Translations under genes and position numbers: made by a program
Notes under the pieces: model-generated
What the model saw: the letters and a program-made list of their open reading frames with translations, nothing else
What the model was told of the DNA's origin: nothing
Databases searched by the model: none
Shown here: one piece after another, positions 1 through 32,131 of the stretch
How positions within the stretch are numbered: position 1 is the first letter of the stretch
Layout: each line of letters begins with the position of its first letter
IMG/VR virus record: IMGVR_UViG_3300036406_001206
Span: 1-32,131 of that record
DNA length: 32,131 bases
Source of the DNA: a virus
Strand: one strand, 5' to 3'

Positions 1-91
1 GTAGAAAAGTGTAAGTAGTGGAAATAATAGGATTACACCAAGTGCCAATAGTAACAGATACATCACCTTTAGAAATAATGAGAGTTGTCAT
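1..91 (-). CDS. Hypothetical phage protein, N-terminal fragment (cut by window edge)
   Basis: A leftward gene starts at the ATG complementary to 89-91 and runs off the left end after about 30 codons (begins MTTLIISKGDVSVTIGTWCN). An AAAAGGAA ribosome binding site lies just upstream on the minus strand, and no stop occurs before the edge. It is divergent from the tail-tube gene, 34 bp away. The fragment is too short to identify; the alternating hydrophobic pattern suggests beta strands. Confidence 0.6.
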   Translation of the reverse strand, partial: MTTLIISKGDVSVTIGTWCNPIISTTYTFL

Positions 92-125
92 ATAAATTCC
101 TTTTCATTTTAAATATGAGGTAAAT

Positions 126-857
126 ATGGCTAATCGCTATAAATCAACTGGAGCCGGCACAAAGATTGAGATATATCCTCAACATGACTGTTTATCCCGT
201 ACTCCCGCTCCTGTTTCAGTAGCCACAACCGGAGCTGTTGCAGATGCAGGTGATACGACTATTACAGTTGCTTTTTCTCCAGCATTGACTAAACCTATTT
301 TAGCACCAATGTGGGCGACAGCAACCGATCCAGCGACAGGAAAAGAGGTTGACTTTAAAATCACCGCTGATGTGGCTATTGGTGCAACTAGTTTAACCGT
401 AGTGGCATTGGCTAATGATATTCCTAGCGGATCGTTGATTACTTTTCCTGTAACATTCCCTGGTCGTAGCTCCTGTAATTGGCAACCATCAAACCAATCT
501 AATGCTATGCAAACATTAGATGAAGCTGGCTGGGAGTCTTCTACTCCTACCACAAAAGGCGGTAGTTTCCAGCTAGAAGGATACTGCTGGATGACGTTAC
601 CAGCTTGGCGTATTTTAGAATACGCAGCTAGAAACAATGAAATGGTATGGGCAAGAATCACCTATCCCAAACCCGCCTGTCCTGACTTTGACGGTTATGA
701 TCATGGTGACGTAATTGAAGGATTCTTTTTCCCTGATCAAGGTGTTCCCATTGATGCACCGGCAGAAAGTCCTATTATGAGTAGTATTACTTTGAAATTG
801 GATGGAGCACCGCTTCGTTGGTTAGAGCCTGGTAAATATCCTTTACCTGCTCTGTAA
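126..857 (+). CDS. Probable major tail tube protein
   Basis: 243 aa, with TGAGG upstream of the ATG. The N-terminal half holds two related beta-rich stretches (about residues 33-60, GAVADAGDTTITVAF, and 80-108, ADVAIGATSLTVVAL); this GDTTITV/GATSLTV style is common in phage tail tube and other virion beta proteins. The second half (about 115-243) is rich in W, Y, P and G, as in a folded virion subunit. The identification rests mainly on context: it is the first gene of an ordered series of tail assembly chaperone with frameshift, two joining proteins and tape measure, where long-tailed phages place the tube gene. It could instead be another abundant structural protein. No catalytic motif is visible. 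Confidence 0.6.
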   Translation: MANRYKSTGAGTKIEIYPQHDCLSRTPAPVSVATTGAVADAGDTTITVAFSPALTKPILAPMWATATDPATGKEVDFKITADVAIGATSLTVVALANDIPSGSLITFPVTFPGRSSCNWQPSNQSNAMQTLDEAGWESSTPTTKGGSFQLEGYCWMTLPAWRILEYAARNNEMVWARITYPKPACPDFDGYDHGDVIEGFFFPDQGVPIDAPAESPIMSSITLKLDGAPLRWLEPGKYPLPAL

Positions 858-879
858 CACATCAAGGTATTATAATAGG

Positions 880-909
880 TAGCAGTTGGAGTCATTTCTC
901 TGACTGCTA
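880..909 (+). other. Intergenic hairpin between tail tube and chaperone genes
   Basis: TAGCAGT (880-886) pairs with ACTGCTA (903-909), a 7-bp perfect stem with a 16-nt loop. No T-run follows, so it is not an ordinary terminator. A TATAAT box lies just before it at 871-876. It could limit read-through or stabilise an mRNA end between the abundant tube protein and the chaperone. Role is inferred only. Confidence 0.35.
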
Positions 910-944
910 AACTTTCAGATTGAAACGAATAAAAAGGATAAATT

Positions 945-1727
945 ATGGGTTTTCCATTTAAAACAAGAGCCACATCGGAGTTCGTAACACTTACCACTAA
1001 AAACGGTGATAGCTTTGAAATTGAGAGTAGAAATGATATTACCGTATTAGAAGACAGCAAATATCAGCAATTATTACAAGAACATAATGTCAAAGATGAA
1101 ACACGATTATTATTAGACTTAGCTGCTTTGATTAGTCGAGAAAAAGGGGTAACTGCTGACCGTGCCTTAAAAGTTATTATTCCTACTCAAGATATAACGA
1201 CTGATGAAGAAAAGGAATTAGAAAAAGAAAACGATAAAATCAGAGGTGAATATACCGGTAAAATCGTTGAGCTAAATACTGAGATTATCTTAGCTTCTGC
1301 TAGTAAGTCTCTCTTTGGTGCTTATGTCATCTACCCTAGATTGTTAGGTCCGATTGAGGCTCGCATTAAAGAGATTAAAGCCAAATCTGCTGGTCGTGAT
1401 TATACTGAGGAGGAAAAAGTAGAAGTATCTATTTTGGAACAACAGATTGATGACATCAACGGATGGACGTTAGAAGACATCAAGCAATTACCAAAACAGG
1501 TAGTTGAGGCATTGGCTAAGTTTTTTAATACTGAATCCGCTGGTAAGCAGGAGGTGGCAGTAGATGAGGAATCGGGAAAATCATCATCCCCCAGAAAGAG
1601 CAAGTCCTCAAATACAAAAGACAAGAGCCTACCGACTGGGGAAAAATCTACTGGAGAATCCAACGGTACTGGCCCCATGACAGAAGATTTAGTTATGGTG
1701 AGTTCGGGTATCAGTCAAGAGGGTTAA
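945..1727 (+). CDS. Tail assembly chaperone, short (zero-frame) form
   Basis: 260 aa; AAAAGGAT precedes the ATG. Residues 1-200 are acidic and alpha-helical with short coiled-coil stretches (around 85-110 and 145-170). From about residue 205 the zero-frame protein becomes a low-complexity S/K/T/G tail (ESGKSSSPRKSKSS), typical of the end of a G-type chaperone read past its frameshift site. Position directly between the tail tube and the joining/tape measure genes fits the G/GT pair of lambda-like tails, which coat the tape measure during tail assembly and are absent from the finished virion. A slippery heptamer lies in phase at codons 211-212 and leads to a second product. Confidence 0.7.
   Translation: MGFPFKTRATSEFVTLTTKNGDSFEIESRNDITVLEDSKYQQLLQEHNVKDETRLLLDLAALISREKGVTADRALKVIIPTQDITTDEEKELEKENDKIRGEYTGKIVELNTEIILASASKSLFGAYVIYPRLLGPIEARIKEIKAKSAGRDYTEEEKVEVSILEQQIDDINGWTLEDIKQLPKQVVEALAKFFNTESAGKQEVAVDEESGKSSSPRKSKSSNTKDKSLPTGEKSTGESNGTGPMTEDLVMVSSGISQEG
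1574..1580 (+). promoter_or_regulatory. Programmed -1 ribosomal frameshift site (GGGAAAA)
   Basis: The heptamer GGGAAAA lies exactly in the X_XXY_YYZ phase of the upstream gene (zero frame TCG GGA AAA). A -1 slip gives GGG AAA and continues in a frame open from 1568 to the stop at 2233. AGGAGG at 1549-1554 and GAGGA at 1566-1570 could pair with 16S rRNA and stimulate slippage. A later G4A5 run near 1638-1646 is out of phase. Site and phase are read directly; efficiency cannot be judged. Confidence 0.75.
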
Positions 1728-2233
1728 TACTTCAGGCGTTGAGGGAAGGAGAGGAATTAGCAAGAGAACAATTACATTTACAGGAATTGGCAATAGCACA
1801 GCTAACTTCTGTTTATGTCAACTCTCAGAAGACAAAACCACCTTATACCAGCCCAAAAGACTTTTGCTTATTCCGTCCTTCTGACCAACGCTTTTCACCT
1901 ATCTTGTGTCGGGTCGTCAAGTCATTATTGAGGGAAAAGAAATTACCTAATTGGGTGATAGGATGGCTACCTCACGATGAATTAACTCAGGGCGATACCT
2001 TACCAGATCATGCAGTGCCAGTCAAACATTTAAGAGCGTTAATGGCTCCGGGTGTGGTGATCTTTTCCCCTAATGTGACTGACAACTATATTAAGTTTCC
2101 ACTTGCTCTAATAGAGGGAGTACAAGGCAGTAAGAGAGTTTATTGCATTGATACTAGGGAACACTTTGATATAGAAATACCATCTGTATTTGATGAGTTT
2201 GTATTAGATGAGATTTGGGAGCGAGTATCGTGA
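1580..2233 (+). CDS. Tail assembly chaperone, -1 frameshift extension (T part of a GT-type fusion)
   Basis: After the slip at 1574-1580 this frame adds 217 residues to the first 212 of the upstream gene, giving a predicted 429-aa fusion. The stretch overlapping the upstream frame looks protein-like (QKEQVLKYKRQEPTDW, then YWRIQRYWPHDRRFSYGEFG), unlike the low-complexity zero frame there. It runs without a break into LILQALREGEELAREQLHLQ and a folded-looking C-terminal half. The only independent start (TTG at 1739) has no ribosome binding site, so translation by frameshift is favoured. In the lambda family the extended GT form binds the tape measure protein, encoded three genes downstream. Confidence 0.65.
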   Translation: MIIPQKEQVLKYKRQEPTDWGKIYWRIQRYWPHDRRFSYGEFGYQSRGLILQALREGEELAREQLHLQELAIAQLTSVYVNSQKTKPPYTSPKDFCLFRPSDQRFSPILCRVVKSLLREKKLPNWVIGWLPHDELTQGDTLPDHAVPVKHLRALMAPGVVIFSPNVTDNYIKFPLALIEGVQGSKRVYCIDTREHFDIEIPSVFDEFVLDEIWERVS

Positions 2234-2649
2234 GAAGACCGAAACAATCCAAGTTTAAAATTAATTATCAAGGTTTGGCACAGTTAAAACGAATGATCAC
2301 TGAATCATTTGAAGAGACTATTAAAGAGCTTGGCATGGAATTTGAGGCGGTCATCTCAGATGCTAATGCTTTTGCCGACATAGGGGTATTTAACCAGGAT
2401 ATTATTTGGTCTGGTCGATTAAAAGAATCTCAACAATTAGAGCTATCAACAGAAGGAAATAAAGCAAAAGCATCCTGGCGATGGGACCCGGTCGATCCTG
2501 AAACTGGAGACCATTATGCCGGTGATGTTTTTGTTGGTTTTACTACCTGGTCCGGTCGGTTTATCCCTGGTAGAAACTGGCCGGACAAAGGGATTGAGAG
2601 ATACGATCCATTCGACAATTTTGTGGTGAAGTTAAAGGCAAAATTATGA
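2230..2649 (+). CDS. Probable head-tail joining / tail completion protein
   Basis: 139 aa. The GTG at 2230 overlaps the preceding stop (GTGA) and has GGGAG upstream; an in-frame TTG at 2215 is less likely. The N-terminus is basic (RRPKQSKFK), followed by a helix and a W/G-rich beta region (WSGRLKESQQ around 52, YAGDVFVGFTTWSGRFIPGR around 102). Size and place between the chaperone and the tail-terminator-sized gene suggest an HK97 gp10-like neck protein. The family assignment rests on context and general pattern, not on a diagnostic motif. Confidence 0.5.
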   Translation: MRRPKQSKFKINYQGLAQLKRMITESFEETIKELGMEFEAVISDANAFADIGVFNQDIIWSGRLKESQQLELSTEGNKAKASWRWDPVDPETGDHYAGDVFVGFTTWSGRFIPGRNWPDKGIERYDPFDNFVVKLKAKL

Positions 2650-3083
2650 GCAACATTGCTAATTATTTTTCTGATACAGCTATGGCGATTAAGTCTAGCT
2701 GTATTTCTAATTTAAAGGATTTATTGACTACTTATACTTTACCTAGTGGAGTCATAGTAGATGCTGTAGCTATTAATCCTATTTTAGGTAACGATGTATT
2801 CCCGCCAGAAGGTACTAAAACAGGTGAGGGAATAGAGGTTGTTATTTATTATCCTGAAGCGAGAGTCAACCAAATATTAGCCGGTTATTCCCGTGATTAT
2901 TTATGGCAAATATATCTTAAACAATGGGATTTAAAAAGTGATACGTTAGAGGCATCGGAGTTATTGATTGATGCTTTGCCGTATCAAGTTAAAAATTGTT
3001 TTAGAAATAGGCAAAATAGCTTGTTAAATCAGCCTGAAATATGTAAGATAGAAGTAATTATTGGTATTGCGGGGAGTTGGTAA
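2646..3083 (+). CDS. Putative tail terminator / minor tail protein
   Basis: 145 aa; start overlaps the previous stop (ATGA), indicating translational coupling. An alpha/beta protein: N-terminal helix (IANYFSDTAMAIKSSCI), then YYPEARVNQILAGYSRDYLW, then LEASELLIDALPYQ. This outline and its size agree with tail terminator subunits, which cap the tail tube at the head end and usually lie just before the tape measure in this gene order. No signature motif is visible, so the function comes from gene order. Confidence 0.4.
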   Translation: MSNIANYFSDTAMAIKSSCISNLKDLLTTYTLPSGVIVDAVAINPILGNDVFPPEGTKTGEGIEVVIYYPEARVNQILAGYSRDYLWQIYLKQWDLKSDTLEASELLIDALPYQVKNCFRNRQNSLLNQPEICKIEVIIGIAGSW

Positions 3084-3085
3084 TT

Positions 3086-6000
3086 ATGGTTATGGTAGGT
3101 GGCGTTGAGATTGCTGTTGATCTTAATTATGATGGGATTGAGCAGACGTTAAAGGAATTAGATAATAGTATAAAAAAAATAAAAGGAATAGACATAACTC
3201 CTTCACAAGAGAGTGTGAACAACGCCAAAATATTTATAAACAAATCGTTTGCCACTCCTATTCCTTTATTTTTCTCGGTAGATCAGAAAAATCTAAAAGA
3301 GATAAAAAGAAATATATCTGGTAGAAATTTCAATAGAACAACCGGACGCACCACGACTCAAGGAAGTATCAATCAAACAGAGAAATCAACAAGACAGTCA
3401 TCTGGATTAGAAAATATTTTAACAGAAAAATTTGGGTTGCTGATTAATGCAATCAACACATCTAGCGAAAAGATGACACAAGAGATAACAAAAGAAGTAA
3501 AGAAAATAAATGGATTCAGTATAATAAAAGACACTTTACAGAACACAATGCAGTCAGCTAACTTAGTATTAGTTAGTAGAGCGGGAAAACAAATAGAAGA
3601 AAAAGGAGCGGCTGAACCATTCAAAAAGGCACTCGATACTGTCTTGTCAGGAGTGGTAGACGTAGCATCTCAATATATAGATACAAAAAAAATGAATGAT
3701 GCCGCTTCTAACTTTGTAAATGTTCTTAATAGCGGATCAGAGTCTTTTCAAAGAGTATTCCACACTCCTTCTATCGAAGCTGTAATGGACACAGTGGCAT
3801 CTAGTTTTTCCTCTGTCAAAAAAGAAGCGAAAGGATTGGCGACAAGCATATCAGAGAAAAAAAAAGAATTAGACTTGATTGAGTTGTTTGACAACCCAAA
3901 ACCCGTGGAATCAGAAGGAAAGCCTAGTCTTCCACAGGAAAAAGCTCTCATGGTAATAGAGGAAGCAAAAAGACAACTGAGAGCGACTGAATTAGTTTTC
4001 AAAGATAGATTAGAGTTATCAGCGGGAGATAGAGAAGAAGCAATACAGTCATTAAACAATTTCATCAATACCATTGAAAAAAATGTAAAATCTTTTGACA
4101 CAAAAGGACTAAAAGTAAATGGGAAAAACTTTAACCAGTCAATAAACGCTACGATGTCAAGGTTGAAGCAGATGAGAGGGGTAGTCTCTGAACAGCAAGA
4201 CGGTCCCAAAAAAGAAGAAGAAAACAGTAATAAAATAGACGGAAGCGAACCAATAAATAAAGGAATCAATCTGTCTAGCCTTTTGTCTGATTCGATGAAA
4301 TCATTAGATATTTCATCGTTCCAAGCAATAGGAAAAAATATTGTAGATGGGATATTAAACGGGGTAGATACTTCTTTTCTTTTAGATATAGGGAAAACAA
4401 TAGGAGAATCCTTAGTGACAGGAATAAAAACAATACTACAGATAAATTCTCCATCGAAAGTATTTGAACAAATAGGTCACTATATAGTTGAAGGATTGTC
4501 TATTGGATTAGATAAGTTATCAGTAACTGGAGACGCTTCTTTTTCTGAACTACGAATGAGCATAAAAGTATGGACAGATAAAATAATAGAAGATATAAAC
4601 AATGCACCAGATAATTTCTCTTTCTTTTACAAAAACTTAACAGAAAACCTCGATTTCTTTCTTAAAAAAACACAGACAAAAGTAAAAAGATTTATTCGAG
4701 ATTTTCCTGTTTTACTCACAGAATCTTTTGACAAGATAGAGCCTGCTTTGCTTCAGTTAGATAAAGATATAGATGATTTTTTTAGCAACTTAAGTATAGA
4801 CTCCGTAAAAGAGATCGGAGCAAATATAATAAAGGGAATAATGAATGGAATAGAAATACCTTTGTTGCAAAACATAGGGAACACGATAGGAGAAGAAATA
4901 ACAGAGTCAACAAAAGACGCTCTACAAATAAATTCACCATCAAAAGTGTTTGAGCAGATAGGTTCTTTTCTTGTTGACGGGCTTAAAAAAGGTTTCTCCG
5001 AAAACATAAGTGTTTTTGTTTCAGAGATAGGAAAAGACTTAGAGATAGACCCCAAAAAACTTCTTGCCCCTATTACGGCATTGTTTTCAGGAGAAATAAA
5101 AAAAAGTCTAAAGGGTTTTAGGTCTTTAATCAAAACATTGCTATCAGAATTGACGGAAGATGTAGATAACTTTATAAAAGCTCATATAAAAACAATAGTA
5201 AATAACGTAAGCAAAGAAATTCCTGTTTTATTTTCGGAGTTACAAGAAGACTTAAATACAATAGGGGGAAGTTTAAGGTGGTTGTTTTTAGGAGAGGGGG
5301 ACGATTTTAAAGAAGTAGGTGCAAACATTGCGAAAGGAGTAAAAGAGGGGGTCGAAACTGAAGGAATAGACGGACTAGGAAAAGAGATAGGAGACACCAT
5401 AGTCAATGAAGCGAAAGATGTATTAGACATAAATTCACCTTCTGGTGTCTTCAAATGGATAGGAGAACAGATAGTAAAGGGTTTATCCGTCGGAACATTA
5501 AAGATGAGTTCCGTTTCCTCTCGTTGGTTTGATGTTTCAGATGCCATAAAGAAGGCGGATATTTTTGTACAAAAAATAAAAAACAAGATAGAGAAGACCG
5601 GAAAAAAAATATCTCTGCAAATAGATGTATCCAAGGCTTTGTTTTCAAATAAGTCTTCATTTGGTCAAAATAGCTTGCCTGATTTTATTTCAAAAATGTC
5701 AAGACAAACCAGCCAAGAATGGGAAAAAATGCTTGTTTCTTCAGGACAACTAGATAAGGCTCTAGTGACAACAGAAAATAGGCTTGATAGCTTATATAAA
5801 TCAATGGACGAGGAGATAGAGGAAACAGCGATAAAGAAAATAAGGGATGAAATAGAAGAAACTTTGGTTGACCTAAAAGAGATAGAAGACCAAAGGTTTA
5901 ATATCCAAATAAAAGCCACTGAGCTGAACAAAATTGATGAGATGATCCACAGTCTTTCCCGGTTAGATACAGTAGGCTCTAAAACAAAAGAGCAAATAAA

Positions 6001-9000
6001 AGAGATAGAAGATCAAATTAAAAGCCTGCAATCAAGTATAAATGGGTCTATTGATATTGAAATGCCGGATATAAGCAGAGTACATCAACAAGAAGACATT
6101 TTACCTCAAACTGATGGAATAACAGAATTACCGTCTTTGCTCCAAGGTATCATTCCTTTAGCGGGATCATTGGCTGCCATTTTTGCCATAAGCAGAATAC
6201 CTTTTCTCGATGAGATAAAGTCTTTTGCCGGGGCAGGACTTGCTTTATCTATAGAGTTTCAATCCATGTCTTTAGCTATCAATTTTCTTGAAGGTTCAGC
6301 TGAGAAAGGAACTAAAAAGATAAAAGAATTAAAGTCGTTATCTAATGAAATGGGCGTGAGCTTTAAAACAATAGGGAAGGGATACAAACAATTGGCTGCG
6401 TCAACCCGCAACACATCTTTAGAAGGAAAAACAACAGACGACCTAACAAAAAGCATAACTCAAGCGGGGAGGGTGTTTGGCATGACATCTGACGAAATAG
6501 AGGGTTCTTTTCTCGCCGTATCTCAAATGGCAGGAAAAGGCTCTGTTTCAGCAGAAGAATTGCGAGGGCAATTGGCCGAGCGTATTCCTGGTGCGTTCCA
6601 GATAGCGGCTAGAGCTATGAAAATGACAGAAAAAGAGTTGTTTCAATTGATGGCGACAGGGAATATGGCATCAACAACTTTTTTGCCTGCATTTGCTAAA
6701 CAATTAGATATTGAGACAAAAGGTGGTTTATCTGGTGGAACAAAATCACTTGCGTCTGATATTGAAAGATTTAACACGGCACTAACTGAACTACAGATAA
6801 CGATAGGATCAGTTATAGGGCCTATTCACCAGTTGATTACAAAAATGGGAACGGTTGCTTTAAACAAGGCTAATGAAACGGTCCCTATCTTTTTACTAAA
6901 AATGCCATTTCTTATAACTGGGGCGGTCCTTGCTATGGGGAAAGGACTGACTTCTTTTTCTAAAATAGTATCTGTTTTAATGGGGTTTTTTGGGAAGTTA
7001 ACAGAGAAAGTGGGGTTGACAGCCGTAGCAGGCAGGATGTCGGCTAGTCTTTTCTACAAAGGATGGGCTGTAGCCTTGGCTACTATAGGAAAAATGCTGC
7101 TTGTCTTTTTTGCGAAGACGGCACTTTTTACTCTATCGATAGAAATAGGGATAGGAATATTTAAGCAATTCCAGGCAGAGTTTGGCAAATCAACTGTTTA
7201 CGACCAATGGGCTAATAATATAGAGTCAAACGTTGACAGAGTAAACGAAGCTATCAAAACGTCTCTTGATTCTATGACGGCATTATCCAATGTCAAACCT
7301 AGTAACCAAATAGCATCAAGTGGGAATTGGTGGCTAGAAATGGGAGAAAACGCTTTGGGATTAGTCGGGATGGATTCACGCAGCCGGTTAGACAAGGCAG
7401 TTAAAAAAGCAAACGAGAAACGGGCGAAAGAAGGAAAAGCACCTGTATCACAAGAAGAAATAGGGGCGGCTATTGACGCTCTATACAACATCGATCGTTC
7501 TCAATTAGGCGGGGGAGCTAGACAACGAGACAAGGCAATAATTGAAAGAGAAAAACTATCTAGGATAAGAGATGAAAACTTCTACAATCCTATCCAACAA
7601 ACAATGGAGCAATACAAATTTGGTAAGTCAGGTCCGTTAGCAGAAATAGAAAAACTAGAAAAGAAAATCAAAGGATTAAAAGCACAACAAGCAGTGTTAG
7701 ACCCCGCCGATGTAGAAACAGCCCAAAAACTAACCAAAGAAATAGGACTAGCGGAAAAAGCTAAACAAGATTTACTGGGTCCTTTAGATGCACAAGAATC
7801 TGGTTTAAGACAGGCGTTAAAAGACGACCAAGAAAAGCTAGATAAATATAATCAGGCTATTCTTGACCAAAATTCTGATGACAAAGAAAAAAGAAAAGCA
7901 GCCGAGGCATTCCTGAGAACTCCTGGTCATGACCCTCAGTCAATGTCAGGGGTAGCTAGAGATATTGACCAAACCACTAAAGCATTAAACCTCTACCAAC
8001 AAGAGCAAGCTAAAGCCGGTGCATTCAATAACACCAAGAAATTAGCTATGGCAATGATGGAGTTAGGATTTGCTTTTGCTAGTGTAGAAAAACGTATTAA
8101 CGCCATCAATGCCAGCAAACTAAAAGAGATAGCACAACTCCAAGTAAAAGGATTCTCAACGGATCAATTTAATGACACGAATACAGGACTAAGAACCGCA
8201 GAAGAACAGTACAATAACACTCAGAGGTTGTTAAAAGAAAGAAAAGCCAAGATGAAGGAATTGGAAACAAATTTGGCTTTAAACCCTACCAAAACAGCGG
8301 CTGATCAATTAATAGGTGCAGAAGAAGAAAAACGTGGAAGAAAACTTACTAGCGAAGAAGTTAATATGCTGGCCGAACTTTACGCTAAAGAAGGGCAAGA
8401 ACAATTAAAACAGGCACTAACAGCAGAGGCTACTTTAAGAGATGAACGGTTAAAGAATTTAGAGCTAGAAAAACAATCTGTAGATGATATTTACAATATC
8501 AGGCAAGCCAGACAAGCCCACTATCTAGCCATCTACGAAGATGCTATAGATGAAATAAAACAATTAGACCAACGTAATCTAAGTAATGCTACGACCGGAG
8601 CGAATAACCAATTAGCTAGAGGTTTACGGTCTGATCTAGGGGCGGAGGACAAATTCAATGTCAAGACAACCGGGATGCAATATATCAAGGTACAAAAAGA
8701 CATAGAGAATAATGCCTTGGCAATGAAGAGTCTAAAGCAGGCTTATTTTGAAGGCAAGCTAAGTTTAGAGCAATATACCACTAAGAGCCGGGCTTTATTA
8801 ACAGAAGACGCTCAACTAAAACAACAATTAGTCGAGCAGGAAATATCTTATATTAGGGCTATTTCTCAAGCCAGAATGAACGCATTACAACGGATCAAAG
8901 AATCCCGTGATGCTAATACAGAAATAGCCAACTCTGGTCGAACCAAAGCTATTACAAAAAGCTCTATTAGTAAGTTTAGGACTGATGAGTTCTTAACCAA

Positions 9001-11671
9001 TAACGAGTCATTAGCTCAAGCCAAAAATGGATTAGTAGAGGTACAAAACCAACTTAAAAACACTAAATCAGAGTTGTCTGAATTAGAAGAGGCTTATGCG
9101 GGAGGAAAAGGTCCTTTATTATTAAATGAATACATCCAAAAGAAACGCCAATTATTAATCACTCAGGCACAGCAAGAATCTCAATTAACCACAGCAGAAA
9201 TGGCACGGATGCGGGCGATTGAAGACTATCGTTTGGCTATGTTGGATAGAATGCGAGATGTATCTAATAATAAAAATGCCATATTAAACGCCGAAGCATT
9301 AACCCAATTAGCACAATCTCAAATGTCGGGGCAAGTATCTGATTCTACTATTAACCGTCAATCCGCAGAAATAGGTTTAGACAATGCTAAGAAGGCGGTA
9401 GATGTAGCACAAGATTCTTTATCTCAAGTACAAAAAGCATTCGCTAAAAAAGAATTATCTGCCGAGAAATACCAAGAAAGATTACGTACTATTAACCTGG
9501 AAATTGCACAAGCTAATCAATCGGTAGCCGAACAAGAATTGGCTGTATTAAAAGCCAATGAACAAGAAAAGATAAGCATTATTGAAAAGTCTTTAGAAAA
9601 ACAAGATAGACTTAATAAACTAAATGCAATTAAGGCGAAGATAAACAATCCCGAACAATTAAGTGGGATGTTAGTATCAGGCGGGACTAGCGACTTAACT
9701 AGCTCTATCTTTAACAATCAAGAAACTAATACAGGTCAGGACCAACAGATTACATCTTTAACAAGCAAACTTGTGGGGATGAAAGGTATTCTCAACCCCA
9801 CCAAAGACCTACAAGATAAGATATTAGCGACAGAACAAGAGTTAAACGAGGCTGTTTTAACTAAACGATTGAATCTATTAAGCCAGTCGCTAGAGTACAA
9901 AAAACAGATGTTGAACGCCACTCAATTAGAGAATAAAGCAATTGAAAACCAGTTGAACGTAATTGACTCTCAACATAAGATACAACAGGCTTTAGTCGAA
10001 ATAACTAAGAAACGTTTAGAGAATGAGATTGTATCAATGGAGAGAGTTAAAACTTTAAGCGATGAAATAGGCTCGTCATCCATTGAATCTGTTAAGTCTC
10101 GCTCTCAGTTTGATGACGCTATTGCCTCTAAACGATTGAAAACATTAGGTATCGAATTAAAAGCCAATGTCCGTAATTTAGAGATAGAACAACAAAGAGA
10201 AATATTAGGTCAACGGAAAGCCGAAAACGAAAGTAGATTGGCTGTATTACAGGCTAAAAATACTGCGTTAATAGCTAATCAATCAGGTAATAGCGATGCT
10301 ATTGCCCTGGCACAGCAACAGTTGAGTCTAGCTAACGAGAGCCTTTCAGTTGTATTGCAACAGGGGCAGTCAATGTCTCGGTTACATGACACCCAAAGAA
10401 CAAAGTTAGCATTAGAGCATAAAGGGACGTTAGAGGCTGAGAAATATGCCAAGATTCAGGACACGATTAATAGCAAATTAAAAACGGCTAATTCATACCT
10501 GGATAAACAGAAAGAACGGTTAGATAGCATCAATGAATTAAATAAAGCTATCAATAGTGCAAAGACTAATGTACTAGAAAAACGGGGCGGTATCATAGAC
10601 CGTGGCATTGATTTGTTTGATCAAATTAACGGCACAGAAAAAGTCACTGATCCAGCAGAAAATCCTATCTTAATGAAGGAATTGCAGGAACAATTAAAAG
10701 CTAACACAGGTATTGATAACCTTAAAAATATAGACCCTAAAAAGATGTACTCTGAGCGACTAAGATTAGAAGAGACATTGGCTAATCAAAAGATGGACTC
10801 TTTACTCGCTGAACAGAATATGCAAAAGACTTTATTGCAGATAGAGTTTGATAAGTTGCAACTGCAAGGCGAGGCACTTCTTCTTCAGGCTAAGATGTTG
10901 GCTTTACAGGCTAAGGGGACAGAAAACGAAGCGGACGCTAATCAAGCAGTAAAAGATGCCACATCAAACTTGACAGGGATTGCGGACAGACGTAAAAGTG
11001 CCGAGTCTGCATTAGGTGTTAATCAGTCAATGGAGCGATATAACCAAGAGATAGACAACGCTAATGCTATTAATGAAACCAGAAGACGTAGTGCAGAAGC
11101 AGGTTACAAACCAGAAGGAGACCCCGCTAAATATCCTGGAACACCTCGATTTGCTGGAAAAAGTGTGGATGAGTTATTGGCAGGAGAACCTAAACGTTTT
11201 GGCTATGCACCTAGTTTTGATTTGAATAGGGAAGTAGAGGCTATGCTTAAAGGTGGTAGCACTGATAATCTATTTAGAAACATTGCCCAAGATGTTACAC
11301 CTGGGAAAATAGATATAGCCAATATTCCTGAGACACAAGAAGCAACCTATCAGCCATTAGACTTAAACAATGAGCTATTGATAGACGCTAACGATGCTAC
11401 CAGAAAAAATACCACTGCGATGCAAGATTTGATCACAGCCCTTAAATCTGTAGTCGTACCAGAAGGACAGCCAAGCCAAAATACAACGCCAAAAGCGACT
11501 CCAGAATACGCAAATAATCCCGTAGGACCAGGAGGACCCACAGGACCAGGGATTCAACAGAATACTACTAACGTTAATTATGGTGGCGTTACTATTATTT
11601 CTAGCGACCCGACAGGCGATGCCAGAAAAGTGTTAACTGATTTGGCAAAAGCGAATAAAAATAGATTTTAA
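3086..11671 (+). CDS. Tail tape measure protein (2861 aa)
   Basis: The ATG at 3086 has GGGGAG upstream and follows the previous stop by 2 bp; an in-frame TTG at 3077 is less likely. In order: polar helical N-terminus; three related modules (about residues 415-805) each holding INSPS.VF..IG..IV.GL; hydrophobic segment around 1018-1036; the classic tape measure domain around 1050-1240 with VSAEELRGQLAERIPGAFQ near 1155; hydrophobic segments around 1268-1288 and 1337-1359; over 1200 residues of coiled coil; and a short GPGGPTGPG stretch before the C-terminus. The protein sets tail length and threads the tube; at roughly 1.5 angstrom per residue this implies a very long tail (inference). Ile codons are mostly ATA from about 3160 to 7600 and less so afterwards, suggesting a mosaic. 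No peptidase or lysozyme motif was seen. Confidence 0.93.
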   Translation: MVMVGGVEIAVDLNYDGIEQTLKELDNSIKKIKGIDITPSQESVNNAKIFINKSFATPIPLFFSVDQKNLKEIKRNISGRNFNRTTGRTTTQGSINQTEKSTRQSSGLENILTEKFGLLINAINTSSEKMTQEITKEVKKINGFSIIKDTLQNTMQSANLVLVSRAGKQIEEKGAAEPFKKALDTVLSGVVDVASQYIDTKKMNDAASNFVNVLNSGSESFQRVFHTPSIEAVMDTVASSFSSVKKEAKGLATSISEKKKELDLIELFDNPKPVESEGKPSLPQEKALMVIEEAKRQLRATELVFKDRLELSAGDREEAIQSLNNFINTIEKNVKSFDTKGLKVNGKNFNQSINATMSRLKQMRGVVSEQQDGPKKEEENSNKIDGSEPINKGINLSSLLSDSMKSLDISSFQAIGKNIVDGILNGVDTSFLLDIGKTIGESLVTGIKTILQINSPSKVFEQIGHYIVEGLSIGLDKLSVTGDASFSELRMSIKVWTDKIIEDINNAPDNFSFFYKNLTENLDFFLKKTQTKVKRFIRDFPVLLTESFDKIEPALLQLDKDIDDFFSNLSIDSVKEIGANIIKGIMNGIEIPLLQNIGNTIGEEITESTKDALQINSPSKVFEQIGSFLVDGLKKGFSENISVFVSEIGKDLEIDPKKLLAPITALFSGEIKKSLKGFRSLIKTLLSELTEDVDNFIKAHIKTIVNNVSKEIPVLFSELQEDLNTIGGSLRWLFLGEGDDFKEVGANIAKGVKEGVETEGIDGLGKEIGDTIVNEAKDVLDINSPSGVFKWIGEQIVKGLSVGTLKMSSVSSRWFDVSDAIKKADIFVQKIKNKIEKTGKKISLQIDVSKALFSNKSSFGQNSLPDFISKMSRQTSQEWEKMLVSSGQLDKALVTTENRLDSLYKSMDEEIEETAIKKIRDEIEETLVDLKEIEDQRFNIQIKATELNKIDEMIHSLSRLDTVGSKTKEQIKEIEDQIKSLQSSINGSIDIEMPDISRVHQQEDILPQTDGITELPSLLQGIIPLAGSLAAIFAISRIPFLDEIKSFAGAGLALSIEFQSMSLAINFLEGSAEKGTKKIKELKSLSNEMGVSFKTIGKGYKQLAASTRNTSLEGKTTDDLTKSITQAGRVFGMTSDEIEGSFLAVSQMAGKGSVSAEELRGQLAERIPGAFQIAARAMKMTEKELFQLMATGNMASTTFLPAFAKQLDIETKGGLSGGTKSLASDIERFNTALTELQITIGSVIGPIHQLITKMGTVALNKANETVPIFLLKMPFLITGAVLAMGKGLTSFSKIVSVLMGFFGKLTEKVGLTAVAGRMSASLFYKGWAVALATIGKMLLVFFAKTALFTLSIEIGIGIFKQFQAEFGKSTVYDQWANNIESNVDRVNEAIKTSLDSMTALSNVKPSNQIASSGNWWLEMGENALGLVGMDSRSRLDKAVKKANEKRAKEGKAPVSQEEIGAAIDALYNIDRSQLGGGARQRDKAIIEREKLSRIRDENFYNPIQQTMEQYKFGKSGPLAEIEKLEKKIKGLKAQQAVLDPADVETAQKLTKEIGLAEKAKQDLLGPLDAQESGLRQALKDDQEKLDKYNQAILDQNSDDKEKRKAAEAFLRTPGHDPQSMSGVARDIDQTTKALNLYQQEQAKAGAFNNTKKLAMAMMELGFAFASVEKRINAINASKLKEIAQLQVKGFSTDQFNDTNTGLRTAEEQYNNTQRLLKERKAKMKELETNLALNPTKTAADQLIGAEEEKRGRKLTSEEVNMLAELYAKEGQEQLKQALTAEATLRDERLKNLELEKQSVDDIYNIRQARQAHYLAIYEDAIDEIKQLDQRNLSNATTGANNQLARGLRSDLGAEDKFNVKTTGMQYIKVQKDIENNALAMKSLKQAYFEGKLSLEQYTTKSRALLTEDAQLKQQLVEQEISYIRAISQARMNALQRIKESRDANTEIANSGRTKAITKSSISKFRTDEFLTNNESLAQAKNGLVEVQNQLKNTKSELSELEEAYAGGKGPLLLNEYIQKKRQLLITQAQQESQLTTAEMARMRAIEDYRLAMLDRMRDVSNNKNAILNAEALTQLAQSQMSGQVSDSTINRQSAEIGLDNAKKAVDVAQDSLSQVQKAFAKKELSAEKYQERLRTINLEIAQANQSVAEQELAVLKANEQEKISIIEKSLEKQDRLNKLNAIKAKINNPEQLSGMLVSGGTSDLTSSIFNNQETNTGQDQQITSLTSKLVGMKGILNPTKDLQDKILATEQELNEAVLTKRLNLLSQSLEYKKQMLNATQLENKAIENQLNVIDSQHKIQQALVEITKKRLENEIVSMERVKTLSDEIGSSSIESVKSRSQFDDAIASKRLKTLGIELKANVRNLEIEQQREILGQRKAENESRLAVLQAKNTALIANQSGNSDAIALAQQQLSLANESLSVVLQQGQSMSRLHDTQRTKLALEHKGTLEAEKYAKIQDTINSKLKTANSYLDKQKERLDSINELNKAINSAKTNVLEKRGGIIDRGIDLFDQINGTEKVTDPAENPILMKELQEQLKANTGIDNLKNIDPKKMYSERLRLEETLANQKMDSLLAEQNMQKTLLQIEFDKLQLQGEALLLQAKMLALQAKGTENEADANQAVKDATSNLTGIADRRKSAESALGVNQSMERYNQEIDNANAINETRRRSAEAGYKPEGDPAKYPGTPRFAGKSVDELLAGEPKRFGYAPSFDLNREVEAMLKGGSTDNLFRNIAQDVTPGKIDIANIPETQEATYQPLDLNNELLIDANDATRKNTTAMQDLITALKSVVVPEGQPSQNTTPKATPEYANNPVGPGGPTGPGIQQNTTNVNYGGVTIISSDPTGDARKVLTDLAKANKNRF
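4328..5501 (+). repeat. Three internal ~165-residue modules in the tape measure protein
   Basis: Three copies of a module begin at about residues 415, 577 and 744 with IG.NI..G...G, continue to an IG..I segment, then INSPSKVFEQIG (453), INSPSKVFEQIG (about 615) or INSPSGVFKWIG (about 782), and end in a V.GL..G stretch. The DNA has diverged, so this is old duplication kept at protein level. SPS.VF..IG elements occur in tape measures of other phages; three spaced copies may mark tandem growth of tail length. Confidence 0.75.
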
Positions 11672-12108
11672 CTTTTAGGGCAAATTCGTCTATGAATAAA
11701 ATCTATATGGCGAGAATCCGGCAATGTAGTTGAACGCCATAAGGGGTCTGGAGAATATTTATACCATTCTACTCCGCCCCTACTGTCACCTGTTACAAAG
11801 CCAATTAAGTCGTATTCTCCAGTACTACAAGACATGACACCATAAAACTCATGATAGTCAAACGACAAAGACTTACTTCTTTGTTTTCTTTGTTCTCTAG
11901 TGATAAAACCGTATTTATCACTACCTAGAGGGATCAATTTTTTATCAACTAAAAACACATCTATCGAGTCATCCCCTACTACTACAAACTGAGGCGGATT
12001 AGACCGTTGCCTTGCCCATTGAGGGTATCCTTGCCAATTTCCTTGTGCCAAAACATTCAACGGAACTAAAGCAATAATTGATGATAAAATAATTGTGGAT
12101 AGTTTCAT
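11668..12108 (-). CDS. Exported two-cysteine protein (adhesin E-like fold?)
   Basis: 146 aa from the ATG complementary to 12106-12108, with GAGG upstream; a longer in-frame start at 12150 lies inside the promoter palindrome. Signal peptide: MK, hydrophobic core to about residue 20, cut near VLA/QG. The mature part carries YHEFYG, C94, a GG..WY segment and C143. The C-terminal half aligns with that of the divergent neighbour at 12191 (YH.F.G...C.T..Y..I and a final Cys). The Cys...GG..Y...ID...C pattern resembles small bacterial surface proteins of the adhesin E type (tentative). Its end overlaps the tape measure stop convergently. A phage-made exported protein could act in superinfection exclusion or on the host envelope (inference). 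Confidence 0.6.
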   Translation of the reverse strand: MKLSTIILSSIIALVPLNVLAQGNWQGYPQWARQRSNPPQFVVVGDDSIDVFLVDKKLIPLGSDKYGFITREQRKQRSKSLSFDYHEFYGVMSCSTGEYDLIGFVTGDSRGGVEWYKYSPDPLWRSTTLPDSRHIDFIHRRICPKS

Positions 12109-12132
12109 GTTAGCTGCCTCTTTTAGTATCAG

Positions 12133-12170
12133 TTGATTAGTGCCTATCACTATATTAAAATAGTGACAGG
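12133..12170 (+). promoter_or_regulatory. Promoter with overlapping palindrome, upstream of the exported-protein gene
   Basis: TTGATT (12133-12138), a 17-bp spacer and TAAAAT (12156-12161) form a sigma70-type promoter for the rightward gene at 12191. It is overlaid by an 11-bp inverted repeat with one mismatch: CCTATCACTAT (12143-12153) and ATAGTGACAGG (12160-12170). The palindrome lies between the divergent starts and could serve both genes as an operator. The -10 region and the following AATAGTGACAG recur upstream of thyX. Confidence 0.6.
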
Positions 12171-12190
12171 TATCATATTAATAATAAACG

Positions 12191-12556
12191 ATGCGTGTAT
12201 TAAATTTTATTGTGGCAATCCTCGCTGCCTCAATCACATCCCCTTACCAACAATGGTTAGACTTTCATCAAGAAGAAGATAGAGTAACCAGAATATGGAT
12301 GCAGCCCCGACCTGATAAATCACCAGGACATTTTAAATTTATCTATCGGACGATTCAATTGCCTGTTACTAATAGCTCTAATTATCATGATTTCTTAGGA
12401 TGGATTGATTGTGATACTAAAGATTATTTAATTGAGATTAGTGGCATTACATCGGGCGGTGAATTATTCTATGCTGAAAAGACTGATGGCGTGCCGTTTC
12501 ATGGGGAACCGGGGAAAGAGACGATAGATAAATTAATGGATATTGTTTGCAAATAA
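12191..12556 (+). CDS. Exported two-cysteine protein, paralogue of its divergent neighbour
   Basis: 121 aa; the ATG at 12191 has no clear ribosome binding site. The N-terminus MRVLNFIVAILAASI looks like a short signal peptide. Conserved with the leftward neighbour: YHDFLG (65-70) versus YHEFYG, C74 versus C94, a T..Y..I run, a GGE..Y segment, an ID pair, and the penultimate Cys (C120 versus C143); the Cys-Cys spacing is nearly equal (46 and 49). Both cysteines probably form one disulfide. A divergent paralogous pair of exported proteins next to the tail genes suggests a joint envelope role; no precise function can be given. Confidence 0.55.
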   Translation: MRVLNFIVAILAASITSPYQQWLDFHQEEDRVTRIWMQPRPDKSPGHFKFIYRTIQLPVTNSSNYHDFLGWIDCDTKDYLIEISGITSGGELFYAEKTDGVPFHGEPGKETIDKLMDIVCK

Positions 12557-12562
12557 GGGTGA

Positions 12563-12591
12563 TTGATTCTTGTCTTTCTTCGTATTAGAAT
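12563..12591 (+). promoter_or_regulatory. thyX operon promoter
   Basis: TTGATT (12563-12568), 17 bp, TAGAAT (12586-12591). The -10 and start-site region (TTAGAATAGTGGCAGATAT) closely matches that of the promoter at 12133, and the -35 and spacing are identical, so the two genes are probably controlled together. No palindrome is present here. Confidence 0.6.
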
Positions 12592-12617
12592 AGTGGCAGA
12601 TATTAAATTTTTGACGA

Positions 12618-13346
12618 ATGATTACCGATAAATATTTTACCGTCCAATCAATAGCCAAAACCGTTAACCCACAACAATCCGCATACTTAGCAATGCACCA
12701 GGATTATTCATCTGAATTAGTGGCTATTAACGAATCAATCCCTAGCGAGGAAAAGTGTGGGGAAATAATTGTCAACCGATTATTAGCCGGCGATAGAGGA
12801 CATTGGGGTCCTCTGGAGCATATTAATATTATTTTAAATTGTGGGTACTTCCCTCACTCAGTCATGCAACAGGCTACCAGACATAGGATAGCTAGTTTTG
12901 ATGTGCAAAGTTTTCGATATACATCAGACCAAGTATTAGAAGTTGCCACCGGCGATAAAGATATTGAATCAGTATTCTACCTGAGACCCGTCGGTGATTA
13001 TTCTGATCGGAGTGGCAAAAAGTATCATTACTCAGAAGAACAAAGAGTAAATGATCTGCTGTGGTGCATGGAATCAGCTAAACGATATTATAAAGATATT
13101 AATGAGTATGGAATGTCTGAGGAACACGCCAGAGGTAAACTACCTTTTGACTACCGTCAACACTTTGTTGTTAGTTTTAATTGCCGTAGTCTCATGCACT
13201 TTTTGGATTTACGATCTAAAAAAGATGCACAATTAGAAATACAAATATTGTGTCAGCTGATGTGGAATCACTTTCAAGAGTGGGTCCCGCAAGTGGCTGA
13301 ATGGTATCAGAAAAATAGATTAGGGAAGGCTAAGTTATCGCCATGA
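12618..13346 (+). CDS. thyX: Flavin-dependent thymidylate synthase
   Basis: 242 aa. Catalyses dUMP to dTMP using methylene-tetrahydrofolate, FAD and NAD(P)H. The ThyX signature is RHRIASFDVQSFR (88-100), a cyanobacterial/cyanophage variant of RHR..S.NE.S.R. GHWGPLEH (61-68) and the C-terminal NCRSLMHFLDLRSKKDAQLE (188-207) hold other flavin/dUMP-binding residues including R199. Length is normal for the family and no key residue is missing. It heads an operon whose next start overlaps its stop (ATGA). With the phage dUTPase, which makes dUMP, it would supply dTTP for replication. Confidence 0.93.
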   Translation: MITDKYFTVQSIAKTVNPQQSAYLAMHQDYSSELVAINESIPSEEKCGEIIVNRLLAGDRGHWGPLEHINIILNCGYFPHSVMQQATRHRIASFDVQSFRYTSDQVLEVATGDKDIESVFYLRPVGDYSDRSGKKYHYSEEQRVNDLLWCMESAKRYYKDINEYGMSEEHARGKLPFDYRQHFVVSFNCRSLMHFLDLRSKKDAQLEIQILCQLMWNHFQEWVPQVAEWYQKNRLGKAKLSP

Positions 13347-13594
13347 ATAAGACTGAATTATTACAATCTATTCTCAACCAAGCTGATCCTGACAGTGAAT
13401 ATTATGATGAAGATAACGATAACTGGCTTTTTGAAGCAGAATACCGCCCAAGGAAAGGTTGGTGGGCTATGCCGGTCGAAGCTAGACATTGGGGAGATGA
13501 AGGAGAGTATCTAGGAAAGGATATTAAAGAATCGTTGATAACATTGAAATACTTAGGATTTAGCGTACCTAAATATGAGAAAAAAGAAACTTAG
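13343..13594 (+). CDS. Small acidic protein, first of a tandem paralogous pair
   Basis: 83 aa, start overlapping the thyX stop by 4 bp. Shares with the next gene an N-terminal K.E[LI]LQS.L segment and a C-terminal EYLG......[AS]..TL[KR]Y.GF segment around residues 53-72; the W-rich centre (NDNWLF, KGWWAMPVEARHW) differs. No known motif. Overlaps the next gene by 20 bp. Its position in the thyX operon suggests an early, metabolism-linked role. Confidence 0.65.
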   Translation: MNKTELLQSILNQADPDSEYYDEDNDNWLFEAEYRPRKGWWAMPVEARHWGDEGEYLGKDIKESLITLKYLGFSVPKYEKKET

Positions 13595-13826
13595 TAAAAT
13601 AGAAATATTGCAATCTTACCTGGCATCTATTCCCACCAAAGAAGAATTTAAACACTTTATTAATAGTCAAGTTTTCTTTCGTGGTCCTGCCGGGTATTGG
13701 GTTGTGCTTGCCGGTCAAGAGGTTAAAAATCCTTTTGACGAAGAGACGGCAGAATATTTGGGCTTAAATTTTTCACAGGCTATGCACACTCTTAGATATT
13801 ACGGATTTACTACTAATTATGATTAA
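13575..13826 (+). CDS. Small protein, second of a tandem paralogous pair
   Basis: 83 aa. Begins with a basic MRKKKLSKIEILQS, then a central beta-like FFRGPAGYWVVLAGQEV, then EYLGLNFSQAMHTLRYYGF, matching the C-terminal segment of the preceding gene. Equal length and adjacent position point to tandem duplication followed by divergence of the middle. Function unknown. Confidence 0.65.
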   Translation: MRKKKLSKIEILQSYLASIPTKEEFKHFINSQVFFRGPAGYWVVLAGQEVKNPFDEETAEYLGLNFSQAMHTLRYYGFTTNYD

Positions 13827-14007
13827 TATTACTACTCCAATTAAATTATGCCGTCGTGGCAGTTGTTGCCCTGAGTTAAGCATGACCGCCGCTGGCAATG
13901 TCAGGTTAACCGATGATTACGGAGGTAAAGTCATCCTTACTCAGGATGAAGTTGATATTTTGTATGTTGAGTTGGCCAAGTTAATAGCCCAAAAAGAGAA
14001 TGTTTGA
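13819..14007 (+). CDS. Small GSCCP-type phage protein
   Basis: 62 aa; start overlaps the previous stop by 8 bp. Pattern: LCRRGSCCPELSM (10-22), then LTDDYGGKVILTQDEVDIL (30-48). Small proteins with RGSCCP followed by DD.GG.V.LT occur in other phages and bacteria; the three cysteines (C11, C16, C17) may bind metal. Function unknown. Confidence 0.6.
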   Translation: MINITTPIKLCRRGSCCPELSMTAAGNVRLTDDYGGKVILTQDEVDILYVELAKLIAQKENV

Positions 14008-14290
14008 TTTATTTGTCTGTAGCTACGGTCTAAGGTGGCTGATGTGGGAATACAAGTTATTCGACAATCAAAGGGCTTATCTCGCAAATCTACACCCAAT
14101 CCTGAAAGAATTAACCGGCTGTTCCTATTGCCAGATGATCGAGTGTTCTACTTTCCTTTGGGTCGTCTTTGAATTAACCAACGTTCATCACTACCCAATT
14201 CCGATTGGTTTAGGGTATGTCCTCTTTTTTGGCTGGACAGCGTGGGTAATTTCCTTGCTAGAGAATTTACTCGACCGGCCCAAAGATTAA
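14000..14290 (+). CDS. Putative small membrane protein with C-x-x-C
   Basis: 96 aa, overlapping the preceding gene by 8 bp; last gene of the thyX operon. Around residues 41-45 it has CSYCQ, followed by a hydrophobic segment (TFLWVVFEL) and a second one (PIGLGYVLFFGWTAWVISLL, about 69-88). A C-x-x-C just before membrane helices is reminiscent of phage DUF1360-like proteins, but the match is loose. Likely sits in the host membrane; role unknown. Confidence 0.55.
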   Translation: MFDLFVCSYGLRWLMWEYKLFDNQRAYLANLHPILKELTGCSYCQMIECSTFLWVVFELTNVHHYPIPIGLGYVLFFGWTAWVISLLENLLDRPKD

Positions 14291-14329
14291 ATAATTACAT
14301 TAGGCCAATAGATGATTTCTCTTTTTCTC

Positions 14330-14597
14330 TCTTACAGATTTGGTATATATATTATAAAGCATTTTCTGTCATCCCTAGGATTCAACACTAGAAAGACTTT
14401 TAGCGATCCGGCGGGTGCGTGAATGAACGCTATTCGCAACGAATACCGACGGCTAGGATGTACCTTTCCCGTCGGCGTTACATTTCTTTACTTTTTGATC
14501 TATTTTAGCTAAATACACTTTTTGTCAGCCATCAAAGCCATACCAGATATAGGACTATGCGATCCGCTATCGTGGCGAATGAAATTAGACACAAGGC
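14330..14597 (+). ncRNA. Conserved non-coding element, copy A (candidate structured RNA or regulatory DNA)
   Basis: No gene lies in 14291-14898. About 270 bp here match, in inverted orientation, 26380-26652. Blocks shared with copy B include ATTATAAAGCA, TGCGTGAATGA, TTCGCAAC, AATACCGACGGCTA, GCGTTACATTTC, TTTTTGTCAG and GGCGAAT; the core is roughly three-quarters identical by eye. A hairpin TGCG(TG)AAT...ATTCGCA at about 14416-14438 is kept in copy B as TGCG(TG)AAT...GTTCGCA, an A-U to G-U change. Here CCGACGG (14446-14452) also pairs with CCGTCGG (14469-14475). Neither copy is coding. Which strand is transcribed is unknown. Confidence 0.55.
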
Positions 14598-14763
14598 AGG
14601 ATGTTTTCTTGGGTGAGGTTGATTGTTTTAACTTTAGGCCCGATTGAAACAGCAAAACACGAAGCAAAATGTCTCAAACCCAATAAATACGTTATTGATA
14701 ATATTTTCTTATGTTTTACAGGGAACGCATAAAAAAGAATAATAGGTTAATTTCTTGTAAAAT
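14598..14763. other. Non-coding stretch, no gene seen
   Basis: Follows copy A of the repeated element. All frames are short. TTGGGT near 14609 and ACCCAA near 14679 could close a long imperfect stem, but there is no second copy to test it. It may be part of a longer transcript including copy A or an upstream control region for the gene at 14899. Confidence 0.3.
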
Positions 14764-14782
14764 ACGGTTATCTGTGTTTTAA
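14764..14782 (+). promoter_or_regulatory. ACGGTTATCT operator-like site 1
   Basis: ACGGTTATCTGTGTTTTAA. The same 19-bp word with one or two changes occurs at 25907-25925 and, inverted, at 25988-26006. It lies about 120 bp upstream of the gene at 14899. A short hairpin, GGCAA/TTGCC (about 14793-14810), follows. Probably bound by a phage regulator (inference). Confidence 0.5.
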
Positions 14783-14898
14783 TAGTTTTATAGGCAAAAA
14801 AGATATTGCCTGGTAAGCCAATCTAGTTTATTGAATTAAAGTCTTCAACTGGGTTGGTAAGGTTTAAACAAGTAAATTCACATACAAAGGACAAGACA

Positions 14899-15198
14899 AT
14901 GAAAGTAAAGCAATCAGAACTCGATGGTATCAAGAATCAACTGGAATCCCAAGCAAAGAGATTGCTTGAGATTCTCCCAGAAAATCAATTTGAGTATGGT
15001 TTTGTTTTCCCTACCGCTCCTCCAGGGTGGACTTATAACCGCACTAGTTTTGGTACTGCGGTAGGATTAAACGTAGTCATATTTATGACTTTTGCGGGAA
15101 AAATAAAGAACATCCCTGTTAATTACGACGGATGGGAACGGTCCACAGTGTTTAGTGACGAGGTGGAGGTTATTGCCCCTGCTTTTGAGCGTCCATAA
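14899..15198 (+). CDS. Hypothetical protein, early-type leader
   Basis: 99 aa from the ATG at 14899, chosen because ACAAAGGACAA (14884-14894), the leader also found before the genes at 18476, 18694 and 28478, lies directly upstream; a longer in-frame start at 14854 lacks this. N-terminal 25 residues are helical and charged (KVKQSELDGIKNQLESQAK), the rest beta-like with aromatic residues. No recognised family. A terminator follows at 15211. Confidence 0.6.
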   Translation: MKVKQSELDGIKNQLESQAKRLLEILPENQFEYGFVFPTAPPGWTYNRTSFGTAVGLNVVIFMTFAGKIKNIPVNYDGWERSTVFSDEVEVIAPAFERP

Positions 15199-15210
15199 AG
15201 AATAGAGAGA

Positions 15211-15240
15211 AAAAAAGGAGTCTTAACCGGCTCCTTTTTT
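15211..15240. terminator. Bidirectional intrinsic terminator
   Basis: AAAAAAGGAGTC pairs with GGCTCCTTTTTT (one G-U) around a TTAACC loop, giving T-runs on both strands. It separates the rightward gene ending at 15198 from the leftward portal gene ending at 15245 and can serve both. Confidence 0.85.
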
Positions 15241-15244
15241 TTGA

Positions 15245-16816
15245 CTAATTAACATCAGCCCCATTCTGATCAACAGGTATTTCCACTAAATCGCCCTTGT
15301 CAATGTCTTCTGTTTGACTCTCTTCCCCACCCAAAATAGTCCGCAAATCCAATCCCTCACTAATCCCCTTAGCTACAGATTGGGGCGTAAGAACATTATA
15401 TTTAAGCAATAAGTCATACCAAGGAATCAAATCAGTAGCCAACGGCGAGACTTGTTTTTCCTCTTCCAAATCAAAATCATCTGGCAACCATTTACCCTCT
15501 TTTAATAGAGATAAGTATTGCTCCGTGTTAATGATGCCTTTATCGTTCAATCCTCTGTATAACTCCGCTTTAGCTAAGTCAATTTGCTTTTCTAATACAG
15601 CAGAATTAACCTTAACCGTCCCGCCTTTACCCGGTTTATTCTCCCATAACGCCCAAATATTAAATACTGACTGAATAGCTGACTCTTTGTTTTTTGCCAT
15701 GTTAACCAGGTTAGCTTCTGATGATGCAGTGTCTCTACTAATCTCGGTGGCAGTAGCTGTCCTGGCGTTACCAGTCTGAAACGCTAAAGTTTTTAACTTC
15801 ATCGCCTCAATTAATTTATCAATGTCATTCTGCATCGGACCAATAGCTTCAGGACCGGGTGAAATAAATGATGCCTCACAATTCTTGATGTACATATTGG
15901 AGCCAATAGTTATTGCTTCATCCCCTAAAGCACCCGGACTTAATTCTTTTATCTGAAGGAACGGACATAATTTGTGGATAAGGTCGTCTTTATTGCTTGA
16001 TTTCTGAAATAGCTGTAACTGCATCTCTCCTAAATCATAAAGAGGAATGGGCGACTCAAACGGGTTTTGAGATACGCCGGTCAAGGCATATACAACAATA
16101 GGCATAACTGGCAGGGAGTATTTACCGTCTTCTATCAAGACAGGGGTCTCAGTGTTTTCCTCTTCTTCCCATACCTGATACCATTGATCGCCGATCACCC
16201 GGTATTGCTCTATTACCTTTTCCCCAAATGGTCCGTCTTCTACTATTAAAGATTGCTCAATAGTTAATTGGGTGATTGGATTATCTCTTGATTGGAGATT
16301 AGGGTTCGTTCTAGCATTAGGAATATCTTTTCTCTCTATCAACACTAAATAAGGTCGTCGTCCTAACTGTCTTGATTCATATAAGGTGCTAGGTGTTTCA
16401 GTGGGATAATCTATTAGTATCAGGCAGAATCCATGCTTTAGAGAGGCAATATCAGCTTGTTGAAAAAAGACTTCAATACTATTCCCTTTACCATCTATAT
16501 TGTCTTTATGTTCTAACAGTGACTCTAATACGTCTTCATTTAATACAAAGTTTAGGAACCCGGCTGTACTTTGGATTGAATCTCTAAATACATTACGAAA
16601 ATAAGAGTTAGCTATTCTTTTGTGGTATTGATCGCTAGGCTCCCCTGACTCTCTGGGCAGATAACGCATAATTTTTTCGCCATTATAAATACCCTCAAGT
16701 GGAGAATACCAGACACTCCGACCCTCGTACATATCATCTACAAACTCTAATTTCTTGTGTGCCTCACGGTAAAATAATGATTCATAATTGGGAAAATCTT
16801 TGTTAGTATCGCTCAT
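15245..16816 (-). CDS. Phage portal protein (DUF4055-like)
   Basis: 523 aa, AAAAGG upstream of the ATG. The portal dodecamer forms the DNA entry vertex and docks the terminase. Features typical of the DUF4055 portal type: early Y...REA.....D.YEG, YLPRESGEPSDQYHKRIANS (about 53-72), an R....T.GFL segment and DIDGKGNS near 107; then HGFCLILIDYPTE, the clip/wing region PVLIEDGKYSLPVMPIVVY, and a long C-terminal helical region with AFQTGNARTATATEISRDTA. The C-terminus is acidic. Length fits a portal. It is transcribed opposite to the scaffold-like gene 51 bp upstream, an unusual arrangement for neighbouring head genes. Confidence 0.8.
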   Translation of the reverse strand: MSDTNKDFPNYESLFYREAHKKLEFVDDMYEGRSVWYSPLEGIYNGEKIMRYLPRESGEPSDQYHKRIANSYFRNVFRDSIQSTAGFLNFVLNEDVLESLLEHKDNIDGKGNSIEVFFQQADIASLKHGFCLILIDYPTETPSTLYESRQLGRRPYLVLIERKDIPNARTNPNLQSRDNPITQLTIEQSLIVEDGPFGEKVIEQYRVIGDQWYQVWEEEENTETPVLIEDGKYSLPVMPIVVYALTGVSQNPFESPIPLYDLGEMQLQLFQKSSNKDDLIHKLCPFLQIKELSPGALGDEAITIGSNMYIKNCEASFISPGPEAIGPMQNDIDKLIEAMKLKTLAFQTGNARTATATEISRDTASSEANLVNMAKNKESAIQSVFNIWALWENKPGKGGTVKVNSAVLEKQIDLAKAELYRGLNDKGIINTEQYLSLLKEGKWLPDDFDLEEEKQVSPLATDLIPWYDLLLKYNVLTPQSVAKGISEGLDLRTILGGEESQTEDIDKGDLVEIPVDQNGADVN

Positions 16817-16867
16817 ATAACCTTTTTATGTATTATAATCATTGATAAATCATAACATTAAAACACT

Positions 16868-17674
16868 ATGGAAGAAAATCAAATAGCCGACGATTCTAAC
16901 TTAGAAGAAGCACCCTCCGAGCGTTCCCTAGAGGAACAATTAGAAGTTACTAAAATGACGATGATTAAGGAAAGAAACCGAGGTAAGCAATTAGAAAAGG
17001 AAAATAAGGAGTTAAAAAGACAACAGGACGCACAGCAGAAGCAGTTAGCTCAATTACAACAACAGTTTGAAATGTTTTCATTGGGGGGTGATAAACCGAC
17101 CGCTCCTGATGTTGTCACTCCACAAGAGAAAAGACCAGAGGCTCCTGATGTAACATATCAACAGGCGGCGAAACAAGTAGTGTCAGGTTTACAATTAGAA
17201 TTATCCCAAGAGAGGCAGGAGAAACAAAGGTTAGAGGCAGAAAAGAAAGAAATCGTTTTAGAAAAAGCTATTTTACAGGCATTTGTCGAGGCTAATGGTG
17301 TGCTAAATGGCGATCCTTCTATCCTACAGATTACCGACGTAGAAGACTATCCATTACAGACTATCACCAGGAGATTAAAACCTTTTATCCGTGTGGATGA
17401 AGACGGGTTATATTTGGTTGATAAGAATGAGAACGTTGAGATGGATAATATGGGAGCTAGACTATCTCTTGCTTCTAAGATGCAACAATTAAAGAACGCT
17501 GGATCATACCAATCTTGTTTTAAATCTGATAATAATAATATAGGAATGGGAACACCCTCCGGTAGCAAAAACAATTATGCCAAGGGTGCGTCAGTTCGCT
17601 CCGGTAAAGACATGGCAACCGGAAAAGTGAAGTTAGAGGATATTTTAAACGGAAAAGCAGTGATTAGAGATTAA
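16868..17674 (+). CDS. Coiled-coil protein, possible capsid scaffold
   Basis: 268 aa; no clear ribosome binding site before the ATG. Residues 20-75 are a strong charged/Gln-rich coiled coil (KQLEKENKELKRQQDAQQKQ), then a P-rich linker with APDVVTPQEKRPEAPDV, a second coiled coil (about 105-140), a small globular part (ILQAFVEANGVLNGDPSILQ, about 140-200) and a basic, glycine-rich tail. This layout and the place between portal and small terminase fit a scaffolding protein that shapes the procapsid; the VEANG....PS.L...D.E motif with an adjacent coiled coil is seen in phage scaffold-like proteins. Divergent from the portal. No major capsid gene is visible in the window to support it. Confidence 0.5.
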   Translation: MEENQIADDSNLEEAPSERSLEEQLEVTKMTMIKERNRGKQLEKENKELKRQQDAQQKQLAQLQQQFEMFSLGGDKPTAPDVVTPQEKRPEAPDVTYQQAAKQVVSGLQLELSQERQEKQRLEAEKKEIVLEKAILQAFVEANGVLNGDPSILQITDVEDYPLQTITRRLKPFIRVDEDGLYLVDKNENVEMDNMGARLSLASKMQQLKNAGSYQSCFKSDNNNIGMGTPSGSKNNYAKGASVRSGKDMATGKVKLEDILNGKAVIRD

Positions 17675-17711
17675 TACAATTATTAAGGAATAATAAACAG
17701 AAGGGGAAATA

Positions 17712-18221
17712 GTGGCTAAAGACCGCATTAAAAAATGTGCGATATTACATTTCCAAAACCCGAAAATCTGGCATTACCAAAAGTTAGCCAGTCTTTTTGA
17801 TGTATCTATTACCACTATTTCCCGTTGGGCTAATAGCAAAGAATGGCAGTCAATGTCAGAGGCTTTTCAGTTCGTTGATATTCATTCTCAGGATGTAATA
17901 GATCAGGTATGGCAGGATAAACACCTGCAGGAATTACAGGAGTGGCAAGATAAACAGAAAACTATTGCCAACTTTCAGACGGGGATAGTGATCCAATTAT
18001 GCCAACTAACAGCAGACCTAATCAAAGAAGTGAAGGATGAAGAGGTGAGAGGGATTAGCAAATTAAAACAGATTGGTAATTTCAACTCCCTTGCTTCGGC
18101 GATAGATAAACTCCAGAACAGAAGCACAGAAGCGATGACTCAGGTGTTAAGTATTGACAAGATATTAGAGGCGATAGATAACCCGGAACCTAAACAATTA
18201 GAGTTGGATTTTGGCGGGTAA
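17712..18221 (+). CDS. Probable terminase small subunit (HTH protein)
   Basis: 169 aa; GTG start with AAGGGGAAA 5 bp upstream, 37 bp after the scaffold-like gene. N-terminal helix-turn-helix (about residues 12-45: WHYQKLASLFDVSITTISRW) followed by helical regions, as in small terminase subunits that recognise packaging sites and form a ring. The C-terminus ends in an acidic tail. The large subunit is 5 kb away at 23237, so the assignment is by fold pattern and neighbourhood. A different HTH regulator is possible. Confidence 0.55.
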   Translation: MAKDRIKKCAILHFQNPKIWHYQKLASLFDVSITTISRWANSKEWQSMSEAFQFVDIHSQDVIDQVWQDKHLQELQEWQDKQKTIANFQTGIVIQLCQLTADLIKEVKDEEVRGISKLKQIGNFNSLASAIDKLQNRSTEAMTQVLSIDKILEAIDNPEPKQLELDFGG

Positions 18222-18309
18222 TCAAACCGCTTATATGGAGTGCGGAATTAAGCACTACGACGCACTGAAGAAATATATGGCAGGTTAAATCACTGATCTA
18301 ATTCTCGCT

Positions 18310-18347
18310 GGCCCGCCCCATAAAACAGGACGGGCCTATTTTGTTTT
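18310..18347 (+). terminator. Intrinsic terminator
   Basis: GGCCCG (18310-18315) and CGGGCC (18331-18336) form a strong GC stem with an inner CC/GG pair, followed by TATTTTGTTTTT. It ends transcription of the rightward 16868-18221 genes just before promoter P1. Confidence 0.85.
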
Positions 18348-18396
18348 TACCTTGAAACCATTGAGAACAAAGGGATTTAAAAAAGACTTAAAATAT

Positions 18397-18438
18397 CTTT
18401 GAAAAAGTATTGACAAATCAAAAGTGTTAGCCTAGTAT
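18397..18438 (+). promoter_or_regulatory. Promoter P1 with operator-like inverted repeat
   Basis: TTGACA (18410-18415), 17 bp, TAGTAT (18433-18438). The -35 is flanked by CTTTGA (18397-18402) and TCAAAAG (18418-18424), an imperfect inverted repeat. The block TATTGACAAATCAAAAG is identical in P2 (22266-22307), and P3 (28315-28357, minus strand) has a perfect 9-bp version of the inverted repeat. It drives the small-gene operon 18476-19544. Confidence 0.8.
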
Positions 18439-18475
18439 AGGAAATGTAGATATTAAATACAAAGGACAAAACAAA

Positions 18476-18619
18476 ATGAAAACCAAACAAGATTTGTTGG
18501 CCGAGATTCAAGAGTTAAGATCGGCTATTGAAGAAAGTACATCCGATGTCGAAATTGAGATGCTTTACTCCACGTTAGAAGATGTAAAAACTGAGTTGCG
18601 TAACACAATCAACTGGTAA
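18476..18619 (+). CDS. 47-aa helical protein
   Basis: The ATG at 18476 directly follows the leader ACAAAGGACAAAACAAA and lies about 35 bp after the start site of promoter P1. Sequence MKTKQDLLAEIQELRSAIEE and onwards is a charged alpha-helical, coiled-coil-like peptide ending LRNTINW. Small size, strong promoter and shared leader argue for a real early gene. Could be a small regulator or inhibitor; function unknown. Confidence 0.65.
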   Translation: MKTKQDLLAEIQELRSAIEESTSDVEIEMLYSTLEDVKTELRNTINW

Positions 18620-18641
18620 AACTGCCGGCCAAATTTATCAC

Positions 18642-18662
18642 CCGGACCATCACCCGGTCCGG
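18642..18662 (+). repeat. Intercistronic hairpin, copy 1
   Basis: CCGGACC and GGTCCGG form a 7-bp GC stem with a 7-nt loop, followed by TATTCAC and no T-run. An almost identical copy occurs at 19011-19031 before the next gene. Likely an mRNA-stabilising or processing hairpin between early genes. Confidence 0.65.
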
Positions 18663-18693
18663 TATTCACTAAACATACAAAGGACAAAAACAA

Positions 18694-19002
18694 ATGAAAA
18701 ACAACATGAAAAGTATTGAACTGGATTCTTTGGCAAAGACAGCCAACCTTTTAAAGGAATACCTAGTGACAAAAGGATTTAAAGTGAACGCAAAAAGGAT
18801 GAAAAGCATCCATGGTCCAGACGATGACATCATAGAAATTGATTTAGGTTTTAAAAGAAACATCCGATTGTTTGCATCAGAAGAACCCGGTAGATTTGAT
18901 TTAGAAGGGGTTGAGTTCCATGAACGGATCAGTAATGGTGTGATCAAAAAAGATGACTGGCGAGATGATTTATCTAAGATAAACATTGATATTTTTAACT
19001 AA
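18694..19002 (+). CDS. Hypothetical small early protein
   Basis: 102 aa with ACAAAGGACAA (18677-18687) upstream. Acidic and basic mixed; SIELDSLAKTANLLKEYLVT (about 6-25) is helical, followed by beta strands (IIEIDLGFKRNIRLF) and VEFHERISNG. No family recognised. Second gene of the P1 operon, flanked by the two matching hairpins. Confidence 0.65.
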   Translation: MKNNMKSIELDSLAKTANLLKEYLVTKGFKVNAKRMKSIHGPDDDIIEIDLGFKRNIRLFASEEPGRFDLEGVEFHERISNGVIKKDDWRDDLSKINIDIFN

Positions 19003-19010
19003 CACCACAC

Positions 19011-19031
19011 CCGGACCCTCACTCGGTCCGG
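19011..19031 (+). repeat. Intercistronic hairpin, copy 2
   Basis: CCGGACC (19011-19017) and GGTCCGG (19025-19031) with loop CTCACTC; the flanks CAC before and TATTCAC after match copy 1 at 18642. Duplicated together with the intercistronic space. Confidence 0.65.
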
Positions 19032-19062
19032 TATTCACCACACCACAAAAGGGGAAAACAAA

Positions 19063-19353
19063 ATGAAAACACTAGAAATCTGCGGAGTCGAATACGGTGC
19101 AACCGTCAATAGATATGGTCATTTTATTCTATTAGAGGAGAGAGAGGATGTCTGGGAATCTAATATTAGCCTAGACAAGTTAGGGTATGTCAAATTGTCT
19201 GACATCCCGGCTTTTGCGTTGAGAGACATTATCGCTAGTCTGTATGTAGAAATGGCGATTACTGGCTGTTTGAGTTTGAATCACTTTCACCCGCCAAAAA
19301 TAATTGCTGAGATAAACCGAGCCTATAAAAAGGGGCAAGTGGTAAGTAAATGA
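19063..19353 (+). CDS. Hypothetical small early protein
   Basis: 96 aa, AAAAGGGGAAAA before the ATG. Beta-rich N-terminus (LEICGVEYGATVNRYGHFIL) followed by a helical part (IIASLYVEMAITGCL) and an acidic-to-basic C-terminus (NRAYKKGQVVSK). No recognised family. Its stop overlaps the start of the ribbon-helix-helix gene (ATGA), so the two are translationally coupled. Confidence 0.65.
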   Translation: MKTLEICGVEYGATVNRYGHFILLEEREDVWESNISLDKLGYVKLSDIPAFALRDIIASLYVEMAITGCLSLNHFHPPKIIAEINRAYKKGQVVSK

Positions 19354-19544
19354 AAAAAAAGATAGAGAACCGTGGGGGACCCCGCCCCAACTCTGGAGCC
19401 AAAAAGAAAGGCTCCGCCGCTAGAGTAAAAGTATCCTTCACCCTAGAGCCGGAGTGTAAAGAGTTTTTAAATCTTTTAGCTTTATCCGAGGGAATATCAA
19501 GGTCTGAGTATCTGAACCAATTAATAAGAGAGTGGATGGATTGA
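19350..19544 (+). CDS. Ribbon-helix-helix DNA-binding protein
   Basis: 64 aa. N-terminal basic arm with GGPRPNSGAKKKGSAARVK, a GGPRPNSG-type phage motif, then a ribbon-helix-helix: strand RVKVSFTLEPECKEFL, helix 1, EGISRSEYLNQLIREW as helix 2. Dimeric RHH proteins bind operators through the strand. Last gene of the P1 operon, so it may act back on P1-type promoters (inference). Confidence 0.7.
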   Translation: MKKKIENRGGPRPNSGAKKKGSAARVKVSFTLEPECKEFLNLLALSEGISRSEYLNQLIREWMD

Positions 19545-19548
19545 TTTT

Positions 19549-19578
19549 AATAACGACTAGGCACCCCTAGTCGTTATT
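19549..19578. terminator. Convergent-gene terminator hairpin
   Basis: A perfect 13-bp stem, AATAACGACTAGG and CCTAGTCGTTATT, with loop CACC, lies between the rightward operon ending at 19544 and the leftward methyltransferase ending at 19582. TGTTT follows on the plus strand. Probably used in both directions. Confidence 0.75.
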
Positions 19579-19581
19579 TGT

Positions 19582-20628
19582 TTACGTCAACCATTGTTCA
19601 ATAACTGCTCTAGCTACTTCATACATCATTTTTGGCGGTACTGACATTCCTATAATGTATTTACCTATTTTCTCGTTTTTTGCTTGGTAATCGTCGGGGA
19701 ATGAGCCTAGTCGTTTCCATTCTCTGAGAGTTAGCTTCTTTGGCTGTGACCAGTGCTTAAACATCTGTTCATTTGCGAGCAAAGAAGGTGACGGATTTTT
19801 AAGACATAATTTATTGTGATTAAAAAGTTGTGGTTTTAGTCCGGCACGGATAGTCGCTTGTTCATACCTCTCACCTTGATAGGTTAACGGCCACCATTTT
19901 AAATCTGTATTAGCGGTAAAAACAGTGTTTTCTTTTTCATCCTCAGTCAAAACCTGTAAATCACTAGTAGCCTCACCCGCACTAATCCACCTATGCTTAG
20001 GATTCAATACCAACTTATCAACAGCAATATCATCACGTATTGCAATAAAAAATACCCGTTCTCTCTTCTGGGGAACACCGCAGTCAGCAGCATTAACAAG
20101 AAATAATTGTGGTCTATAACCAATCTCTTTGTATCGGTCAAATACCATCTTGACATAACCTTTGGCGTTACCTTGAATCATTCCTTTGACGTTTTCTGCA
20201 ATAGATACTTTAGGTCTTAATCGGTCAACCAAATCCAGATAATCAAAAAATAAATCATCTAATACCTGAACAGATTGCCCCTCTCTAAACTTCTTTTTCT
20301 TGCCCCAATCTTTTTCCCTATTCCCTGCCATAGAAAAAGCAGAACACGGAGGGGAACCATCCAATATGTCTAACTCATATAATTCTTGTGGTAAGTCTTT
20401 TTTTAGCAAGTCTTTGATAGGACACAGAAAATAGTATGCAGGATGGAGATTAAGTTTGTAATGATATGCCATTTCTGGATCAATATCATTAGCACCTATC
20501 ATCTGACAACCAGCTAATTTATAGCCCATGGTACTGCCACCACCACAGGCAAAAGTAGAAAACACTTTTATATCTTTTTGGGGAACTGACTTTAAATCAG
20601 CCATAAACCATGCGTGAGGATTAGTCAT
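19582..20628 (-). CDS. DNA (cytosine-5) methyltransferase
   Basis: 348 aa from the ATG complementary to 20626-20628, which overlaps the upstream gene by 8 bp; a longer start at 20679 would lie deep inside that gene. Motif I FACGGGSTMGYKLAG (26-40), motif IV GSPPCSAFS (91-99, catalytic C95), motif VI ENVKGM (145-150), motif VIII QKRERVFFI (187-195), then a target-recognition region and motif X near GMSVPPKM at the C-terminus. All core motifs are intact. No restriction endonuclease is adjacent, so it is probably a solitary phage enzyme protecting DNA from host restriction or altering expression; the target sequence cannot be predicted. Confidence 0.92.
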   Translation of the reverse strand: MTNPHAWFMADLKSVPQKDIKVFSTFACGGGSTMGYKLAGCQMIGANDIDPEMAYHYKLNLHPAYYFLCPIKDLLKKDLPQELYELDILDGSPPCSAFSMAGNREKDWGKKKKFREGQSVQVLDDLFFDYLDLVDRLRPKVSIAENVKGMIQGNAKGYVKMVFDRYKEIGYRPQLFLVNAADCGVPQKRERVFFIAIRDDIAVDKLVLNPKHRWISAGEATSDLQVLTEDEKENTVFTANTDLKWWPLTYQGERYEQATIRAGLKPQLFNHNKLCLKNPSPSLLANEQMFKHWSQPKKLTLREWKRLGSFPDDYQAKNEKIGKYIIGMSVPPKMMYEVARAVIEQWLT

Positions 20629-21250
20629 TATATTCAAATCCACACTTAGGACATTGATGATTAAAACTAAAAGAATCAACGTCTATTTCCTTTGTGACAC
20701 CTTCTTTTTGTTCTTTTGGCTCCCTGTCTTCTGGTTCGGCATCTCTTTCATACTCTGCCTCTGGTACGAAGGTCTCACTATCATTTTCACTCTCAACCAC
20801 CTCAATCCCCACCGTCTGACTCTCCAACTCCATTAATAACTTATCTAATTCCTCCCGCCCATAACCAGTAGCATCAATATCATCCTGAAACCGTGTCAAT
20901 TCTTTAAGCAATTTCTCAATATCATATTCACCCTCAGCGGATTTATTATCTAATAGCCTAGCCTTATCAGCTACATCCGGTGGCACATCTACTATTATCG
21001 CAGGGACTACCGGCCAGCCCTTTTGGATTACAGCCTCTAAACGACCATGACCCTTGATAATAGACATATCCCTTTTATTCGCCACAACAGGCTGATCGAA
21101 CCCGGTCAAATCAATTGATCTTTTTAGTAATTCTATTTGTGATTGTGGATGTTTTTTTGCATTCAATAGGTAAAGTTTTAATTCCTCTACGGGTACTAAC
21201 TTTATCTCAGTAGGTATTTGGTTGATGTCAAAATCTTTTATTTTCTTCAC
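20621..21250 (-). CDS. ParB/Sulfiredoxin-like nuclease-domain protein with C-terminal zinc motif
   Basis: 209 aa. Residues 15-110 match the phage ParB-like N-terminal domain: LVPVEELKLYLLNAKKHP, then GFDQPVVANKRDMSIIKGHG (ParB box with KGHGRLEA), then PAIIVDV and LLDNKSAEGEYD. The C-terminal part is acidic and linker-like, ending HQCPKCGFEYND, half of a zinc site. In many phages this domain is fused to or encoded next to a DNA methyltransferase; here the methyltransferase overlaps its end by 8 bp. Probably helps that enzyme or binds DNA; a partition role is unlikely without ParA. Confidence 0.75.
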   Translation of the reverse strand: MKKIKDFDINQIPTEIKLVPVEELKLYLLNAKKHPQSQIELLKRSIDLTGFDQPVVANKRDMSIIKGHGRLEAVIQKGWPVVPAIIVDVPPDVADKARLLDNKSAEGEYDIEKLLKELTRFQDDIDATGYGREELDKLLMELESQTVGIEVVESENDSETFVPEAEYERDAEPEDREPKEQKEGVTKEIDVDSFSFNHQCPKCGFEYND

Positions 21251-21312
21251 TGTTTCTTGTTATTAAAAACTGTTTTTTATTCTAACAGATTGAATCGCAA
21301 TTACGATATTTA

Positions 21313-21321
21313 TGGTAAAAT
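21313..21321 (+). promoter_or_regulatory. Extended -10 promoter of the KilA-N gene
   Basis: TGGTAAAAT, an extended -10 (TGn plus TAAAAT), preceded by CGATATTTA. The Bro-N gene has the matching CGATATTTTATGGTATAAT at the same distance from its leader. The start site would fall near 21328, which rules out translation from an upstream ATG at 21312. Confidence 0.6.
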
Positions 21322-21335
21322 ATTTATATAAAAAT

Positions 21336-21401
21336 TCCCCTCGCTGGTTGGTACTGGAATACCGGGACCACAGGGGATGTAACCTAAATGGAGAGGTCAC
21401 A
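21336..21401 (+). ncRNA. Structured leader RNA, copy A (riboregulator candidate)
   Basis: Stem I TCCCCT (21336-21341) with AGGGGA (21372-21377); stem II GGTT (21346-21349) with GACC (21366-21369); stem III GGTA (21350-21353) with TACC (21360-21363), a GG bulge at 21364-21365. Then GTAACCT (21379-21385) can pair with AGGTCAC (21394-21400), enclosing the ribosome binding site GGAGAGG. The copy at 30772-30836 keeps every helix; stem III there is GATG/CATC, two compensated base-pair changes. Confidence 0.75.
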
Positions 21402-22175
21402 ATGAGTAATTTATCATATCAAGGAAACAGTATAACCCAAAGAGATGGCGACGGGTATGTCAACGCTACCCAAATGGCAAAAGCTAATGATGCAAGGTTT
21501 GACAACTGGATCGCAACCGAAAATGCTAAGGAATACCTGAAAGCCTTGCAGGAGTCTGATCTCCTGGAAAGTCAGGAAAACAATAAAACCCTTATTGTTG
21601 TAGAGTCCAAAGGTTTTCCTGCTATTAAAACTATGTGGGTTCATCCTCTCGTTGCGATAGCCTTCGCTCAGTGGATTAGTCCAAGGTTTCATGTTTGGTG
21701 TAACCAGCATATTAAGACGTTACTAGAAACAGGTAAAACCACAACAGGCAAGTTTAAGCACAATCTTGAATGGTATGACCGCCTACTTTACTACAAAGCT
21801 AGGACAAAAATAGAAGTTGGTTATTTCTCAATCTTTGAAGAATTAAACAATTCAATCATCAGCGAATTAGAACACTCTGGTTATACCTTGCCACTAGGTT
21901 CTGTCCCTGATATTAGTGTTGGACAATGTTTTTGTAATTACCTCAGAAGTATTGGCTATAACCTAGAGAAAATAACCAAACTTTATACTCATTATTATCC
22001 TGATGGACGGGTAGTAAAAGCCAACGTTTATTCTGATGAAGTATTGGCTATTTTCAGGAAATGGTTGCAACTAACCTACAAAACAACTCAATTCCCTAAG
22101 TATTTAAAAGGTAAAGACCCGTTAGCACTTCCTACTCTTAATCAATTATTAGGGTTGCCGGATGGAGCTATTTAA
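21402..22175 (+). CDS. KilA-N domain protein with shared C-terminal domain
   Basis: 257 aa from the ATG at 21402 behind GAGAGG. KilA-N DNA-binding domain at about 3-110: YQGNSITQRDGDGYVNATQM, then WHPLVAIAFAQWISP-type core (MWVHPLVAIAFAQWISPRFH). KilA-N proteins act as phage regulators or antirepressors. The C-terminal domain (about 122-248, with GYFSIFEEL at 140-148, HYYPDGRVV, LAIFRKWLQLTYK and YLKGKDPLA) is shared with the Bro-N protein at 29995. Same leader, same MSNLS start, different N-terminal domain: a domain-swapped pair. A terminator follows. Confidence 0.85.
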   Translation: MSNLSYQGNSITQRDGDGYVNATQMAKANDARFDNWIATENAKEYLKALQESDLLESQENNKTLIVVESKGFPAIKTMWVHPLVAIAFAQWISPRFHVWCNQHIKTLLETGKTTTGKFKHNLEWYDRLLYYKARTKIEVGYFSIFEELNNSIISELEHSGYTLPLGSVPDISVGQCFCNYLRSIGYNLEKITKLYTHYYPDGRVVKANVYSDEVLAIFRKWLQLTYKTTQFPKYLKGKDPLALPTLNQLLGLPDGAI

Positions 22176-22183
22176 CCCAAAAG

Positions 22184-22222
22184 AAAAACAAGGGGACATT
22201 ATGTAAAGAGGCCCCTTTGTTT
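22184..22222 (+). terminator. Intrinsic terminator of the KilA-N gene
   Basis: AAAACAAGGGG pairs with CCCCTTTGTTT (one bulged A) around a 16-nt loop. It separates the KilA-N gene from promoter P2. Confidence 0.65.
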
Positions 22223-22265
22223 CGAGAAGCACCAAAAGCATTGATACATAAAGAAAAAAAGAAAT

Positions 22266-22307
22266 CTTTGAAAATGTATTGACAAATCAAAAGATAGTAG
22301 TTATATT
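22266..22307 (+). promoter_or_regulatory. Promoter P2 with operator-like inverted repeat
   Basis: TTGACA (22279-22284), 17 bp, TATATT (22302-22307), flanked by CTTTGA (22266-22271) and TCAAAAG (22287-22293). Nearly identical to P1 over 30 bp. Drives the single gene at 22338. Confidence 0.8.
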
Positions 22308-22337
22308 GTTATTAATCGTTTAGCCGAGGAGGCAACT

Positions 22338-22652
22338 ATGACTACTTCTACTTTTTCCGCTGCTACTTCTAATGTTTCTACTATCGCTCGTCCTGAGTTT
22401 AAATTCTTGATCTCTGTTCAGTCGCCATCCGATGGCACTTGGAAAGAGATTGGTTTTGTTACCAAAGAATCTGGTAAAAGACTCTCTGTTGATAAAACTC
22501 TTGACGGATGGATTCGTCCTGCCACTAAAAATAGAGATAATCTATTGAAGTCTTGTAAATTCCTAATGGAAGACTCCGCTACTTGTTCTGTTGACTGGGT
22601 TCCTACTCGTCCTTGGACGACCTTTCGCACCCACAAAGTTATCATCCATTAA
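22338..22652 (+). CDS. Small, probably highly expressed early protein
   Basis: 104 aa. Strong GAGGAGG ribosome binding site, strong promoter P2 and a strong terminator make this a self-contained monocistronic unit. Codon use differs from its neighbours: mostly T- or C-ending codons (ACT, TCT, GCT, CGT, ATC), as in highly expressed genes. N-terminal S/T-rich tail, then FKFLISVQSPSDGTWKEIGF, a beta-rich fold, and a C-terminal TTFRTHKVII. No family recognised. A host-takeover or nucleoid-coating role would fit the expression signals but is unsupported. Confidence 0.75.
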   Translation: MTTSTFSAATSNVSTIARPEFKFLISVQSPSDGTWKEIGFVTKESGKRLSVDKTLDGWIRPATKNRDNLLKSCKFLMEDSATCSVDWVPTRPWTTFRTHKVIIH

Positions 22653-22673
22653 TATTCGCTTCTTTCCTTCTTT

Positions 22674-22699
22674 AACCAGGCTTAACCGCCTGGTTTTTT
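22674..22699 (+). terminator. Intrinsic terminator
   Basis: AACCAGGC and GCCTGGTT, a perfect 8-bp stem with loop TTAACC, followed by TTTT. Ends the P2 transcript just before the convergent RuvC-like gene. Confidence 0.9.
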
Positions 22700-22709
22700 A
22701 TTGAATATC

Positions 22710-23201
22710 CTACGCCGCTTCCCTCAAATAAATCAACAACCCATAATGAGCAATACATAAAGCATCCGCCATACCATCATGTTGTTTCCTACATCTTGGT
22801 AAAATTAAATTAACCTGCGGATAACGTCTGGTACAGAAATCTATCGCCGCATCTTTATCCTTAGCCGTACCACTCAATACCGATCCTTTCCACTTCTGAG
22901 GTGTTACTAATTCTAATGGTATTCCCGCACCCATCACAGCACCTAAAACCATGCCATAACCTTTGCCAAAAGTAAAAGCCGATGCAATACCTTGAGTTCT
23001 TTTCCCGTCCTTTCCAAACGCTGGCATAGAGTGAACCAACTCACAGATCGCTAACTCAACTTTATGACTTCTTAATATCTCTATCAACGCCGAAACATTT
23101 ATATCTTTACCAGAAATAGGAACAGGATAAGTAAACGTTTTATTGCCGTCTATAATAGCTATTCCACCCTTCAAACCTGGATCAATTCCACATATAATCA
23201 T
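22710..23201 (-). CDS. RuvC-like Holliday junction resolvase
   Basis: 163 aa. RNase H-like fold: GIDPGLKGGIAIID (5-18) with D7, ELAICE with E54, and a C-terminal HDGMADALCIA (141-151) with D142 and D146. These give the four acidic residues of the RuvC active site. It would cut Holliday junctions or branched DNA before packaging. Divergent from terL, starts 35 bp apart. Length fits phage RuvC-like resolvases. Confidence 0.85.
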   Translation of the reverse strand: MIICGIDPGLKGGIAIIDGNKTFTYPVPISGKDINVSALIEILRSHKVELAICELVHSMPAFGKDGKRTQGIASAFTFGKGYGMVLGAVMGAGIPLELVTPQKWKGSVLSGTAKDKDAAIDFCTRRYPQVNLILPRCRKQHDGMADALCIAHYGLLIYLREAA

Positions 23202-23236
23202 AGATATATTTTAACTAATTAATTTCTATAATTATA

Positions 23237-24706
23237 ATGCAGAAATCTTCACGCTCAACAAGAGAACTATTAACGCCATTAACCACTGCATCAGCCACAA
23301 GATTTTTAAAGAATAAAATAAAATCATCTGAGACTAAAGAGAAATTATCATGGGTAGAATTTGCTAAGAAATGCCAGATACGGTCGGGACGTGAGTTGAT
23401 ACCATTCACGCCATATGATTGGCAGGAGCAGTTTTTAGAACAGATAGAAAAGCATTCTGGTATTGTTTTATGCAAGTCAAGGCAATTAGGAGCCACAGAA
23501 TTTATTGGTAACTGGTTGTTATGGCAGGCATCAAACGATCCTGGTTTCGTGGCAGTGGTATTCTCCAAAACTCAATCAGACTCTAGTGACATCGCCAAAC
23601 GGGTAAGAGATATGATTGTCACCTATCCTGATTTAGCATTTGAAACTAACAACCAAAAAGATTTAAAGTTATTGAATGGTGGCAGGATTATCTTTAAACC
23701 ATCAACACCTAACGCCGCCCGTGGTATTCCTTCGGTGGCAGTAGTAGTATTTGATGAATGTGCTTTTGTGGAAGGGGTAGAAACGATTTACGCATCAGCA
23801 CAGCCAGCTACATCCATGCTAGGTGATAAAGCTAAAACAATATTAATGAGTACCCCAAATGGTCAACAAGGTTTCTATTGGGAGATGTTACGAGAGGGGA
23901 ACGAATCAGAAGAAATATTAAATATTTGCCGAGGCATCAGGACAGGAGAATTACCACCTGTCCAATATTGGACTGATAATCATTGGTGTAAGTTTTTTGT
24001 ACACTGGAAATCTCACCCGGTTTATGCCTCTGATGAGAATTACTTACAGAAAGTGAAGGACAGGCAGAAATTAACCGACGCTCAATTACAGAGAGAATAT
24101 GACCTAAACTTTGAGGAAGCAGTAAACGCACTCTATCCACAGGAATTAGTATTAAGAGGTGCTAGAGGCGTATTCCAGAACGCTATGCAAGGTAGAAAAT
24201 ACATAGCCGGCATTGATCCGGCATTTGGTGGCTCTGATTATTTCTGTCTAACTATTTGGGATGTTAGTTTTAATCCATACCAATTAGTTAGGATGTATAG
24301 AGAGAATAACAAGAGCAAAGATTATAATCTAGTGAATACGGTACAAATATTGAGTCAATATCGCCCGTCTGTTGTGGGAGTTGAGTCTAATTCAGGCGGG
24401 CGGTTAATACTTGAGGATTTAATAAACAAGATGCCGTGGTGTAAGATTGAGGCTGTGAATACCACTGAATCATCTAAGATTGTCGCCACAGATAGATTAT
24501 TATTGTTGCTGGAGCGTGATCAGATGATTTATCCTGATTGTGAGTTAAAATCTGAACTACTTAATTTCAGAGAATCAATCAATGGTACAAGGAGAAAAAG
24601 AGAGGCAATAGCTGGTCATGATGATACGGTCATGAGTTCTGCTATTGCCTTTAGTGTGTTCTCTATTCCTTTCTTTGATGCTGGGATAGGAACGGTTAGG
24701 TATTAA
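23237..24706 (+). CDS. Terminase large subunit
   Basis: 489 aa. ATPase: adenine-binding PYDWQEQFL (59-67), Walker A CKSRQLGATE (79-88), Walker B VVVFDECA (169-176), coupling motif STPNG (205-209). Nuclease: AGIDPAFGGSDY with D327, GVESNSGG with E383, and GHDDTVM with D462/D463. All catalytic residues are present. It packages DNA into the procapsid through the portal. No ribosome binding site precedes the ATG, and a TATAAT box at 23227-23232 would place the transcript start almost at the ATG, so the mRNA may be leaderless. It overlaps the end of the convergent gene 24696-24872 by 11 bp. Confidence 0.95.
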   Translation: MQKSSRSTRELLTPLTTASATRFLKNKIKSSETKEKLSWVEFAKKCQIRSGRELIPFTPYDWQEQFLEQIEKHSGIVLCKSRQLGATEFIGNWLLWQASNDPGFVAVVFSKTQSDSSDIAKRVRDMIVTYPDLAFETNNQKDLKLLNGGRIIFKPSTPNAARGIPSVAVVVFDECAFVEGVETIYASAQPATSMLGDKAKTILMSTPNGQQGFYWEMLREGNESEEILNICRGIRTGELPPVQYWTDNHWCKFFVHWKSHPVYASDENYLQKVKDRQKLTDAQLQREYDLNFEEAVNALYPQELVLRGARGVFQNAMQGRKYIAGIDPAFGGSDYFCLTIWDVSFNPYQLVRMYRENNKSKDYNLVNTVQILSQYRPSVVGVESNSGGRLILEDLINKMPWCKIEAVNTTESSKIVATDRLLLLLERDQMIYPDCELKSELLNFRESINGTRRKREAIAGHDDTVMSSAIAFSVFSIPFFDAGIGTVRY

Positions 24707-24872
24707 CTATTTTCACTCGATGGGTAGGAATAGTTATAGGATGTTTTGCTAGTCGTCCGTTTTTAAATCTTTTGGAGATTGATACTGTTTTCTCCCCGAC
24801 AGATACGACTTCCCATTTGGAGACGCTATGCCAAGGGTTATCTGTAAACTCAACAATATCGCCTTGTTTCAT
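24696..24872 (-). CDS. 58-aa SH3-like small protein
   Basis: The ATG complementary to 24870-24872 overlaps the stop of the upstream gene (ATGA). The protein begins MKQGDIVEFTDNPWHSVSKW and continues EVVSVGEKTVSISKRF, a small all-beta pattern like an SH3/KOW fold, and ends in a basic tail. Its stop lies 11 bp inside the convergent terL. Function unknown. Confidence 0.65.
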   Translation of the reverse strand: MKQGDIVEFTDNPWHSVSKWEVVSVGEKTVSISKRFKNGRLAKHPITIPTHRVKIVNT

Positions 24873-25117
24873 TGTTTTTCCTCTTCCATCATTTGCAAAA
24901 TATTTTCAATAAACTTCTTCGTCAACTTAACTTCTTCCATTTCGGACGGGTCAAGTATCTGACTCTTAATAATTTCCTCTGCTGTTTCAGAGTCTAATCC
25001 GCCCTCGTCAAGCAATCGAGTAAACAGTATATGCTCTTTCGTTGACTTATTCCTCTTGTGTAATTCCAGGAGATGATCACAAAGTTTTAGGTCTGGTCTG
25101 TTTGGTGTCATTGTCAT
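24869..25117 (-). CDS. Hypothetical helical acidic protein
   Basis: 82 aa (an in-frame ATG two codons later is equally possible; no clear ribosome binding site). Mostly alpha-helical: DLKLCDHLLELHKRNKSTKE, then SETAEEIIKSQI and an acidic C-terminus LQMMEEEKQ. Lies 11 bp after the coiled-coil gene and overlaps the next by 4 bp, so it is part of the leftward 25843-24696 operon. No family recognised. Confidence 0.6.
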   Translation of the reverse strand: MTMTPNRPDLKLCDHLLELHKRNKSTKEHILFTRLLDEGGLDSETAEEIIKSQILDPSEMEEVKLTKKFIENILQMMEEEKQ

Positions 25118-25128
25118 TGTTTTATGCC

Positions 25129-25296
25129 TTATTTGGTCAGTTTATTTAACTCTTGCTCTAGCCTCTGATTCTTCTGCCTAAGACTAGTCACAGTCTTAAA
25201 CAGGGCTTCGTTTTCTTTTAGGAGTCGCTTAACCGACTCCTCTAATTGTTCCCGTGTCATTTCTGACAATGGGATAGGTATTTCTGGTTTGTTCAT
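25129..25296 (-). CDS. Small coiled-coil protein
   Basis: 55 aa from the ATG complementary to 25294-25296, behind AGAGGAAAA; a longer start at 25329 (66 aa) lacks a ribosome binding site. Consists of a P-rich start (KPEIPIPLSEM) and a coiled coil (REQLEESVKRLLKENEALFK and on to QRLEQELNKL). A hairpin with AGGAGTCG and CGACTCCT arms lies within it at about 25218-25239. Function unknown. Confidence 0.6.
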   Translation of the reverse strand: MNKPEIPIPLSEMTREQLEESVKRLLKENEALFKTVTSLRQKNQRLEQELNKLTK

Positions 25297-25345
25297 TTTT
25301 CCTCTTTGTACTTGAGCAGTTTTCGCCATACCCAGGGCGGGTTTA

Positions 25346-25843
25346 TTAGAATATTACTTCAGGGTCTAATAATACCTGTTGAGATAAATCTTTTGAATGA
25401 TTAATAAAGTATTGGACGTTATTGGGTAATAACCCTTTTTCGATAGCATTGGTCGTCCATCCGATGTTTCTTTTCATCACGTCAACAGCCCAGCAAACTT
25501 GGGGACCCGTCCCCCAGATTCTTAACTTCTGGGCTATTTTTACTTTTTCCTTTGGAGTCCCTGCCATAAATAGCTCGCCTGCTATTTTACAGGCTTTTTC
25601 TCTTTCGGGAGTTATTACGGGTTGAGACTCTAGCTTTTGGATTTCTTTGTTGACAGCGTTTAAAAGAAATGTAAACACATCAGCATAATATTTAGCGGTT
25701 GTGGCGATCTGAGAACACTCAGGATTTGGTTTAACTACAGGTTCATTATAAGTGATTTCTAGTAGCAGACCAACAACCCTAGTTTTGTTGTTATATTTTT
25801 TTGCTACTTTTAACTGGGCCAATAATACTTTTAAGTTTTTCAT
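25346..25843 (-). CDS. Hypothetical helical protein
   Basis: 165 aa, GGGAGAGGGAAA before the ATG. Alpha-helical throughout: MKNLKVLLAQLKVAKKYNNK, then AKYYADVFTFLLNAVNKEIQ and a central REKACKIAGELFMAG. Three cysteines. No recognisable motif. First gene of the leftward run, with the leader AGCGACTCCGGCT shared with the gene at 28263, and controlled from the operator-bearing region at 25907-26007. Confidence 0.6.
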   Translation of the reverse strand: MKNLKVLLAQLKVAKKYNNKTRVVGLLLEITYNEPVVKPNPECSQIATTAKYYADVFTFLLNAVNKEIQKLESQPVITPEREKACKIAGELFMAGTPKEKVKIAQKLRIWGTGPQVCWAVDVMKRNIGWTTNAIEKGLLPNNVQYFINHSKDLSQQVLLDPEVIF

Positions 25844-25875
25844 TTTATTTCCCTCTCCCGTCAGCCGGAGTCGCT
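25844..25875 (-). promoter_or_regulatory. Shared 5' leader AGCGACTCCGGCT + GGGAGAGGG, copy 1
   Basis: On the minus strand AGCGACTCCGGCT (25863-25875) is followed by GAC and the ribosome binding site GGGAGAGGG. CTCC can pair with the GGAG of the binding site across an 8-nt loop. Copy 2 lies at 28264-28294 before another leftward gene. Either a translational control element or a relic of duplication. Confidence 0.5.
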
Positions 25876-25906
25876 TTTAATTTGTTTCTATGTTTTTCAT
25901 TATTAC

Positions 25907-25925
25907 ACGGTTATCTGTATTTTAA
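25907..25925 (+). promoter_or_regulatory. ACGGTTATCT operator-like site 2
   Basis: ACGGTTATCTGTATTTTAA, differing from site 1 (14764) at one position. Faces site 3 at 25988-26006 across about 62 bp in the divergent space between the genes at 25843 and 26045; in each case the motif has the same orientation relative to the gene it precedes. Confidence 0.6.
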
Positions 25926-25987
25926 CTAAACGAATCTATATAAATTATTTATACCCTTCAACAAAATCCAACATCTTTGCTTATCAT

Positions 25988-26007
25988 TTAAAACATAGAT
26001 AACCGTG
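25988..26007 (-). promoter_or_regulatory. ACGGTTATCT operator-like site 3 (inverted)
   Basis: On the minus strand CACGGTTATCTATGTTTTAA. Inverted relative to site 2. On the plus strand it is followed by a TATATATT box (26021-26028), a possible -10 for the gene at 26045. Two inverted sites flanking divergent starts are a usual arrangement for a shared repressor. Confidence 0.6.
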
Positions 26008-26044
26008 CTAACCTGAGAACTATATATATTAAGGATAGAAACAA

Positions 26045-26275
26045 ATGGTAACTAGAAACCCCAAAGGAAGTCCAGCAACCCTAACCTCATTCAAAGCGGA
26101 AGGGCCGTTGATCATACCTGGCGACAGATTATCTAAAAAGATGACTGCGATCCGCCTCCAGCAAAAGGTAGAAGACGCTTTAAACAAAATCCCACCCAAA
26201 GAGAGGCCCGCTTTTCTCAGAAAATGTATTACCGAAGCATTAGTCACAAGTGGACTTCTTGATCTGCCTGACTAA
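26045..26275 (+). CDS. Ribbon-helix-helix-like small protein
   Basis: 76 aa, AAGGAT upstream of the ATG. Disordered N-terminus (NPKGSPATLTSFKAEGP), then SKKMTAIRLQQKVEDALNKI (30-49) and PPKERPAFLRKCITEALVTS, a strand-helix-helix plan like small RHH repressors of cyanobacteria. The two operator-like sites in its own upstream region make it a candidate for the protein that binds them (inference). A terminator follows at 26318. Confidence 0.6.
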   Translation: MVTRNPKGSPATLTSFKAEGPLIIPGDRLSKKMTAIRLQQKVEDALNKIPPKERPAFLRKCITEALVTSGLLDLPD

Positions 26276-26317
26276 GAATAATTGCTTAATCACCTGGACT
26301 AATTTAAAAATAATCAT

Positions 26318-26338
26318 GGGCCGTTATGGTCCTTTTTT
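26318..26338 (+). terminator. Intrinsic terminator
   Basis: GGGCC and GGTCC (one G-U) with loop GTTAT, followed by six T. Ends the transcript of the RHH-like gene; from here to 26662 there is no gene. Confidence 0.75.
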
Positions 26339-26379
26339 ATTTACCATCCCCAAAATACCTGAGATAAATTAGTCAAAAG

Positions 26380-26652
26380 TCAATTTTTATTCGCCTTTGC
26401 GGTGATCTGGTATAATCTATACTAGGTGCGGTTTGCACGCCTGACAAAAAATGTATTTTGCTAAGTCAACTTAAAATGTAACGAAATGTAACGCTAACGG
26501 AAAAGGTTGATCGTAGCCGTCGGTATTTGTTGCGAACGCATATCATTCACGCAGGTAGCGAATCGCTGAGAGTCTATCCTAGTATTAATTACAGAGATGA
26601 CAGAATTTGCTTTATAATATAATAAGAACATCTGTAATGAATAAATAATCAT
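26380..26652 (-). ncRNA. Conserved non-coding element, copy B (inverted relative to copy A)
   Basis: The minus strand matches 14330-14597 over nearly its whole length, while flanking DNA does not. Conserved blocks: TTATAAAGCA, AGCGAT, TGCGTGAATGA, TTCGCAAC, AATACCGACGGCTA, GCGTTACATTTC, TTTTTGTCAG and GGCGAAT. The plus strand of the same element ends in GATGACAGAATTTGCTTTAT and leads into the dUTPase gene, so it could instead be a 240-nt 5' leader transcribed from the extended -10 at 26408. No open frame of note on either strand. Confidence 0.55.
26408..26416 (+). promoter_or_regulatory. Extended -10 promoter upstream of copy B and dUTPase
   Basis: TGGTATAAT, a perfect extended -10. Transcription from about 26423 would run through the whole of copy B and then dUTPase. 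A further TATAAT at 26613-26618, nearer the gene, lies inside the element and is conserved in copy A. Confidence 0.55.
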
Positions 26653-26662
26653 TCCTTGGTAA

Positions 26663-27097
26663 ATGTATATTAATATCAAAATACAAAAAGTCCACCCGCT
26701 GGCGAAGTGTCCAGAATACGCCCATGAATTTGATGCTGGCATGGACTTGTTTTCTGTGGAGGAAAAGTTATTAGGGCCGGGTGAAAGTGGATTGATTGGG
26801 ACCGGGTTGAAAATTGCTTTACCAGAATACACCGAAGCACAAATTAGACCTCGGAGCGGATTGGCTTTAAATCATCAGATTACAGTGTTAAATAGCCCTG
26901 GAACGATTGATTCTGGTTATCGTGGGGAAATAGGCGTTATTCTGATTAATCACGGTTTAAGCCCGTTTAAAATTGAAGTAGGCATGAAAATAGCACAGAT
27001 GGTTTTTGTTTCTGTGCTAAGAGGTGAGTTATGGGTTGTGGATGAGTTGGATGGTACTAGCCGGGGTGAGTGTGGTTTTGGGTCTAGTGGTATCTAA
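26663..27097 (+). CDS. dut: dUTP diphosphatase (trimeric type)
   Basis: 144 aa. Hydrolyses dUTP to dUMP and pyrophosphate, keeping uracil out of DNA and feeding ThyX. The five family motifs are present: DAGMDLF (24-30), RPRSGLA (62-68), GTIDSGYRGE (80-89, catalytic D83, Y86), GMKIAQMVF (107-115), and R134 with GECGFGSSG. Length normal. No clear ribosome binding site. Its end overlaps the convergent gene at 27094 by 4 bp. Confidence 0.95.
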   Translation: MYINIKIQKVHPLAKCPEYAHEFDAGMDLFSVEEKLLGPGESGLIGTGLKIALPEYTEAQIRPRSGLALNHQITVLNSPGTIDSGYRGEIGVILINHGLSPFKIEVGMKIAQMVFVSVLRGELWVVDELDGTSRGECGFGSSGI

Positions 27098-27795
27098 TCA
27101 AATGTCGCCCGAACTTTCTTGGCGGATTCTTCTGTTATTTTCTGGCATTGATTGTTCCCTTGTGCATTGGCTTTTTTGATATTCCGTGAAGCCAATGCTT
27201 CGGCAAAACCAACCGATGCCAGCTCAAAAAGGTCTAGGTTATCTCTGATATTGTCATTCTTGCCTAGTCCCTTTGCTAACTTGATCTGTTTAGCATCACC
27301 GCCTAATACTGGTATATAAATTGCATTGGTACATAATCCATAACCGATGCTGTTAACGCCATGATCTTGTAATACTGCCGTAAAAGAAACCCGTATCTGT
27401 TTACTCTTTAACCTTGCCTCGATTCTTTCCAGGTCTTCAGGTTTAGCACGGTCAATAATACTTTCTGCTAATTCTGGAGAGGCATCAATAAATTGTAAAA
27501 ATATTTTCGCCGCTTCTTGCCTGTAGGCTCGCCCGATTGATCCAGGTAATAGACCAATGATATATAAAATACCTTCACGGCCAGCGACGGGAGTAAACTG
27601 CTGTCCTTTTCCAGGGAATTTATAGCTGTCGGTTTTTTCGACGACTTCTGAAAACTGTTTAGAGACAACACTCCAAGAGTCTCTAGGGTTCTTCTTTCCA
27701 CAAAACTTAATCACATCCAAAACAGAATAACGTCCATCTTCAGTCATTCTAATTTCTTCGGGGAACCCATCAAACGATATAATATTACTTGCCAT
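27094..27795 (-). CDS. Bro/KilA-type phage regulator-like protein
   Basis: 233 aa, GAGG before the ATG. N-terminal domain about 1-105: IRMTEDGRYSVLDVIKFCGK, a W..V and F.P.AGREG..Y...LLPGS segment, resembling the Bro-N fold of phage antirepressors. The C-terminal part (about 130-210: VSFTAVLQDHGVNSIGYGL, CTNAIYIPVLGGDAKQIK, RDNLDLFELASVGFAEALAS) follows a pattern found in many phage proteins next to Bro-N or KilA-N domains. It differs from the C-terminal domain shared by the genes at 21402 and 29995. Its leader is also structured. Confidence 0.65.
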   Translation of the reverse strand: MASNIISFDGFPEEIRMTEDGRYSVLDVIKFCGKKNPRDSWSVVSKQFSEVVEKTDSYKFPGKGQQFTPVAGREGILYIIGLLPGSIGRAYRQEAAKIFLQFIDASPELAESIIDRAKPEDLERIEARLKSKQIRVSFTAVLQDHGVNSIGYGLCTNAIYIPVLGGDAKQIKLAKGLGKNDNIRDNLDLFELASVGFAEALASRNIKKANAQGNNQCQKITEESAKKVRATFD

Positions 27796-27856
27796 GTAAA
27801 CCTCAATTTTATTTGGCCGTACCCAGATTGTTTCTGCAATGCTGGGTAACTTTACA
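27795..27856 (-). promoter_or_regulatory. Structured leader of the Bro-like gene
   Basis: On the minus strand TACCCAG and CTGGGTA (27842-27848 with 27820-27826) form a 7-bp stem, extended past a bulged G by ATTG/CAAT with a 6-nt loop. Around it TGTAAA (27851-27856) can pair with TTTACA (27795-27800), which includes the first base of the ATG and encloses the GAGG binding site. A TGTTATAAT extended -10 (complement of 27863-27871) lies just upstream. Confidence 0.5.
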
Positions 27857-27890
27857 TCTAATATTATAACAAAAAATATCGCCGATGCGA

Positions 27891-27917
27891 TAAAAAAACC
27901 GCCCGGTTAAAGGCGGT
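27891..27917 (-). terminator. Intrinsic terminator of the gene at 27937
   Basis: On the minus strand ACCGCC and GGCGGT with a TTTAACCG loop, followed by TTTTTTT. Ends the P3 transcript before the Bro-like gene's promoter. Confidence 0.85.
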
Positions 27918-27936
27918 GAGGTGTTTTTATTTTAGG

Positions 27937-28263
27937 TTAAAACTCTACAGCGGGGTCAAGATAAACGCCATTAAAAAACTTATCTTGATTGAAAGGCGTT
28001 TCATTCGGGATGTCTCTAACCTGCCTAGGGGCTTTTGTATCCTTAGCACCCAAACTAGATGCCATCGAATATTTGCCGTCGGGGTAAACCATCTCATATT
28101 CATCTCTGTAACTAAGCTCAATCCTTCTTGTGATTAATTCATTTGTCGCCAAACATTTAATGGTGACGGTTTTGGCGGTCCGTTTAATAACGGAATAAGC
28201 AAATACATGATCACTCACTATGGATAAAGAATAGTAAACAGTACCAACCTCAAACTTAACCAT
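27937..28263 (-). CDS. Conserved-type small phage protein
   Basis: 108 aa, GGGAGAGGAAAA before the ATG. Beta-rich: FEVGTVYYSLSIVSDHVFAY, then VIKRTAKTVTIKCL (27-40) and RRIELSYRDEYE, ending GKYSMASSLGAKD. A pattern of IG..Y....I.DH....V..RT.KTVT.K is seen in hypothetical proteins of many phages. Driven by promoter P3. Function unknown, probably early. Confidence 0.65.
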   Translation of the reverse strand: MVKFEVGTVYYSLSIVSDHVFAYSVIKRTAKTVTIKCLATNELITRRIELSYRDEYEMVYPDGKYSMASSLGAKDTKAPRQVRDIPNETPFNQDKFFNGVYLDPAVEF

Positions 28264-28294
28264 CTTTTTTCCTCTCCCTTAAGCCGGAGTCGCT
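28264..28294 (-). promoter_or_regulatory. Shared 5' leader AGCGACTCCGGCT + GGGAGAGG, copy 2
   Basis: Minus strand AGCGACTCCGGCT (28282-28294), then TAA, then the ribosome binding site GGGAGAGG. Matches 25844-25875 except at a few positions, while sequences further upstream differ. Confidence 0.5.
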
Positions 28295-28314
28295 AAACTT
28301 GTTTCAATAAAACC

Positions 28315-28357
28315 AATATAAATAAAATCTTTTGAATTGTCAATACTTATTCAAAAG
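28315..28357 (-). promoter_or_regulatory. Promoter P3 with perfect operator-like inverted repeat
   Basis: On the minus strand TTGACA (28338-28343), 17 bp, TATATT (28315-28320). CTTTTGAAT and ATTCAAAAG (28349-28357 and 28329-28337) are perfect 9-bp inverted arms around AAGTATTGACA, so any bound dimer would cover the -35. Same spacing as P1 and P2. Drives the gene at 28263. Confidence 0.8.
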
Positions 28358-28477
28358 ATTTTTATAAAACCACAAAAACAATATATAACAACCGGCTGGA
28401 CCAGATACCGGCCCGGCTCGTAGCGTGTTACTATTAGTCCAACTCATGATACAATATTAAAAACAAAGGACAATATT

Positions 28478-28789
28478 ATGAGAAGAAAACCCAAGCAACA
28501 TTCCCATAGTACAAAGTATAGAGATTATATCCAATCAGATAGATGGCGGGCGTTAAGGCTAAAAACATTTAGTATGACCAATAATCGGTGTGTAGGATGT
28601 GGGGACAAATGCACTGAATGTCATCATCTGAGTTATGACAACTTAGGAAAGGAAAGGATCGGCATAGACATTGTGCCTCTTTGCTCCAAGTGCCATAAGA
28701 AATGTCATTACAAAAAATACTGGGACAACAGGAAGAACCGGGCGATCATGTCAGATCAGCTCATCAAGAAATTTAGGTTGATGTCATAG
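28478..28789 (+). CDS. HNH endonuclease
   Basis: 103 aa, ACAAAGGACAA leader (28463-28473). YRDYIQSDRWRALR (14-27), zinc pairs C38/C41 and C69/C72, HNH core ECHHLSYDNLGKERIG (47-62) with H49/H50 and N55, then IVPLCSKCHKKCH. The order is that of small phage HNH nucleases, which may be free-standing homing enzymes or packaging partners of the terminase. Here it is far from terL and ends 6 bp into the convergent minor head gene, so a homing or DNA-processing role is more likely. Confidence 0.85.
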   Translation: MRRKPKQHSHSTKYRDYIQSDRWRALRLKTFSMTNNRCVGCGDKCTECHHLSYDNLGKERIGIDIVPLCSKCHKKCHYKKYWDNRKNRAIMSDQLIKKFRLMS

Positions 28790-29395
28790 TCCCCTTACCC
28801 GTGATCCAAAATACTGTACAGAACATTTACAATTAGCCCGGCAAGAACAGGCAACGGTCGGCAAAGGTAGTTCACCAATCCGCTTTAAACCAGCGGCCGC
28901 ATAACTCAAGCATTCCCCACAATTCCGGTCCGTTGCCCCTAGTTTTCTCATCATGTACACCAAGTCAGACTCTTTAGCGTTGGCTTGTTTCATCGTCTCA
29001 CCGGCTAACCTAGACCTCTCCGTATAAAGTTTAGTCCTAGCTTTTAATTGTGCCGGTGACACCGTGCCATTTTTAATCTCTGTTGCCATCTGATGTAAAT
29101 ATTTGTACTCAGACTTTAAATCACGCCCAATACTTAACCAGTCTTCAGGGGTAGCGATATTCTTACCGCCCCTAGAGATTAACGCCCGCTTTACATGGAG
29201 TGTTTTTAATTCCTTGGCAAATTCCTTTTCCCACTTCTGGAGTGAAATACGGTTAGCGATCAGATCGTCGTTGAGAATATCAATGCGATGATTAGTGGAG
29301 GAAGTAATAGTTTTCTCACTTTTCTCGATAGTTGCCGGCGGTATAAATTTTCCATTACTCTTGTATTTGTTGTATAGTTTGTTGAACTCTAGCAT
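28784..29395 (-). CDS. Minor head / head morphogenesis-like protein
   Basis: 203 aa. Helical N-terminal two-thirds (KLYNKYKSNGKFIPP, then KWEKEFAKELKTLHVKRALI) and a cysteine-rich C-terminus: DRNCGECLSYAAAGLKRIGE (155-174), LPLPTVACSCRANCKCSV (about 176-193). The C..C..Y...G....G.LP.P.....C..NC.C arrangement is typical of the C-terminal domain of Mu gpF/SPP1 gp7-like minor head proteins. These sit near the portal inside the procapsid; here the portal is 12 kb away. Overlaps the upstream gene by 41 bp. Confidence 0.65.
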   Translation of the reverse strand: MLEFNKLYNKYKSNGKFIPPATIEKSEKTITSSTNHRIDILNDDLIANRISLQKWEKEFAKELKTLHVKRALISRGGKNIATPEDWLSIGRDLKSEYKYLHQMATEIKNGTVSPAQLKARTKLYTERSRLAGETMKQANAKESDLVYMMRKLGATDRNCGECLSYAAAGLKRIGELPLPTVACSCRANCKCSVQYFGSRVRGL

Positions 29396-29540
29396 TAGTG
29401 ATTCCTTTTAGTTCCTTTGGTAATTCTTTTTCTAATTCTTTAGCGATGTTATTTACTTCACTTTGGGAGATAGTAGCCATTGCTAATAAGTCTGATTCGT
29501 CTAGTAAGTCATCTGTGATAATAATAAGTTTTTCTGCCAT
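29355..29540 (-). CDS. Small acidic protein upstream of the minor head gene
   Basis: 61 aa from the ATG complementary to 29538-29540; an in-frame start at 29591 lies in the terminator. No ribosome binding site, but TATAAA directly upstream. Begins MAEKLIIITDDLLDESDLLA, then helical SEVNNIAKELEKELPKEL. The 41-bp overlap with the next gene suggests coupling. Function unknown; possibly a partner of the minor head protein. Confidence 0.5.
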   Translation of the reverse strand: MAEKLIIITDDLLDESDLLAMATISQSEVNNIAKELEKELPKELKGITNARVQQTIQQIQE

Positions 29541-29575
29541 ATTTTTATAATAAATAATAATTATTTTACCACAAA

Positions 29576-29606
29576 TAAAAACACCTATCACTCGCCGATA
29601 GGTGTT
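29576..29606 (-). terminator. Intrinsic terminator of the RHH gene
   Basis: AACACCTATC and GATAGGTGTT, a perfect 10-bp stem with a 7-nt loop; on the minus strand TTTTTATTTG follows. Confidence 0.85.
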
Positions 29607-29649
29607 TGTTCAAAGGTAAAAACAACAAGAAATTAACCTTAGAATTATA

Positions 29650-29850
29650 TCACATTTCTAGTTTTTCTTGATTCAGATACCACTTAAAAGCATCTTGTGC
29701 AATCCGGTTAGGTGTTTCATGCCGGTTCTTTGATGCTATTTTTAACCGTTTATAAACGTCATCTCTGATCGTGATCCGGCGGCGGATCGGGTCTTTTTCT
29801 TCTGGTTCGGGTGATTCGGATGTGATATATTCTGTGGATTCTTCTGTCAT
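29650..29850 (-). CDS. Ribbon-helix-helix (Arc/CopG-like) DNA-binding protein
   Basis: 66 aa. Acidic N-terminal tail (TEESTEYITSESPEPEEKD), then RRRITIRDDVYKRLKIASKN (24-43) as strand and first helix and ETPNRIAQDAFKWYLNQ as second helix. A monocistronic unit with its own hairpin leader and terminator, which suggests a regulator. Targets unknown; candidates are the repeated operator-like sites in the window. Confidence 0.75.
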   Translation of the reverse strand: MTEESTEYITSESPEPEEKDPIRRRITIRDDVYKRLKIASKNRHETPNRIAQDAFKWYLNQEKLEM

Positions 29851-29858
29851 AGATAAAA

Positions 29859-29874
29859 CCTGGATCGCTCCAGG
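29859..29874 (-). promoter_or_regulatory. Hairpin immediately upstream of the RHH gene
   Basis: Perfect 6-bp stem CCTGGA/TCCAGG with a 4-nt loop; the minus strand continues TTTTATCT and then the ATG. The only AGG that could act as a ribosome binding site is inside the stem, so the hairpin may hide it, serve as an attenuator, or be a protein-binding site for autoregulation. A TGTTAAAAT extended -10 lies about 40 bp upstream. Confidence 0.5.
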
Positions 29875-29958
29875 GAATTAATTGTTAGGATATTTTCGAT
29901 GAATACATTTTAACATGATGTGCTAGTATTCCTTGAGATATAGATGTTACGAGGTAAA

Positions 29959-29990
29959 AAACCAACCTAGTTCCCATGGTTGGTTTCTTT
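29959..29990. terminator. Terminator of the Bro-N gene
   Basis: AAACCAACC (29959-29967) and GGTTGGTTT (29978-29986), a 9-bp stem with a 10-nt loop. T-runs occur on both sides, TTTTTTACC on the minus and TTTCTTTTTG on the plus strand. Confidence 0.8.
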
Positions 29991-29994
29991 TTGT

Positions 29995-30771
29995 TTAGTT
30001 GAGTAATTTCAAATCAAATAAATTACCTGATAGTTGCACCTGTAATAGGTCGCTTAATATCCCTATTGCTCTGGGGTCTTTTTTCTTTAGATAGGTGTAG
30101 AGATGATTGATCTTATAGGTAAACTCTAGCCATTTCCTAAACTCAGCCAACAAACAATCTTGATAAATAAAAGCATCTCGAACGCCTCGCTGATCGGGGT
30201 AATGATGTTTATATTTCATCCTGAGTTTTTCGACGTGAGGGTATTTACTTTCAACATAATCAGACCATCTTTTACCAGCAGAAATGTCTATCCCTGAATT
30301 ATCTGGCAGGACATAACCTGCTGATTCAAAATCAGATATTAAAGTATGACTTAATTCCCCAAAAATGGAGAAATAACCGGGCGGGATTCTTGACCGTTCT
30401 TTGAATAATTGGTATCTATCAAACCAGATTATGTTTTTTCGACCGCCTGAGTTGTATTGTCCAGTTTTACGGATAGCGGGTAATACTTCTTCAAATACCC
30501 ATCGCTGAAAATCTTTAGCTATTGATTTTCGGCTAGTGAATATCAAAGCATAAAGTCCAGCTTCTGTAACTGTTACCATCTTTTGGTTTCCACCAAGGGT
30601 ATAGACACTAGCTACACCCTTTTGATAGTCGTCTAATCGTTTAATTGCGTCGCTTGCGTTTTGGATACCTAGAATATTACAAACATCTTGAGCCACCCAC
30701 TCAGGCTTATCAGGTGTCCCTACGAATCGCACATCTTGACCATCAAACCGGAATACTGATAAATTACTCAT
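29995..30771 (-). CDS. Bro-N domain protein with shared C-terminal domain
   Basis: 258 aa from the ATG complementary to 30769-30771, behind GAGAGG; MSNLS matches the start of the KilA-N gene at 21402. Bro-N domain about 5-105: FDGQDVRFVGTPDKPEWVAQ, DVCNILGIQNASDAIKRLDD, VTEAGLYALIFTSRKSIAKD, FQRWVFEEVLPAIRKTG, the usual phage antirepressor domain. C-terminal domain (about 114-240: GYFSIFGEL at 132-140, HHYPDQRGVRDAF, LLAEFRKWLEFTYK, YLKKKDPRA) is shared with the KilA-N protein. Same leader RNA. Confidence 0.88.
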   Translation of the reverse strand: MSNLSVFRFDGQDVRFVGTPDKPEWVAQDVCNILGIQNASDAIKRLDDYQKGVASVYTLGGNQKMVTVTEAGLYALIFTSRKSIAKDFQRWVFEEVLPAIRKTGQYNSGGRKNIIWFDRYQLFKERSRIPPGYFSIFGELSHTLISDFESAGYVLPDNSGIDISAGKRWSDYVESKYPHVEKLRMKYKHHYPDQRGVRDAFIYQDCLLAEFRKWLEFTYKINHLYTYLKKKDPRAIGILSDLLQVQLSGNLFDLKLLN

Positions 30772-30836
30772 GTGACCTCTCACTTAGGTTACTTCCCCTG
30801 CGGTCCCGATGTTGATAGCATCAACCGGCGAGGGGA
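30772..30836 (-). ncRNA. Structured leader RNA, copy B (riboregulator candidate)
   Basis: Minus strand: TCCCCT (30836-30831), GGTT (30826-30823), GATG (30822-30819), loop, CATC (30811-30808), bulged GG (30807-30806), GACC (30805-30802), AGGGGA (30799-30794), then GTAACCT and AGGTCAC around the ribosome binding site. Copy A at 21336 has the same helices and the same GG bulge. Spacer letters in the loops and between stems vary, stems are kept. Confidence 0.75.
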
Positions 30837-30849
30837 TTTTTACTTCTTA

Positions 30850-30858
30850 ATTATACCA
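30850..30858 (-). promoter_or_regulatory. Extended -10 promoter of the Bro-N gene
   Basis: Minus strand TGGTATAAT, an extended -10, in the same position relative to the leader as TGGTAAAAT at 21313-21321; both are preceded by CGATATTT. Confidence 0.6.
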
Positions 30859-30915
30859 TAAAATATCGCTCTGGCGGTTTGTTTTATAGGTTCCTATGAA
30901 TCTATAAAAGTATTT

Positions 30916-31566
30916 GTGGACCAATTGGAGACAACTTATTTTGACCCGCCAACTATTGGATCAATTCTCTTGGCTAGAGATGTAACCTTCCCTATCTCAA
31001 CGGGTTATACAGGGCAAACTTACGCTATTGGGTTCTATGTTTCCAATGCAGCTCCTAGTCCGTTTGCATGGGCAAATTGTACCGACCAGGAGTTAATTAA
31101 ACTTAATGACCAATTGGTATTATTAGCCGGTGGTTATAACCATAATTTCCTAGCGTCATCTCACTTTAGTATGTGGTTAAAGAATGCTATCTTGAATCAC
31201 TGTTATAGAGGTGTTTCTTTAGAGTTTACGTCTAGTCAATTTGAAATTGGCTATACCACAACCGCACCGACTCCAACTGCGATAGGCACAGAACCAGTAG
31301 GAAATAATTATAGTAGAAAAATCTTAGAGAGAAATTCTACTATCTTTAATACATCTGCTTTCGCATCACAAGAATTAACTCTTGATGTGGGTTTCGATGT
31401 GGTATCAGGTAGCCAAGGGTCTATCACTCATTTACAGTATTTTATTGATGGTCAATACGTGATGTTTAGTCCGCTAGTGCCGGCGGTTAATTTGAATATT
31501 GTACCAGGAGTCTCCTACCCTAATCTAGTGATTCAGTCTGGCTCTCTTTATCAACTTGATCCATAG
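30916..31566 (+). CDS. Probable virion protein (fibre/baseplate-accessory type)
   Basis: 216 aa from the GTG at 30916; no good ribosome binding site, but this is the first start codon in the frame. Beta-rich, with FYVSNAAPSPFAWANCTDQE and LELT-like segments; the C-terminal part (about 150-216: ASQELTLDVGFDVVSGSQGS, ITHLQYFIDGQYVMFSPLVP, then a G-SYPNLVIQSGSLYQL ending) follows a pattern common in small phage structural proteins, where ..ITH...YD...LLF.G.L.....V..G....F..G.L closes the fold. Followed 11 bp later by the next gene. Function inferred. Confidence 0.5.
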   Translation: MDQLETTYFDPPTIGSILLARDVTFPISTGYTGQTYAIGFYVSNAAPSPFAWANCTDQELIKLNDQLVLLAGGYNHNFLASSHFSMWLKNAILNHCYRGVSLEFTSSQFEIGYTTTAPTPTAIGTEPVGNNYSRKILERNSTIFNTSAFASQELTLDVGFDVVSGSQGSITHLQYFIDGQYVMFSPLVPAVNLNIVPGVSYPNLVIQSGSLYQLDP

Positions 31567-31577
31567 GAGGTGATTAG

Positions 31578-32131
31578 ATGGTATCGCAATATACACGGCC
31601 AACGACTACAGCCACTACGGAAATACCTGAAATAACAGCAGACTATCTTGGTATTACTAGATGGCGGATGGGTAAACAAACAACTGTATCCCGTGTGGAA
31701 ACGATTAGCCCCACCTTTGGGGTTGATTGGGGAATGCAGAAAACGAGTGGTAGTGAGAGTAGGAATTACACTAAGAATTGTGTGATTAATATTGCTACAC
31801 GGGTTAAACCTACTGAGATAATGCTTACCAATACAAAGTGTGATGCTTTGATTACATTGCCATTAGAGCGGGAGCCTGCGGGGAAACTACTTTATCTCAG
31901 GTCTGCTGATGGTGAATCGGTATCAGCTAATGGTGTGCTGATTAATAAAGGGGCGAATGTTAACCTGATATTTGATATTAATGGTTATCGTTTGGACTTA
32001 TTAACGGTAAAACTAGAATTGATTAATCTACTAGGGGCTGTAGTCATCTCTAAAAAGATAGATTGCTCTCAGGTATTTCACTTCAAACCCCTATTAGTTG
32101 ACCCCGTGACGGGCGTGCAAAACTGGATTGG
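31578..32131 (+). CDS. Probable virion protein, N-terminal part (cut by window edge)
   Basis: Starts at the ATG at 31578 behind AGGAGGTG, the strongest ribosome binding site in the window; 184 codons are visible with no stop. The protein is beta-rich and S/T-rich at its start (MVSQYTRPTTTATTEIPEIT), with GVDWGMQKTSGSESRNYTKN and later LLYLRSADGESVSANGVLIN. No enzyme motif is seen. Strong translation signal, beta structure and pairing with the gene at 30916 suggest a tail or capsid-surface protein. Confidence 0.65.
   Translation, partial: MVSQYTRPTTTATTEIPEITADYLGITRWRMGKQTTVSRVETISPTFGVDWGMQKTSGSESRNYTKNCVINIATRVKPTEIMLTNTKCDALITLPLEREPAGKLLYLRSADGESVSANGVLINKGANVNLIFDINGYRLDLLTVKLELINLLGAVVISKKIDCSQVFHFKPLLVDPVTGVQNWI

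Follow-up and report, generated by a model that had tools for sequence, protein, structure and literature searches.

The window, i.e., the whole 32,131-nt stretch of DNA analysed here, corresponds to the IMG/VR virus record IMGVR_UViG_3300036406_001206 and is a fragment of a larger genome. Phage isolates offer no near relative, no DNA match to the 11.6–32.1 kb part of the window was found among phage records, and an RNA family search detected no RNA family in it. The window terminase is closest to the terminases of a Cylindrospermopsis phage (37% identity) and a Nodularia phage (34%), hence the host is probably a filamentous cyanobacterium. Two close relatives, one of 97 kb (G001, also designated G1) and one of 38.8 kb (G002), cover most of the window at approximately 86–98% DNA identity. 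Three transcription units were delineated in the window, each headed by an operator-promoter, named P1, P2, and P3 (Table 1).

Table 1. Coordinates of the operator-promoters, genes, and hairpins of the P1, P2, and P3 units in the window
Feature	Position	Strand	Details
P1 operator-promoter	18397-18438	+	arms TTTGA 18398-18402 and TCAAA 18418-18422; -35 TTGACA 18410-18415; -10 TAGTAT 18433-18438
P1 cargo, three small uncharacterised ORFs	18476-18619, 18694-19002, 19063-19353 (span 18476-19353)	+	
RHH gene, last of the P1 unit	19350-19544	+	64 aa
Perfect hairpin at the end of the P1 unit, AATAACGACTAGG-CA..	19549-19578		read directly; also serves the converging gene 19582-20679
P2 operator-promoter	22266-22307	+	arms 22267-22271 and 22287-22291; -35 22279-22284; -10 TATATT 22302-22307
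P2 cargo, single uncharacterised gene of the unit	22338-22652	+	104 aa
Terminator-like hairpin, P2 unit	22674-22695	+	
P3 operator-promoter	28315-28362	-	14-bp arms 28362-28349 and 28337-28324; -35 TTGACA 28343-28338; -10 TATATT 28320-28315
P3 cargo, uncharacterised 'RTAKT' family, sole gene of the unit	27937-28263	-	108 aa
Terminator-like hairpin, P3 unit	27898-27917	-	

An earlier note on this DNA had described three near-identical TTGACA promoters with a dyad across the -35 box, 17-bp spacers, and good -10 boxes, and this description was confirmed, 0.1–0.2 such sites being expected in shuffled sequences. The motif GTATTGACAANTCAAAAG occurs in three copies in the window with 0 mismatches (shuffle mean of 0.14 at up to 3 mismatches) and TTTGA-N15-TCAAA in three exact copies (shuffle mean of 0.20). 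In a 20-position site model, the three window sites score 19–20/20, compared with 0.0 sites at a score of at least 17 in Markov-simulated sequence. Of the four TTGACA-N16-18-TANNNT matches that the window contains, three are P1, P2, and P3. In the sigma-70-type scoring, P3 and P2 (11/12 each) are the top two in the 12.1–32.1 kb region and P1 obtains 10/12, so all three have the host sigma-70-type layout (TTGACA, 16–18 bp, TATAAT-like) at 10–11 of 12 consensus positions.

The dyad arms flank the -35 hexamer with their centres 20 bp apart, which would therefore place both arms roughly on one face of the helix. The fullest form of the dyad is TTTTGA-N15-TCAAAA and its core TTTGA-N15-TCAAA. The arms are perfect in P3, as claimed previously, where they reach 14 bp (AAAATCTTTTGAAT / ATTCAAAAGATTTT); in P1 and P2, the perfect arms are 5 bp long. 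The latter two are not simply decayed, as had been proposed, since the core is intact in all three. The earlier choice between promoters driven by the host polymerase and sites shut off by a repressor also needs rewording: the two are not alternatives, and the sites look like a host promoter and a repressor operator together. The postulated small regulon is supported: its units consist of uncharacterised genes, and all are preceded by a host-type promoter whose -35 box is spanned by an operator-like dyad. The leader ATACAAAGGACAAAACAAAATGAAAA recurs before the P1-unit genes (18457-18486, 18675-18704, and 19044-19073), and another leader, AGCGACTCCGGCTTAAGGGAGAGG (25848-25875 and 28267-28294), precedes the P3 gene and the gene 25346-25843.

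P1 and P3 are kept in both close relatives. Between the window and G001, their arms, -35 boxes, and -10 boxes are identical except for two bases, of which one adjoins the core of the right arm and the other is central in P1, and the spacer 3' of the arm varies. A lack of arm conservation in related phages had been named beforehand as an observation that would overturn the proposal; G001 and G002 both keep the arms, so the proposal withstood this check. G001 also carries a third operator site at 12680 (-), with a score of 17/20. Both relatives retain P1, P3, the RHH gene, and the P3 gene, have different P1 cargo, and lack the P2 unit. As P2 is missing while the other elements stay, the P2 unit looks like an inserted promoter–gene–terminator cassette.

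The protein encoded by the last gene of the P1 unit (further referred to as the 19350 protein) starts with a GGxRPNSG basic arm followed by the RHH. Its match to PF01402 amounts to 20.6 bits against a cut-off of 20.5. The structure was modelled as a single chain, with low confidence for the N-terminal 20 residues, and contains helices 34–47 and 51–63 with pLDDT above 90. The predicted fold is closest to the Arc repressor (1myl, TM by target of 0.91); the ribbon strand is unassigned in this monomer model because it pairs only in the dimer. The 19350 protein hence has the features of the RHH domain of the MetJ/Arc/CopG transcription factors. It ends after the RHH, with no NikR-type C-terminal nickel-binding tetramerisation domain, and no protein match to it was found among known phage isolates. 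Three RHH proteins of the window had been put forward as candidate partners of the site. Only the 19350 protein belongs to the site-linked family; the profile of this family matches neither of the RHH-like proteins encoded at 26045 and 29650, and both were rejected. The P1 dyad overlaps the promoter of the unit that ends in the RHH gene, as in CopG-like autorepressors, and the same dyad–promoter–RHH arrangement is present in G1, G11, G12, G14, G15, G021, and one Bacteroidota contig. A type II toxin–antitoxin module with an RHH antitoxin was considered and rejected, as the RHH neighbours are not common to G1 and G11, G12, G15, or the Bacteroidota contig. The neighbour genes differ even between the window and G1.

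Other elements were searched in two directions, with the DNA pattern (dyad with TTGACA) and, separately, with the RHH protein alignment. Besides the relatives, DNA scans revealed two sites in G11, sites in G12/G13 (two of them in G12), and one in G14; a looser pattern added G15. In G11, G12/G14, G15, G021, and the Bacteroidota contig, the site lies 280–1200 bp upstream of an RHH gene of the 19350 family; in G11, G12/G13, G14, and G15, this gene is on the same strand as the site, at a distance of about 270–1050 bp. Sites found by the DNA pattern only (in L055, L054/L056, L086, and L067) have this RHH 270–1050 bp downstream. Conversely, the RHH alignment search of IMG/VR yielded 14 loci, the closest six of which all have the site upstream; one of these six (L094, i.e., G15) was found first by protein, before DNA. 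When all ORFs of the 97-kb relative were compared with those of these elements (BLASTP, 1e-4), the RHH was its only match in G12, in G15, and in the Bacteroidota contig. The comparison with G11 gave matches beyond the RHH, among them KilA-N-type proteins. Under random placement, the probability that a site precedes the RHH at so short a distance is 0.007 for G1, 0.03 for G11, 0.012 for G12, and 0.005 for G15. The product of the four values, 1e-8, is an overstatement, since some of these genomes had already served to form the hypothesis; the independent cases that remain after discounting it are still strong.

A second protein search led to G021, a weak match in the first one, whose RHH is 30% identical to that of the window. 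Its dyad, ATCTTGA-N15-TCAAGAT, has both arms altered together, with an unchanged 15-bp gap around TTGACA and the -10 box 17 bp on. A second, identical dyad lies after the RHH ORF, in front of the next gene, so each of the two copies heads a unit. A scan of bacterial genomes with the strict DNA pattern gave 25 matches, mostly in AT-rich Clostridia and Bacteroidota. Only one of them, L067 from a Bacteroidota bin, is followed by an RHH gene of the 19350 family, approximately 600 bp downstream; no such RHH was found within 3 kb of the others. The Bacteroidota contig carries, instead of TATAAT, the sequence TATCTTTG 19 bp after TTG, which is similar to the Bacteroidetes promoter. The unusual point is a conserved site–regulator pair across phages with almost no other detectable common protein and, in one of them, with compensated arms. 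Two of the site-bearing elements encode reverse-transcriptase-like ORFs, L056 (1579-2565) and L175 (1559-2800, minus strand); the ORF in L056 adjoins a possible variable target gene, which may be compared with diversity-generating retroelements.

In G12 and G14, a homologue of the P3 cargo is the first gene behind the site. The P3 cargo itself was ruled out as the carrier of the site: 14 of its relatives outside the G001/G002 clade, from the same collection, have other promoters, no site, and no nearby RHH of the 19350 family; the site follows the RHH and not the cargo. 'RTAKT' small proteins are common across IMG/VR; those elsewhere are preceded by strong promoters of their own that carry different dyads (L204 and L209, upstream of position 3001), such as TTGACGGGGCCGTCA in L204. 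Beyond a distance of about 40%, RHH relatives are mostly without the site, those in Cyanobacteriota genomes (L137–L152) have no such site nearby, and L099 bears a shifted version of it. Since the search patterns included TTGACA, part of its conservation across phages reflects this selection, and a role as a third half-site is inseparable from the -35 role. In the Cylindrospermopsis phage Cr-LKS4, whose terminase is 37% identical, no RHH of the 19350 family was found, and the best sites score 17/20 and lack the TTGA arm. A variant group (L004/L006/L017/L024) with GTCAAAAG repeats around TTGACA was set aside; in two genomes of the group, no RHH of the 19350 family was detected. The GTCAAAAG-N-TATTGACAAGTCAAAAG sites with the -10 box 17 bp on are located at 6684-6710 in L004, 7764 (-) in L006, 3197 in L017, and 3997 in L024, and G009 has three copies. 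This group appears to form a regulon of its own, with a half-site resembling that of P1–P3.

We propose, with a probability of about 0.74, that the 19350 RHH protein covers the -35 box of all three promoters, acting as an autorepressor at P1 and extending its control to P2 and P3. Upon phage entry, P1–P3 would be free and strong, and host RNA polymerase would produce a burst of transcription. The RHH protein made from the P1 unit would then accumulate and bind the dyad across the -35 box, excluding the host polymerase and closing the P1 unit along with the single-gene P2 and P3 units. Two RHH dimers may occupy each dyad, with or without contact between them, since the 19350 protein does not have the second domain of NikR. 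RHH autorepressors usually have their operator at the -35 box of the operon that encodes them. From the sites, promoters, units, and terminators observed, the arms conserved in relatives, the co-occurrence with the RHH family, and the predicted fold, we infer RHH binding, repression rather than activation, and early timing.

It is unlikely that the dyad serves another phage regulator, e.g., an HTH repressor encoded elsewhere in the genome, with the RHH as a frequent passenger. The window covers only part of a larger genome, and the association of site and RHH is not exclusive: in L085 (a 6.7-kb fragment) and L161 (a 63.7-kb contig), a comparable site is accompanied by a -10 box and by no RHH of the 19350 family. 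However, at 1e-4 G1 has no further family in common with G12, with G15, or with the Bacteroidota contig, therefore a shared unseen regulator would have to escape BLASTP in each pair, and the arm change in G021 accompanies a divergent RHH. An operator of a host regulator exploited by the phage would fit the host-type promoters, but it is barely conceivable given that the motif occurs at background level in 386 Cyanobacteriota genomes (two one-mismatch matches versus five for the reversed control pattern), which rules out a host regulon, and that elements of other hosts carry the same site.

The sequence evidence is compatible with either sign of regulation, and certain RHH proteins can activate as well as repress promoters, so the RHH might activate the three units later in infection, or do both at different times. 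Such a role is very improbable, as near-consensus promoters need no activator and arms straddling the -35 box are in a polymerase-blocking position. We consider it equally far-fetched that the sites are merely duplicated strong promoters with a dyad copied along and serving no protein partner. A single ancestral copy could have given rise to P1, P2, and P3, and all resemble strong promoters, but both arms persist while leaders and spacers vary, and unrelated elements carry the dyad as well, as does G021, where the arms are compensated.

Among known systems, the P1–P3/RHH pair is best read as working like CopG or Arc, with NikR-like operator spacing. Arc is an RHH autorepressor in a phage. It resembles the 19350 protein in being phage-encoded (P22), of about the same size, and the best structural match of the model, but it has another operator, lacks the GGxRPNSG basic arm, and no sequence match to it was reported. 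CopG of plasmid pLS1/pMV158 is a small RHH repressor of its own operon promoter with a short symmetric operator element (PMC5717011 and a 1990 paper cited there); the same autorepression is proposed for the 19350 protein. In contrast, the CopG operator is a 13-bp element that controls plasmid replication, and the sequence match to CopG is weak (E of 0.07). The E. coli NikR operator, GTATGA-N16-TCATAC, consists of 6-bp inverted half-sites two helical turns apart (PMC7055735), a spacing similar to that of TTTTGA-N15-TCAAAA in the window, but NikR has a second domain that binds nickel and joins two dimers, whereas the 64-aa 19350 protein does not. MobC of plasmid RA3 is an RHH protein that represses the operon encoding it by binding an imperfect dyad within the promoter, the imperfect dyad being bound best (PMC4175270); it differs in its size (176 aa), its role as a conjugation auxiliary protein, and its GC-rich dyad between the -35 and -10 boxes. 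TrcR of the filamentous cyanobacterium Anabaena sp. PCC 7120 is an RHH autorepressor that also controls other units (PMC10272220), but it is chromosomal and its motif ATACTACACTTGTATTAC lies at the -10 rather than the -35 box. RHH autorepressors are thus already known in phages (Arc) and cyanobacteria (TrcR). No description of the site or of the site–RHH pair was found in the literature covered, which was thin for subscription journals.

A group of phages that are uncharacterised and probably infect cyanobacteria can now be assigned a probable operator and regulator, and the site predicts which uncharacterised genes switch together. Co-occurrence in otherwise unrelated phages suggests that the repressor–operator pair spreads as a unit, allowing accessory genes to be attached to a switch already in place; the P2 unit seems to be such a case. 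A bolder and rather doubtful extension is that the site and the RHH form a mobile regulatory module acquired by unrelated phages of different bacterial phyla, with arms that change together with their RHH, as in G021, and a promoter core exchanged to match the host polymerase, as in the Bacteroidota contig with its Bacteroidetes-like TATCTTTG. If so, new cargo genes would come under one shared switch.

Other repeats were noted in the window. A dispersed inverted repeat of approximately 200 nt (14332-14552 and 26417-26637, 72–79% alike) has further copies in G001, one of which directly adjoins the third operator site of that genome. A repeat of approximately 115 nt (21304-21416 and 30757-30868) extends over the 5' ends of two KilA-N/Bro-like genes, with more copies in G001. 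Finally, an inverted repeat with the core CACGGTTATC / GATAACCGTG (25889-25925 and 25988-26024), located in the divergent gap before the small gene 26045, could be the operator of that gene.

Follow-up and report, generated by a model that had tools for sequence, protein, structure and literature searches.

Few regulators of DNA viruses are shuffled as much as the antirepressor and BRO/KilA-N genes, and little is known of their control outside P22 and P1. Hairpins over the ribosome binding site that sequester the Shine-Dalgarno (SD) sequence occur at the T4 homing endonuclease genes (mobE, I-TevI); as far as we know, these are single-gene structures which do not form a family of the kind described here. 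The leader RNA presented in this study likewise places a hairpin over the site of ribosome binding in selfish phage genes, but it is a homologous two-hairpin family found across many gene families. By analogy only, it also recalls the iron-responsive element, in which a bulged C on the 5′ side lies a few pairs below a 6-nt loop. The leader has such a 5′ bulged C below a 6-nt loop, but with 4 bp in between instead of 5, with other loop letters and in bacterial viruses.

Two studies describe control of the P1 antirepressor by C4 RNA (PMC8201110, PMC2864571). C4 (RF01695, P1-like phages) is likewise a small structured RNA before an antirepressor gene, which is its target, but here every gene has its own leader beside the start codon. 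In phage BTP1, aba overlaps the start of bstA; it is a DNA element with CCCGCC direct repeats at both ends that are needed for function (PMC8585504), and other BstA loci have their own aba. The leader resembles it as an element at the start of a gene with a BstA C domain. However, aba has little fold, whereas the leader has covarying stems and is found before many non-BstA genes. Among the open-licence papers listed on cyanobacterial antirepressors, leader RNAs and the Planktothrix phage PaV-LD, no title or opening of an abstract describes the leader. The initial annotation knew no named riboswitch with this layout, which agrees with the absence of any Rfam match at the gathering score in the window and at ten loci; in E-value scans of two leaders nothing rose above chance.

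Leaders in the window

The window, a stretch of viral DNA of 32,131 nucleotides (IMG/VR record IMGVR_UViG_3300036406_001206), contains one leader before a KilA-N gene and one before a Bro-N gene, with start codons at 21402 and 30771 (Table 1). Sequence and fold agree with the initial annotation on the positions, stem I, stem II and the GG bulge of both, and the two double changes in stem III, with pairing kept, were confirmed. The second helix, proposed to enclose the SD sequence, was borne out too: all 6 of its pairs change on both sides in some rows of the comparison given below. The covariance model R3, whose training rows include both window leaders, matches them at 21331-21409 (E 1.4e-22) and 30764-30841 (E 2.4e-23). 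The likeness between the two loci extends to the -10 region and to the first codons (MSNLS). In the Bro-N leader (30836-30720, minus strand), the 6-nt words CCGGTT and TTGATG are direct repeats that recur in its own first codons; the KilA-N leader is free of direct repeats of 6 or more.

A divergent third leader, absent from the initial annotation, probably lies at the start of the minus-strand gene beginning at 27795, a candidate that is weak if taken alone. Fold and reading by eye give 7 bp, a bulged C, 4 bp and a 6-nt loop. With filters off, R3 reports it at 27782-27852 with an E-value of 0.84, as one of several matches at such a level. The protein encoded behind it matches no Pfam family.

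Table 1. Positions of leader elements and of the genes behind them in the window
Feature	Position	Strand	Details and basis
Leader 1, -10-like hexamer upstream	21316..21321	+	TAAAAT; sequence
Leader 1, hairpin I	21336..21377	+	stem I, C bulges, stem II, GG bulge, stem III, loop CTGGAA
Leader 1, SD-enclosing helix	21379..21400	+	GTAACCT/AGGTCAC, A.C mismatch inside
KilA-N gene with BstA C-terminal domain, 257 aa	21402..22175	+	Pfam KilA-N 1.8e-22
Gene behind third leader, antirepressor-like, 233 aa	27094..27795	-	PHROG 8036, PADLOC PDC-S13
Probable third leader	27820..27848	-	TACCCAG-c-ATTG-CAGAAA-CAAT-CTGGGTA, TATAAT upstream
Bro-N gene with BstA C-terminal domain, 258 aa	29995..30771	-	Pfam Bro-N 4.5e-20
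Leader 2, SD-enclosing helix	30772..30792	-	fold, covariation
Leader 2, hairpin I	30794..30836	-	loop CTATCAA; fold, covariation, R3
Leader 2, -10-like hexamer upstream	30850..30855	-	TATAAT; sequence

Relatives and covariation

The search of cyanophage and cyanobacterial genomes with covariance models, as proposed in the initial annotation, found relatives in both. The duplication is thus not private to one phage, and the family spans several phages and cyanobacterial genomes. A 97-kb IMG/VR relative of the window (G001) carries five copies. These comprise the KilA-N leader, the Bro-N leader, a third copy (76% identical) before a different 214-aa ORF and two strongly diverged leaders that were recovered with a covariance model of four leaders (E 4e-4 and 0.004), one of which precedes a second KilA-N gene and the other a 210-aa ORF. 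In the isolated phage PaV-LD, model R2 gave matches at E 1.4e-6 and 1.4e-5 and R3 detected 5 leaders at E <= 1.2e-4; another at E 0.056 (L060 44755) was omitted from set A9. No leader was found with R2 in five other cyanophages.

Among 388 genomes of one cyanobacterial order, 6 were matched by R2 and 16 by R3 (28 matches at E <= 0.01, seven of them in one genome). Twelve of these 16 have a match at E <= 1.1e-6, the other four only matches that were dropped; the five weakest of the 28 range from E 5e-5 to 0.004. In two family samples, R2 matched 3 of 27 genomes and 2 of 61, with one false match in the second sample. In the wider phylum the counts were 1 of 386 with R2 and 4 of 329 with R3 at E <= 1e-4, one of the four (L095) having no ORF of 100 aa behind it. 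Five Nostoc and Desmonostoc genomes gave no R2 E-value better than 4.9, and no relative came out of an initial genome scan based on the two-protein alignment. The leader family is rare among the cyanobacterial genomes scanned. The five weakest matches speak against the pattern: L095, L096, L097 and L106, each lacking an ORF of 100 aa behind, were dropped from later sets, as was L088 (E 0.004), which falls within what looks by eye like an AAA ATPase gene.

A compact-hairpin pattern returned 68 IMG/VR stretches, of which 54 (27 distinct sequences) have a stem I of at least 5 bp, the pattern itself having fixed one of these pairs; in 49 of the 54, an SD sequence with an ORF of at least 60 aa follows as well. 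R3 has 55 matches at E <= 0.001 within the IMG/VR stretches, several of which score 28-33 bits, near the false match L088. With the SD-helix pattern, 14 stretches were obtained from viral contigs; five contain the leader (L004, L005, L006, L034, L041) and the remaining nine look unrelated by eye. A second hairpin pattern gave one real leader and one unrelated stretch. The loop-motif scan recovered the two window leaders and the five of G001 together with one likely chance match, two real leaders amid many chance matches in PaV-LD, and chance-like matches only in phage G004.

Against shuffled sequences, the folding energies of the two window leaders reach z-scores of -1.3 to -2.0, which is weak alone, and the 76% identical copy in G001 has a z-score of -0.15. 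Since single-sequence folding only modestly beats shuffles, the claim of an RNA structure rests on comparison, and here the idea of a selected structure is supported by covariation over the relatives. It was followed in sets of 4, 17 and 32 distinct leaders, each nested in the next. In the smallest, a MAFFT alignment made without structure and not fitted to the model, 22 of 22 pairs hold in every row. Seven of them change on both sides, a number reached by none of 500 shuffles, and the slid controls gave 0. In the 32 leaders, 96.8% of the pair cells pair and 21 of the 22 pairs show changes on both sides, compared with 36-48% pairing when partners are slid by 1-3 columns; in the SD helix 98-99% of the cells are paired. 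For 28 distinct IMG/VR leaders, pairing holds in 98.1% of the cells with both-side changes in 14 of 22 pairs, five of the 22 occurring in one row only. Both larger alignments, of 32 and 28 leaders, were fitted to the model and are biased towards it.

Read by eye, the common core in set A9 consists of an outer stem, a C bulge, a G-C pair, a bulged C, a 4-bp apical stem and a loop of 6-7 nt, often with AA at its end. Stem II and its 3′ bulge are inserted in some copies, including those of the window KilA-N and Bro-N genes. Letters are strongly conserved in the SD helix and around the CGC bulge. Almost every row has the A.C mismatch in the SD helix, including rows in which the letters of the stem are entirely different.

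Genes behind the leader

Of the 28 matches in the order genomes, 22 run up to the start codon of an ORF that is 100 aa or longer (22 of 23 at E <= 1.1e-6), two of these start codons being TTG. Both proteins encoded behind the main window leaders have the BstA C domain in common with BstA of phage BTP1, a feature absent from the initial annotation. The 257-aa KilA-N protein matches PHROG 6287 BstA at 1.1e-32 and PADLOC BstA at 5e-21 over 123-238; for the 258-aa Bro-N protein the values are 2.9e-25 over 86-247 (PHROG 6287) and 7.1e-21 over 105-232 (PADLOC BstA).

For a wider view, 30 downstream proteins were compared (10 from phages and 20 from genomes; near copies and broken ORFs excluded). Pfam assigns KilA-N to 7 of them, Bro-N to 4 and Rha, AntA, ParB_N and DUF3987 to one each (E <= 0.01). 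PHROG BstA matches 11, some via the KilA-N part only, and leaves 19 unmatched. By blastp, three more resemble the AntA protein L079, and four (L081, L085, L086, L087) the N domain of the BstA-type protein L015. Three proteins, two of L059 and one of L084, form one unnamed family, and the ORFs of L032 and L047 have no family at a trusted score. Most leader-bearing genes encode antirepressor-type proteins (KilA-N, Bro-N, AntA, Rha, BstA-type). The mean column identity across the 30 is 13%, and no metabolic gene was seen among them. Two loci, L103 and L104, were omitted from this set as near copies of L105 and L099. L098 was omitted as well and kept in A9; at 1501-1580 (minus strand) it has an intact leader with a stop 3 codons after the start, a leader without a working gene.

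Several single loci deserve mention. The proteins of L080 and L082 share their C-terminal half (69% identity), whereas the N-terminus is AntA-like in L080 and of KilA-N type in L082, which on sequence comparison is a swap of the N domain with the leader kept in each. In G001 and G002 (L004 around 4080, L005 around 5030), the KilA-N/BstA gene resembles that of the window for about 220 codons only; other DNA then takes over and the gene ends early. L081, which was tested, is a two-HTH protein (PADLOC PDLC01151, noted there as often fused to Cas6), and L085, L086 and L087 are similar to it by blastp. Leader-like hairpins were also seen before ORFs that look GIY-YIG-like by eye, in three IMG/VR stretches, the near copies L114 and L156 and L129, the last being a pattern match only and not among the R3 matches. 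If true, these cases would extend the family to homing endonucleases.

Proposed control and its alternatives

Taken together, we consider it probable, at roughly 0.7, that the leader is a new family of cis-regulatory RNA at or near the mRNA 5′ end of phage antirepressor-type genes, in which a factor sets the SD helix. As judged from the sequences, its structure, conservation, position at the start codon and association with these genes are established. Of 38 leaders, a set that includes five weak ones, 32 are preceded by a hexamer matching TATAAT with at most one mismatch, against a mean of 23.4 and never more than 31 in 500 shuffles, and the leader therefore probably begins the transcript. 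Hairpin I, with its G-C pair, bulged C, 4-bp apical stem and loop of 6-7 nt, would be the recognition feature. The second, weaker helix with the A.C mismatch is predicted to pair the SD sequence just before the start codon. Among the 30 leaders (of 32) having an SD triplet, its probability of being unpaired is below 0.2 in 21 and at least 0.2 in nine. With the SD sequence enclosed by the helix in the majority of these leaders, the simplest expectation is that basal translation is low. Hairpin I may be bound by one common trans-acting factor, for which an RNA-binding protein from the host or shared among phages is the likeliest candidate; this factor would set the opening of the SD helix, so that potent switch and defence genes would be kept low until needed. 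Some points speak against this reading: the SD helix has just 6 pairs and a mismatch, which a ribosome could open unaided, the SD triplet is more accessible in the nine leaders just mentioned, the family is rare in the genomes scanned, and one leader is found before a DUF3987 gene (L092) and two before ORFs without a trusted family.

The initial annotation had considered a ligand or a phage protein such as the products themselves. Binding by the products is unlikely as a general rule, as 30 products have no common domain, and for the same reason a common factor reading hairpin I is likelier than autoregulation. A hairpin that senses a small molecule linked to infection or stress, with the SD helix opening or closing in response, would suit the strong letter conservation in the SD helix and around the CGC bulge as well as the single element before unrelated genes. 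Such a riboswitch is nevertheless unlikely: plain helices and a small bulge hold most of the conserved letters, there is no large pocket-like junction, the 30 proteins scanned include no metabolic gene and no Rfam riboswitch matches at the gathering score. A passive element without any regulator, where the mRNA is stabilised by its 5′ hairpin, the SD helix does no more than lower translation and a promoter-leader cassette spreads, would explain the closeness to the -10-like hexamer and the sharing of the whole leader and first codons by paralogues. We regard it as improbable, since the bulged C and the apical-loop letters are conserved while the stems are free to change, which would point to recognition and not to stability alone.

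The two described phage systems fit less well. Self-immunity of the aba type, with the leader DNA switching the BstA-type protein off for the carrier phage, is suggested by the BstA C domain in both window genes, by the overlap of both main leaders with the start of a BstA-family gene as in BTP1 and by the two 6-nt repeats of the Bro-N leader. Other BstA loci have their own aba, and so the letters may differ here. However, CCCGCC has 0 copies in the three window leaders plus 34 coding bases, compared with 2 in BTP1 aba, and the leader was not filed as aba because these repeats are absent. Further, the KilA-N leader has no repeat of comparable length, the folding energy of BTP1 aba is just -2.5 kcal/mol, the leader also precedes genes that lack a BstA domain and a true BstA-type gene of phage G004 has no leader match. 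Constant G.U pairs and one-sided bulges would also suit RNA better than duplex DNA, and an aba-like role appears very doubtful. An RNA of the C4 type, with hairpin I excised and pairing in antisense to the ribosome binding site of its own mRNA or of sister mRNAs, is highly improbable, although C4 RNA is described for antirepressor control in P1 (PMC8201110) and several leaders occur within one genome. The 5′ arm pairs better with the SD arm of its own leader than with those of other leaders in 14 of 32 only (a proxy with fixed arm windows; the control SD stem is better in 24 of 32), with no coevolution, and RF01695 is unmatched at the gathering score as well as in the E-value scans of two leaders.

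Returning to the factor-set SD helix, KilA-N, Bro-N, AntA, Rha and BstA-type genes all bear one homologous RNA tag, which suggests that a network of viral switch and defence genes is under common control, and the factor could be fished with a single hairpin. A more far-reaching version, a cross-virus regulon in which one factor, from the host or shared, recognises the bulged-C hairpin and governs the translation of dozens of unrelated genes, is tentative and falls somewhat short of an even chance. If true, resident and incoming phages would be switched through the same RNA tag, with domain-shuffled antirepressor, BstA-type and possibly homing-endonuclease genes of cyanophages and their hosts among its members. 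BstA-type defence genes also become testable in cyanobacteria. Finally, at least one annotated gene, the KilA-N gene ORF105L of PaV-LD, may need its start revised in the light of the leader. Its annotated start falls within the leader hairpin (L060 27629-27702; about 75.1-75.2 kb, minus strand), and the position of the leader suggests that the true start may lie 51 bases downstream.
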